Assembly: GCF_019683595.1 (NCBI RefSeq)
Contig: NZ_JADGHZ010000011.1
Span: 1 to 45,013 of the forward strand
From: Sphaerobacter sp.
GTDB lineage: Bacteria; Chloroflexota; Chloroflexia; Thermomicrobiales; Thermomicrobiaceae
Direction of reading: 5' to 3'
DNA length: 45,013 nt
The position numbers were made by a program, and so were the translations under genes. The notes beneath the pieces were generated by a model. The model was not told the origin of the DNA. It did not search any database and was given only the letters and a program-made list of their open reading frames with translations. Below are positions 1-45,013 of the stretch, one piece after another (the first letter of the stretch is position 1; each line of letters starts with the position of its first letter).

Positions 1-27
1 GCTCGTAGTTGTTTTTAATAGACTGGT

Positions 28-438
28 ATGGCGACGCTGAAGATGGTGCCGGAGGAGAATGCCCCGGAGGAGGTGCGGGCGGCGTACGAGCTGATCAAGG
101 CGGGCTTCGGGGCCGGGCGGGTGCCGGCGGTCTACCGGGTGCTGGCGAACAATCCCCGTTTGCTGGCGGCGGCAGTGGTCAACCGGGCGCGAATCATGGA
201 CGAGGGGGAGTTGGATCCGGTCCTGAAGGAGTGGCTGGCCTGGGCCACGGTCACGCTCGCGAACAACGTCTTCGGGGTGAAGGTGCACACCGCACGGTTG
301 AAGAAGCTCGGGGTGACCGACGCGCAGATCATCGAGGGGCTGTCGGTGCTCCAGTATTTCACGGGCATCAGCGCTGTGATCAACGGGTTGGCGATGGATG
401 ATGACGTGGACCCGGAGGTGCTGGCGGCACTGGGGTAG
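28..438 (+). CDS. Carboxymuconolactone decarboxylase (AhpD-like) family protein without the CxxC motif
   Basis: A 136-residue all-alpha protein whose size and pattern (PAVYRVLANNP, then the helix pair around VLKEWLAWATVTLANN and VHTARLKKLGVTDAQIIEGL) match the CMD/AhpD family. Classical AhpD-type members carry a CxxC-xx-H redox centre at the position that here reads NNVFGVKVH; I see no cysteine anywhere in the protein, so peroxidase/disulfide chemistry is unlikely while the histidine is kept. No Shine-Dalgarno sequence precedes the ATG; the TTTAAT 9 bp upstream would place a transcription start almost on the ATG, so the mRNA may be leaderless, but the -35 region lies outside the window. Family assignment is good, substrate unknown. 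Confidence 0.8.
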   Translation: MATLKMVPEENAPEEVRAAYELIKAGFGAGRVPAVYRVLANNPRLLAAAVVNRARIMDEGELDPVLKEWLAWATVTLANNVFGVKVHTARLKKLGVTDAQIIEGLSVLQYFTGISAVINGLAMDDDVDPEVLAALG

Positions 439-492
439 GGAACCGGATTCGTCATCGCCCGCGTGCATGCAGCGGTGTCACCGGCGTCGGGG

Positions 493-3381
493 TCAGTCGC
501 CTGGGTCGATCACGGTCTCGTCGGCGGCGATGTCGTCGTCGACCGATCCGGACATCGACTGCGAAAGCGGCAGGAAGCCGATCGCAAGCGACTGCTCGAC
601 GATGTCGCGCTTGACCAGCGCCTCGGCTCGCTGCAGCACGTCGCGCAGCGGGTGCTCGGGCATGGCGTGGGCGAGCATCTCCCGGACCTGTCGCATCAGG
701 TCGAGCGTCTTGTTGAAGGTGAGCACGAGGTCGCCCTCGCTGAGCTCGATCTGCTCCAGGATGCGCGAGACCGTGGCGCCATGGCACCAGGCGCGAACCG
801 CTCCGTAAAAGCCGTCGTTGTGACCGGTCGTGATGAAGAGGTTGTTCTGGCGCTCGGCCATCAGGATCTCGCGCTCGAGGTCGTCCAGGCGGCGCCGGAG
901 CAGGACCAGGCGGTTCGGCAGCGAGTAGGTATTGGCGAAGCGGAAATCGCGGTCGTAGGCGAACCAGGAGAAGACCTCGGCGACGTCGGCCGGGTTGAGC
1001 TTGTCGAGGAAGCCGCGGTCGATCATCTCGCAAATGACCAGGCCGTTGGTGTCGAAGACGTTCGCGAGCGTGTCGGCCTTGGCTGTCGGGTAGCCGCGGT
1101 AGAGGTAGCCGAACCGGTGGAGCACGTCGCGGATGCCGCGGATGAGCCGGCGAACCCGCTCTTCCTCGTTGGTCAACTCGCGACCGAGATCGGCCTGAAG
1201 CGCTGCGCGTTCACGTTCGAGGTGCGCCACGCGCTTGAGGTTGTTCTGGTGCTCCTTGCGGCGCGGGCAGGTGTGGCACGGATGGTTGCGGCGCTCGGTG
1301 TTGATCGCCTGGAGCTGTTCGCGGTGGGCGCGTAGCTCCTGCTCCAGGCGGTTGCGCTCGGAAGCGAGCCGTGCCTCCTGCTGGGCGCGATGCTCGGCGA
1401 GCAGCGCGTCCAGGTCGGGAAGATCGAGGTCTCTGACCTGGCGCCAGATCTCGTCGAGGGCCGCCTGACCGATCAGCGGCCGAACATCCTCAACCGGCTC
1501 TTCGAGCTCAGTCAACTGGGAGGGCACCTCGACAGCCGGCTCTCCCGCCGCGAGGTAGTCGATCTGGCGGTACTCGGCGAGGAGTACCACCTCGTGGCCG
1601 GTGAGGAAGAGACCCACGCCGCCGCTCGCGGCGCGGCCGAGGTAGACGGCCCAGCCGCCTCGGCGGAGGTGAACGACGACCCCGGCCGGCAGTTCACGGA
1701 AAGCGCGGCGCAGGGCCTGCCGCCCCGGCTCGGGCCAGGGGCGCTGATCCAGGTTGAGCCGCAGCGCGTGCATATCGCGCTGGAGGCGCCGCTCGCGCCC
1801 ACGAAGGGCGTTTATCGTGGCGTTGAGACCGCGGTATTCGTCGAGGAGCTCGTCCCCGCCGTCGAGGCCGATGAGGCAGCCCTGGGGCACTGCCTCGATC
1901 TCGCGGCCCACGTCGATGATGAGGTCTTCGATCTCGCGTACCCGCCGCGCCGTCTGGAACTGCGAGAGGCTCTGCTGGAGCATGTGCCGCACGCGGCTGC
2001 CGTGGGGCGGGTCCCACAGGTTGAGGACCGTGTTGTAGCGGATGGCGAACGCGCTCCGCACCGGCTCGAGCTCGCCGGTGGCGATCTCCAGCATCTCGCG
2101 GAAGCTCATCCAGGGACTGTAGGGAACGACGACCGAGCCGCGCTCGTCCATGCCACGGCGACCTGCGCGCCCCGCCATCTGCTGGAACTCGTTCGGGGTG
2201 AGCGGGCGGCGACGACGGCCGTCCCACTTGGTCATCCGGCCGATGACCACGCTGCGGGCCGGCATGTTGACGCCGAGGGCCAGGGTGTCCGTGGCGAAGA
2301 CGACCTGCATCAATCCCCGGCTGAAGAGCACCTCGACGAGCTGCTTCAGGATCGGCAAGAGCCCGGCGTGGTGAAAGCCGATCCCGAGCTGCGCCAGCGA
2401 TGCGATTTGCTGGACCTGCGCCAGCTCGCGGTCCTCCAGGCGCATCTGGCTGAGATAGTTCTCGACGACCGTGTTGATCTCCTGCCGGATCTTGTCGTCC
2501 TTGACGAGGTTCGGGCGCATCAAGGCGAAGCGCTGGGCATAGTCCTCGCAGTCACGCCGGCTGAAGAGGAAGTAGATCGCCGGAAGCATGTCCTCGGCCT
2601 GGAGCGCCCGGATGATCTCCCAGGGCGGCGGTTCGGCTTGTTCGGCCTGACGCCGCTGCTCAGAGGAGAGCCCCCCGCGCATCATCTGCCGCCGCACCTC
2701 GCCGCCGGTGTTGGGGAAGTCCGCCACCTGACGCCCGTGCTCGTCGATGACCAGATGCAACTTCTTGTCGAGGAAGTAGTAGAGCGAGAGCGGCACCGCG
2801 CGCTCGTAGTGGGTCACCAGGTGGATCGGGCGGTGGGTGCGGCTGATCCACTGGGCGATCTCGTCGGCGTTGGAGACGGTGGCGGAGAGGCAGATGAGCT
2901 GAATGTGCTCCGGGCAGAGGATGATCGCCTCTTCCCAGGTGGTGCCCCGTTCCGGGTCGGCGATGTAGTGGACCTCGTCGAAGATGATGCAGTCGACCGC
3001 GTCGAGCTCCCACGGGGTCTGCAGCAGCATGTTGCGCAGGACCTCGGTCGTCATCACAACGATCGGCGCGTCGGCGTTCTCGGTGATGTCGCCGGTGAGC
3101 AGCCCGACGTTGTCGCCGTAGATCACCCGGAGGTCGCGGAACTTCTGGTTGCTGAGCGCCTTGATGGGCGTGGTGTACATCACCCGGCCGCCGCGGCGGA
3201 ACGCCTCGTAGACACCGAACTCCGCCACGACCGTCTTGCCGGTGCCGGTCGGGGCGGCGACCATCACGGAGTCGCCGGCCAGGAAGGTCTCGATGGCCTC
3301 GCGCTGGAAGGGGTCGAGCGTAAACGGGTAGAAGACGGAGAACTGCTCGATGATGGCGTCGACGTCGCTGGTTTGATGCAT
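493..3381 (-). CDS. Ski2/Mtr4-like (HelY-type) superfamily 2 RNA helicase
   Basis: Large DExH helicase of 962 residues from the chosen start. Visible motifs: Q-like FTLDPFQREAI near residue 20, Walker A APTGTGKT (43-50), DEVH in motif II, SATVSN in motif III, and QMAGRAGRRG in motif VI. A C-terminal half with an arginine-rich coiled segment and a CHTC pair (NHPCHTCPRRKEH) and a DSHCT-like end resembles actinobacterial HelY and eukaryotic Ski2/Mtr4, ATP-driven 3'-5' RNA helicases linked to RNA decay. The ORF track starts 20 codons earlier, but the ATG at 3381 begins the conserved MHQTSDVDAIIEQF and has AGGACAGGA-type spacing behind it. Its -10 hexamer sits inside an inverted repeat (separate entry). 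It is divergent from the glycosyltransferase. Exact RNA substrate cannot be read from sequence. Confidence 0.9.
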   Translation of the reverse strand: MHQTSDVDAIIEQFSVFYPFTLDPFQREAIETFLAGDSVMVAAPTGTGKTVVAEFGVYEAFRRGGRVMYTTPIKALSNQKFRDLRVIYGDNVGLLTGDITENADAPIVVMTTEVLRNMLLQTPWELDAVDCIIFDEVHYIADPERGTTWEEAIILCPEHIQLICLSATVSNADEIAQWISRTHRPIHLVTHYERAVPLSLYYFLDKKLHLVIDEHGRQVADFPNTGGEVRRQMMRGGLSSEQRRQAEQAEPPPWEIIRALQAEDMLPAIYFLFSRRDCEDYAQRFALMRPNLVKDDKIRQEINTVVENYLSQMRLEDRELAQVQQIASLAQLGIGFHHAGLLPILKQLVEVLFSRGLMQVVFATDTLALGVNMPARSVVIGRMTKWDGRRRRPLTPNEFQQMAGRAGRRGMDERGSVVVPYSPWMSFREMLEIATGELEPVRSAFAIRYNTVLNLWDPPHGSRVRHMLQQSLSQFQTARRVREIEDLIIDVGREIEAVPQGCLIGLDGGDELLDEYRGLNATINALRGRERRLQRDMHALRLNLDQRPWPEPGRQALRRAFRELPAGVVVHLRRGGWAVYLGRAASGGVGLFLTGHEVVLLAEYRQIDYLAAGEPAVEVPSQLTELEEPVEDVRPLIGQAALDEIWRQVRDLDLPDLDALLAEHRAQQEARLASERNRLEQELRAHREQLQAINTERRNHPCHTCPRRKEHQNNLKRVAHLERERAALQADLGRELTNEEERVRRLIRGIRDVLHRFGYLYRGYPTAKADTLANVFDTNGLVICEMIDRGFLDKLNPADVAEVFSWFAYDRDFRFANTYSLPNRLVLLRRRLDDLEREILMAERQNNLFITTGHNDGFYGAVRAWCHGATVSRILEQIELSEGDLVLTFNKTLDLMRQVREMLAHAMPEHPLRDVLQRAEALVKRDIVEQSLAIGFLPLSQSMSGSVDDDIAADETVIDPGD

Positions 3382-3440
3382 GCAGGTCCTGTCCTCGGTC
3401 CTTTCCCGCGTGCTGACAGCGCCTCTCCGAGACGCGGCCA

Positions 3441-3461
3441 CCGGGTGATTATAACACCCGG
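3441..3461 (-). promoter_or_regulatory. -10 hexamer embedded in a perfect inverted repeat, upstream of the helicase
   Basis: CCGGGTG and CACCCGG form perfect 7-bp arms around a 7-base centre that contains TATAAT on the minus strand (3453 to 3448). The -35 position 17 bp further is poor. The palindrome could be an operator overlapping the helicase promoter, or a DNA hairpin. Helicase start codon is 67 bp downstream. Confidence 0.55.
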
Positions 3462-3505
3462 CCTGCCCGTCCCAGCCGGGGAAAGCCGCGTGGGACCCGG
3501 CCCTG

Positions 3506-3514
3506 TGCTACGAT
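3506..3514 (+). promoter_or_regulatory. Extended -10 (TGC-TACGAT) for the glycosyltransferase-thiL operon
   Basis: TGCTACGAT is an extended -10 element about 80 bp before the GTG start at 3595. No good -35 is visible. The same TGTGCTACGAT string occurs at the promoter of the small membrane protein gene on the other strand at 6146-6156. Confidence 0.45.
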
Positions 3515-3594
3515 TGCCGCGCGCCGGGCGGTCGGGCGAGACGACCACGGGGGACCGAGCAGAGTGGCGGGGACCGCCACCGTGGAGGCGCGGA

Positions 3595-4758
3595 GTGCGG
3601 GTTGGAGTCCTTGGACACCTCCTCTCGTTCGCCCCGGGTTACCGGCAGGCGGGCGTGAGCCGCTACATCGAGTTCCTGCTGCGAGCGCTTCCGGCCGCCG
3701 CGCCGGACATCGAGGCGGTGGTGTTCACCGGGCCGCAGGCGGGAGAATGCGGCGCGGACTTTCCCACGTCCTTACAGTGGAGACGGAGCCGTGTCCCGAC
3801 CGGGCGGCCGGAGGTGCGTATCCTCTGGGAGCAGGTGGCCGGGCCGGTGGCGCTGCGGCGTGCGGGTGTCGATCTGGTGCACGGGCCGGTGAACGTGATG
3901 CCGTTGCTGGACGGTCTGCCGGGCGTGGTGACGGTGCACGACCTGGCATTCCGCATCTACCCGGAGCAGTACCCGCGGGCCAAGCAACGGTACCTTGACC
4001 TGCTCACCGGCCTGTCGGTGCGGCGAGCAGCGCGGGTCATCACCGTCTCTGAGAGCACCCGCCGCGATGTGCTGCGCTTCTACCGCGTGGATCCGGAGCG
4101 GGTCGTGACGGTTCCCAACGGCGTCGACCCGTCGCTCGCGCCGGTGACCGACCGGGAGCGGCTGGCCGCCTTCCGCAAGGAACATGGCCTGCCCGACGAC
4201 TTCATCCTGTTTGTGGGCACACTCCAGCCGCGCAAGAATCTGGTGGGCCTGCTGCGTGCCTACGCGCGGATGGGCGCGCGGGTCGACGCGCCGCTGGTGG
4301 TGGCCGGCGGCAAGGGCTGGATGTACGAGCCGGTGTTCAACGAGGTCCGGGCGCTGGGCGTCGAAGATCGCGTGATCTTTGCCGGATACGCCGATCCGGA
4401 GGATCTGGCGCTCTGGTACAGCGCCGCCACGGTCTTCGTTTACCCTTCGCTGTATGAGGGCTTCGGACTGCCGGTGCTGGAGGCCATGGCCTGCGGCACA
4501 CCGGTGATCACGTCGGACACGTCGTCGCTCCCCGAAGTGGCGGGGGACGCGGCCCTTCTGGTGAATCCGCGCGATGTCGATGCGATGGCGGCGGCCATCG
4601 CGCGGCTCATGGGCGACCCGGCGCTGCGGGCCGACCTGCGGGAGCGCGGACTGGCGCGGGCGCGGGCGTTTTCCTGGGAGCGGACGGCGCGGGAGACCGC
4701 GGCAGTGTACCGCGCCGCGTGCGACGCTGGTCGGGTGGAGGAGAGGAGCGAGGAGTAG
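3595..4758 (+). CDS. Glycosyltransferase family 4 (GT-B fold)
   Basis: 387-residue GT-B glycosyltransferase. N-terminal Rossmann half [12 protein letters not shown] with the glycine-rich acceptor loop [10 protein letters not shown]-terminal donor-binding half with [10 protein letters not shown] and the GT4 signature [25 protein letters not shown], whose EGFG...E binds the nucleotide-sugar. GT4 enzymes transfer hexoses or related sugars to lipids or polysaccharides; the acceptor is unknown. The ORF track merges this gene with an antisense reading of the helicase (1390 start). The GTG at 3595 is the real start: GGAGG lies 6 bases upstream and the protein then begins at the family's beta-1 strand. 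It is followed directly by thiL, 2 bases after the stop codon. Confidence 0.93.
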
Positions 4759-4760
4759 GG

Positions 4761-5789
4761 ATGCGCGTGCCGTCCGGCGGCCGGCCGGTCAAGGAGGTCG
4801 GCGAGTTTCCCCTCATCGACATGATCGACGGTGTCGTAGGCGCCGCGCTGCCGCGGCGGCTCCGGCTAGGCATCGGTGACGACGCCGCCGTCTGGCGCCC
4901 ACGGCCGGGCCGCGACCTCGTCTTCACCACCGACGTGCTGGTGCAGAACGTTCACTTCCGCCTCGACTGGATGGACTGGCAGGCGCTTGGGCACAAGGCG
5001 CTGGCGGTCAACCTGAGTGATGTGGCGGCCATGGGTGCTCAGCCGCGGCTGGCGCTCGTCTCGCTCGCCCTGACCGGTTCGGAGCGCGACCGCGAGGTGA
5101 CGGACCTGTTCCGGGGCATGAACGCGCTCGGACGGCGTTACGGCGTCGTGGTAGCGGGCGGTGACTTGAGCGCGTCACCCAACGGCGTGGTCGTGTCCGT
5201 CACCGTCGTCGGGGAGACCTTGGCGGGCCGTCGCGCGGTCATGACACGCGCCGCGGCGAAGCCCGGAGACGTGATTGGCGTGACCGGCCCGCTGGGAATG
5301 GCCGCGGCCGGGCTGCGGGTGTTCCAGCAGCAACTCCTCACGCTCGACGGTAGTCCGGCCATGCGTGAGGCGTACAGCCGTCCCCGCCCGCGCGTGCGTG
5401 AAGGGCGCCTTCTGACCCGCGCCGGTGTGCGCGCCGCGATGGACCTCAGCGACGGGCTGCTGGGCGACCTGCCGAAGATGTGCCAGGCGAGCGGCGTCTC
5501 GGCCGTGATCGACATCGCGCGCGTGCCCATCCCGAACTCGATCAAGTGGAACTTCGAGGATTGGTTCGACCTGGCCCTGCGCGGCGGAGAGGACTACGAG
5601 CTGCTCTTCACTGCGCCGCCGGCCGTGTTTGCGCGCGTTTGCCGGGCGTTCCGCCTCGCCGGGCTGCACGGACCGTGGCGCATCGGCGAGATCGTCAAGG
5701 CCGGGGCGAAGGGCCCCGAGGTAAAGATCCGCGAGGCGAGCGGCAAGCTCACCGAGGTTGAAACCGGGGCGTACACCCACTGGGGATAG
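4761..5789 (+). CDS. thiL: Thiamine-monophosphate kinase
   Basis: 342 residues. ThiL phosphorylates thiamine monophosphate with ATP to the cofactor thiamine diphosphate, the last biosynthetic step, in the cytoplasm. Diagnostic segments in order: [16 protein letters not shown] (metal/ATP aspartates), [54 protein letters not shown] and GGEDYELLF. Length is a little above the usual 320-330. The ATG at 4761 is preferred to the earlier track start because AGGAG precedes it and the family starts close to GEF. It is two bases behind the glycosyltransferase stop and probably co-transcribed, with no functional link obvious. Confidence 0.96.
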
Positions 5790-5849
5790 CGGATGTCGGC
5801 CGTCTGATCGGCCGGCACCGCACCGGAACGACGATGCTGTCGCCTGTTA

Positions 5850-6089
5850 CTACGGGGTAGTGGATTCGTCTTCCCGGCGGCGCATGACGAGCGCCACGAC
5901 GATCTCTGCCACCGCGATCACGAGGATAAACAGGCCGATGCTGGGGAGCGCCGGGATCGCGAAGACGAACGCCAGCATGCCGGCGATCAGCATCATCGGC
6001 CAGGAGCGCTGGGCCGCCGCGACGAGGGCAAGCAAGATCGATACTCCCAGGATGGTCCAGAGGACCCCGGCGATCAACTCATCGGACAC
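5850..6089 (-). CDS. Small three-helix membrane protein, function unknown
   Basis: 79 residues starting with GTG behind GGGAGG at 6-base spacing. The protein is almost wholly hydrophobic with about three membrane segments (LWTILGVSILLALVAA, MMLIAGMLAFVFAIPAL, IGLFILVIAVAEIVVALV) and a charged MRRREDES tail that should lie in the cytoplasm. I do not recognise a family. It is convergent with thiL and divergent from the amidase, with its own extended -10 promoter. Confidence 0.75.
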   Translation of the reverse strand: MSDELIAGVLWTILGVSILLALVAAAQRSWPMMLIAGMLAFVFAIPALPSIGLFILVIAVAEIVVALVMRRREDESTTP

Positions 6090-6145
6090 CCGCTGCCTCC
6101 CTCCACAGTGGGGATGACTTCACGCAGCTTCAACGCATGATGCCG

Positions 6146-6156
6146 ATCGTAGCACA
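6146..6156 (-). promoter_or_regulatory. Extended -10 promoter of the small membrane protein gene
   Basis: On the minus strand TGTGCTACGAT gives an extended -10 (TGC then TACGAT) 57 bp upstream of the GTG at 6089. No strong -35. Confidence 0.45.
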
Positions 6157-6214
6157 GATTCGTCGAATTCCGTGTTCGGCGTTCGAGAGCGTCAGCGGGG
6201 AGCGCGCCCGGGTG

Positions 6215-6223
6215 TGCTACCAT
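6215..6223 (+). promoter_or_regulatory. Extended -10 (TGC-TACCAT) upstream of the amidase
   Basis: TGCTACCAT lies 66 bp before the GTG start at 6289. The -35 area is weak. Divergent from the promoter at 6146. Confidence 0.35.
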
Positions 6224-6288
6224 GCCTCCAAGATCACAGAAGAACAAGCCAGTCGGCGCGCGGTGGCGCGTGGAAGGGATGTGCGACG

Positions 6289-7698
6289 GTGGATGCGATC
6301 GACCTGTGTTACCTGCCGGCCACGGAACTGCGACGGCTGTATGCGGAGCGGACGCTGTCACCGGTCGAGGTCACCCGAGCGGTGCTGGAGCGCATCGAAC
6401 GACTCAACCCGACGCTCAACGCGTTCATAACCGTCACGGCCGATCTGGCGATGGATCAGGCACTGTCGGCCGAGCGAGACTACGCCGCCGGGCGGGCCGA
6501 CCGGCCGCTCCTCGGCGTGCCGGTGTCGATCAAGGACCTTTCCGTCACCCGTGGGATCCGGACCACGCGCGGGTCCCTGATCTGGAAAGACTGGGTGCCC
6601 GACTTCGATGCCCCCTTCGTCGAGCGGCTCTACGCAGCCGGGTGCGTGATGCTTGGCAAGACCAACACGCCGGAGCTGGGATGGAAGGGAGACTCGGGGA
6701 ACCGGGTCGTCGGCCCGACGCATAACCCGTGGCAGCACGGCCGGACGGCGGGAGGCTCGAGCGGCGGTGCCGGGGCGGCCGTCGCGGCAGGGATGGGTCC
6801 GCTGGCGCAGGGCAGCGACGGCGCCGGGTCGATCCGCATCCCCTCGGCGTTCTGCGGCATCTTCGGCTTCAAGCCATCGTTTGGGCTGGTTCCCTCCTAC
6901 CCGCCCAGCGCGGTCGAGTCGCTGTCGCACGTCGGACCGATGACGCGCACCGTGCGCGACGCCGCGTTGATGCTCGACGTGATGGCGGGCTTCGATCCGC
7001 GTGACCGGCTGTCGCTCGATCCCACCACGCCCAGCTTCGTCGCGGCCTGCGACGGAGGTGTGGCCGGCCTGCGCGTCGCCTGGAGCCGGGATCTCGGGTA
7101 CGCGGTAGTCGACCCAGAGGTCGGCGATATCGCTGCCCGCGCGGCGGCTGCCTTCGCGGACCTCGGCTGCGAGGTGGAGGAAGTCACACCCGGCTGGGAG
7201 GATCCATTCCAGATTCTCGACGCGATCTGGAGCACAGCCATGGCGGGCGTCTTCCGTGACAACTTCGAGCAGGTGCGCGACCAGCTAGACCCCGGTCTGG
7301 TACGGGTGATCGAAGATGGGCGCCAGATCAGCGGGGTCGATCTTGCCGCGGCGATGCAGCGGCGTAGCCAGTTCGCGGATCAGGTGCGGCAATTCATGGA
7401 GCGCTACGACCTGCTCCTGACGCCGACCATGCCGCTCGCCGCGTTCCGGGCCGGAGACGATCATCCGGGCGAGATCGCCGGCCAGCCGGTGACTCGTTTG
7501 AGCTGGACGCCGTTCACCTACCCCTTCAATCTCACGGGTCAGCCCGCGGCGACGGTGCCCGCCGGGTTTACCGACGCGGGGCTTCCGGTCGGGCTCCAGA
7601 TCGTCGGTCGCCTGCGCGACGATGCGACCGTGCTGCGCGCGGCCGCGGCGTTCGAGGAGGCGCGCCCGTGGGCGGACCGGCGCCCGCCGGTGGACTGA
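6289..7698 (+). CDS. Amidase signature family hydrolase
   Basis: 469 residues from the GTG at 6289 (GGAAGGGA upstream, protein then begins DAIDLCYLPATELRRLY as family members do). The amidase signature region carries the Ser-cisSer-Lys triad: Lys in PVSIKDLS, serines in AGGSSGG and in GSDGAGSIRIP. Family members hydrolyse carbon-nitrogen bonds of amides, including aryl or alkyl amides, allophanate, and Gln on misacylated tRNA (GatA). No gatB/gatC neighbours and divergence from GatA motifs make GatA unlikely, so a catabolic amidase is the best call. The track ORF starts 39 codons earlier in non-homologous sequence. Confidence 0.92.
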   Translation: MDAIDLCYLPATELRRLYAERTLSPVEVTRAVLERIERLNPTLNAFITVTADLAMDQALSAERDYAAGRADRPLLGVPVSIKDLSVTRGIRTTRGSLIWKDWVPDFDAPFVERLYAAGCVMLGKTNTPELGWKGDSGNRVVGPTHNPWQHGRTAGGSSGGAGAAVAAGMGPLAQGSDGAGSIRIPSAFCGIFGFKPSFGLVPSYPPSAVESLSHVGPMTRTVRDAALMLDVMAGFDPRDRLSLDPTTPSFVAACDGGVAGLRVAWSRDLGYAVVDPEVGDIAARAAAAFADLGCEVEEVTPGWEDPFQILDAIWSTAMAGVFRDNFEQVRDQLDPGLVRVIEDGRQISGVDLAAAMQRRSQFADQVRQFMERYDLLLTPTMPLAAFRAGDDHPGEIAGQPVTRLSWTPFTYPFNLTGQPAATVPAGFTDAGLPVGLQIVGRLRDDATVLRAAAAFEEARPWADRRPPVD

Positions 7699-7723
7699 GA
7701 CCTAGCTTGTCGATCAAGAGCAA

Positions 7724-7760
7724 CCCTGGTCGTCGCCGTCCCTCGCGACGACGACCAGGG
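7724..7760 (+). terminator. Terminator-like 12-bp hairpin after the amidase
   Basis: CCCTGGTCGTCG and CGACGACCAGGG pair perfectly over 12 bp with a 13-base loop, 25 bases behind the amidase stop. The trailing sequence CTCGCGTCTTG has only a weak T content, so it may be a Rho-independent terminator of the short-tail type common in high-G+C genomes, or an mRNA-end stabiliser. 7761-7991 shows nothing else firm besides the ABC ribosome binding site. Confidence 0.6.
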
Positions 7761-7991
7761 CTCGCGTCTTGACCCATCCCCGTCATGCCCCGTGTTCCTG
7801 CTGAGCGGAATGTCCGTCTCGCGCAGAGTGGTCCCGTGTCGGCGGGTCCGGTGAGGACGGTTGCACCGTTCACATTTCCGTGACATTCCCGTCAAAGCTT
7901 CGTAGCGGCCTCCCCGTACCCTCGTGATGGTGGCTGGAGTCAGGGGTGCTCCGGCCCGCACGTTACGACGGTCTATCGGGGAGGTTCATCT

Positions 7992-8966
7992 ATGGTGCAA
8001 GCAGTTGCGCCGACCCGCACGCACAGCCCGGCAACCGTTGCCGAGCGCCCCCCGGTGCTGCGCGCTGTTGGCCTCCGCAAGCGCTACGGGAATCACGACG
8101 CAGTGCGCGGCGTGAGCTTCACGGTTCATGCCGGAGAGGTCTACGGCTTCCTGGGACCGAACGGCTCGGGGAAGTCGACCACGATCGCGATGATCTTGGG
8201 GCTGGTCGAGCCGACCGAGGGCAGGATCGAACTGTTCGGTCTCGGGCCGGAGCGACGCGGCGAGGCGCTGTCGCGCGTCGGGGCGATCATCGAGCGGCCG
8301 ACCTTCTATCCGTACCTGTCCGGGTTCGACAACCTGTCGGTGCTGGCTGCGCTGCGGGGCGGGATCCCGTCGAGGCGGATCCATGAGGTGCTGGAGCTCG
8401 TCGGCCTGGCGGAGGCGGGCAAGAAGCCGTTCGGGAAGTATTCCCTGGGCATGAAGCAGCGGCTCGGGATCGCCTGGACGCTGATTCACGATCCGGAGCT
8501 GATCATCCTCGACGAGCCGACCAACGGCCTCGATCCGGCCGGGATGATGGAGGTGCGTCACCTCATTCTCCGGCTCTCCGAGGCGGGGAAGACGATCTTC
8601 CTGTCGTCCCACCTGCTGAACGAAGTCGAGCAGGTGTGCGACCGCGTGGCGATTCTCCGCCGCGGCGAGGTGGTGCTGGAAGGCTCGGTGGCCGAGTTGA
8701 CCGCACGGGGCCAGCAGACGCTGGTGCGGGTGGACGACATGCTGCGGGCAACGGAGATCCTGCGGAGCCTCCCCATGGTGCAACAGGTGGAGGAGCGGGA
8801 TAGTGCGCTGATCGTGCAGGCGACGGATGGCGAGCGGGCCGCGTTGACGGCCGCGTTGGTGCAGGCCGGTGTCGCGGTTGAGGAGGTCCGGCCGGTCGGA
8901 AATACCCTCGAGGAAGCGTTCCTGGAGATTACAGGAGAACTGGGGAGCGAGGTGCGGCGTGACTAG
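7992..8966 (+). CDS. ABC-2 type exporter ATP-binding protein
   Basis: 324-residue ATPase of the DrrA/CcmA/BcrA type. Walker A GPNGSGKST near residue 55, Q-loop region GAIIERPTFYPYLSG, signature YSLGMKQRLG (a LSGGQ variant typical of this subfamily), Walker B LIILDEPTNGLDP, H-loop SSHLL. The C-terminal 90 residues form the regulatory extension of exporter ATPases. A 25-residue non-conserved N-terminus precedes the domain; the ATG has GGGGAGG upstream. It overlaps the permease gene by 8 bp, so the two are translated together. Substrate unknown; antibiotics, lipids or bacteriocins are typical for the class. Confidence 0.93.
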   Translation: MVQAVAPTRTHSPATVAERPPVLRAVGLRKRYGNHDAVRGVSFTVHAGEVYGFLGPNGSGKSTTIAMILGLVEPTEGRIELFGLGPERRGEALSRVGAIIERPTFYPYLSGFDNLSVLAALRGGIPSRRIHEVLELVGLAEAGKKPFGKYSLGMKQRLGIAWTLIHDPELIILDEPTNGLDPAGMMEVRHLILRLSEAGKTIFLSSHLLNEVEQVCDRVAILRRGEVVLEGSVAELTARGQQTLVRVDDMLRATEILRSLPMVQQVEERDSALIVQATDGERAALTAALVQAGVAVEEVRPVGNTLEEAFLEITGELGSEVRRD

Positions 8967-9843
8967 TGGAACCAATACCCTGACCGCGGCGACGCTGAGC
9001 GCAAGCGACGCGATGCGAGCCCGGCCGGGCGTCGCCGCACTGACGCGGATGGAGCTAGGGAAGCTCCGGAAGCGTCCCATGACCAAGGTAACGTTCGGTC
9101 TCGGGATCCTGGCGGCGGTAGGCTTTATGGTGCTCGTGCTCGTCGCCGGGACCGACGGCTCGCGTGAGGCGTTCGTCTTCCCCAACATCGTTGAGGACAG
9201 CTTCCAACTGATTCAGCTCATGGGGAACATGACCCTCCCGGTGATCGGAGCAGCCATTGCCGGGTCCGAGTACGGCTGGGGCACGATGCGCCTTCTCCTG
9301 GCGACGGGCGTCGGACGCAGCACTCTGTTCACGGCGAAGTTGCTGGCGCTCCTGGTGGTCGACCTGCTCTTCGTCCTGATGATGGCGGTGCTCATTTCCG
9401 TGGAAGCCGCGTGCAGTGGGTGGCTCAGCGGCCAAGAGCAGGATCTGAGCGTCATCGACGGTGCCTGGGTGGCGGATGCCGTGCAACTTTACGCGACGAC
9501 CGCCGGGCTGCTCTTCTTCCTCGTCATCGTGGCGTTTGGTGTGGCTATGCTCGGACGCTCCATGGCGGCCGGAATCGCGGTCGGAATCGGTTTGCCGATC
9601 GCGCAGCAGATCGCTGCGGTGATCGCCCCGGCGGTCTTCGGCCGATTGGGCGAGCTGATGGTCGACTTCTTTCCGAACACGAGCTTCCAGGCGCTAGCGA
9701 TGCGGGCCGGATTTGATCCCGCGCCGGCGGAAGGCTTGCTCAGCCCCGAGCGGGCCATCGCGACGCTCGTCGGCTACAGCGTGTTGCTCCTCGGTGTTGC
9801 GGCACTCGTGTTCTGGCGGCGTGATGTCCCCTCCGGTGACTAG
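8959..9843 (+). CDS. ABC-2 type exporter permease
   Basis: 294 residues from the GTG at 8959, which lies inside the end of the ATPase gene with GGGGAGCGAGG upstream. After a 45-residue cytoplasmic lead with RMELGKLRKRP there are about six membrane segments (VTFGLGILAAVGFMVLVLVA; MTLPVIGAAIAG; LLALLVVDLLFVLMMAVLI; LLFFLVIVAFGVAML; AAGIAVGIGLPIAQQIAA; LVGYSVLLLGVAALVFW). The GSEYGWGTMRLLLATGVGR loop is the usual ABC-2 feature following helix 2. It forms the membrane half of the exporter with the preceding ATPase. The two-component system immediately downstream has its own promoter but may respond to the same stress. Confidence 0.88.
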   Translation: MTSGTNTLTAATLSASDAMRARPGVAALTRMELGKLRKRPMTKVTFGLGILAAVGFMVLVLVAGTDGSREAFVFPNIVEDSFQLIQLMGNMTLPVIGAAIAGSEYGWGTMRLLLATGVGRSTLFTAKLLALLVVDLLFVLMMAVLISVEAACSGWLSGQEQDLSVIDGAWVADAVQLYATTAGLLFFLVIVAFGVAMLGRSMAAGIAVGIGLPIAQQIAAVIAPAVFGRLGELMVDFFPNTSFQALAMRAGFDPAPAEGLLSPERAIATLVGYSVLLLGVAALVFWRRDVPSGD

Positions 9844-9862
9844 GGACGCGCGTTCGCGCGGG

Positions 9863-9890
9863 CGGGCCGGCACGCGACGACGCCGGCCCG
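9863..9890 (+). terminator. Hairpin terminator after the ABC exporter
   Basis: CGGGCCGGC and GCCGGCCCG form a 9-bp all-G/C stem with a 10-base loop, 20 bp behind the permease stop, followed by TCTCATC. Poor T-tract, as with the other terminators here. Confidence 0.55.
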
Positions 9891-9918
9891 TCTCATCGCC
9901 TCGGGGCGGGAGGGGCGT

Positions 9919-9927
9919 TGGTATACT
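9919..9927 (+). promoter_or_regulatory. Extended -10 (TGG-TATACT) of the two-component operon
   Basis: TGGTATACT fits an extended -10, 59 bp before the response regulator start. The -35 is not convincing. Confidence 0.5.
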
Positions 9928-9985
9928 GGCTCGGATGCGTTGTTTGCGCGTTGCACGGTTGTGAGATGCGAGGTTCTGAGGGGAC

Positions 9986-10708
9986 GTGGCGGATATTGTC
10001 GTCGTCGAGGACGAGCGGGAGTTGGCGACCCTGGTTGAACAGGCGCTGCGCGAGGAGGGACACCGGGTCGAGGTCATCCGCGACGGGGCTGCGGCGCTCG
10101 AGCGGCTGACCGGTCCGGGCCAGCCGGAGCCGGACCTGATCGTGCTCGATCTGATGCTCCCTAACGTTGACGGGCTGGAGATTTGTCGCCGCGTGCGGCA
10201 ATCCAAGATCACGCCGATCCTGATGCTCACGGCCCGGTCGACGGAGCTGGATCGCGTGCTCGGGCTGGAGCTGGGCGCGGACGACTATCTGACCAAGCCC
10301 TTCTCGCTGCGAGAACTCCAGGCGCGGGTCTCGGCGATCTTGCGGCGGGTGGAGATGATGCGGGCGCGCTCGCGCACCGAAGACGATACGACACCGATCG
10401 ACCACGGCGACCTGACGATCGATCCGCTGTCGCGGGAAGTGACCTCGCGCGGGCAACCGGTGCACCTGACCGCCAAGGAGTTCGACCTGCTGCACCTTCT
10501 GGCGGCTAACCCCGGGCGGGTCTTCAGCCGGGATTATCTCCTGCACCGGGTGTGGGGCGAGGACTACGTCGGCGTGGATCGAACGGTGGACACGCACATC
10601 CTCCGGCTGCGCAAGAAGCTGGGTGGACCGGGCAGCCCGGCGGAGAGGATCGTGACCTTGTGGGGCATCGGATACAAGTACGAACGACCGCGTGACGGAG
10701 GGGCGTGA
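9986..10708 (+). CDS. OmpR/PhoB family response regulator
   Basis: 240 residues from a GTG start behind TGAGGGGAC. Receiver domain residues 1-118: acidic pocket E8/D9, phosphoacceptor D55 in VLDLMLPNVDG, conserved T/A at LTA, and K104 in LTKPFS. The C-terminal winged helix (about 140-238) shows LTAKEFDLLHLLAANPGRVFSRDYLL and the recognition segment DRTVDTHILRLRKKLG. It controls transcription after phosphorylation by the following kinase, whose ATG overlaps the TGA stop here by one base (TGATG). Confidence 0.96.
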   Translation: MADIVVVEDERELATLVEQALREEGHRVEVIRDGAAALERLTGPGQPEPDLIVLDLMLPNVDGLEICRRVRQSKITPILMLTARSTELDRVLGLELGADDYLTKPFSLRELQARVSAILRRVEMMRARSRTEDDTTPIDHGDLTIDPLSREVTSRGQPVHLTAKEFDLLHLLAANPGRVFSRDYLLHRVWGEDYVGVDRTVDTHILRLRKKLGGPGSPAERIVTLWGIGYKYERPRDGGA

Positions 10709-12339
10709 TGCGGCGGGTGTTCACCGCGCCGTGGCGGGCGGTGCGGTGGTTCTTCCGAGCCTATCGCCGGCGGCTGAGCGTCCAGCTCATCGTCTCGCAC
10801 GTCCTGGTGGTGTTGCTGACGGCGTTGGTGATCGAGCTTGCCGTGGCCGGGGTCTTCCTCGGTGCCTACAACGCCGGCTGGCTCCCCCTGAGCACCGGCA
10901 TCGACTCGTTCGCGATCAACACCACCGTGATGGTGGCTCAGACGGCGGGTCCCGACGCGGTCAGCGCTGCGGCGCTCGGCGACACCGAACGCTTGAATTC
11001 CGTCCAGCAGCGGCTCGCGCTCGTAGCCGGCCAATACGACGTCGGCAGCCCCAAGCGCGGTGAGCGCCGGATCGCGATCACGGACGCTGGCGGCCGGATC
11101 GTGGCGACTTCGGACCCCACCTGGGCGCCGCCTGGGCAGACCGTCGACGTAATCCCGAACCCGCTCACGGTGCGCATCGCGCGACGTGGTCTGGAACTGG
11201 CGGGCGCCCCGTCGGGTCACGGGAACCTCTGGGTCACGGACGGCGATGAGAACGAGACGGTCGTGGTCCACCCCATTCTGTCGGTGGATGACGTCTTCCA
11301 GGGGCTGGTCGTGCTCGAGCGATTCGACCCGTCGTCGGGCCCGACGTCGTTGCCGGCGCCGACGGTCGCGGCAGGGCTGGTCTACATCATCGTCACGACG
11401 CTGGCGGTCCTCATTGCCCCCGCCCTCGTCGTGGCGGTGCCGGTTGGGATCCTCCGGGCCCGGCGCGTGTCGAAGCGCGTGTCGCACCTGGCCGAGGCGG
11501 CCGACGCCATGGCGGAGGGCGACCTCGGGCGCCGTGTCGCCGTCAAGGGGGAAGACGAGATCGCGCGGCTGGCCGAGCGCTTCAACGAGATGATCGCCAG
11601 CGTGGATCGGACCGACCGGGCGCGGAAGGCGTTCGTAGCCAATGTGTCGCACGACCTGCGAACGCCGGTCGCGATCGTGCGGGGCCACATCGAGCGGCTG
11701 CTGGCGAGGCGGGGCGCCGACCCGCTCTCCGGTTCGCTGGGGGAGCTGGACGACGAGGAGACGCGGTCGCTCGCGGTGATGCATCAGGAAGTGCTCACGC
11801 TGGAGCGCCTCATCAACGACCTGTTCACGCTGGCCCGAATCGAGGAAGCCGCGCTGCAGATCGAACCGGCTCCGGTGGCGATCGAGGAGGTGGCACGGGC
11901 CGCGGTCGAGGGCATCCGGCCCATGGCGTGGGACCAGCGGAAGGTCGCCGTCGAGGCGATGCTGCCGCCGGACCTGCCGCCGGTGCTGGCGGACCGCACT
12001 CGCCTGCAGCAGATCTTCGGCAATCTCCTCTACAACGCGCTGCGTCACACGCCGGAGGGAGGCCTGATCGTCGTCGGCGCCGAGCAGCGGGATGGGGTGG
12101 TCGAGGTGTCGGTCCGTGACACCGGCGGCGGCATCCCGGAGGAGGAGCTGGAGGCCGTGTTCCAGCGCCATTACCGATTGGGCGACGGTGCGGGTTTCGG
12201 CGAGTCGAGCGGGCTGGGACTCGCCATCGTCAAGCAACTGGTCGAGGCGCAGGACGGGTCGATCTGCGTGGAGAGCGTGCCCGGAGAGGGAACGGTGTTC
12301 CGCTTCACGTTGCCGGTGGCGACCAAGGGGCGCGGTTGA
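10708..12339 (+). CDS. Membrane sensor histidine kinase (HAMP-HisKA-HATPase_c)
   Basis: 543 residues. Short basic cytoplasmic lead, first membrane helix about 25-50, an extracellular sensor region of about 170 residues, second helix about 218-245, HAMP domain (RRVSKRVSHLAEAADAMAEGDLG), HisKA with H315 in NVSHDLRTPVA, and an ATPase domain with N-box GNLLYNALRHTPEGG and G-boxes DTGGGIPEEE and GLGLAIVKQLVE. Architecture matches PhoR/ResE/BaeS-type kinases. The ATG at 10708 has GGAGG six bases upstream; a GTG immediately before gives one extra residue. The extracellular part has no domain I recognise, so the signal is unknown. Confidence 0.95.
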   Translation: MRRVFTAPWRAVRWFFRAYRRRLSVQLIVSHVLVVLLTALVIELAVAGVFLGAYNAGWLPLSTGIDSFAINTTVMVAQTAGPDAVSAAALGDTERLNSVQQRLALVAGQYDVGSPKRGERRIAITDAGGRIVATSDPTWAPPGQTVDVIPNPLTVRIARRGLELAGAPSGHGNLWVTDGDENETVVVHPILSVDDVFQGLVVLERFDPSSGPTSLPAPTVAAGLVYIIVTTLAVLIAPALVVAVPVGILRARRVSKRVSHLAEAADAMAEGDLGRRVAVKGEDEIARLAERFNEMIASVDRTDRARKAFVANVSHDLRTPVAIVRGHIERLLARRGADPLSGSLGELDDEETRSLAVMHQEVLTLERLINDLFTLARIEEAALQIEPAPVAIEEVARAAVEGIRPMAWDQRKVAVEAMLPPDLPPVLADRTRLQQIFGNLLYNALRHTPEGGLIVVGAEQRDGVVEVSVRDTGGGIPEEELEAVFQRHYRLGDGAGFGESSGLGLAIVKQLVEAQDGSICVESVPGEGTVFRFTLPVATKGRG

Positions 12340-12348
12340 CGACGGCGC

Positions 12349-12378
12349 TTGCCGGTTTCATTGAGCGCTGGCTATGAT
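12349..12378 (+). promoter_or_regulatory. Promoter TTGCCG-N18-TATGAT for the tsaE-tsaB-rimI-tsaD operon
   Basis: -35 TTGCCG at 12349-12354 and -10 TATGAT at 12373-12378 with 18-bp spacing, just after the kinase stop codon and 74 bp before tsaE. The same -35 sequence is used in the promoters at 16649 and 24638. Confidence 0.6.
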
Positions 12379-12451
12379 GGGGCCACGCCACAGCGACTCC
12401 GGCGCAGGCCTGCACGCTGCGGCGCGCACCATAACGGAGGACACGACCTCG

Positions 12452-12988
12452 ATGCTGACCCAGCGCCCAGCGCTCGACGTGATCAGTCACAGCCCGGAAC
12501 AGACGCGGTGGCTTGGCTCGCGGCTCGGCCGGCTCGCCCGGCCTGGCGACGTCATCCTGCTCACCGGCATCATTGGCTCGGGCAAGACGACGCTGGTGCA
12601 GGGCATTGCACGGGGATTGGGCGTGACCGGCTACGTGCAGAGCCCGACCTTCACCCTGGTCCACGAGCACCCTGGGCGAACCGCCGACGGCCGGCCGGTG
12701 ACGCTCTACCACCTCGACCTCTACCGCCTGGAGGGAGATGAGGAGCTGGTCACGGTCGGCTACGAGGACTACTTCGCGGACCCGGCGGGGATCACGGTGG
12801 TGGAGTGGCCGGAGCGGCTCAGCGCCGAGCTGCCCGAGGAGTACCTGCTCGTAAACCTCGAATATATTGCCGATGCGAAGCGCCGGCTCGCCCTCTATCC
12901 ACGGGGCGAGCGCTACGAGGCGCTGGTGGAGGCCTTTCGCGTGGAGGTGTTTGGTGCCCGCCGAGGACCGGCTGCTTCTGGCCATTGA
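12452..12988 (+). CDS. tsaE: tRNA t6A37 biosynthesis ATPase TsaE
   Basis: 178 residues. TsaE is the ATPase that cycles the TsaB-TsaD-TsaE complex which puts threonylcarbamoyl on A37 of ANN-decoding tRNAs. Seen: Walker A GIIGSGKTT, the family segments SPTFTLVHEH and LYHLDLYRLE, and WPERL near the end. The ATG at 12452 is chosen: GGAGG lies 11 bases upstream, and the family's STEQT-like segment (SHSPEQTRWLG) follows shortly. The track start 26 codons earlier would overlap the promoter. It overlaps tsaB by 35 bp. Confidence 0.95.
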   Translation: MLTQRPALDVISHSPEQTRWLGSRLGRLARPGDVILLTGIIGSGKTTLVQGIARGLGVTGYVQSPTFTLVHEHPGRTADGRPVTLYHLDLYRLEGDEELVTVGYEDYFADPAGITVVEWPERLSAELPEEYLLVNLEYIADAKRRLALYPRGERYEALVEAFRVEVFGARRGPAASGH

Positions 12989-13661
12989 CACGTCGACCGA
13001 GGTCGCGGGGCTGGCGCTCTACGACGGCGCGACGGTCAGCGAGCTGACCTGGAATGCCGGGCGGAACCAAACCGCGTCCCTCCTCACCCAGATCCGGCAC
13101 CTGCTAGATATCAACGGACGTGACCTGACGGAGGTCGGCGCCGTGGCCGTGGCGATCGGGCCGGGCACCTTCAACGGCCTGCGCGTGGGGATGAGCGTGG
13201 CCAAGGGCCTGTGCTACGGGCTGGGTTTGCCGCTCATCGGCATCGGCACACTGGATACCATTGCCTACCCGCATGTGCGGTCGCGCCACCCGATCCGCGC
13301 GGTTGTCCCGGCCGGTCGGGGACGGGTGGTGTACGCTGACTACCGGTACCGGAACGGACGGTGGGTGCGGCTGAGCGACCTGCGCAATGAGCGGATGGAC
13401 CAGTTGGCGGACGAGCTGGTCGAGAAGACTATCATTGCGGGAGAGTTGCCGGCGGAGTTGGCGGCTCGCCTGGAGGAGTCCCCGCTCGTCATCGTGCCGC
13501 CGCCGGCTCTGCGGGTGCGGCGCCCGGCGTACCTGGCGGAGGTTGCGCACCGACGCTGGCTTGAAGGGGATACCGACCCCCTGGAGACGTTGGAGCCGGT
13601 CTACGTGCACGGCAGTGCGAGCACGGCCGCGGCGCCCGAGCCGCGCGCGTCCACGGGGTAA
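12954..13661 (+). CDS. tsaB: tRNA t6A37 biosynthesis subunit TsaB
   Basis: 235 residues, an ASKHA-fold paralogue of TsaD that scaffolds it. Seen: LLLAIDTSTEVAGLALYDG at the start and VAVAIGPGTFNGLRVGMSVAKGLCYG, the family signature. The GTG at 12954 is six bases behind GGAGG and lies within tsaE; the longer track ORF begins in a shadow frame. The C-terminal part, often degenerate in TsaB, keeps RPAYLAEVAHRRW. Its stop overlaps an out-of-use ATG (TAATG); rimI probably starts 57 bases later. Confidence 0.94.
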   Translation: MPAEDRLLLAIDTSTEVAGLALYDGATVSELTWNAGRNQTASLLTQIRHLLDINGRDLTEVGAVAVAIGPGTFNGLRVGMSVAKGLCYGLGLPLIGIGTLDTIAYPHVRSRHPIRAVVPAGRGRVVYADYRYRNGRWVRLSDLRNERMDQLADELVEKTIIAGELPAELAARLEESPLVIVPPPALRVRRPAYLAEVAHRRWLEGDTDPLETLEPVYVHGSASTAAAPEPRASTG

Positions 13662-13717
13662 TGCAGCGGGCGGGCTGGAGACGGTGTCCCGGGCACCGGT
13701 GGAGAGAGACAGGCATC

Positions 13718-14407
13718 GTGAACAACGAGATGACCGCTGGGCCTCGCCGGTACTATGTGCAGCCGATGCGCGTCGAGGACGTGCCCGAGGTGTCCCGGGT
13801 CGAGCGGCGCTGCTTCACCAACCCGTGGCCGGAGTCGGCCTACCGGCGTGAGTTGCGCAACCCGGCCAACAACTACTACATCGTGTTGCGCTGGCAGCGC
13901 GGTGACCAGGTGGAGGGTTCCGGAGCGCCCGAGCCGCGCGGGCGGCTGGCGCTGCTGCCCTTGATCCGGCGTTCGGAGCCGCAGGTGTCCGACCCGATCG
14001 TCGGGTTTGCGGGGATGTGGATCCTCTACGATGAGGCGCACATCACCACGATCGGGGTGGATCCCGACCATCGGGGCCGCGGGCTCGGTGAGTTGCTGCT
14101 CGTCAGCCTGTTCGACGAGGCGATCCGGCGGAGCGCCGAGTGGGTGACGCTTGAAGTCCGAGTCTCGAACCACACCGCGCAGGCGCTGTATGAGAAATAC
14201 GGCTTCACGCGCCAGGGGCTGCGGAAACGCTACTACAGCGACAACGGCGAGGACGCCTACATCATGTGGTCACCGTCACTGCGTGACCAGGCGTCACGGC
14301 AGCGCTATGACGAACTCCGCGAGCGATTGTTCGCGCGCTTTGCGGCAGAAGGGATCGTGACAGGTCAGCATGGCGACGAGCACGGGCACCGTTATTCTGG
14401 GTATTGA
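13718..14407 (+). CDS. rimI: Ribosomal protein bS18 N-alpha-acetyltransferase RimI-like, extended
   Basis: GNAT acetyltransferase of 229 residues, longer than the usual 145-160. N-terminal [17 protein letters not shown] is the RimI hallmark; the acetyl-CoA loop is [16 protein letters not shown]; then [25 protein letters not shown]. Two additions: about 30 residues inserted between beta strands ([14 protein letters not shown]...EPQVSD), and a 40-residue C-terminal tail that overlaps tsaD by 38 bp. Start chosen at GTG 13718 with a GGAGAGAG stretch upstream; ATG 13730 is an alternative. Position between tsaB and tsaD is a common arrangement and supports RimI over other GNAT proteins. Confidence 0.88.
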
Positions 14408-15485
14408 AACCTCGTGCGACGAGACCTCCGCTGCCGTCGTTCGTGGCGGACGGGAGGTGCTCTCCAACGTCATCCACTCACAGATCGACCTGCACCAGCG
14501 CTACGGCGGGGTGGTGCCGGAGTTGGCATCGCGCCGGCACATCACGACGATCATCCCGGCCATCGACCTGGCGCTGGAGCAGGCGGGGGTGACGCGGGAC
14601 GACATCGACGCCATCGCGGTGACCGAAGGCCCGGGTCTGGCAGGGGCGCTCCTCGTGGGAGTCAACGTGGCGAAGACGCTGGCGCTCACGTGGGGCCTGC
14701 CGGTGGTGCCGGTCAATCATCTCGAAGGCCATATCTACGCCAACTGGTTGTCGCTGCCTGGCGAGGATCCGGTTCCGCCGCCCGCCTTCCCGCTGGTGTG
14801 CCTGATCGTGTCGGGCGGGCACACGGAGCTCGTCTTCATGCGTGGACACGGGGAGTATGAGCTGCTGGGCCGCACGATCGACGACGCCGCCGGCGAGGCG
14901 TTCGACAAGGGCGCGCGCATCCTGGGTTTGGGTTACCCGGGCGGCCCGGCGATCCAGCGGGCGGCGGAGCAAGGGCGTATTGGACGATTCCACTTCCCGC
15001 GGGCGTGGCTCGGCGACAGCTACGACTTCAGCTTCAGCGGTCTCAAGACCGCGCTCCTGCGGGAGGTGGAGAAGTACCGGCGACCCGGCCCGCGCAAGCG
15101 CCGGCCGAAGGGTGACCAGCCGTTCCTCACCCACGAGCCGCCGGAGTACGCGCCCAACATGCCGGTCAACGACCTGGCGGCCGACTATCAGGATGCCATC
15201 GTCGACGTCCTGGCCGAAAAGACGATCCGCGCCGCCCGCGAGACGGGCGCGGCGACGGTGTTGATCGCCGGCGGCGTGGCCGCCAACAGCCTCCTGCGGC
15301 GCCGGCTTGCCGGTGCGCTCGACATCCCGGTCCGCTATCCGCCTCCAATCCTCTGCACCGACAACGCGGCGATGATCGCGGGCGCGGCCTACTATGTGCA
15401 GCGGCGCGGGGTGCAGGCGGGGTTGGACCTCGATGCCCACCCGCAGTTGCCGCTGGTCACCGCGACCGCATTCACGGACGACTGA
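14370..15485 (+). CDS. tsaD: tRNA t6A37 threonylcarbamoyltransferase TsaD
   Basis: 371 residues, the catalytic subunit that transfers threonylcarbamoyl from its AMP ester to A37. Seen: [16 protein letters not shown], the metal-binding [14 protein letters not shown], the substrate loop [31 protein letters not shown], and [11 protein letters not shown] near the end. Length is about 30 above typical because of a basic insert ([25 protein letters not shown]) after the [15 protein letters not shown] helix. The start lies inside rimI, implying coupled translation. Confidence 0.96.
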
Positions 15486-15529
15486 GCGCAGTCCCGCCGC
15501 ACGGCGGGGCGGGCGATGAGGAGCGCAGG

Positions 15530-16336
15530 GTGACAACAAAGACGTTGGAAGCGGCCCGGGCGGTAGCCACGGACGCGGCCCGTCGTGCCGGTGCGCTGCT
15601 GCGGAACATGGCCGGGCAGATCCACGACGTTCGTCACAAAGGTCCGGTCGACCTGGTCACCGAAGCCGACAAGGCCAGTGAGCGGCTGATTGTCGAGACG
15701 ATCCGCGACCGGTTTCCCGACCACGCCATCCTCGCTGAAGAGAGCGGTGCCCTCCGCGGCGCTGACGATGCGCCGCGCTGGTTGATCGACCCGCTCGATG
15801 GCACGACGAACTATGCGCACGGGTATCCGCTGTACGCCGTCTCCATCGCCCTTGAGGTTGGGGCGGAGGTTGTCCTCGGGGTCGTCTACGTTCCAACGCT
15901 CGACGAGCTGTATGTTGCTGAGCGTGGGCGGGGCTCCTGGCTCAATGGCCGGCGCCTGCGCGTCTCTCGAACCGACACCTTGCTCGCGTCGCTTCTTGCC
16001 ACGGGATTCCTGTATGATGTTGATACACGTGGGCGGAATCTTCCGCACTGGGAGAACTTCATTCATGCGACGCAGGGGGTGCGCCGCAGCGGTGCGGCCG
16101 CGATCGACCTGTGCCACGTCGCGGCGGGGCGGCTGGACGGCTACTGGGAAGAGGGACTGGCGCCCTGGGACTCGGCCGCCGGGTCGCTGATGGTCACAGA
16201 GGCGGGCGGTACCGTCACGGGCTACGGTGGCGAACCGTTCCGTGTGGACGGACCGAACTGCGTCGCGTCGAACGGACAGATTCACGCGGCGATGCTGCGG
16301 GTGTTGGCGCAGGGCATGGCGGCGCTGCCGGACTGA
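15530..16336 (+). CDS. Inositol monophosphatase family phosphatase
   Basis: 268 residues from a GTG with GAGGAG six bases upstream. Metal-dependent phosphatase signatures: ILAEESG, the WLIDPLDGTTNYAHG motif and the second motif WDSAAGSLMVTEAGG. The family dephosphorylates inositol-1-phosphate, and some members act on fructose-1,6-bisphosphate, PAP or histidinol phosphate. A histidinol-phosphatase role is worth considering because hisH, hisA and hisF lie 1.3 kb downstream, but nothing in the sequence decides this. Confidence 0.92.
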   Translation: MTTKTLEAARAVATDAARRAGALLRNMAGQIHDVRHKGPVDLVTEADKASERLIVETIRDRFPDHAILAEESGALRGADDAPRWLIDPLDGTTNYAHGYPLYAVSIALEVGAEVVLGVVYVPTLDELYVAERGRGSWLNGRRLRVSRTDTLLASLLATGFLYDVDTRGRNLPHWENFIHATQGVRRSGAAAIDLCHVAAGRLDGYWEEGLAPWDSAAGSLMVTEAGGTVTGYGGEPFRVDGPNCVASNGQIHAAMLRVLAQGMAALPD

Positions 16337-16398
16337 CGGGCGCCGCTCGTGCGGTGGCATCGAGCTGGTTCGATGCCGGGCGTGGCCGGAGGTGCGTC

Positions 16399-16629
16399 GT
16401 GACCAAGGCGTATGTCCTTATCACCACCGAAATCGGCAAGGGCGACGACGTCTATGAGGCTCTGTCGCGCATCGAGGGCGTGACGGCGGTCAACATCGTG
16501 GCCGGTACCTACGATGTAGTCGCCGTCCTGGAGGCATCGGACGCGCGGGAGATCGGCCGGCTGGTCATGGGACCCATCCAAAAGGTCGACGGGGTCATGA
16601 GCACGGTCACACTGATGGCCATCCGCTAG
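16399..16629 (+). CDS. Stand-alone RAM (Lrp/AsnC effector) domain protein
   Basis: 76 residues: TKAYVLITTEIGKGDDVYEALSRIEGVTAVNIVAGTYDVVAVLEA is the beta-alpha-beta RAM fold with the GxYD ligand-binding turn, without the helix-turn-helix half of Lrp/AsnC regulators. GTG start with GGAGG six bases upstream fixes the start. Such single-domain members often bind amino acids and may modulate a full-length regulator or an enzyme. Neighbouring histidine genes make an amino-acid sensing role plausible, but that is inference. Confidence 0.88.
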   Translation: MTKAYVLITTEIGKGDDVYEALSRIEGVTAVNIVAGTYDVVAVLEASDAREIGRLVMGPIQKVDGVMSTVTLMAIR

Positions 16630-16648
16630 GGCGGGCCGGCGCGCGTCG

Positions 16649-16678
16649 TTGCCGTCGCCTTGCCGGGCGGCATATACT
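16649..16678 (+). promoter_or_regulatory. Promoter TTGCCG-N18-TATACT giving a probable leaderless mRNA
   Basis: -35 TTGCCG at 16649-16654, -10 TATACT at 16673-16678, spacing 18. A start 6-8 bases after the -10 falls at 16684-16686, on or next to the ATG of the following gene, which has no Shine-Dalgarno sequence. Confidence 0.65.
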
Positions 16679-16685
16679 GTGGCGC

Positions 16686-17651
16686 ATGGACATCCCGACC
16701 GCCCTGATCCTTTCGGATCGGTTTCGCCTCCACGACACCGGGGCACATCCGGAAAATGCCCAGCGCCTGGTGGCGATCGAGCGTCACCTGCACGAGCGCG
16801 GGCTGATCAACCCGCGGACCGTGCTCGATCCGGAGCCGGCTACCCCTGACGATATCGCGCTGGTCCACGACCCGGAGTACATCCGGTTCATCGAGCAGAT
16901 CTCCTACGCCGGCGGGGCCTACCTCGACAGCGACACCTACGTCTCCCCGCTGACCTACGAGACGGCGCTGCTCGCCGCCGGTGCCGCGAAGCAAGCGGTG
17001 GATGCCGTGCTCGACGGAGCGGCCTCGCGGGTGTTCGTCTTTCCCCGGCCGCCCGGCCACCACGCCCTGCGCCGGCAGGGCATGGGCTTCTGCATCTTCA
17101 ACAACATCGCGGTGGCGGCTCGCCACGCGCTCGATCGCCGTGGTTTGCGCCGCGTGGCGATCATCGACTGGGATGTCCACCATGGGAACGGGACGCAGGA
17201 GGCCTTCTACGATACCGACGAAGTCTTGTTCTTCTCGGTGCATCAGTGGCCGCTTTTCCCGGGCACCGGGCACCGAGACGAAGAGGGAGTTGGATTCGGG
17301 CAAAGCTACACCGTCAACCTCCCCCTGCCCCCCGGCTCGGACGATGCCGACTACACCCGCGTGTTCGACGAGGTGATCGGGCCACGCCTCGTCGAGTACG
17401 CACCCGAGCTGATTCTGGTCTCGGCCGGTTTCGACGCGCACCGGGACGACCCGCTCGCTCTCATGGAGGTGACGGAGCGTGGTTTCTACGAGATGGCGCG
17501 GCGGGTGCGCGAGTGGGCGGATCAATTGAGCGAGGGGCGTTTGGTCCTGCTGCTGGAGGGCGGTTACAATCAACGCGCGCTGGTCCGGAGCGTGGAAGCG
17601 ACGATCCGAGCGCTGGACGCGCTCCCAGCGCCGGAAGAGTGTGCAGAATGA
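16686..17651 (+). CDS. Histone deacetylase / AcuC / acetylpolyamine amidohydrolase family protein
   Basis: 321 residues. Zinc-dependent deacetylase fold: RPPGHHAL (the catalytic His pair), WDVHHGNGTQ and SAGFDAHRDDPL supply the zinc ligands, and LEGGYN the late glycine motif. Bacterial members deacetylate acetyl-CoA synthetase (AcuC), polyamines or small molecules; the substrate here is undetermined. No ribosome binding site precedes the ATG, and the promoter implies a leaderless transcript. The stop overlaps the hisH start (ATGA), so it heads an operon with histidine biosynthesis genes, an unusual partner. Confidence 0.92.
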   Translation: MDIPTALILSDRFRLHDTGAHPENAQRLVAIERHLHERGLINPRTVLDPEPATPDDIALVHDPEYIRFIEQISYAGGAYLDSDTYVSPLTYETALLAAGAAKQAVDAVLDGAASRVFVFPRPPGHHALRRQGMGFCIFNNIAVAARHALDRRGLRRVAIIDWDVHHGNGTQEAFYDTDEVLFFSVHQWPLFPGTGHRDEEGVGFGQSYTVNLPLPPGSDDADYTRVFDEVIGPRLVEYAPELILVSAGFDAHRDDPLALMEVTERGFYEMARRVREWADQLSEGRLVLLLEGGYNQRALVRSVEATIRALDALPAPEECAE

Positions 17652-18262
17652 TCGCAGTCGTCGACTACGGCGCTGGCAATATCGCCAGCGTCGTCAATGC
17701 AATGGGCCGCCTCGGGGCGGATGCGTGCATCACGCGCGACCCGGACGTGATTCGGACCGCCGCGGGTGTCATCGTGCCGGGCGTCGGTGCGGCTGCGGAC
17801 GTGATGGCGCACCTGTCGGCCAACGGACTGGTCGATGTGCTCCGGGAGACCATTGCCGCGGGCACCCCGTATCTCGGCATCTGCATGGGGATGCAGGTGC
17901 TCTTCAGCGTGAGCTACGAGGGTGGGGAGCATCCGTGCCTGGACGTGATCCCGGGGGCGGTGCGGCGCCTCCCCGGTGGTCAGCCGCTCCCACACGTCGG
18001 CTGGAACCAGGTGTCTCACCAGGGATCGAGCCCGCTCTTCGACGGCATCCCGGACGGCGCCGATTTCTACTTCGTCCACTCCTACTACGTCGACCCGGCG
18101 GTGGAGGGCTGGACCGCAGCGACCACGGACTACGGCGTGCGCTTCACCAGTGCGATCGCACGCGAAAACGTGATGGGAACACAGTTCCACCCCGAAAAGA
18201 GCGGCCGGTGGGGGCTGAAGCTGCTGCAGAACTTCACGCGGATGGCCGGCGCCGGTCGGTGA
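17648..18262 (+). CDS. hisH: Imidazole glycerol phosphate synthase, glutaminase subunit
   Basis: 204 residues. HisH releases ammonia from glutamine and passes it to HisF. Class I amidotransferase triad: C79 in YLGICMGMQ, then His and Glu in GTQFHPEKSG. N-terminal IAVVDYGAGNIASV is typical. The ATG at 17648 overlaps the upstream TGA by 4 bp (ATGA). The track ORF is extended upstream by a shadow of the deacetylase. hisF, its obligate partner, lies 1.9 kb downstream behind hisA and a coiled-coil gene. Confidence 0.96.
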   Translation: MIAVVDYGAGNIASVVNAMGRLGADACITRDPDVIRTAAGVIVPGVGAAADVMAHLSANGLVDVLRETIAAGTPYLGICMGMQVLFSVSYEGGEHPCLDVIPGAVRRLPGGQPLPHVGWNQVSHQGSSPLFDGIPDGADFYFVHSYYVDPAVEGWTAATTDYGVRFTSAIARENVMGTQFHPEKSGRWGLKLLQNFTRMAGAGR

Positions 18263-18275
18263 ACGGTGGCCAGAC

Positions 18276-19040
18276 ATGCTGATTATCCCCGCGATCGACC
18301 TGCGCGGTGGGCGGTGCGTCCGCCTGGTGCAGGGAGACTTCGATCGCGAGACCGCGTATGACGACGACCCGGTACGAGTGGCTTGGCGGTGGGCGGACCT
18401 GGGTGCGCGCTGGATCCATGTGGTGGACCTGGACGGCGCGCGGGCCGGCAAGCCGGTGCAGCTCGATCTGGTGCGTGCGATCGCGGAGGTGGGGGTGCCG
18501 GTCGAGCTGGGTGGCGGTCTGCGCAGCCTGGCTGACCTGGAGGCGGCGTTCGCGGCCGGTGTCAGCCGCGCGGTGCTGGGAACCGCCGCGGTCGAGCGCC
18601 CGGCGCTGCTGGGTGAGGCGGTCGCGCGGTTCGGCGCCGAGCGGGTGGTGCTCGGGGTGGACGCCCGCGGCGGCCGGGTGGCGGTACGCGGGTGGGAGGA
18701 GACGTCCGATCTGGCCGCCGAGGATGTGATCGCCCAGGCGCGGGATGCGGGGGTCCCGCGGGTGATTTACACGGACATCGAGCGAGACGGCACGCTGACC
18801 GCGCCGAACTTCGCGGCGATCGCAGCGATCGCGCGGGTCGGTCTGCCGGTCATCGCGTCGGGCGGCGTGGCCTGCCGTGACCATGTCGAGCGTCTGGCCG
18901 CCATCGCGGGGGTGGAGGCCGCTATCGTCGGGCAGGCCCTGTACACCGGGGCGTTGACGATCCGGAGTGCCGAGGACTGGTGGGTGGAGCCTGCCACGTC
19001 GTTGCCGGGTATGGGGGAGGACCATGAGCGCGCGCACTGA
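18276..19040 (+). CDS. hisA: ProFAR isomerase HisA
   Basis: 254-residue TIM barrel that opens the ribose of ProFAR to PRFAR. Seen: IPAIDLRGGRCVRLVQGDF with catalytic Asp, WIHVVDLDGA, VELGGGLRS (phosphate loop), the second catalytic Asp in YTDIERDGTL, and VIASGGV. The start lies 13 bp after hisH. The C-terminal extension after IRSAEDW overlaps the next gene by 17 bp. Confidence 0.95.
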   Translation: MLIIPAIDLRGGRCVRLVQGDFDRETAYDDDPVRVAWRWADLGARWIHVVDLDGARAGKPVQLDLVRAIAEVGVPVELGGGLRSLADLEAAFAAGVSRAVLGTAAVERPALLGEAVARFGAERVVLGVDARGGRVAVRGWEETSDLAAEDVIAQARDAGVPRVIYTDIERDGTLTAPNFAAIAAIARVGLPVIASGGVACRDHVERLAAIAGVEAAIVGQALYTGALTIRSAEDWWVEPATSLPGMGEDHERAH

Positions 19041-20151
19041 CCTGGCCGACAGCGTCCGCGAGGACGATCGGCGAAAGCGCGAAGAGGCCAAGATCCAGGG
19101 GCTGCAGGCACAGATCGACGAGTTGCGGCAGATCACCCGCGAGTTGCTGAGCCGCCAGCTCCGCGAGGAAGAGCAGATCAAGGCCACTGAGACCGCCCTG
19201 GCACAGCATCGTCTCGCCCTTGAGCAGCACCGCCACGAGGTCGCCCAGGCGGCCCAGGCGCGCCAGCTCGAGGAGGCGCGCTTCCGGCAGGCCCTGACTG
19301 ATCTTAACCAGCGGATCGACGATGTCGCCCGTCCGATCCGTTCACTCCAGGCCCACGTGAGCGAGCTTCTGGAGACGGTCCGCCGCCAGCGGGAGGACGT
19401 AGGGCACGACACCAAGCGCTACGACGAACTGCGTGCCCTGATCGACCACCTCAGCGCCCACGGCGAGCGGCAGGTGGCGGTCTCCCAGGGCCTGCGCGAC
19501 TCGCTGGACGCGCTGCGCACCGAGGTCGAACGGCTACAGCGAGACCTGATGCGCACGGACGACGCGGTCCGGATCGTCGAGCAAGAACTGCGGCGTCGGG
19601 TCGCGGAGATCGTTCAGGAGGTCTCCAATGTCGAAGCGCGGATCGAAGAGGAGGCGGCCGGGGTTGCCGCGGTGCAGGCGCAACTCCAGGAACTCCGCGA
19701 GGCGATGAAGGAGATCGACCCGCACTTCGAAGCGATCGGGCAGATCCTGGAGCGCCTGGAGAGCGAGATCGATCGGTTCCATACCCAGGCCGTGGAGCGC
19801 GACGAGCTCATGGCGGAGCGGATTGAAGAGCTTCGCCAGCAGTTCGACGCACAGGTCCGCGATCTCCAGCAGAGTAACGATATGCGCTTCGAGCGCGTCG
19901 TCCAGCGTGCCGACCAGATGGAGGAGGTCGACCGCGACCTGGCCTACCGGATGCAGATGATCGAGATCCGGCTGGAGGAGCTCCACCAGGTGGATCGCCG
20001 GCTGCGGCGCGAATTGTGGTACCTCCACGAACAGCGGGCGCGGATGCGGTTCGAGCAGGCGCAGCAGGAATTGGAAGCCGTCGTTGAGGCCCGGCGCGAT
20101 GTCGAGCGGGAGGACGCGGGCGGCCGACCGCAGGACCGGACCGGGGAGTAG
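19024..20151 (+). CDS. Long coiled-coil protein of unknown function, inserted in the his operon
   Basis: 375 residues from the ATG at 19024 (GGGGGAGG upstream, inside the end of hisA). Nearly the whole protein is charged heptad-rich helix (for example IQGLQAQIDELRQITREL and QLQELREAMKEIDPHFEAI) without cysteine clusters, signal peptide or membrane segment; glutamine, glutamate and arginine dominate. It resembles generic SMC-like/cytoskeletal coiled coils rather than a named family. It sits between hisA and hisF, with only 6 bp to the hisF start, so it is co-translated with histidine enzymes. A structural or scaffolding role is possible; low-complexity helix makes homology searches unreliable. 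Confidence 0.88.
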   Translation: MSARTDLADSVREDDRRKREEAKIQGLQAQIDELRQITRELLSRQLREEEQIKATETALAQHRLALEQHRHEVAQAAQARQLEEARFRQALTDLNQRIDDVARPIRSLQAHVSELLETVRRQREDVGHDTKRYDELRALIDHLSAHGERQVAVSQGLRDSLDALRTEVERLQRDLMRTDDAVRIVEQELRRRVAEIVQEVSNVEARIEEEAAGVAAVQAQLQELREAMKEIDPHFEAIGQILERLESEIDRFHTQAVERDELMAERIEELRQQFDAQVRDLQQSNDMRFERVVQRADQMEEVDRDLAYRMQMIEIRLEELHQVDRRLRRELWYLHEQRARMRFEQAQQELEAVVEARRDVEREDAGGRPQDRTGE

Positions 20152-20157
20152 TTCCAG

Positions 20158-20922
20158 ATGCTCACGCGGCGCATTATTCCCTGCCTCGACGTGAAGGCGG
20201 GGCGGGTGGTCAAGGGCGTCCAGTTCCAGGGGCTGCGCGACGCAGGCGACCCGGTCGAGCTGGCACGGCGCTACGACGAGGCCGGGGCGGACGAACTGGT
20301 CTTTCTCGACATAACAGCCAGCAGCGAGGATCGTGACACCATCGTCGACGTGGTGCGGGAGACGGCGCGTCAGGTCTTCATCCCGCTCACCGTCGGGGGT
20401 GGGGTGCGCAGCGCGGACGACATGCACAGGCTGCTCCGCGCGGGCGCGGACAAGGTCAGCGTGAACAGCGCGGCGGTGGCCAACCCGGAGCTGATCGCCA
20501 CGTGCGCTCAGCGGTTCGGATGCCAGTGCGTGGTGCTGGCTATCGATGCCCGGCGGCGGCCGGACGGGGGCTGGGAGGTCTACACCCGGGGAGGTCAGGT
20601 TCCAACCGGCCTCGATGCCGTGGAATGGGCGCGGCGCGGCGTGGAGTTGGGCGCTGGCGAGATCCTGCTGACCAGTATGGACGCCGACGGCACCCAGGAC
20701 GGGTATGACCTCGAGCTGACCCGCGCGGTGGCCGAGGCGACCGGCGTGCCGGTGATCGCCTCGGGAGGAGCGGGAACCCTCGAGCACCTGTATCAAGCAT
20801 TGACGGAGGGCAAGGCGCAGGCCGTCCTTGCCGCGTCAATTTTTCATTACGGAACGTTCACGATCGCGGAGGCGAAAGCCTATCTGGCGGCTCGTGGCGT
20901 CCCGGTTCGACTGGGGCATTAA
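20158..20922 (+). CDS. hisF: Imidazole glycerol phosphate synthase, cyclase subunit
   Basis: 254-residue TIM barrel. HisF joins ammonia from HisH to PRFAR, giving IGP and AICAR. Catalytic D11 is in [15 protein letters not shown] and the second Asp in VLAIDARR (about 130); [22 protein letters not shown] and VIASGGAG are family loops. Start ATG with GGGGAG about 8 bases upstream, at the end of the coiled-coil gene. Confidence 0.97.
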
Positions 20923-20986
20923 TCACGAACAGTGCGTACGTTCGCGCCATTCGTTGCGTATTCGGTGCTGACGCGCTGTCACATGA

Positions 20987-21015
20987 TTGACAGGAACAAG
21001 CGCATGTGCTAGCCT
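20987..21015 (+). promoter_or_regulatory. Promoter TTGACA-N17-TGC-TAGCCT for the NlpC/P60 gene
   Basis: Consensus -35 TTGACA (20987-20992), 17-bp spacing, extended -10 TGCTAGCCT (hexamer 21010-21015). Transcription should begin near 21022, which gives a 5' leader of about 325 nt. Confidence 0.7.
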
Positions 21016-21021
21016 GCGACC

Positions 21022-21346
21022 TATACGGCAGTCTGTTGGTGGCACTCGGGGGAGCGCAACCAGCAACGTGACTGCCGGCGCCGACGCACGACATCCTGTC
21101 TGCAATGCTAATCCGGGCCGGGGATCCGGAAGCGCAGGCCCGCAGCCAGCGGGCCGGGCGGGGTGAAGTGCGTGAGGCCTGTGGCGGCGCACCGGTCCGG
21201 GCGCAGCGGGCGCATCGAGAGGGGACCTCGATGCATGACCACCCGCGGCGCACCGCGAGATTGGAGGAGGGTTCAGGCACTGGTTTCCCACCTCCAGTGG
21301 GACAACTGGTATTGCCGGCCACACGGACTCCAGGAGGGAAGGACGA
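21022..21346 (+). ncRNA. Long structured 5' leader of the SH3b-NlpC/P60 gene (unassigned cis-regulatory RNA candidate)
   Basis: The 325-nt leader begins with a long stem-loop at 21026-21077: CGGCAGTC pairs with GACTGCCG, then TGTTGGT with ACCAGCA, with a 4-base bulge and a G-rich apical loop. A second bulged hairpin of about 13 bp at 21279-21310 (core TCCCAC/GTGGGA) lies just before the Shine-Dalgarno sequence, and CCAGT/ACTGG and TGGAGG/CCTCCA offer mutually exclusive pairings there. Leaders of NlpC/P60 genes in Gram-positive bacteria often hold the c-di-AMP (ydaO) riboswitch, but I do not find its conserved GGGGUGAAUC or GUCAGCUAAC boxes, so the class is unassigned. Confidence 0.4.
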
Positions 21347-22627
21347 TTGGGTGTTCGAAAGAGACGCCACCTGCTCGGTGGTGTCGCTCTCGCTGCGGCG
21401 GTGGCTGTGACGGGGGTTTCGCCAGTCGCCGCGGATACCAACCTCGTCATCGGTGGACAGGCAATCGTAGCGAACACAGATGGTCTCGGCGTCAACCTGC
21501 GTGGCGCCGTCGGGTACGATGCCCCAATCCTGTTCACTGTCTCCGAATCCTCGACAATCAATGTCATCGGAGGGCCGAACACCGCACCGGACGGGTCCGT
21601 CTGGTACAACGTGGAAGTCAACGGCACTCTGGGCTGGATCGTCAGCGATTACCTGACCCTGCCGCCACTTTCGGCTGGCCAGGTCGTTGTCGTGTCCGGG
21701 ACCGAGGGGAACGGGCTCCGGCTGCGTGAGGCCCCGAGCCTGAGCGCAGCGACCCTCACCGTGATGCCCGAAGGGGCGCACGTGAATGTGGCAGGTCCGG
21801 AGCAGACGGACGATCAGGGCATGACGTGGGCCCAGGTGAGCTACGGCGGGCTGACGGGGTATGCGGCCCGCAGCTACCTGTCGCTGGGTAACACCGGTGC
21901 TGCTCCCCAGGCGGTGCAGGTGTCGAACCCGGCGCCGGCGGCTTCGTCGAGCATCGTGGTCGGCGGGAACGCCGAGGTCGTGAACACCGGTGGCGCCGGC
22001 CTGAACCTGCGGAACGACGTGGGTTACGGCGCGGGCATTCAAACGGTGGCCGCCGAGGGCGAAGTGGTCCATGTCATCGACGGACCGCGCTACGACGGCG
22101 CGGGTGACGCTTGGTGGGGCGTCGATTACAAGGGCATTCGCGGCTGGATGATGGGCGCGTACCTGGCGCCGACCGACCGCCAGCCGACGCAGGCCCCGGC
22201 CCCCGCGTTGGCAGGCGGTAACGAGGAGCCGGCGGCTTCGGCTCCGGCCAGCGACATCGGCGCGGCTATCGTCGCCGAGGCGATGAAGTACCTGGGCTAC
22301 CCGTACGTCTGGGGCGGCACGACGCCGGCCGGCTTCGACTGCTCCGGCTTCACCTACTACGTCGTCAACAAGGTACTGGGTGGCGGTTTCCCGCGGGCGA
22401 TGGAGAGCCAGGTGGTGTCGGGGAGCTACGTCGACCCGAGCGATCTGCGACCGGGCGACATCGTGTTCCAGCAGAACACCTACCAGTGGGGGCTGTCGCA
22501 TACCGGGATCTACATCGGCGACGGCAAGTTCATCCACGCGGCGGATGCCAGCACGGGCGTGATCATCAGCAACCTGTGGGACTCCTACTGGAGCCCCCGC
22601 TACTACACGGCGCGCCGCGTCGGCTAG
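21347..22627 (+). CDS. Secreted peptidoglycan hydrolase: three SH3b domains plus NlpC/P60
   Basis: 426 residues with a TTG start, supported by AGGAGGG about 9 bases upstream and by the signal peptide that follows (MGVRKRRHLLGG, hydrophobic core VALAAAVAVTGV, likely cleavage after VAA around residue 29). Three SH3b cell-wall-binding repeats at about 35-107, 110-178 and 200-270 (each with NLR or LRLR and a final GYAARSYL-like strand), an Ala/Pro linker, then the NlpC/P60 cysteine peptidase at about 300-426: C332 in GFDCSGF, His in LSHTGIYIG, third polar residue in FIHAAD. These enzymes cut D-Glu-diamino-acid bonds in peptide stems during wall growth or separation. Ends in a strong terminator hairpin. 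Confidence 0.94.
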   Translation: MGVRKRRHLLGGVALAAAVAVTGVSPVAADTNLVIGGQAIVANTDGLGVNLRGAVGYDAPILFTVSESSTINVIGGPNTAPDGSVWYNVEVNGTLGWIVSDYLTLPPLSAGQVVVVSGTEGNGLRLREAPSLSAATLTVMPEGAHVNVAGPEQTDDQGMTWAQVSYGGLTGYAARSYLSLGNTGAAPQAVQVSNPAPAASSSIVVGGNAEVVNTGGAGLNLRNDVGYGAGIQTVAAEGEVVHVIDGPRYDGAGDAWWGVDYKGIRGWMMGAYLAPTDRQPTQAPAPALAGGNEEPAASAPASDIGAAIVAEAMKYLGYPYVWGGTTPAGFDCSGFTYYVVNKVLGGGFPRAMESQVVSGSYVDPSDLRPGDIVFQQNTYQWGLSHTGIYIGDGKFIHAADASTGVIISNLWDSYWSPRYYTARRVG

Positions 22628-22655
22628 CCGGAGCGACCATCCCAACGGAGAATGT

Positions 22656-22685
22656 AACGGACCCGCCCCGAGAGGCGGGTCCGTT
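22656..22685 (+). terminator. Terminator hairpin after the NlpC/P60 gene
   Basis: AACGGACCCGCC and GGCGGGTCCGTT form a perfect 12-bp stem with a 6-base loop 28 bp after the stop. The T-tail is short. Confidence 0.75.
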
Positions 22686-23031
22686 CATGTCTGTGTGGAG
22701 TATGAAGGCTTCGCCCCCCGGGTGCCACCCGATTCAAGCATTCAGGTACACCTCTTGGTCTGACTCTGCTTGTGCTGTGGACGTCGGGGTGGGCGTGTCC
22801 GCGCTGGCCCGCACTGGTGGTCAGGACCCGGGGACGGACTCCTTTGGATGGGCGTGCTCGTGACCCTGGTGGGTGCGCTCTCTGGCCGTCCGGTGGCAGT
22901 CCTCCGGGGCACGACAGCGCCCGCCCGGGTAGCTACGGCTGAGCGGGAGTGTGCTCGCCATGATGGCTACCTGGGCGGGCGCTTGGACGGCCGCTCTTAC
23001 GGTTGAGAGCGTTAGACGTGCCCGGCGTGGG
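22686..23031. other. 346-bp intergenic stretch between convergent genes
   Basis: No supported gene. Short ORFs here (for example 22770-23006) lack a ribosome binding site and sensible composition. A weak hairpin CGCTCT/AGAGCG at 22992-23011 sits 20 bp after the recA stop and could end recA transcription. Confidence 0.5.
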
Positions 23032-24090
23032 CTAGGAGAGGACCTCGTCCTCGGCCAGCTCCTCGGCTTCGGCGGATGCGCCGTCGTAGTTGATGCGGGA
23101 ACGCAGCTCCGGCGAGGCGGCCCGGATCTGCTGCTCGATGTCCCGCATGATGTCCGGGTTCGCCTTCAGGAACTCCTTGACGTTCTCACGGCCCTGGCCG
23201 AGTCGCTCCTCGCCCAGGTAGAACCAGGCGCCCGACTTCCGGATGATGCCGAGGTCGGTCCCGACGTCGATGATGCTGCCGATGGCCGAGATGCCCTCGT
23301 TGTACATGATGTCGAACTCGGCCTGGCGGAACGGGGGCGCGACCTTGTTCTTGACGACGCGGACCCGCGCCCGGATACCGATGCTCTCCTGACCCTGCTT
23401 GATCGTCTCGATCCGCCGGATGTCGAGCCGGACCGACGAATAGAACTTCAGCGCATTCCCGCCGGTCGTCGTCTCCGGGTTGCCGAACATCACGCCGATC
23501 TTCATCCGGAGCTGGTTGATGAAGATGACGGCGGTGCGCGACCGGCTGATGGCGCCGGTGAGCTTGCGCAGCGCCTGGCTCATGAGCCGAGCCTGCAGGC
23601 CGACGTGAGCGTCACCCATATCGCCGTCGATCTCCGCGCGCGGGACCAGGGCGGCGACCGAGTCGATGACGATCACGTCGAGGGCGCCGCTGCGCACCAG
23701 CGTCTCGCAGATCTCCAGCGCCTGCTCGCCGGTGTCGGGCTGAGAGATCAGGAGATCGTCGAGCTTGATGCCGCAGCGCTCGGCGTAGACCGGGTCGAAG
23801 GCATGCTCGGCGTCGATGTAGGCGGCGACACCACCCAGCTTTTGCGCCTCGGCGATGATGTGCTGTGCCAGCGTCGTCTTCCCGCTCGACTCTGGGCCAT
23901 AGATCTCGGTGATGCGGCCGCGCGGGATACCGCCGACTCCCAGCGCGAGGTCGAGGGCGATCGAGCCGGTCGGGATGGCCTCAATTTGGAGGCGCGATTC
24001 TGCCTCGCCCATGCGCATGATCGACCCCTTGCCGAACTGGCGCTCGATCTGCGCCATGGCGAGTTCAATCGCTCGGTCTCGTTCGGACAT
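23032..24090 (-). CDS. recA: Recombinase RecA
   Basis: 352 residues from the ATG at 24090. RecA polymerises on single-stranded DNA, drives strand exchange and triggers LexA self-cleavage. Seen: [11 protein letters not shown], Walker [23 protein letters not shown], Walker [17 protein letters not shown], loop L1/L2 region [28 protein letters not shown], and an acidic C-terminus. The track start at 24132 would put the start codon four bases behind a LexA-like box with no room for a ribosome binding site; the ATG at 24090 begins [15 protein letters not shown], the usual RecA N-terminus, and AGAGAGG lies 9 bases upstream. Confidence 0.96.
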
Positions 24091-24136
24091 TCGCCGCTGC
24101 CTCTCTTCTGCGTCGGACTGTGTGCTCGCCATCCTA

Positions 24137-24148
24137 GAAAAAATGTTC
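24137..24148 (-). promoter_or_regulatory. LexA-like SOS box in the recA promoter
   Basis: GAACATTTTTTC in the recA direction, one base off the GAAC-N4-GTTC form used by LexA in Gram-positive bacteria. It begins 13 bp downstream of the recA -10. The mrfA promoter has an almost identical box at the same offset. Confidence 0.65.
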
Positions 24149-24161
24149 TATTCCGGCCCTA

Positions 24162-24191
24162 ATCATACGAAACCGAAGGGACTCGCGTCAA
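24162..24191 (-). promoter_or_regulatory. recA: recA promoter TTGACG-N18-TATGAT
   Basis: -35 TTGACG (24191-24186), -10 TATGAT (24167-24162), spacing 18, all between darA and recA. The SOS box covers about +8 to +19. Confidence 0.75.
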
Positions 24192-24204
24192 CGTCCGTAC
24201 AGGG

Positions 24205-24534
24205 TCAGAGTCGCTCGAACCGCTCCACATCCAAGACGAAAACGACCGCGCCGCCGACCTCCACCTCGAAGCTGTCGCTGAGGAACAGGAGCCCCGGTTC
24301 CAGCGCAGGGGTGTACGGCACGGCGACCTGCGTGCGACGGCGACAGACCTGACTGATAATCCCCAGCACCCGCGGAACCTCGGCGTCCTCAACGCCGATC
24401 AGCAGGCTCGTATTTCCGGTGCGTAGCAGGCTGCCGGTACTGCTGATGCGGGTGACGCGATACTGGGACGCCACCAGTTCGCCGACGAGGTTGTCGGCGT
24501 CTTCGTCCTGGACGACCGCCACGATGAGCTTCAT
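24205..24534 (-). CDS. darA: Cyclic di-AMP receptor, PII-like (DarA/PstA/YaaQ)
   Basis: 109 residues, same length as Bacillus YaaQ. The start MKLIVAVVQDEDADNLVGEL, the T-loop segment ISSTGSLLRTGNTSLLIGVED and the end VEVGGAVVFVLDVERFERL match the family closely. The trimer binds c-di-AMP in the cytoplasm; its downstream partner is unknown in most bacteria. AGGGGAG precedes the ATG. It has its own promoter in the end of the ECF ATPase gene and lies just before recA. Its presence implies that the organism makes c-di-AMP. Confidence 0.95.
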   Translation of the reverse strand: MKLIVAVVQDEDADNLVGELVASQYRVTRISSTGSLLRTGNTSLLIGVEDAEVPRVLGIISQVCRRRTQVAVPYTPALEPGLLFLSDSFEVEVGGAVVFVLDVERFERL

Positions 24535-24609
24535 CTCGGCTCCCCTCGATCGGGCTGCGGGAGATTCGCCCTCAGCACGGCCTGCATGTCTCGGGGGCCA
24601 ACTGCTCGC

Positions 24610-24638
24610 AGTATACGGGAGGCATCAACCACCGGCAA
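24610..24638 (-). promoter_or_regulatory. darA promoter TTGCCG-N17-TATACT
   Basis: -35 TTGCCG (24638-24633) and -10 TATACT (24615-24610) with 17-bp spacing, overlapping the last codons of the ECF ATPase gene. It separates darA from the cobalamin operon. Confidence 0.65.
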
Positions 24639-26265
24639 CAGGCGGCGCGATGCGCTCCGAGGCGCTTGTGGCGTCCTCGTGAATTACGACGCCGGGGATG
24701 TCCTCAAGGACCAACGCACGGCCGCCGAAGACCCGATTGACCTGGGTGGCGTAGGTCAGGGAGCCGGTCAGCACCTGGCGCGGCGGGCCGTCCGCCACGA
24801 CCTCCCCGTCGCCAAGGAGCAGCACGCGGTCGGCGCAGACAGCCGCCAGCTCCACATCGTGGGTGGCCATGACGATGCAGGTGCCGGTGCTGGCGAGGCG
24901 TCGCAGCAGCGCGATCAGGCGCTCCCGCGCCTCACCGTCGAGCCCGCGGGTTGGCTCGTCGAGCAGGAGAACCGCGGGCTTGGCGGCCAGCACAGCGGCC
25001 AGGGCCACACGCTGCCGTTCGCCGGTGCTGAGGTCGCGCGGGTTACGTGCGGCGAGGTGGGCTACCCCTGCCATCTCCAGGGCGGGGCCGACGTCTCCGG
25101 GCACACCGAGCGCCCGTAGGGTGAAGCGCACCTCGGCCGCAACGGTCTCGTTGAACAGCATCGCGCCGGGGTTCTGGGGCAGGTAGGCCACGGTGCGGGC
25201 CAGGTCGGGCGTGGCGGTGCCGGCGATGTCCTGAGCGCGCAAGAGGATGCGACCCGATTGCGGGCGCAGCAGGCCGTTCAGGTGCTTGAGCAGGGTGGTC
25301 TTCCCGGCGCCGTTCCGGCCCATCAGGGCGGTCACGGTTCCCTCGCGGAAGACGGTGGTGATGTCACGCAGCGTCGTTCTCTCGCCGTAGCGGAACGTGA
25401 CTCCCTGCATTTCCAGGACGACATCGCCACCCGCGGGTGGGTCGCCCTGCGGGGCGACCGGGCGCGGCATGCCCTGCGCCATGCGGCGCGCCTCCTGCAC
25501 CGTGAGCGGGAGCGGGTCCCAGCCGAGTGCCAGCCCCAGCCGCACGAGCGGGGGAGGATACGGCAGCGCAGCGGCCACAGCGCGAGGTGGGCCGCTCGTA
25601 ACGACGCTCCCCTCCGAGCCGAGCAGCAGGACGCGCTCGGCCGCCGGGAGGACACGCTCCAGGCGGTGCTCGGCGATGACGATCGTCGTCCCGAGGTCTG
25701 CGTGCAGGCGGTCGAGCACGGAGAGGACCGCTTCGGCGCCCCAGGGGTCGAGCTGCGACGTCGGCTCGTCCAGTGCGAGCACGGGAGGGCGCATTGCCAT
25801 CGCGGCGGCGATCACGACGCGCTGGCGCTCGCCGCCGGAGAGGGACGCGATTTCGCGGTCGCGGAGCGGCGCGATGCCGAGCAGGTCCAGCGCTTCCTCC
25901 ACGCGCAGGCGGATCTCCTGGCGTGGCAGCCCGTAGTTCTCCGGCCCGAAGGCGATCTCGTCTTCAACTCGGTCCATCACCGTCTGTCGCTCGGGGTCCT
26001 GGGCCACGAAGCCGACGATTCGGCCAAGATCGGCCGGCTGTGCCTCGCGGGTGTCGATGCCCTGAACCAGAACCCGGCCGCCGAAGGCGCCGCCGTAGAA
26101 GTGGGGCACCAGCCCGTTGAGCGTGCGCAGCAGGGTCGACTTCCCCGCGCCGGAAGGGCCGGCCACGACGGTGTAGGCGCCGGGGGCCACCTCTTCGGTG
26201 ATGGCGCTGAGCGCGGGCGTCGAGCGCCGTGGGTAGCGGTAGGTCAGCCGGTCGAGGTGGATCAT
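24625..26265 (-). CDS. Energy-coupling factor transporter ATPase, two fused ABC domains
   Basis: 546 residues with two complete ABC domains. Domain 1 (about 1-235): GPSGAGKST, QDPERQTVMDRVEDEIAFGPEN (the ECF-type Q-helix), SLSGGERQR, LALDEPTSQLDP. Domain 2 (about 280-500): GRNGAGKTT, LPQNPGAMLFNETVAAEV, LSTGERQR, LLLDEPTRGLD, ATHD. This equals the A1-A2 pair of ECF vitamin importers in one chain, as in YkoD-type proteins. The start overlaps the T-component stop by 4 bp. The upstream cobalamin riboswitch points to vitamin B12 or a corrinoid precursor as the substrate. Confidence 0.94.
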   Translation of the reverse strand: MIHLDRLTYRYPRRSTPALSAITEEVAPGAYTVVAGPSGAGKSTLLRTLNGLVPHFYGGAFGGRVLVQGIDTREAQPADLGRIVGFVAQDPERQTVMDRVEDEIAFGPENYGLPRQEIRLRVEEALDLLGIAPLRDREIASLSGGERQRVVIAAAMAMRPPVLALDEPTSQLDPWGAEAVLSVLDRLHADLGTTIVIAEHRLERVLPAAERVLLLGSEGSVVTSGPPRAVAAALPYPPPLVRLGLALGWDPLPLTVQEARRMAQGMPRPVAPQGDPPAGGDVVLEMQGVTFRYGERTTLRDITTVFREGTVTALMGRNGAGKTTLLKHLNGLLRPQSGRILLRAQDIAGTATPDLARTVAYLPQNPGAMLFNETVAAEVRFTLRALGVPGDVGPALEMAGVAHLAARNPRDLSTGERQRVALAAVLAAKPAVLLLDEPTRGLDGEARERLIALLRRLASTGTCIVMATHDVELAAVCADRVLLLGDGEVVADGPPRQVLTGSLTYATQVNRVFGGRALVLEDIPGVVIHEDATSASERIAPPVAGG

Positions 26266-27269
26266 GCCGGCCGCCGTCCGTGTGGGAGCAGCGCGGGCGC
26301 TGCGATCAGGAGCCCTGCCACACCGGGGGCCGGCGCGAACGACGGCCAGGTGAGGCGCGGATAGGGTGAGTAGCTCAGGGCGGCGCTTGCGATGGAGGCC
26401 ACAACGAGGAGCGCGCCGAGCGTTGCCGTCGCCAGCACGGCGGCATCAGACCAGTCCCAGGTCAGGGCACGGTAGCGACTGCGCCCGTGTGCTCCCCGTC
26501 GCACTGCCACGATTAGCGCAACGACGGGGACGAGGAACACGGCGGCCGCGAACCGGTACCCCAGTCCGACCGCCACGGCTGCCACGGCGGCGACCGCAAC
26601 CCCAACGATGGCCCAACGGGCCGGAATGCGCGCCAGGCGTCCGGCACCGAACGCGCGGCTCTCCATCGCCTCGGCCAGGTCAAAGGCGTGCTCAAGGCCG
26701 AGGGTCAGGACAGGAACCAGGAGCGGCGGCACGTCGCGGATCGAGCGGATGCGGAAGCCTCGGGCCATCTGGGCCTCGCGTACCTCCCGGACGGCGCGGA
26801 GCGTCTGCGGGAAGATGCTCAGGCCGATGATGGCTGCGACCCCGACGGCCGCCAGTGGGCCAGGGACCAGCCGGAGCAACGCCGCCCGGTCGACCGCCGC
26901 GCTGAAGGCTGCGGCCAGCAGCAGGAGATCGAAGATCGCTAGCGCAGAAACGAGGCCGTAGACCAGGGCGTTGAGCGTCACCGGCCCACCCACGATGGGG
27001 ATCGCGTCGGGCAGGTGAGCGAGCACCCGGTCTCCGGTGTGGACGGTCAGCAGGTTGAACAGTACGCTGACCGCAGCGACTACCGCCCCGACGCGGAGCA
27101 CGGTCCCCCAAGCGGCCTGGGCCACCGAGCGGCGGTCCAGCGAGAGCAGGACCGCCGTCAGGGCCGCCGTGGCGAGCAGGAGGTAAAGCGGGTTGCGGGT
27201 GGTGACGACCAGCAGCGCCGCCGCACCCGCCCAGGCGACCCAGGCAACCGGGTTCACGCGCTGGCTCAT
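26262..27269 (-). CDS. Energy-coupling factor transporter transmembrane (T) component, CbiQ family
   Basis: 335 residues from the ATG at 27269, which overlaps the upstream stop (ATGA). Strongly hydrophobic N-terminal half, then the cytoplasmic coupling region with the CbiQ-family arginine motifs ARGFRIRSIRD (coupling helix AxG-type) and ESRAFGAGRLAR (second coupling motif), then four more membrane segments. The T component couples ATPases to a substrate-binding S component. No S component is encoded in this operon. The track ORF extends 134 codons upstream in a shadow of the DUF4430 gene. Confidence 0.92.
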   Translation of the reverse strand: MSQRVNPVAWVAWAGAAALLVVTTRNPLYLLLATAALTAVLLSLDRRSVAQAAWGTVLRVGAVVAAVSVLFNLLTVHTGDRVLAHLPDAIPIVGGPVTLNALVYGLVSALAIFDLLLLAAAFSAAVDRAALLRLVPGPLAAVGVAAIIGLSIFPQTLRAVREVREAQMARGFRIRSIRDVPPLLVPVLTLGLEHAFDLAEAMESRAFGAGRLARIPARWAIVGVAVAAVAAVAVGLGYRFAAAVFLVPVVALIVAVRRGAHGRSRYRALTWDWSDAAVLATATLGALLVVASIASAALSYSPYPRLTWPSFAPAPGVAGLLIAAPALLPHGRRPA

Positions 27270-28009
27270 GACTCGCTCCCGCTTCGCCGCCGGAGCGCGG
27301 TGACCATCGCCACCCCTACAGCGGCTATCAGCAGCGCGCCGAAGGCCAGGTAGGACGTGGGCATCGACCCGTCGTCGTCCGGTGCTCCTGTGCGTGCGGT
27401 GACCTTGCCGCTCGGGTCCACCTCGACGGCCAGCACCGCCGGTGCGGCGCCGTCGCCACCCTGGCGGTCCGCGCCGGTGAGGCGAGCGATCTCGTCGAGC
27501 GTGATGGCTGGCAACTGGGGATCGTCCGCTGCCCAGGACCACCCATCCACATCGCGGTCGCGGACGACGCGGTTGTCCGGGCCGTTCATCTCGACGTTCC
27601 AATTGCCGTCCGGCGTCAGGCTGAGGTACTGCCAGTAGTTGGATGGGTTCTCGTCGCTGTGGCAGAAGCAATCGTCGGAGGGACAGCCCTCGCCGTCGAG
27701 TGAGCAGATGGCCGTGCCGAGCCCGCTGAAGGCGGTGACCTCCGTAGCCAGCCCGGATCGGTTCAGCAGCTCCGTACCAGTGATCTCCGGCTCGGTGAAC
27801 TCGACGTAGACGTAAACCAGGCGGCCATCGCCGTGGCGGACCACCAGTCCCGCCGCGTTGGTGTCGGCGGCTCGGGCGCTGGGGGAGAACGTGAGTGCGG
27901 CGAGTAGGGCGAGCGCCGCCAGCGCGCCGAACACGCGGGTCGCAAGCAACACAGCCGGGCGTCCCGACCCGGAGCGGCCGGGAGGCAGAATGGTGTCGTT
28001 CTTCATCAC
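27266..28009 (-). CDS. Secreted, membrane-anchored DUF4430-like (transcobalamin beta-domain-like) protein
   Basis: 247 residues. Signal peptide (core VFGALAALALLAALTF, cleavage near ARA-AD at 48), then one domain with TELLNRSGLATEVTAFSGLGTAICSLDGEG ... NYWQYLSLTPDGNWNVEM, the pattern of DUF4430/transcobalamin C-terminal beta domains (glycine-rich loop then YW-x-Y strand). A four-cysteine stretch CSLDGEGCPSDDCFC is unusual and could form disulfides or bind metal. A proline/aspartate linker and a C-terminal membrane helix with RRR stop-transfer tether it outside the cell. Between the toroid protein and the ECF T component under one cobalamin riboswitch, so it probably helps to capture corrinoids. 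Confidence 0.85.
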   Translation of the reverse strand: MMKNDTILPPGRSGSGRPAVLLATRVFGALAALALLAALTFSPSARAADTNAAGLVVRHGDGRLVYVYVEFTEPEITGTELLNRSGLATEVTAFSGLGTAICSLDGEGCPSDDCFCHSDENPSNYWQYLSLTPDGNWNVEMNGPDNRVVRDRDVDGWSWAADDPQLPAITLDEIARLTGADRQGGDGAAPAVLAVEVDPSGKVTARTGAPDDDGSMPTSYLAFGALLIAAVGVAMVTALRRRSGSES

Positions 28010-29529
28010 TTCACCTCACGGGAGTGGGTCAGCAGCTCGTCACCCAGTCGCCCGACCAGAACGTCGTAGTGCGACCACGCGGTCCCTGGGTGCCACTCCA
28101 GCCGCGCCCGCTCGAAATACTGAACTGTGCGTCCGTTTTCGACGATTTCCTCGCTGATGGGATAGCCGTAGACCGAGAGCGCGCCGTAGCGCTGCCAGTA
28201 CTCGTTGAACCCGCCACAGAGGTTGTGGTGGGTCTGGGGGAAGTAGAGGCAGTCCGGTCGCTGGATCGGCTCGGCGGGAGCGAAGGACGGCGACCCGGCA
28301 CGGTCGGCCGCTTGCTCGGCGCCGATACGCCCGAGCAGCACGTCGAAGCGCTCCGGAGCCATACCGGGATACCACTCGAAGCGGGCGCGCTCGAAGTACT
28401 GGACCGTCCGGCCGTTTTCGACGAACTCCTCGGTGAGTGGATAGCCGTAGACGGCCAGACCGCCGTACGCGAGCCAGTACGAGAGGAACCCCGCGCATAG
28501 GTTGTGGCCCGTCGCCGCGTAGTAGGCACAACCCTCCTTGGGCGAGGCCGGCTGCATCGCGCGCTCCATGGCAGTGCGGCGCCCGAAATCCGGGCGCGCG
28601 GGTATCGGGAGCGGTTGGAGGGCCAGCGCCGGGACTGCCTGTGCCGTGGCGAGCAGGCTGTCGCTGGGCACGTCGTCCCGGGCCCGCAGCGCGCCGCTGT
28701 CGTTCTGCAGGCGCTCCAGCGCGGCGATTCCGGCCGCCACCGTGTCCGACGTGGCGCGCTCTCCCGCCGCGAGCATCGCCTGGGTTGCCAGCGCCGTCGA
28801 GGTCGCATCACCCACGGCCGGAACGTCGGCGCCGACCTGGGAGACGAATGAACCGTCGTCGGTCTGCGCAGCCAGGAGGTAGCCGATGCCGCGATCGACC
28901 GCGGTGGAGCCCCGTTTCCCGGCCGCGACAAGCGCCTGGATCGCGAGAGCCGTCGCGCGGCTGTCGCTCCGGCGAGCGGGTTGCTGTTGACCCGAGGACC
29001 AGCCGCCATCCATAGCCTGGGCCGCGATCAGCGCGTCGACCGCGGCGGCCGGGACCGGTTCCCGTGCAGCCTCCAGCGCCAGGATGGCAAAGGCATGGTT
29101 CGCAGGCTGCGGGTCGAACAGGCCGGTGGTCTGGTCCAGGTGCGCCAAGATGCGCGCGAGCAGGTCCACCCTGCCGAAGTCCCGCGGATTGACACCGCTG
29201 GCGACCGCAACCGGCGTCAACTTCGCGGCACCGACCACGGTACCGGCGTAGTCGCCGGCAGTGGTGCGCAGGTAGTCGATGATCGACGGACCGCCCGCAG
29301 CCACGAGGTCCGGGTCGATCCCGGACGCGGCGAAGGCGAGGGCGGCGTCGGCGGTGATCCCCGGCTCGCTGGCACCCGTCGCTCCGGCAAACCCGCCATC
29401 CGGCTGCTGCTGGGAACGCAGCCAGTCAACCGCGCGGGTCAACTCCGGGTTGGGGCTCCCGCGCGCGGCAGGCGCCATAACGAGCCAGAGCAGGCTCGCC
29501 AGCACCAGGGTCGTGATCGTTCGCTGCAT
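28006..29529 (-). CDS. Secreted alpha/alpha-toroid (intrinsic-factor-like) protein with two C-terminal wall repeats
   Basis: 507 residues. Signal peptide (MQRTITTLVLASLLWLVMAPAARGS). Residues about 28-330 form alpha-hairpin repeats with QW-like motifs QQQPDGGFAG, AQAMDGGWSSG and AAQTDDGSFVSQ, the fold of squalene cyclase, protein prenyltransferases and the alpha domain of intrinsic factor/transcobalamin. No cyclase DxDD acid motif is seen, so binding rather than catalysis is likely. Two tandem repeats of about 75 residues follow (each: CxYY/CLYF, HNLCxGF, YWxxYGxLxVYGYPxxEE, ENGRTVQYFERAR, WxPG), a module I take to be a surface-associated repeat. Start ATG overlaps nothing upstream; the stop overlaps the next gene by 4 bp. 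First gene behind the cobalamin riboswitch. Confidence 0.85.
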   Translation of the reverse strand: MQRTITTLVLASLLWLVMAPAARGSPNPELTRAVDWLRSQQQPDGGFAGATGASEPGITADAALAFAASGIDPDLVAAGGPSIIDYLRTTAGDYAGTVVGAAKLTPVAVASGVNPRDFGRVDLLARILAHLDQTTGLFDPQPANHAFAILALEAAREPVPAAAVDALIAAQAMDGGWSSGQQQPARRSDSRATALAIQALVAAGKRGSTAVDRGIGYLLAAQTDDGSFVSQVGADVPAVGDATSTALATQAMLAAGERATSDTVAAGIAALERLQNDSGALRARDDVPSDSLLATAQAVPALALQPLPIPARPDFGRRTAMERAMQPASPKEGCAYYAATGHNLCAGFLSYWLAYGGLAVYGYPLTEEFVENGRTVQYFERARFEWYPGMAPERFDVLLGRIGAEQAADRAGSPSFAPAEPIQRPDCLYFPQTHHNLCGGFNEYWQRYGALSVYGYPISEEIVENGRTVQYFERARLEWHPGTAWSHYDVLVGRLGDELLTHSREVK

Positions 29530-29535
29530 GGAAGT

Positions 29536-29610
29536 CCCCCCAGTGTACGGCAGACAAAGAACCGTCTGCGTCCTCGTAATGAGGCCGCTCAGAGGTGAGC
29601 GATTGGGGGG
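29536..29610 (-). promoter_or_regulatory. Riboswitch expression platform: Shine-Dalgarno and matching anti-Shine-Dalgarno
   Basis: In the mRNA, UGGGGGG (29542-29536) is the ribosome binding site of the toroid gene, and CCCCCCA (29610-29604) lies 60 bases upstream and is perfectly complementary over 7 bases. Between them are two small hairpins, CGCTCA/TGAGCG (29601-29586) and GCAGAC/GTCTGC (29550-29569 region). No T-tract follows, so the switch probably controls translation rather than termination. Confidence 0.55.
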
Positions 29611-29669
29611 CTAGGTTCGGCGTAGCGTGGGCACCTTGGTGTCCTCCCTCCTTGGCTCGAGGCGGTTCG

Positions 29670-29800
29670 GACACGGCAGCGGCGGGTAATCTGGCTTCGC
29701 CGCGCCTCGGCGCGGCGTCACAGTTGCGGCACAGCCCCGGACTTGCACCGGTGTTCCCCCGGGTGGACCGGCCGCGCTTCGGCCGGTACCCGCTGCCGTA
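29670..29800 (-). ncRNA. Cobalamin (AdoCbl) riboswitch aptamer
   Basis: On the minus strand the conserved core reads GGGGGAACACCGGTGCAAGT, then CCGGGGCTGTGCCGCAACTG and TGA, the canonical cobalamin core; after a long GC hairpin the B12 box appears as AGCCAGATTACCCGCC. The closing stem P1 is CGGCAGCG (29798-29791) with CGCTGCCG at the 3' side (29674-29681). About 145 nt separate the aptamer from the toroid gene start. Binding of adenosylcobalamin should shut the import operon off when the vitamin is plentiful. Confidence 0.93.
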
Positions 29801-29810
29801 GGGGATACTC

Positions 29811-29845
29811 CATTCCTGTCCACATTCCTGTCCACGGTGTGGACA
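29811..29845. repeat. Tandem 12-bp direct repeat plus inverted repeat at the riboswitch transcript's 5' end
   Basis: CATTCCTGTCCA occurs twice in perfect tandem (29811-29822, 29823-29834); the second copy overlaps a 7-bp perfect palindrome TGTCCAC-GGT-GTGGACA (29829-29845). It lies between the predicted promoter and the aptamer, so it could be an operator or an upstream RNA hairpin. Confidence 0.6.
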
Positions 29846-29850
29846 AGCGT

Positions 29851-29879
29851 AATATGGCACCGTTTCGTGACCACGTCAA
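29851..29879 (-). promoter_or_regulatory. Promoter of the cobalamin operon, TTGACG-N17-CATATT with TGC extension
   Basis: -35 TTGACG (29879-29874), 17-bp spacer ending in TGC, -10 CATATT (29856-29851). It starts the riboswitch leader near 29844. It is back-to-back with the mrfA promoter about 70 bp away. Confidence 0.5.
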
Positions 29880-29943
29880 GCACCGCGCGGCGCTGACGGA
29901 GCAGGCCACGCGGACGGCGCAAACGGGGGCGACGGGCACCCGG

Positions 29944-29952
29944 TGCTATAAT
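29944..29952 (+). promoter_or_regulatory. mrfA promoter: extended -10 TGC-TATAAT
   Basis: Perfect TATAAT (29947-29952) with a TGC extension. No clear -35. Transcription should begin near 29959, inside the region preceding the SOS box. Confidence 0.65.
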
Positions 29953-29965
29953 CGCGGCGAGAATA

Positions 29966-29977
29966 GAAAACATGTTC
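29966..29977 (+). promoter_or_regulatory. LexA-like SOS box in the mrfA promoter
   Basis: GAAAACATGTTC, one base off GAAC-N4-GTTC; on the same strand the recA box reads GAAAAAATGTTC, a one-base difference. It begins 13 bp after the -10, as in recA. Confidence 0.65.
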
Positions 29978-30020
29978 GTGTGCCCGACGCGGGGCACACC
30001 TGGGCCGGGAGGGGAGGCCG

Positions 30021-32351
30021 GTGCAGCAGGAGAGCGGGCTGGAAGCCGTCATCAAGCGGTTGCGGTTCGAATCGCGGTTCGCCGAATGTCTCACGGCCTG
30101 GCGAACGATCCCCGAACGCCCGGCGGAGATGGTACCGCTTCCGGAGGATCTGGAACCCCGCCTCGTCGCGGCGCTGCGCGCGCGGGGAATCGAGCAGCTC
30201 TATTCCCACCAGGCTGAGGCGTTTGCCAGCGTGCGTCAGGGGCGGCATACCGCCGTGGTCACCGGGACGGCCTCGGGCAAGACGCTGTGCTACACGCTGC
30301 CGGTGCTCGACGCGATCCTGCGGGACGCGACGGCGCGTGCGCTTTACCTCTTCCCGACCAAGGCCCTCGCCCAGGACCAATACGCCAACCTCCACGCGCT
30401 GATCGAGGCCGCCGGAGCGGACATCAAGACCCACACCTACGACGGCGACACCCCGGCGAACATCCGGCGGATCATCCGCACGGCGGGCCACGTGGTCATC
30501 ACCAACCCCGACATGCTGCACTCCGGCATCCTGCCGCACCACACCAAGTGGCACAACCTCTTCGAGAACCTGCGATTTGTGGTGATCGACGAGATGCACG
30601 GCTACCGGGGTGTCTTCGGCTCGCACGTGGCCAACGTGATCCGGCGGCTGAAGCGCATCTGCCAGCACTACGGGTCAAGTCCGGTCTTCATCCTGGCGTC
30701 GGCGACGATCGCCAATCCGGAGGAGCTGGCGCGGCGGCTGATCGAGGAGGAGGTGCACGTCATCGATCGAGACGGTGCACCGCACGGTCCGCGGCACTTC
30801 GCCTTTTTCAACCCGCCGGTGGTGAACCAGCAGTTAGGCATCCGGCGGTCGGTCGTGCTCGAGGCGACGCGAATTGCCAGCGAGCTGGTGCGGGCTGGGG
30901 TCCCCACCATCGTCTTCGCCAGGGCGCGAGTGACGGCGGAGGTGTTGCTGACCTACCTGCGCCAGGCGCTGCCACCGGGGATCCGTAGCGAAGAGAGCGT
31001 GCGGGGCTACCGTGGCGGCTACCTGCCGCGTCAGCGGCGCGAGATCGAACGCGGCCTGCGGGAGGGGCGGGTCCGCGCCGTGGTGTCGACCAACGCACTC
31101 GAGCTGGGGGTCGACATCGGCTCGCTGGATGCCTGCGTCATGACCGGGTACCCCGGCACGGTGGCGAGCACCTGGCAGCAGGCCGGGCGCGCCGGGCGAC
31201 GCGATGGGCCGTCGCTGGCGGTGTTGGTCGCGTCGTCCAACCCATTGGACCAGTTCATCGTGCAGAACCCGAACTACTTCTTCGAGCGCCCGCCCGAGCA
31301 TGGGTTGATCAACCCGGACAACCTGCTGGTGCTGGTGGACCACCTCAAGTGCGCCGCGTTCGAGTTGCCGTTCAAGGACGGCCAGCAGTTTGGAACCGTT
31401 GACCCGACGGAGGTGCTGGAGTACCTCGAGGAGGAGCGGGTGCTCCACCACGCGGGCGATACCTGGTACTGGACGGCCGACACCTACCCCGCTGAAGAAG
31501 TGAGCCTACGCACGGCTGCGCGCGACAACGTCGTCATCATCGACACCGGGGAGCCGGGCAAGCCGCGGGTGATCGGCGAGGTCGACAGCTTCGCGGCGCC
31601 GATGCTTGTCCACACGGACGCCATCTACCTGCACGAGGGACAGCAGTATCACGTCGACCGCCTCGACTGGGACGAGAAGAAGGCCTACGTCCACCCCGTC
31701 GACGTGGACTACTACACCGACGCGAGCCTGTCGGTCCGGGTGCAGGTCATCGAGCAGTTCTCAGAGGGCGAGCCCTGGGCCGAGCGACACCACGGCGAGG
31801 TGCTGGTCGGCGCCATCGTGACCCAGTACAAGAAGATCAAGCTGTACACCCATGAGAACATCGGCTGGGGCCGGGTCCACCTGCCCGAACAGCAGATGCA
31901 CACCTCTGCCTACTGGTTCTCGCTACCGGAGCACTGGACCCGGCGCATGCGCTCGGCCGACCTCCAAGGCGCGTTGATCGGCCTGGCGAACGTGATCGGG
32001 AACGTCGCGCCGCTCTTCCTCATGTGCGACCCGCGCGACATCGGTGTTTACCCGCAGGTGCGCTCGCCCTTCACGCAGCGGTCGACCATCTTCGTCTACG
32101 ACCAGATCCCCGGCGGAATCGGCTTCAGCCAGAAGCTCTACGACCTGCATCATGAACTGCTCAGGGCAGCCTACGACCTGGTGCGTGCCTGCGGTTGCCC
32201 ATCGGGCTGCCCGTCGTGTGTCGGGCCGATGACGGAGGTCGGAGCTTCCGGAAAGGCCAACACGATGGCGCTCCTCCGCGTCATGCGCGATACGCCGTCC
32301 AGCGCCAACGGGCGCGGGCGTGGCATCGAGCACACGGGCGACTACCAGTAG
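30021..32351 (+). CDS. mrfA: MrfA/Hrq1-type DNA repair helicase with DUF1998 zinc domain
   Basis: 776 residues from a GTG behind GGGAGGGGAGG. RecA-like helicase core: YSHQAEAF, Walker A TGTASGKTLCY, IDEMHGYRG (DEMH motif II), LASATIANP, STNALELGVDIG and QQAGRAGRRDG. The C-terminal third has the HEGQQYHVDRLDW strand and a four-cysteine cluster C724, C726, C730, C733 (CGCPSGCPSC), the zinc site of the DUF1998 domain in B. subtilis MrfA (YprA) and yeast Hrq1. MrfA, with MrfB, is known to repair mitomycin C adducts independently of UvrABC. No mrfB exonuclease neighbour is seen. The SOS box gives independent support. Its stop overlaps the end of the convergent dehydrogenase gene by 10 bp. Confidence 0.92.
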   Translation: MQQESGLEAVIKRLRFESRFAECLTAWRTIPERPAEMVPLPEDLEPRLVAALRARGIEQLYSHQAEAFASVRQGRHTAVVTGTASGKTLCYTLPVLDAILRDATARALYLFPTKALAQDQYANLHALIEAAGADIKTHTYDGDTPANIRRIIRTAGHVVITNPDMLHSGILPHHTKWHNLFENLRFVVIDEMHGYRGVFGSHVANVIRRLKRICQHYGSSPVFILASATIANPEELARRLIEEEVHVIDRDGAPHGPRHFAFFNPPVVNQQLGIRRSVVLEATRIASELVRAGVPTIVFARARVTAEVLLTYLRQALPPGIRSEESVRGYRGGYLPRQRREIERGLREGRVRAVVSTNALELGVDIGSLDACVMTGYPGTVASTWQQAGRAGRRDGPSLAVLVASSNPLDQFIVQNPNYFFERPPEHGLINPDNLLVLVDHLKCAAFELPFKDGQQFGTVDPTEVLEYLEEERVLHHAGDTWYWTADTYPAEEVSLRTAARDNVVIIDTGEPGKPRVIGEVDSFAAPMLVHTDAIYLHEGQQYHVDRLDWDEKKAYVHPVDVDYYTDASLSVRVQVIEQFSEGEPWAERHHGEVLVGAIVTQYKKIKLYTHENIGWGRVHLPEQQMHTSAYWFSLPEHWTRRMRSADLQGALIGLANVIGNVAPLFLMCDPRDIGVYPQVRSPFTQRSTIFVYDQIPGGIGFSQKLYDLHHELLRAAYDLVRACGCPSGCPSCVGPMTEVGASGKANTMALLRVMRDTPSSANGRGRGIEHTGDYQ

Positions 32352-33637
32352 CGCATCGCGTCCCGGAAGATGCCGGCCAATGCATCGGCGTCGACCGGTC
32401 GGGGCGAGCCGACCAACAAGCGCTGCTGCTTCATCGCGCCTTCGACGAGGCCGGGGATGTCGCCCTCATCGTAACCCAGCTCCTCCAGCCCGTTGGGGAT
32501 CCCTACGTCCCGCATCAGTTGCTGGATCGCGTCGGCGGCTGCCTCGGCGGCTTCCCGCACGGGCATTCCACTCGTGTCGACTCCGAGCAGCTCCGCCAAC
32601 TCGGCGTGGCGTTCCGGCCACGCCGCCGCAGTGTAGCGGAAGGCGGCCGGTGCATTGATGATGACCGACAGCCCGTGGGGCACCAGCGGCTCATCGACGT
32701 CATAGTCCGGCGGCCAGTACTCCTTGACCATCCCCGCGACCGGGTAGGCCATGGCGTGCGGGATGTGGACGCCGGCGTTGCCGAAGCCGATCCCGGCGAA
32801 GGTGCTGGCGAGCAGCATGTAGCTCCGCGCCTCGATGTCGAGCGGGTTGTAGGTCGCCCGCCGCAGGTAGGTGGCACACCAGCGGATCGCCTGCTGGCTC
32901 CAGAGGTCGGCAATCGGGTTCGAGCCGATGTAGGCCGGGCGTTCCGCCGGGTTGGGAATCCGCGGCCGGGTGTCGTAGGGGCGGGCCGTGAACGACTCTG
33001 CCGCGTGGCAGATCACGTCGCAGCCGACCGAGGCGGTGACCAGCGGCGGGCAGTGCAGCGTGTTGAGCGGGTCGATCACCGCCACGGTCGGGCGAATGTA
33101 GCGGTGCGAGATGCCCGTCTTGACCTTCTGGTCGAGCAGGTCGAGGACGATGACCGGCGTCGTCTCGCTGCCGGTCCCGGCCGTCGTCGGGAGCGCGATG
33201 TGGGGCTTGAGGGGGCCGGGGACCGGTTTGCCGGCCCCGATCGGCTTGTTGATGTAGTCGAGCAGCTCCCCCTCGTGGGTACTGAAGAGGTTCATCGCCT
33301 TGGCGGTGTCGATCGTGCTGCCGCCCCCGAGCGAGATGAACGCCTCCGGCCGGCTCTTGCGCGCCACGGCAATGGCCTCGCGCAGCGAGACATCGGTCGG
33401 TTCGACGTGAACGTGGTCGAAGACCTCCAGCTCCACGCCGGCGTCGCGGGCGATGCTCTCCACCTTGTCGACGAGACCGAACTGCCGCAGGTTCCGGTCG
33501 GTGACGAGCATGGCGCGGCGGATGCCGAACCGGTCGAGTTCGAATCCCAGCTCCTCGGTCGCGCCGAGGCCAAAGCGGATCGGGACCGTGTCGAGCGCGA
33601 TGATCGTCTCGGTGGGGATGAGACGCTCGGTCGCCAC
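32342..33637 (-). CDS. Iron-containing alcohol dehydrogenase, hydroxyacid-oxoacid transhydrogenase (HOT/ADHFE1)-like
   Basis: 431 residues from the GTG at 33637 with AGAGGAGG six bases upstream; the track start is 54 codons too early. Nucleotide site SLGGGSTIDTAKAMNL, PTTAGTGSETT, metal ligands in GCDVICHAAES and the later histidines (GNAGVHIPHAM, LVPHGLSV). The long match pattern YIGSNPIADLW, ARSYMLLASTFAGIGFGNAGVH, PERHAEL is that of mitochondrial ADHFE1, which oxidises 4-hydroxybutyrate while reducing 2-oxoglutarate. That reaction is inferred by family likeness; another hydroxyacid is possible. Co-operonic with the metallo-beta-lactamase-fold gene 37 bp upstream. Confidence 0.92.
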   Translation of the reverse strand: MATERLIPTETIIALDTVPIRFGLGATEELGFELDRFGIRRAMLVTDRNLRQFGLVDKVESIARDAGVELEVFDHVHVEPTDVSLREAIAVARKSRPEAFISLGGGSTIDTAKAMNLFSTHEGELLDYINKPIGAGKPVPGPLKPHIALPTTAGTGSETTPVIVLDLLDQKVKTGISHRYIRPTVAVIDPLNTLHCPPLVTASVGCDVICHAAESFTARPYDTRPRIPNPAERPAYIGSNPIADLWSQQAIRWCATYLRRATYNPLDIEARSYMLLASTFAGIGFGNAGVHIPHAMAYPVAGMVKEYWPPDYDVDEPLVPHGLSVIINAPAAFRYTAAAWPERHAELAELLGVDTSGMPVREAAEAAADAIQQLMRDVGIPNGLEELGYDEGDIPGLVEGAMKQQRLLVGSPRPVDADALAGIFRDAMRYW

Positions 33638-33674
33638 GGCGTGCCTCCTCTCTTGTTTGGCGTGTGGCGGGCGG

Positions 33675-34490
33675 CTACTCGTAGTATTCGGGCGCCTTCT
33701 TGAGCCGCTGGAATGCCTCCATGTCGTGCCCGAAGCCCATTGTGGCCTCGTACTTCCGCGCGATCTGCTTGATGGCGTACATCGAACGATAGTAGGCAAC
33801 CGTGTCGTAGACGATACCCGACAGCCGCCACTCGTTGAGGTTGCGCTCCAGGTAGATGGCGTCCGAGGTGAAGATGAACGTGCCCGAGTGCTGCGTATGG
33901 GCGACCATGCCGATCAGGCCCGGCGTGTGGCCCGGCCAGTGGAACAGGTGCAGGTCCGGCGCCAGTTCGAGGTGGTTGCCCATCATGACGTCGTAGTTGA
34001 GGTTCGGCAGGTCAAACTCGATCTTGGCGTAGGCGCCGGCGAAGTCAAGTGGGCCGGTGTGGGTCACCTTCAAGGCGTGCGACAGTTCGTCCTCGTGGAC
34101 GATGATCCCCCGGCTGCCGGCCTTGGTCCCGCGGAAGAAGTCGAGGCAGCCGCAGTGATCCACGTGGAGATGGGAGATAACGACGATGTCGATATCGCTC
34201 ATTCGGAGACCGAGCTGTTCCAACTGCGCGGGCAGGAGCTGCTTGGGGTTGGCGCGGTACGGGAAGACGGGGCGCAGCGCCTCTGGCCAGCGCTGGTCCC
34301 ACTCGGGGTGGCAGGTCGCGTCGTAGAGAACCCACCCGAGCTTCGGGTGCTCGATCAGGACGGTGTAGGTCGGGATGGTTACCCATTCCGCGGGCGGATT
34401 GGGGTTGTCGACGGTGCCGGTGTGCGGATTGAGCACCAGCCAGGCGAGGTCGAGGTCGAGCGTGCCGTTGTCGAGGACGAAGAGTTTCAC
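33675..34490 (-). CDS. Metallo-beta-lactamase fold hydrolase (lactonase-like)
   Basis: 271 residues from GTG 34490 with GGAAGGAG seven bases upstream. Dinuclear zinc motif ISHLHVDHCG, later ligands in LFHWPGHTPGL and FTSDAIYLE. Overall layout (MKLFVLDNGTLDLD start, EHPKLGWVLYDATCHPEW) resembles N-acyl homoserine lactonases of the AttM/AiiA group. Because it forms an operon with a 4-hydroxyacid dehydrogenase-like gene, a gamma-lactone hydrolase feeding a hydroxyacid (for example gamma-butyrolactone to 4-hydroxybutyrate) is an attractive inference, as in the attKLM operon of Agrobacterium, but the substrate is unproved. Confidence 0.88.
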   Translation of the reverse strand: MKLFVLDNGTLDLDLAWLVLNPHTGTVDNPNPPAEWVTIPTYTVLIEHPKLGWVLYDATCHPEWDQRWPEALRPVFPYRANPKQLLPAQLEQLGLRMSDIDIVVISHLHVDHCGCLDFFRGTKAGSRGIIVHEDELSHALKVTHTGPLDFAGAYAKIEFDLPNLNYDVMMGNHLELAPDLHLFHWPGHTPGLIGMVAHTQHSGTFIFTSDAIYLERNLNEWRLSGIVYDTVAYYRSMYAIKQIARKYEATMGFGHDMEAFQRLKKAPEYYE

Positions 34491-34888
34491 GGCCGAGCTC
34501 CTTCCTGCACGGGTGCGATGTAGCGACAAGCAGGCGAGGCTCACGCGGTGCCGGCCTTCCGCTCTGCCTCCTTGCTGTTGGGTTGTGGTGTTGATCCCAG
34601 TATACGCTCGCGACACGGAAAGTAAAGCCTCGATGGGAATGGGAAGGGCCAGATGTGCCTTTTCGTCAGCGCAGGTCGTGGAGTGTCATCATGGTGGGCA
34701 GCGGTCCGAGACCGCCGCGCCGAGGGGCAGACTGCCTCCACCATGGCTTCCCGGTGCAGGCAGCCGTGGTCGTGGTAGTCTCCCGCCGGGACGGTGAGGA
34801 GGCCGTCGAACTGGGTGCCTGACCGTGCTTCGGCCTGTGAGCTGGGTGTAGGCCAGGATCAGGTGGTGAACAGGGAAGCGGGACGACG
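34491..34888. other. 398-bp divergent intergenic region
   Basis: Between the lactonase-like gene (minus) and the membrane protein gene (plus). Apart from the minus-strand promoter at 34599-34626, I see no gene, strong hairpin or repeat; ORFs listed here are shadows without ribosome binding sites. The promoter of the plus-strand gene is not evident. Confidence 0.5.
34599..34626 (-). promoter_or_regulatory. Promoter TTTACT-N16-TATACT of the lactonase-transhydrogenase operon
   Basis: -35 TTTACT (34626-34621), -10 TATACT (34604-34599), spacing 16. About 110 bp ahead of the GTG at 34490. Confidence 0.55.
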
Positions 34889-36394
34889 GTGACGGGTCTG
34901 AAGGCGAGGCCGGAGGAGCGGCTTCACACGTCGACCGAGCGAACCTCGCGGCGACGGGTCGAGGTGCTCATCGCGGTGGCGCTCGCGTGCGTCTACTTCG
35001 CGGTCATGGGCGGGCGACTGTACAGCATGGACGGCCTGTTTATGTACCGGCAGGCGTGGGCCATCGCCTTCGACCATTCGATCCGCTTCGAGACCCCTGT
35101 CTGGATCTGGAAGCCGGACCCCGTCTGGAACAGCAAGTACGGCATCGGGCTGTCGCTGCTGTACCTCCCCGGCATCCTGCTCTTCCGTCGCTGGTTCGGC
35201 GAGAGCACACCCGTCTCGCTCACCCGGCCGGAGCCGCTCGATCAGTTCTACTGGAGCGAGCTCTACCTCGACCGGCTCTACACCGTGGGCGGGGCCTGGG
35301 TGCATGCCGTCGTCGTCGCCGTGACTGCCTACCTCGTGGCGCGACTGGTCGCGGAATTGGGCGGCTCGCGCTGTGCCGGGCTCTGGGCGATGCTCTTCTA
35401 TGGCCTGGGTTCTTCCGCGTTTGTCTACGCCAAGGGCGATTTCGCCCAGCCGCTGGAGGGGTTGTGCTGGGTTGCGGCGTTCCTAGCCGCGGCGCGGTTC
35501 AGGCGGACCGGGGCACGGCGGGACGTGTGGCTCGCGTCCCTTGCAGTCTGGTACGCGGTTCTGACGCGCCCCGTCGAGGGTAGCCTGCTGGTGCCGGCGG
35601 TGCTCGCCCTGGTTGCCCTGGACCGACGTCCGGGCGAGCGGCCTTCGATCCGCTTCCGGGCGGCACTGCCCGTAGTCGGGCTCTACGGCGTGGCGTTCGC
35701 CATCACCCTGCTGGTGAACTGGGCGCGCTTCGGCTCTCCCTTCGTGACTGGGTACGAGCCGCAGGAGGGCTGGCGGATGCCCGACCGGACGCGCGTCCTC
35801 GGGGTGCTGATTAGCCCGGCCCGAGGCATCATCTGGGAGTTCCCGGCGCTGGTGCTGGCCCCACTCGGATTCCGGGCTCTGTGGCGCACCCCTTCCCGGT
35901 GGGTTGCGCTGGCGATGGTCGCCCTGGCGGGCGTGCAGTTGGTCAACGTGGCGACCTGGCTGATGTGGTGGGGCGGTTGGAACTGGGGCCTGCGCCTCTT
36001 CGGCCCTGCCATTCCCCTGCTGGCCGTGCTCGCCGGGCTGGGCGCCTCAGAGCTCGGACCGCGGACGCGGCGGTGGCTCCCTGCGATCCTGTTATTCGCC
36101 GGGATCACCTGGGCGGCGCCCGGCGTCGTCACCGACCTATTGGGTGGCTACGGCCTGCTGGCCGACGGGCCGCAGGGGAGCTGGCGGCTTGACGCCTTCC
36201 CGCCCTACGGCGCCTGGCAGTTCCTGGAACGGTGGAGCCCGCGGGCTGAGATCGACTGGGGCTCCGTCGACATCCTCTGGGTGCGCCTGACCCGCACGCA
36301 CGGGGACGTCGTGCTGGTCGTCCCCGCGCTCCTCCTTGGAATTGCCGCGGTGCTGGCCGTCCGCGCGTGGCAGTTCGCGCGGCAGGAGGGGTGA
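34889..36394 (+). CDS. Polytopic membrane protein, possible GT-C type glycosyltransferase
   Basis: 501 residues, GTG start (AAGCGGGAC upstream, moderate). After a 25-residue basic lead there are about ten membrane segments (VLIAVALACVYFAVMGG; WVHAVVVAVTAYLVARLVA; ALPVVGLYGVAFAITLLV; IPLLAVLAGLGASELG; LLGIAAVLAVRAW and others). The first large loop has Asp near GGRLYSMDGLFMY and a charged YSELYLDRL-like stretch, the layout of PMT/GT39-like transferases that use lipid-linked sugars. I do not recognise a precise family, and the catalytic DE pair of GT39 is not clear. No neighbours explain it. Confidence 0.8.
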   Translation: MTGLKARPEERLHTSTERTSRRRVEVLIAVALACVYFAVMGGRLYSMDGLFMYRQAWAIAFDHSIRFETPVWIWKPDPVWNSKYGIGLSLLYLPGILLFRRWFGESTPVSLTRPEPLDQFYWSELYLDRLYTVGGAWVHAVVVAVTAYLVARLVAELGGSRCAGLWAMLFYGLGSSAFVYAKGDFAQPLEGLCWVAAFLAAARFRRTGARRDVWLASLAVWYAVLTRPVEGSLLVPAVLALVALDRRPGERPSIRFRAALPVVGLYGVAFAITLLVNWARFGSPFVTGYEPQEGWRMPDRTRVLGVLISPARGIIWEFPALVLAPLGFRALWRTPSRWVALAMVALAGVQLVNVATWLMWWGGWNWGLRLFGPAIPLLAVLAGLGASELGPRTRRWLPAILLFAGITWAAPGVVTDLLGGYGLLADGPQGSWRLDAFPPYGAWQFLERWSPRAEIDWGSVDILWVRLTRTHGDVVLVVPALLLGIAAVLAVRAWQFARQEG

Positions 36395-36396
36395 GA

Positions 36397-36452
36397 CGTG
36401 ATGCGTGATGCGTGATGCGTGATGCGTCATACGTCATGCGTCATGCGTGAAG
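36397..36452. repeat. Tandem heptad repeat, eight 7-bp units
   Basis: Three bases after the membrane protein stop: four perfect CGTGATG units, then CGTCATA, CGTCATG, CGTCATG and CGTGAAG. The switch from GTGATG to GTCATG halfway looks like two arrays of near-complementary units. It gives no ORF, and no hairpin with a T-tract. Confidence 0.85.
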
Positions 36453-36479
36453 CGGCTGTTGTCCGCTGGTAGGCCCGTG

Positions 36480-36637
36480 CCCGGGGCTAGAGCGGCCGGG
36501 CTGACAATACGCAGCCCCTTGACGGGGTTAGGCACGCAGTATCCGGTAGGTGGCCGAATTCGAATACGCCGGGTTGTAGCAATCGTAGCCCCTTCAGTGG
36601 GCTTACCCATGTTCAGCCCGGCGGCTTGAGGCCCGGG
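36480..36637. mobile_element. MITE-like element with 25-bp imperfect terminal inverted repeats
   Basis: The ends 36480-36504 and 36613-36637 are inverted copies of each other with 21 of 25 positions matching; the inner ten (GCCGGGCTGA / TCAGCCCGGC) match perfectly. The 108-bp core contains two related short hairpins, GCAGCCCCTTGACGGGG (36511) and GTAGCCCCTTCAGTGGG (36586), 73 bp apart. No transposase is encoded. It may be a non-autonomous transposable element or a multi-stem intergenic repeat family. I could not confirm target-site duplications. Confidence 0.5.
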
Positions 36638-36735
36638 CGCACGCCGCGACGCGGGATCCTCACGCCAACCATCTTGAATCGGTCGGCAGCCGCCCGAGCC
36701 GGCGGCGGGCGGGGACGTGCGGCTGCCGCCTGTGC
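36638..36735. other. Intergenic DNA upstream of the pyr promoter
   Basis: No gene, and no repeat beyond G/C-rich stretches, between the inverted-repeat element and the pyr promoter. Confidence 0.4.
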
Positions 36736-36764
36736 TTGACCAGGGGTGTGGGGCGCGGTATACT
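36736..36764 (+). promoter_or_regulatory. Promoter of the pyrimidine operon, TTGACC-N17-TATACT
   Basis: -35 TTGACC (36736-36741), -10 TATACT (36759-36764), ideal 17-bp spacing. Start near 36771, giving a leader of about 140 nt before pyrC. Confidence 0.75.
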
Positions 36765-36770
36765 TCGCCG

Positions 36771-36908
36771 GATTGAGAACTGGCGGGGTTGTACGAACAC
36801 AGGGAACGGTCAGATTGCGCCAGTCGGCAGAACAATTCGAGGGCGTCCAGCCATCCAACGTTGATCAGTCAAGGCCTTTGGGTTCCGGCCGAACCCAAAG
36901 GCTTTTTT
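36771..36908 (+). ncRNA. Pyrimidine operon leader with attenuator (candidate)
   Basis: The leader opens with a stem ACTGGCG (36779-36785) / CGCCAGT (36818-36824) and ends in a perfect intrinsic terminator. Transcription must read through it to reach pyrC. This is the layout of pyr attenuators, but I find neither a convincing PyrR-binding loop nor a clear antiterminator, and pyrR is not in this window. A discrete 138-nt small RNA is the alternative reading. Confidence 0.5.
36874..36908 (+). terminator. Intrinsic terminator in the pyr leader
   Basis: GCCTTTGGGTTC and GAACCCAAAGGC make a perfect 12-bp stem with a 5-base loop CGGCC, followed immediately by six Ts (36903-36908). This is the only terminator in the window with a full T-tract, and it sits 5 bases upstream of the likely pyrC start. 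Confidence 0.9.
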
Positions 36909-36913
36909 CGTAT

Positions 36914-38254
36914 GTGGAACACGGAGAACGTAGGAGCCGCCCGATCCTGATCCGGGGTGGCCGCGTGGTGGACCCCTCGCAGGGACTTGACGCGGTCGCG
37001 GACGTGCTGGTGATGGGCGATCAGGTCGCTGCGCTCGGGGTTGGTCTGCCTGAGCCGGAAGGCGCAGAGGTGGTCGATGCGAGCGGCCTGGTGGTGACGC
37101 CCGGCCTGGTCGACGTCCACGTTCACCTGCGCGATCCGGGTTTTCCCGAGAAGGAGACGCTGGAGACCGGAGCGGCCGCGGCGGTGCGGGGCGGTTTCAC
37201 CACGGTCTGCTGCATGCCCAACACCAACCCGGCACTCGATACGCCGGAGCGGGTCGCCGACGTCGTCGAGCGGGCGGCCGGCCTGCCGGTGCGCGTCTAT
37301 CCCATCGGCGCCATCTCGATCGGGCGTGCCGGGACGGAGCCGGCGGACTGGGCGGGCATGGCCGCGGCGGGGGCGATCGGGTTCTCCGACGACGGTGACA
37401 GCACACGGAGCAGTGCGGTCATGCGCCAGGCGCTGGCGTGGTCGGCCGAGTCCGGCTTGCCGATCATGGTGCACGCCGAGGACTGGACATTGGCGCCCGG
37501 CGGGGTGATGCACGAAGGCGACGTGTCGCGAGAGCTCGACCTGCCCGGTATCCCGGCCGCTGCCGAGGAGATCATCACCGGGCGCGACATCGAGATCGCG
37601 CGGCTGACCGGTGGCTGGCTGCACGTGCTCCATGTCAGCACCGCGAGGGCGCTCGGCATGGTTCGGGCGGCGAAGCGCGATGGGGTGCGGGTCACCGCTG
37701 AGGTGATGCCCCATCACTTGCTCTTGACCGACGAGTGGGTCGCCGGGCGGCGTCGCTTCGTCTGGGAGGACACTGTCGTGCCCGGTCCGCGTCCGGATCC
37801 GAACGCCAAGGTGAACCCGCCGCTCCGGCCGGAAGCCGATGCCCGGGCGCTGCTGGAGGGCGTGACCGATGGAACATTCGACGTGATCGCGACCGACCAC
37901 GCGCCGCACGCCGCACCGGACAAGCCGACCGATCTGCGGCGCGCGGCGTCAGGCATGATTGGTCTCGACGTGGCACTGCCGCTGCTGTGGCGTCTCGTCG
38001 AGGCTGGGCGGCTGCCACTGATGACGGTGATCGACCGCCTCTCGACGGCTCCGGCGCGGCTCTTCGGTCTGCCGGGCGGGAGTCTCCGCCCGGGCAGCGT
38101 GGCTGACCTCACCGTCTTCGACCCGGCTGCCGAGTGGGTTGTCAGTCCGGAGACCATCGCGTCGAAGAGCAAGAACACCCCGCTGCTCGGGATGACGCTG
38201 CGGGGTGCGGTTCGCTTGACCATGATCGCAGGGGAGGTGCGGTATCGTGGCTGA
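36914..38254 (+). CDS. pyrC: Dihydroorotase
   Basis: 446 residues from the GTG at 36914. Class I dihydroorotase closes carbamoyl aspartate to dihydroorotate. Seen: LIRGGRVVDPSQGLD, zinc HxH in PGLVDVHVHLRDPGF, CMPNTNP, HAED, the zinc histidines in LHVLHVSTA, and the catalytic Asp in IATDHAPH. The start is uncertain: GTG 36914 is in frame but directly follows the terminator with little ribosome binding site, whereas TAGGAG at 36931-36936 would suit a CTG start at 36947 (435 residues). The track start at 36746 lies in the promoter. The stop overlaps carA by 8 bp. Confidence 0.93.
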   Translation: MEHGERRSRPILIRGGRVVDPSQGLDAVADVLVMGDQVAALGVGLPEPEGAEVVDASGLVVTPGLVDVHVHLRDPGFPEKETLETGAAAAVRGGFTTVCCMPNTNPALDTPERVADVVERAAGLPVRVYPIGAISIGRAGTEPADWAGMAAAGAIGFSDDGDSTRSSAVMRQALAWSAESGLPIMVHAEDWTLAPGGVMHEGDVSRELDLPGIPAAAEEIITGRDIEIARLTGGWLHVLHVSTARALGMVRAAKRDGVRVTAEVMPHHLLLTDEWVAGRRRFVWEDTVVPGPRPDPNAKVNPPLRPEADARALLEGVTDGTFDVIATDHAPHAAPDKPTDLRRAASGMIGLDVALPLLWRLVEAGRLPLMTVIDRLSTAPARLFGLPGGSLRPGSVADLTVFDPAAEWVVSPETIASKSKNTPLLGMTLRGAVRLTMIAGEVRYRG

Positions 38255-39407
38255 GTTTCTCGCCTCCCGGGGGGCACTCGTGCTCGAAGACGGTCGGATC
38301 TTCCGTGGCGAGCCCTTCGGCGCCGAAGTCGACGCCGAGGGGGAGGCCGTCTTCACGACCAGCATGGTGGGGTACCAGGAGATCGCGACCGATCCGTCCT
38401 TCTACGGGCAGCTCGTCTGCCTCACGTACCCGCTCATCGGCAACTACGGCGTCAACGCGGAGGATGACCAATCGCGCCGGCCTTGGGTAGCCGGGCTCAT
38501 TGTGCGCGAGTACTGCGACGAGCCGAGTCACTGGCGCGCCACCGGGACGCTCGCGGAGTATCTGCGACGGCACGGTATCCCGGCGCTCCACTCGGTCGAC
38601 ACCCGTGCCCTCACCCGGCACATCCGTCGGCACGGGGCGATGCGCGCGTTGCTCGTCTCCGACCGAGCGGGGCGGAGCGATGAAGAGTTGATCGAGCGGG
38701 CACGCCGGGCGTGGACGCCGGGTGAGCATGAGGTCGTCTCGACCGTCACCACGCCTGAGCCACAGGTGATCGACGGCCCCGGCCCGCATGTCGTCGTGCT
38801 CGACTGCGGGCTGAAGGCGGGGATCATCTCGTCGCTGAAGCGGCGTGGTGCTCGCATCACCGTCGTTCCCGTGACAACACCGGCTTCCGAGATTCTGGCA
38901 CTGGCGCCGGACGGGGTGGTCACCTCGCCGGGGCCGGGCGATCCAGCACAGGCCGAGGCCGCGGTGGAGACGGTGCAGGGTATTCTTGCCGCGGGGGTCC
39001 CGTTCCTCGGGATCTGCCTGGGACACCAGTTGCTCGCCCGCGCGATCGGTGCCGAAACGCGGCGGCTCAAGTTCGGTCACCGGGGCGGCAACCACCCGGT
39101 GAAGGATCTCCAGACCGGAGCGGTGCGCATCACCTCGCAGAACCACGGCTACTACGTGGACGCCGCGAGCGTGCCGGTCGACTTGGGCTGGCGTGTGTCG
39201 CAGGTGAGCTTGAACGACGGGACAGTGGAGGGCCTGGAGCACGTCTCACAGCCGTTTTTCTCGATCCAGTACCATCCGGAGGGATCGCCCGGGCCGCTCG
39301 ATAGTCAGGATGTCTTTGATCGATTTCTCGACCGCGTTCGCGCAGCGGGTCCCAAAGCGGAGGCGCCGGTGACGACGGGGACGCGGATCAGCGGGGTGCA
39401 GGAGTAG
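38247..39407 (+). CDS. carA: Carbamoyl-phosphate synthase small (glutaminase) subunit
   Basis: 386 residues, GTG start behind GGGAGG and inside the end of pyrC. The N-terminal CarA domain ([40 protein letters not shown]) is followed by the class I glutaminase with the nucleophile in [11 protein letters not shown] and the HPE triad in [18 protein letters not shown] is typical of CarA. It supplies ammonia from glutamine to CarB for pyrimidine and arginine synthesis. Confidence 0.97.
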
Positions 39408-39415
39408 CGGACGAC

Positions 39416-42400
39416 GTGCAATCGACCAAGCCAATCTCGAAGGTACTGGTGATCGGCTCCGGGCCGATCGTGATCGGCCAGGCGGCGGAGTTCGACTACG
39501 CCGGGACGCAGGCCTTGCGGGCGCTCCGCGAGGAGGGGATTCAATCCGTCCTGGTGAACTCCAACCCGGCCACGATCATGACCGACGAAGACGTAGCCGA
39601 CGTCGTCTACATCGAGCCGTTGACGCTCGACGTCCTGCGGCGTGTGATCATCCGGGAACAGCCCGACGGCCTCCTGCCGACGCTGGGTGGACAGACCGGC
39701 CTGAACCTCGCGGTGGAGCTGGCTGAGGCGGGGATCCTGGATCGGTACGGCGTGCGGCTGCTCGGGACGCCCCTCGACGCCATCCGCAAGGCCGAGGATC
39801 GGGAACTGTTCAAGAAGCTCCTGATCGACATCGGCGAGCCGGTGGTCGAAAGCACGATCGTCCATAGCCTCACCGAGGCGCGCGAGTTCGCGCGCGAGGT
39901 TCCGCTGCCCCTGATCATCCGTCCCGCCTATACGCTGGGTGGCACCGGCGGCGGCATCGCCACCACGCCCGAGGAGTTAGACCGCATCGTCGTCGCAGGG
40001 CTGGCTGCCAGCCCGATCAACCAGGTGCTGCTTGAGCGCTCCCTGCTCGGCTGGAAAGAGATCGAGTACGAGGTGATGCGGGACGCGAGCGACACCTGCA
40101 TCACCATCTGCAACATGGAGAACATGGACCCGATGGGGGTCCACACCGGCGACAGCATCGTCGTCGCGCCGAGCCAGACGCTCACCGACCGCGAGTACCA
40201 GATGCTCCGCAAGGCGGCGCTCAAGATCATCCGTGCCCTCGGGATCGAGGGCGGCTGCAACGTGCAGTTCGCGCTCGACCCGAACTCGGAGCAGTACTAC
40301 GTCATCGAGGTCAACCCGCGCGTGAGCCGCAGCTCGGCGCTCGCCTCCAAGGCGACCGGATATCCAATTGCCCGCGTTGCTGCCAAGATCGCGGTCGGCC
40401 GGCGGCTCGATGAGCTGATGAACTCGGTGACCCGGCAGACGACGGCGGCGTTCGAGCCGGCGTTGGACTACTGCGTGGTGAAGATCCCGCGCTGGCCGTT
40501 CGATAAGTTCCGCCGGGCCGAGCGCACCATCGGCACGCAGATGAAGGCCACCGGCGAGGTCATGGCCATCGATCGGTCGTTCGAGGGGGCGCTGCAGAAA
40601 GCGGTGCGCTCGCTGGAGACCGATCAGGAGGATCTGGGCTGGGAAGATCCGCTCTGGTCCGAAAATGAGAGCGCGCTCGAGGACCAGATCCAGCGGCCGA
40701 ACGACCTGCGCCTCTGGGCCATGATGGCAGCGCTGCGCCGCGGGTGGTCCCCAGAGAAGGTCAGCCGGTTGAGCGGCATCGACCCCTGGTTCACGCGGAA
40801 GCTGGCGGGTCTGGTGGAGATGGAGCGGCGCCTGGCTGAGGAGGAGTTGACTCCACAACTCCTCTGGACGGCCAAGCGGATGGCCTTCTCCGACGCGCGG
40901 ATCGCCGCGCTCGCCAACCTGTCCCCGGATGAGGTAACGGCCCGCCGTCGCGAGGCTGGGATCGAGCCGGTGTACAAGATGGTCGATACCTGCGCGGCAG
41001 AGTTCGAGGCTGCCACGCCCTACTTCTACGGCACCTATGAGGAAGAGGATGAGGCCGAGCCGCTCCCGGGCGCCAAGGCGGTCGTGGTCGGGTCCGGCCC
41101 GATCCGGATCGGGCAGGGGATCGAGTTTGACTATTGCAGCGTCCAGGCGGCGACCTCGCTCGGGGAGTCCGGTCACGCCTCGATCATGATCAACAGCAAC
41201 CCGGAGACGGTCTCGACTGACTTCGACACCTCGGACCGGCTCTACTTCGAGCCGTTGGACGAGGAGAGCGTCTTCGAGGTGCTGCGCCACGAGTCGGGCG
41301 GCAACGGGAGCGCTCCGGAGGTCCCGGTCATCCTCCAGTTCGGCGGGCAGACGGCGATCAACCTCTCCGAGCCGCTGGCCGCGCGTGGCGTGCCGATCCT
41401 CGGCAGCGCGCGGGAGGCCATCGACATCGCCGAGGACCGAAAACGGTTCGAGCGCTTCCTGTCCGACCTGGGGATCCCGCAGCCCCCGGGTGATGCCGTC
41501 ACGTCGATGGACGCCGCGATGGAGGTGGCGGAGCGGATCGGCTACCCGGTGCTGGTCCGGCCGTCGTACGTGCTGGGTGGGCGCGCCATGGAGGTGGTCC
41601 ACACCAGAGAGTACCTCGCTCGGTACCTGGAGACATCGGTCGCCTTCGACACCGGCCACCCCGTGCTGATCGACAAATACCTCCAGGGCAAGGAGGTCGA
41701 AGTCGACGCCATCTGCGACGGCAAGGAGGTCCTGATCCCCGGCATCATGGAGCACATCGAGCGCGCCGGGGTCCACTCGGGGGACAGCTTCGCTGTGTAC
41801 CCGGGCCTCAACCTCTACCCGCGCGAGGTGGACAAGATCGTGGAGCACACCACCCAGATCGCGCTCGCGCTCGGGGCGGTGGGTCTGATCAACATCCAGT
41901 ACGTGATCCATGCCGGGCGGATCTACGTGCTGGAGGTGAACCCGCGTGCGAGCCGCACGGTGCCGTTCCTGAGCAAGGCGACCGGTGTGCCGATGATCCG
42001 GCTGGCGACGAACGCGATGCTGGGCCGCAGCCTGCGCGAGCAGGGGTACGAGGGCGGGCTCTGGCCCCGACAGCCGCTGGTGGCCGTCAAGGCACCGGTT
42101 TTTTCAATGGCCAAGCTCCGCGGCGTCGAGGTGCACCTCGGCCCGGAGATGAAGTCCACCGGCGAGGCAATGGGAATCGACCGGTCGTTCGCCCCGGCGT
42201 TCTACAAGGCGTTGCTCGCTGCCGGGATGGCGCTGCCGCCGCGCGGGTCGATCCTGGTCAGCCTGGCCGACCAGGACAAGCCGGATTCGGTCGGGTGGCT
42301 GGAGGTGCTGGCGCGCCTGGGCTATCGCATCTACGCGACTGAGGGGACCGCAGCCATGATCGAGCGCAACGGCATTCCGGTCCAGATGGTCACCAAGCGC

Positions 42401-42658
42401 ATCGGCGCCGGCTCGCCCGATATGCTCGACGTGATCCTGAACGGGACGGTGGACGCGGTGATCAACACGCCCGGCCCCGCGCAGCGCGAGGTGCTCGACG
42501 GCTTCCAGATCCGGCGCGCGGCGGTGGAGCGCGGCATCCCGTGCATCACCTCGACCGACACGGCCCGCGCCATCGTCCAGACACTGGAGAGCGCGCCGAA
42601 CGGTTACGCCGTCCAGCCTCTAGGCACCTACCGGCAGCGGGTGCAAGTCGGGTACTGA
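39416..42658 (+). CDS. carB: Carbamoyl-phosphate synthase large subunit
   Basis: 1080 residues, full length. Two homologous ATP-grasp halves: [20 protein letters not shown] opens the first and [20 protein letters not shown] (about 560) the second; LGGTGGGIA and LGGRAMEVV are the glycine loops, [20 protein letters not shown] and [19 protein letters not shown] the ATP-binding ends. The C-terminal MGS-like allosteric domain starts near 940 ([12 protein letters not shown]...INTPG), where UMP or ornithine acts in characterised enzymes. It forms carbamoyl phosphate from bicarbonate, ammonia and two ATP. GTG start 8 bp after carA. Confidence 0.98.
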
Positions 42659-42685
42659 GAGCGGATCGCGACGGAGGGGGAGCGG

Positions 42686-43291
42686 GTGACTGAGGCAGAG
42701 TTCGAAACGCTGCTTCGCGAGGTCGGGGCACTGAAAGAGGGCCACTTCCTGCTGGCGTCGGGGCGACACAGTGGTCAGTACATCGAGAAGTTCGACCTGT
42801 TGCGCCAGCCCCGCATGACCGAGCAGGCTTGCCGCGAGTTCGTGCGCCAGGTGCAGGACTGGGGCGTCGAGGTGGTCGCCGGGCCGACCACCGGCGGCAT
42901 CCTGCTCGCCTTCGAGGTCGCGCGGCAGCTCGGCGTGGCGGCTGCCTACGCGGAGCGGGCAAGTGACGGCAGTTCGGCGCGGGAGTTCCGCCGCGGGACC
43001 CAGTTCCCGCCGGGGGCTCGGGTACTGGTGGTGGACGACATTCTCACGACCGGCGGGTCGGTCCGTGAGACGCTGGCTGCGCTGGAGCGGGAAGACGTCC
43101 AGGTGCTGGGAATCGCCGTGCTGGTGGATCGCAGCGGCGGTCGGGTGACCTTCGACGTGCCGCTTCTGGCACTGTCGCGCATGGATATCGCCACCTGGGA
43201 GCCGGACGACTGCCCCCTCTGCCGTGAAGGCGTGCCGCTGGTCAAGCCCGGGACCACGGCGTCCGGCGGGAGCGCGCCGACGTCCGCGTAG
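42686..43291 (+). CDS. pyrE: Orotate phosphoribosyltransferase
   Basis: 201 residues, GTG start behind GGAGGGGGAG. Joins orotate and PRPP into OMP. Seen: KEGHFLLASGRHSGQYIEKF, VVAGPTTGGILLA, and the PRPP motif VLVVDDILTTGGSVRETL. The C-terminal CPLCREG pair of cysteines is a feature of a longer subgroup of PyrE in Actinobacteria and Chloroflexi-like bacteria. It follows carB by 27 bp, completing a pyr operon that lacks pyrB, pyrD and pyrF here. Confidence 0.95.
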   Translation: MTEAEFETLLREVGALKEGHFLLASGRHSGQYIEKFDLLRQPRMTEQACREFVRQVQDWGVEVVAGPTTGGILLAFEVARQLGVAAAYAERASDGSSAREFRRGTQFPPGARVLVVDDILTTGGSVRETLAALEREDVQVLGIAVLVDRSGGRVTFDVPLLALSRMDIATWEPDDCPLCREGVPLVKPGTTASGGSAPTSA

Positions 43292-43308
43292 CACGGCGGA
43301 GTGTGTCG

Positions 43309-44037
43309 ATGCATGACCTCCAGGCACTACAGGCATTCCTCGATGGCGCTCACGTCGACGATGCGGTCTTCGCGCTCCGGCCCGACTACCGCGCGCTGCT
43401 GATCGCCGTCGACGGGCTCGTTCCCGGGCCGAGCGACGAGACGAGTGAGGCCTTGCTCCGGGAGGCTGAGGCCGCGGCCTGTGCGTTGCTCCGCGACCGG
43501 ACGGTGGCCGACATCCCGCACGTGGCCGCGTGGCGCGAGGCGTACCGGGCGTTCGGCGCCAAGCCGCAGCGCACCCGCAACAGCCTGGAAGCGCTGCTTC
43601 GCCGCGCGGCGTCGGGCCTGCCCCGGGTGAACCGGCTGACCGACGTTTACAATGCGGTGTCCATCCTGCATCAGGTTCCGGCCGGCGGCGAGGACCTCGA
43701 CTGCTACCGCGGCTCACCCCGGTTGATCCGCGCCACCGGCGAGGAGCCGTTCGACACCGTGGCGGATGGCGAGGTGGTAATCGAATACCCCGAACCCGGG
43801 GAAGTCGTGTGGTGCGACGACGCCGGTGTGACCTGCCGGCGCTGGAACTGGCGCCAGGCGCGCCGCACCCAACTCCGGGACGAAACCACCGCGGCGCTCT
43901 TCGTCCTCGACGTGCTCAAGCCCATGACCGACGAGGCACTCCATGCGGCGGCCGATGACCTGATCAACCACCTGTCACGGTTCGCCCCCGACCTCCGCGT
44001 CGCCCGCCGAGTGATCAGCCCTGATCGCCGCTCCTGA
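43309..44037 (+). CDS. B3/B4 tRNA-binding domain protein
   Basis: 242 residues. A free-standing B3/B4 domain, as found in the beta subunit of phenylalanyl-tRNA synthetase where it contributes to editing: WREAYRAFGAKPQRTRNSLEALLRR and LPRVNRLTDVYNAVSILHQVPAGGEDLD are the family hallmarks. Stand-alone members are thought to be trans-editing or nucleotide/tRNA-related proteins, without a settled function. ATG 43309 is preferred to GTG 43303 because GGAG lies seven bases upstream. 17 bp behind pyrE, so it ends the pyr operon. Confidence 0.88.
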   Translation: MHDLQALQAFLDGAHVDDAVFALRPDYRALLIAVDGLVPGPSDETSEALLREAEAAACALLRDRTVADIPHVAAWREAYRAFGAKPQRTRNSLEALLRRAASGLPRVNRLTDVYNAVSILHQVPAGGEDLDCYRGSPRLIRATGEEPFDTVADGEVVIEYPEPGEVVWCDDAGVTCRRWNWRQARRTQLRDETTAALFVLDVLKPMTDEALHAAADDLINHLSRFAPDLRVARRVISPDRRS

Positions 44038-44387
44038 AACCGGCCGTTGGGCGCCCCAGCCAGACGGGCAGACAGTCACACTCATACCGCGACATGGGAT
44101 CATCGCCGGGTCACTTTCTCTCGTGACCGGATCGAGCTCAGTCACGCCCACATTTCCCGGACGCAGCACATCCGCCGTGTATGACGCAGCGGTGTCCGCT
44201 CGCTGTGGTGCTTGGCGCCTTGCCGGTCGCTGCCGAACTCTTGTACCGCAGCCAGGCCATCGATGAGGTGCCCCCGGCCCGCCAGTTAGTGGTAGCCGGC
44301 ACGGGGCGTACTCAGCGCACTGCGCAAATGATCGTTCAAGTTTTTCCAGAAATAGGCATCAACACGATTGTTTGTCCGATACGTGGA
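44038..44387. other. 350-bp intergenic region with falling G+C
   Basis: No supported gene. The listed ORF 44181-44402 lacks a ribosome binding site and runs into the next promoter. The last 70 bp are clearly more A/T-rich than the rest of the window, which fits an UP-element-like promoter approach. Confidence 0.5.
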
Positions 44388-44417
44388 TTGACACTCTTCT
44401 GACGGCACCCCTATAAT
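44388..44417 (+). promoter_or_regulatory. Consensus promoter TTGACA-N18-TATAAT
   Basis: Both hexamers are perfect: TTGACA at 44388-44393 and TATAAT at 44412-44417, spacing 18. A/T-rich DNA lies upstream. Drives the substrate-binding lipoprotein starting 33 bp later; probably the strongest promoter in the window. Confidence 0.85.
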
Positions 44418-44449
44418 GCCGTCGCTCCGTTCAATCGAAAGGAGGGTCT

Positions 44450-45013
44450 ATGTCCCGACTATCCCGGCGGGAACTGATCCGGCGCAGCGTACTGCTTACG
44501 GTTGGTACAGGGATCGGCAGTCTGCTGGCGGCCTGTGGCGGTGGAGGGGACCAGACACCGACTACGGCCCAGTCAACAACGCAGGCCGCGAGCGCAGCCA
44601 CGCCCACGCCACAGCCTCAAGTATCCCCCACGGCAGCGACGGAAGCGGCGGCGACTCCGGCGGCGTCGCCTGAGACCGGGGCGTGGGACGACGTCATTGC
44701 ACAGGCGAAACACGAGGGCGAGCTGGTCTTGTACGACGGCCATGGCGGTGCCTTGCCCAGCATTGGTTTCGCGGCCGAGGAGTTCAGCAAGGATTTCCAG
44801 ATCCGCGTTGATGTCTCAACGATGCGGGCCAGTGAAGCCCTGGAGCGCGTGCGGGTCGAGCAGCAGTCGGGGCAGGCGGTCGCGGACGTGCTGACGGTAG
44901 GGCCGACAACCGTCTATCAAATGCTTCAAGACGATTTCGTCCAGCCGGTTGGGGACCTGCCGGGCCTCGAACGCGTATCGCAGGACGTCTGGGTCCATGT
45001 TGATGCCTTGGGT
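44450..45013 (+). CDS. Tat-type lipoprotein, ABC substrate-binding protein (iron/solute family), 3' end cut by the window
   Basis: First 188 residues of an open frame that runs off the window, so the ORF track omits it. AAAGGAGGGT precedes the ATG ideally. N-terminus MSRLSRRELIRRSVLL has a twin-arginine motif, followed by the lipobox LLAAC (lipid on Cys29), and a Thr/Ala/Pro-rich linker to about residue 75. The mature domain begins WDDVIAQAKHEGELVLYDGHGG and continues with FSKDFQIRVDVSTMRASEALERVRVEQQSGQAVADVLTVG, the pattern of AfuA/FbpA-like extracellular solute-binding proteins. Permease and ATPase genes would be expected beyond the window. Confidence 0.9.
   Translation, partial: MSRLSRRELIRRSVLLTVGTGIGSLLAACGGGGDQTPTTAQSTTQAASAATPTPQPQVSPTAATEAAATPAASPETGAWDDVIAQAKHEGELVLYDGHGGALPSIGFAAEEFSKDFQIRVDVSTMRASEALERVRVEQQSGQAVADVLTVGPTTVYQMLQDDFVQPVGDLPGLERVSQDVWVHVDALG

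Follow-up and report, generated by a model that had tools for sequence, protein, structure and literature searches.

An intrinsic terminator between promoter and enzyme

The locus analyzed here raises the question of how transcription of a pyrimidine operon gets past an intrinsic terminator that lies between its promoter and the enzyme domain encoded by its first gene. The window (the whole 45,013-nt stretch of Sphaerobacter sp. DNA that was analyzed) comes from a 3.9-Mb genome that is 99.98% complete. It carries pyrC, carA, carB, and pyrE in this order on the forward strand as one operon, with gaps or overlaps of <30 nt. The part of pyrC that is homologous to known dihydroorotases runs from the motif LIRGGRVVDP to the stop (36947 to 38254) and is followed by carA (carbamoyl-phosphate synthase small subunit, 38247 to 39407), carB (large subunit, 39416 to 42658), and pyrE (orotate phosphoribosyltransferase, 42686 to 43291), which scored above the cut-offs of TIGR01368, TIGR01369, and TIGR01367, respectively. 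pyrB is located elsewhere, away from the pyrC operon, and no attenuator of a similar kind was seen before it.

A promoter scan of 1.2 kb revealed a single sigma-70-like site (shuffled sequences gave 0.1), TTGACC-17-TATACT at 36736 to 36764 (+), and most loci of the order have a promoter of the same type. From its position we infer a transcription start near 36771. The terminator hairpin (36871 to 36905, +) comprises a perfect 12-bp stem (36874 to 36885 paired with 36891 to 36902), which extends to 15 bp with flanking A-U and G-U pairs, and a 5-nt loop. It is followed by a U6 tract (T6 in the DNA, 36903 to 36908, +), so the attenuated RNA is predicted to be ~138 nt long and to end at ~36908. 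Two terminator-like sites were found in the region compared with 0.4 expected, and the leader folded better than its shuffles (z, -2.33). Further upstream lies a leader stem in which ACTGGCG (36780 to 36786) pairs with CGCCAGT (36818 to 36824). The original prediction had named a consensus promoter, a leader stem, and a perfect 12-bp terminator with six Ts, and each of these was recovered. Its observation of a promoter and terminator is confirmed as real and is stronger than first claimed.

We then compared 61 genomes of the order, which its named members suggest to be Thermomicrobiales; they yielded 47 pyrC loci with enough upstream sequence (below, g1 is the window's genus, g2, g3, g4, and g6 are other genera, and f1 to f4 are families). 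When hairpins of -12.8 kcal/mol or better that are followed by a U-tract were counted, a terminator was present before pyrC in all 47 usable loci, 21 to 83 nt 5' of the LIRGG motif, and in none of 27 loci from other Chloroflexota. Five of 64 further pyrC loci from the genome collection scored; two belonged to members of the order and three were marginal. The covariance check that had been proposed for related leaders also came out in favor of the hairpin, with 2 compensatory pairs of 12 and none broken among the seven distinct sequences of the window's family. Because it occurs in every usable locus of the order, is absent from other lineages, and shows compensatory stem changes, the terminator is, by sequence comparison, an inherited order-wide feature, far beyond chance. 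The proposal that the pyrC-carA-carB-pyrE operon has an attenuator with a mechanism that does not involve PyrR is supported.

A reading frame through the terminator and into pyrC

Inspection of the leaders in three frames revealed an ORF that starts ~42 nt 5' of the hairpin and reads through both the hairpin and the U-tract; the start-to-hairpin distance is 35 to 47 nt in 38 of the 47 loci. The start codons are mostly GTG or TTG (39/47). A start codon 25 to 60 nt before the hairpin and a frame open past the U-tract were found for the leader frame in 44 of the 47 loci, compared with 6 of 94 cases in the two other frames, a contrast that controls for the ease with which frames stay open at high G+C content; for separate leaders the frame was picked by its stop, so that only the placement of the start codon tests it independently. 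Four loci deviate in leader geometry, through a start placed 8 or 81 nt from the hairpin or a stop/start junction that fits loosely: L026 and L051 are misfits, and L044 and L056 fit loosely. These deviations may reflect assembly error or real variation.

In g4, f2, f3, and f4 the leader ORF is separate. Among the 34 loci of this kind, 32 (21 of 23 genera) show an overlap between the leader stop and the start codon of pyrC, mostly as ATGA, GTGA, or TGATG. Shuffles of the leader and spacer that kept dinucleotides and left the pyrC start context unchanged gave an expectation of 9.5 loci and 6.1 genera. The sequence of the leader peptide is not conserved (substitutions are flat by codon position, with no third-position bias), as expected if it is the act of translation that matters.

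In g1, g2, g3, and g6 the leader lacks a stop and its frame runs into pyrC, forming one frame in 13 of 13 loci. In nine of these, the stretch from the hairpin to the conserved domain is free of ATG, GTG, and TTG codons, and the GTG that occurs there in the window, at 36914, is GAG in its closest relative (L007, genome G001, same genus). The fused ORFs share a start codon, which reads TTG in g1 (at 36815 of the window), ATG in g3, and GTG in both g2 and g6. With the leader fused in frame and start codons lacking 3' of the hairpin in most of the fused loci, TTG 36815 is the most likely start of the window's pyrC, which would put the attenuator within the coding sequence. The resulting ORF (36815 to 38254, +) would encode 479 amino acids, of which residues 1 to ~42 would be the leader extension. 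Solved dihydroorotases (PDB) align only from ORF residue 39 to 45, which in most chains is near their own N termini. Because these structures begin where the extension ends, the alignments identify the first 40-odd residues of PyrC as an addition. In the PyrC tree the fusion requires one change, which is weakly supported. The original prediction had placed the terminator before the pyrC start codon, which is probably wrong, as the hairpin lies inside the reading frame.

What decides read-through

We consider it probable that this element is a transcription attenuator controlled by the translating ribosome and independent of PyrR. RNA polymerase would begin near 36771 and make a short leader, and by default the 12-bp hairpin and U-tract would halt it at ~36908. 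A ribosome that starts at the weak TTG at 36815, close behind RNA polymerase, would cover the 5' arm of the hairpin; with the hairpin blocked, pyrC-carA-carB-pyrE would be transcribed. Most likely, in our view, the deciding step is a simple kinetic race in which ribosome loading competes with RNA polymerase. In most of the order, where the pyrC start coincides with the end of the leader ORF, translation of pyrC would be coupled to that of the leader, while in g1 and the three related genera the leader ORF would have become the N terminus of PyrC, leaving the attenuator within the enzyme gene. The sequence comparison establishes the promoter, the terminator, the ORF through it, the stop/start overlap or fusion, and a near-constant geometry; a ribosome that decides read-through would explain the overlap and also why the fusion was tolerated. 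The short start-to-hairpin distance (42 to 56 nt), which leaves the ribosome little time, counts against this model, as do the weak Shine-Dalgarno matches of g1 and the loci with deviating geometry. The window does contain a purine-rich, weakly Shine-Dalgarno-like stretch, AGGGAACGG (36801 to 36809, +), and a simple scan of the genus found no 4-base match.

The original prediction held that most transcripts should stop unless an antiterminator or a regulatory event intervenes. The antiterminator did not stand, as the 47 leaders gave no evidence of a competing fold (mean z, +0.33); an antiterminator or pause hairpin overlapping the 5' arm of the terminator can be seen by eye in g19, L028, and L032 and is unsupported over the 47 leaders. 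The regulatory event is most likely translation of the leader ORF through the terminator, which that prediction had missed. Low pyrimidine nucleotide levels, by slowing RNA polymerase, may favor read-through, in which case the signal sensed would be UTP, or else a factor at the element GTNCGNAC described below. There is no U-rich pause tract between the leader start and the hairpin (mean U content, 0.16; longest U-run of ≤2 in 40 of the 47 loci), which makes pyrimidine sensing tentative for these leaders. Reiterative transcription at the start was considered and set aside, with U-runs after the -10 box found only in some f3 loci.

Elsewhere in the 5' untranslated region (5'UTR), the window carries a candidate recognition element, GTACGAAC (36791 to 36798, +; consensus, GTNCGNAC), which the leader start codon follows at a distance of 16 nt. 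The consensus occurs in 18 loci of nine genera (including L009, L013, L021, and L028), 14 to 19 nt before the leader start and 14 to 16 nt in 15 of the 18. It is the commonest of 64 like palindromes in the 50 nt before leader starts; the next commonest is found in seven loci of four genera. Its distance from the -10 box varies, from 9 nt in L028 and L031 to ~26 nt in f1 and f2. A nearly fixed distance to the leader start combined with a variable distance to the promoter suggests that GTNCGNAC is an RNA element acting on leader initiation. Drawn as a hairpin, it would have 3 to 4 bp and an NCGN loop. Pairing alone does not separate an RNA hairpin from a palindromic site in the DNA, since both show it equally. 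Sequences resembling GTACGAAC precede pyrB in L177, L179, and L181; some g2 and g3 genomes have the consensus before pyrB, at a frequency no higher than that of other palindromes. The seven-base leader stem would hold codons 2 to 4 of the leader ORF and enclose the Shine-Dalgarno-like stretch, making a role in the control of initiation at the leader ORF possible.

These features give rise to a rival in which the gate is initiation at the leader ORF: a ligand or trans-acting factor would act through GTNCGNAC and the leader stem that surrounds the start codon, and ribosome-dependent read-through would be the output step only. The rank and placement of the palindrome, its loose relation to the promoter, and the predominance of GTG and TTG starts are all consistent with this notion. 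On the other hand, GTNCGNAC is missing from most f3 genera that retain the attenuator, no candidate factor emerged, and the window's genome has 26 matches compared with 18 for a control pattern, a difference without clear enrichment that also led us to reject GTNCGNAC as a genome-wide DNA operator. We regard an initiation gate of this kind as possible but less likely than not. The attenuator might instead respond not to pyrimidines but to growth rate, sensed as ribosome availability: a larger pool of free ribosomes would raise read-through and with it nucleotide synthesis. The missing pause tract, the mostly non-ATG starts, and the short distance to the hairpin would all fit; pyrimidine operons, however, are usually under end-product control, and we find this reading unlikely. 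We are doubtful, though slightly less so, about a more far-reaching proposal, that of an order-wide family of minimal, ribosome-gated, PyrR-independent attenuators that moved into the coding sequence of the regulated enzyme, with the RNA element before the leader serving as a pyrimidine sensor for initiation in place of UTP-dependent pausing.

The two remaining rivals fare much worse. This operon is the usual target of PyrR, and PyrR-like proteins do occur in g2, g3, g4, and f2g11 (above the cut-off in 9 of the 61 genomes, with two f3 genomes just below), as would suit a PyrR-type or riboswitch attenuator whose binding loop or antiterminator went unrecognized. The leader is nevertheless kept in the window's genus, g6, and most f3 genomes, none of which has PyrR above the cut-off; in the window's own genome, which the original prediction had proposed to check for pyrR, the best matches reached 31 to 34 bits compared with cut-offs of 138 to 140. 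Because the leader does not change in kind between genomes that have PyrR and genomes that lack it, this protein is unlikely to be its regulator. In g3 (L036 and L059; G004) the PyrR-like gene lies far from pyrC and adjoins an M20-type amidohydrolase gene (hydantoinase or carbamoylase-like), and its product may serve pyrimidine breakdown or salvage. Neither a competing fold nor any Rfam family or riboswitch, RF00515 included, was found in the pyrC leader, bearing out the earlier remark that a standard PyrR-binding loop is missing. We consider a PyrR or riboswitch mechanism exceedingly improbable. Hardly more credible is the view that the hairpin ends a separate small RNA or terminates the upstream gene, with pyrC starting downstream, at an ATC/CTG or at GTG 36914, from another promoter. 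That GTG exists in the window, and an AGGAG at 36931 to 36935 is suitably spaced for the ATC codon. Against this stand the GAG in L007 and the nine fused loci with no start codon at that place, the position of the hairpin ~480 nt past the stop of the upstream gene and 3' of the only good promoter, and a leader with no RNA-like conservation of sequence or fold outside the hairpin. The small RNA offered as an alternative in the original prediction is thus unsupported.

Relation to known attenuators

In Escherichia coli and its relatives, attenuation of a pyrimidine operon is known to be coupled to translation, and the closest known systems are the pyrBI and rph-pyrE attenuators of E. coli. Experiments on E. 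coli pyrL have shown that translation close behind RNA polymerase prevents the terminator hairpin from forming (PMC5021804, PMC4824070), and at pyrBI high UTP leads to fast transcription of U-rich pause sites, so that the attenuator forms (PMC7818426). As at pyrBI, a short leader ORF (translated in E. coli, and here read from the DNA) precedes a pyrimidine operon and encloses an intrinsic terminator, and there is no antiterminator. In g4, f2, f3, and f4 the ORF also ends beside the first structural gene. The two systems differ in their parts. Whereas pyrL stops 3 nt before pyrB, the stop of these separate leaders overlaps the pyrC start codon; the first gene is pyrC rather than pyrB, and the host belongs to the Chloroflexota rather than to the phylum of E. 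coli. Between its start and its terminator pyrL has a pause hairpin and UUUUUCUU, of which the Thermomicrobiales leaders have neither counterpart, and its start lies ~88 nt from the hairpin, about twice the 35 to 47 nt that is usual here. PyrL is a separate peptide, as are the leaders of g4, f2, f3, and f4; those of g1, g2, g3, and g6 are fused to PyrC.

The likeness to other classes is more limited. PyrR-dependent attenuators (RF00515) also have a terminator within a pyr operon leader, but the window's genome has no PyrR and its leader neither the binding loop nor the antiterminator. Attenuators of the trp/his type combine a leader ORF with a terminator, and in them translation affects termination; unlike these, the ORF here passes through the terminator, without alternative hairpins or shared control codons, and the 47 leader peptides have no common codon run before the hairpin. 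The best reading of these comparisons is a variant of ribosome-coupled attenuation that resembles E. coli pyrBI and lacks its U-rich pause tract. A search of the open-access literature (subscription papers lay outside it) found no paper describing this attenuator.

The same principle appears to be fixed throughout an order that is unrelated to E. coli, belongs to the Chloroflexota, and mostly lacks PyrR; it would operate there with fewer parts, as pause hairpin, U-rich tract, and antiterminator are missing and the spacing is nearly constant at 40 nt. The order also offers a natural progression. At one end stands a separate leader peptide with its stop on the pyrC start, at the other a leader fully fused to the enzyme. 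One practical consequence is that the start of pyrC, if it has been put 3' of the terminator, may be wrongly annotated in Sphaerobacter, Thermalbibacter, and related genera.

Other features of the window were also noted. A tandem array of ~8 copies of the 7-nt unit CGTGATG (36397 to 36454) lies just after the upstream gene (34889 to 36394) and ahead of the pyrC promoter. On the reverse strand, a cobalamin riboswitch at 29664 to 29809 scored 38 bits, above the Rfam gathering score, and is adjoined by a 12-nt tandem repeat at 29811 to 29835.
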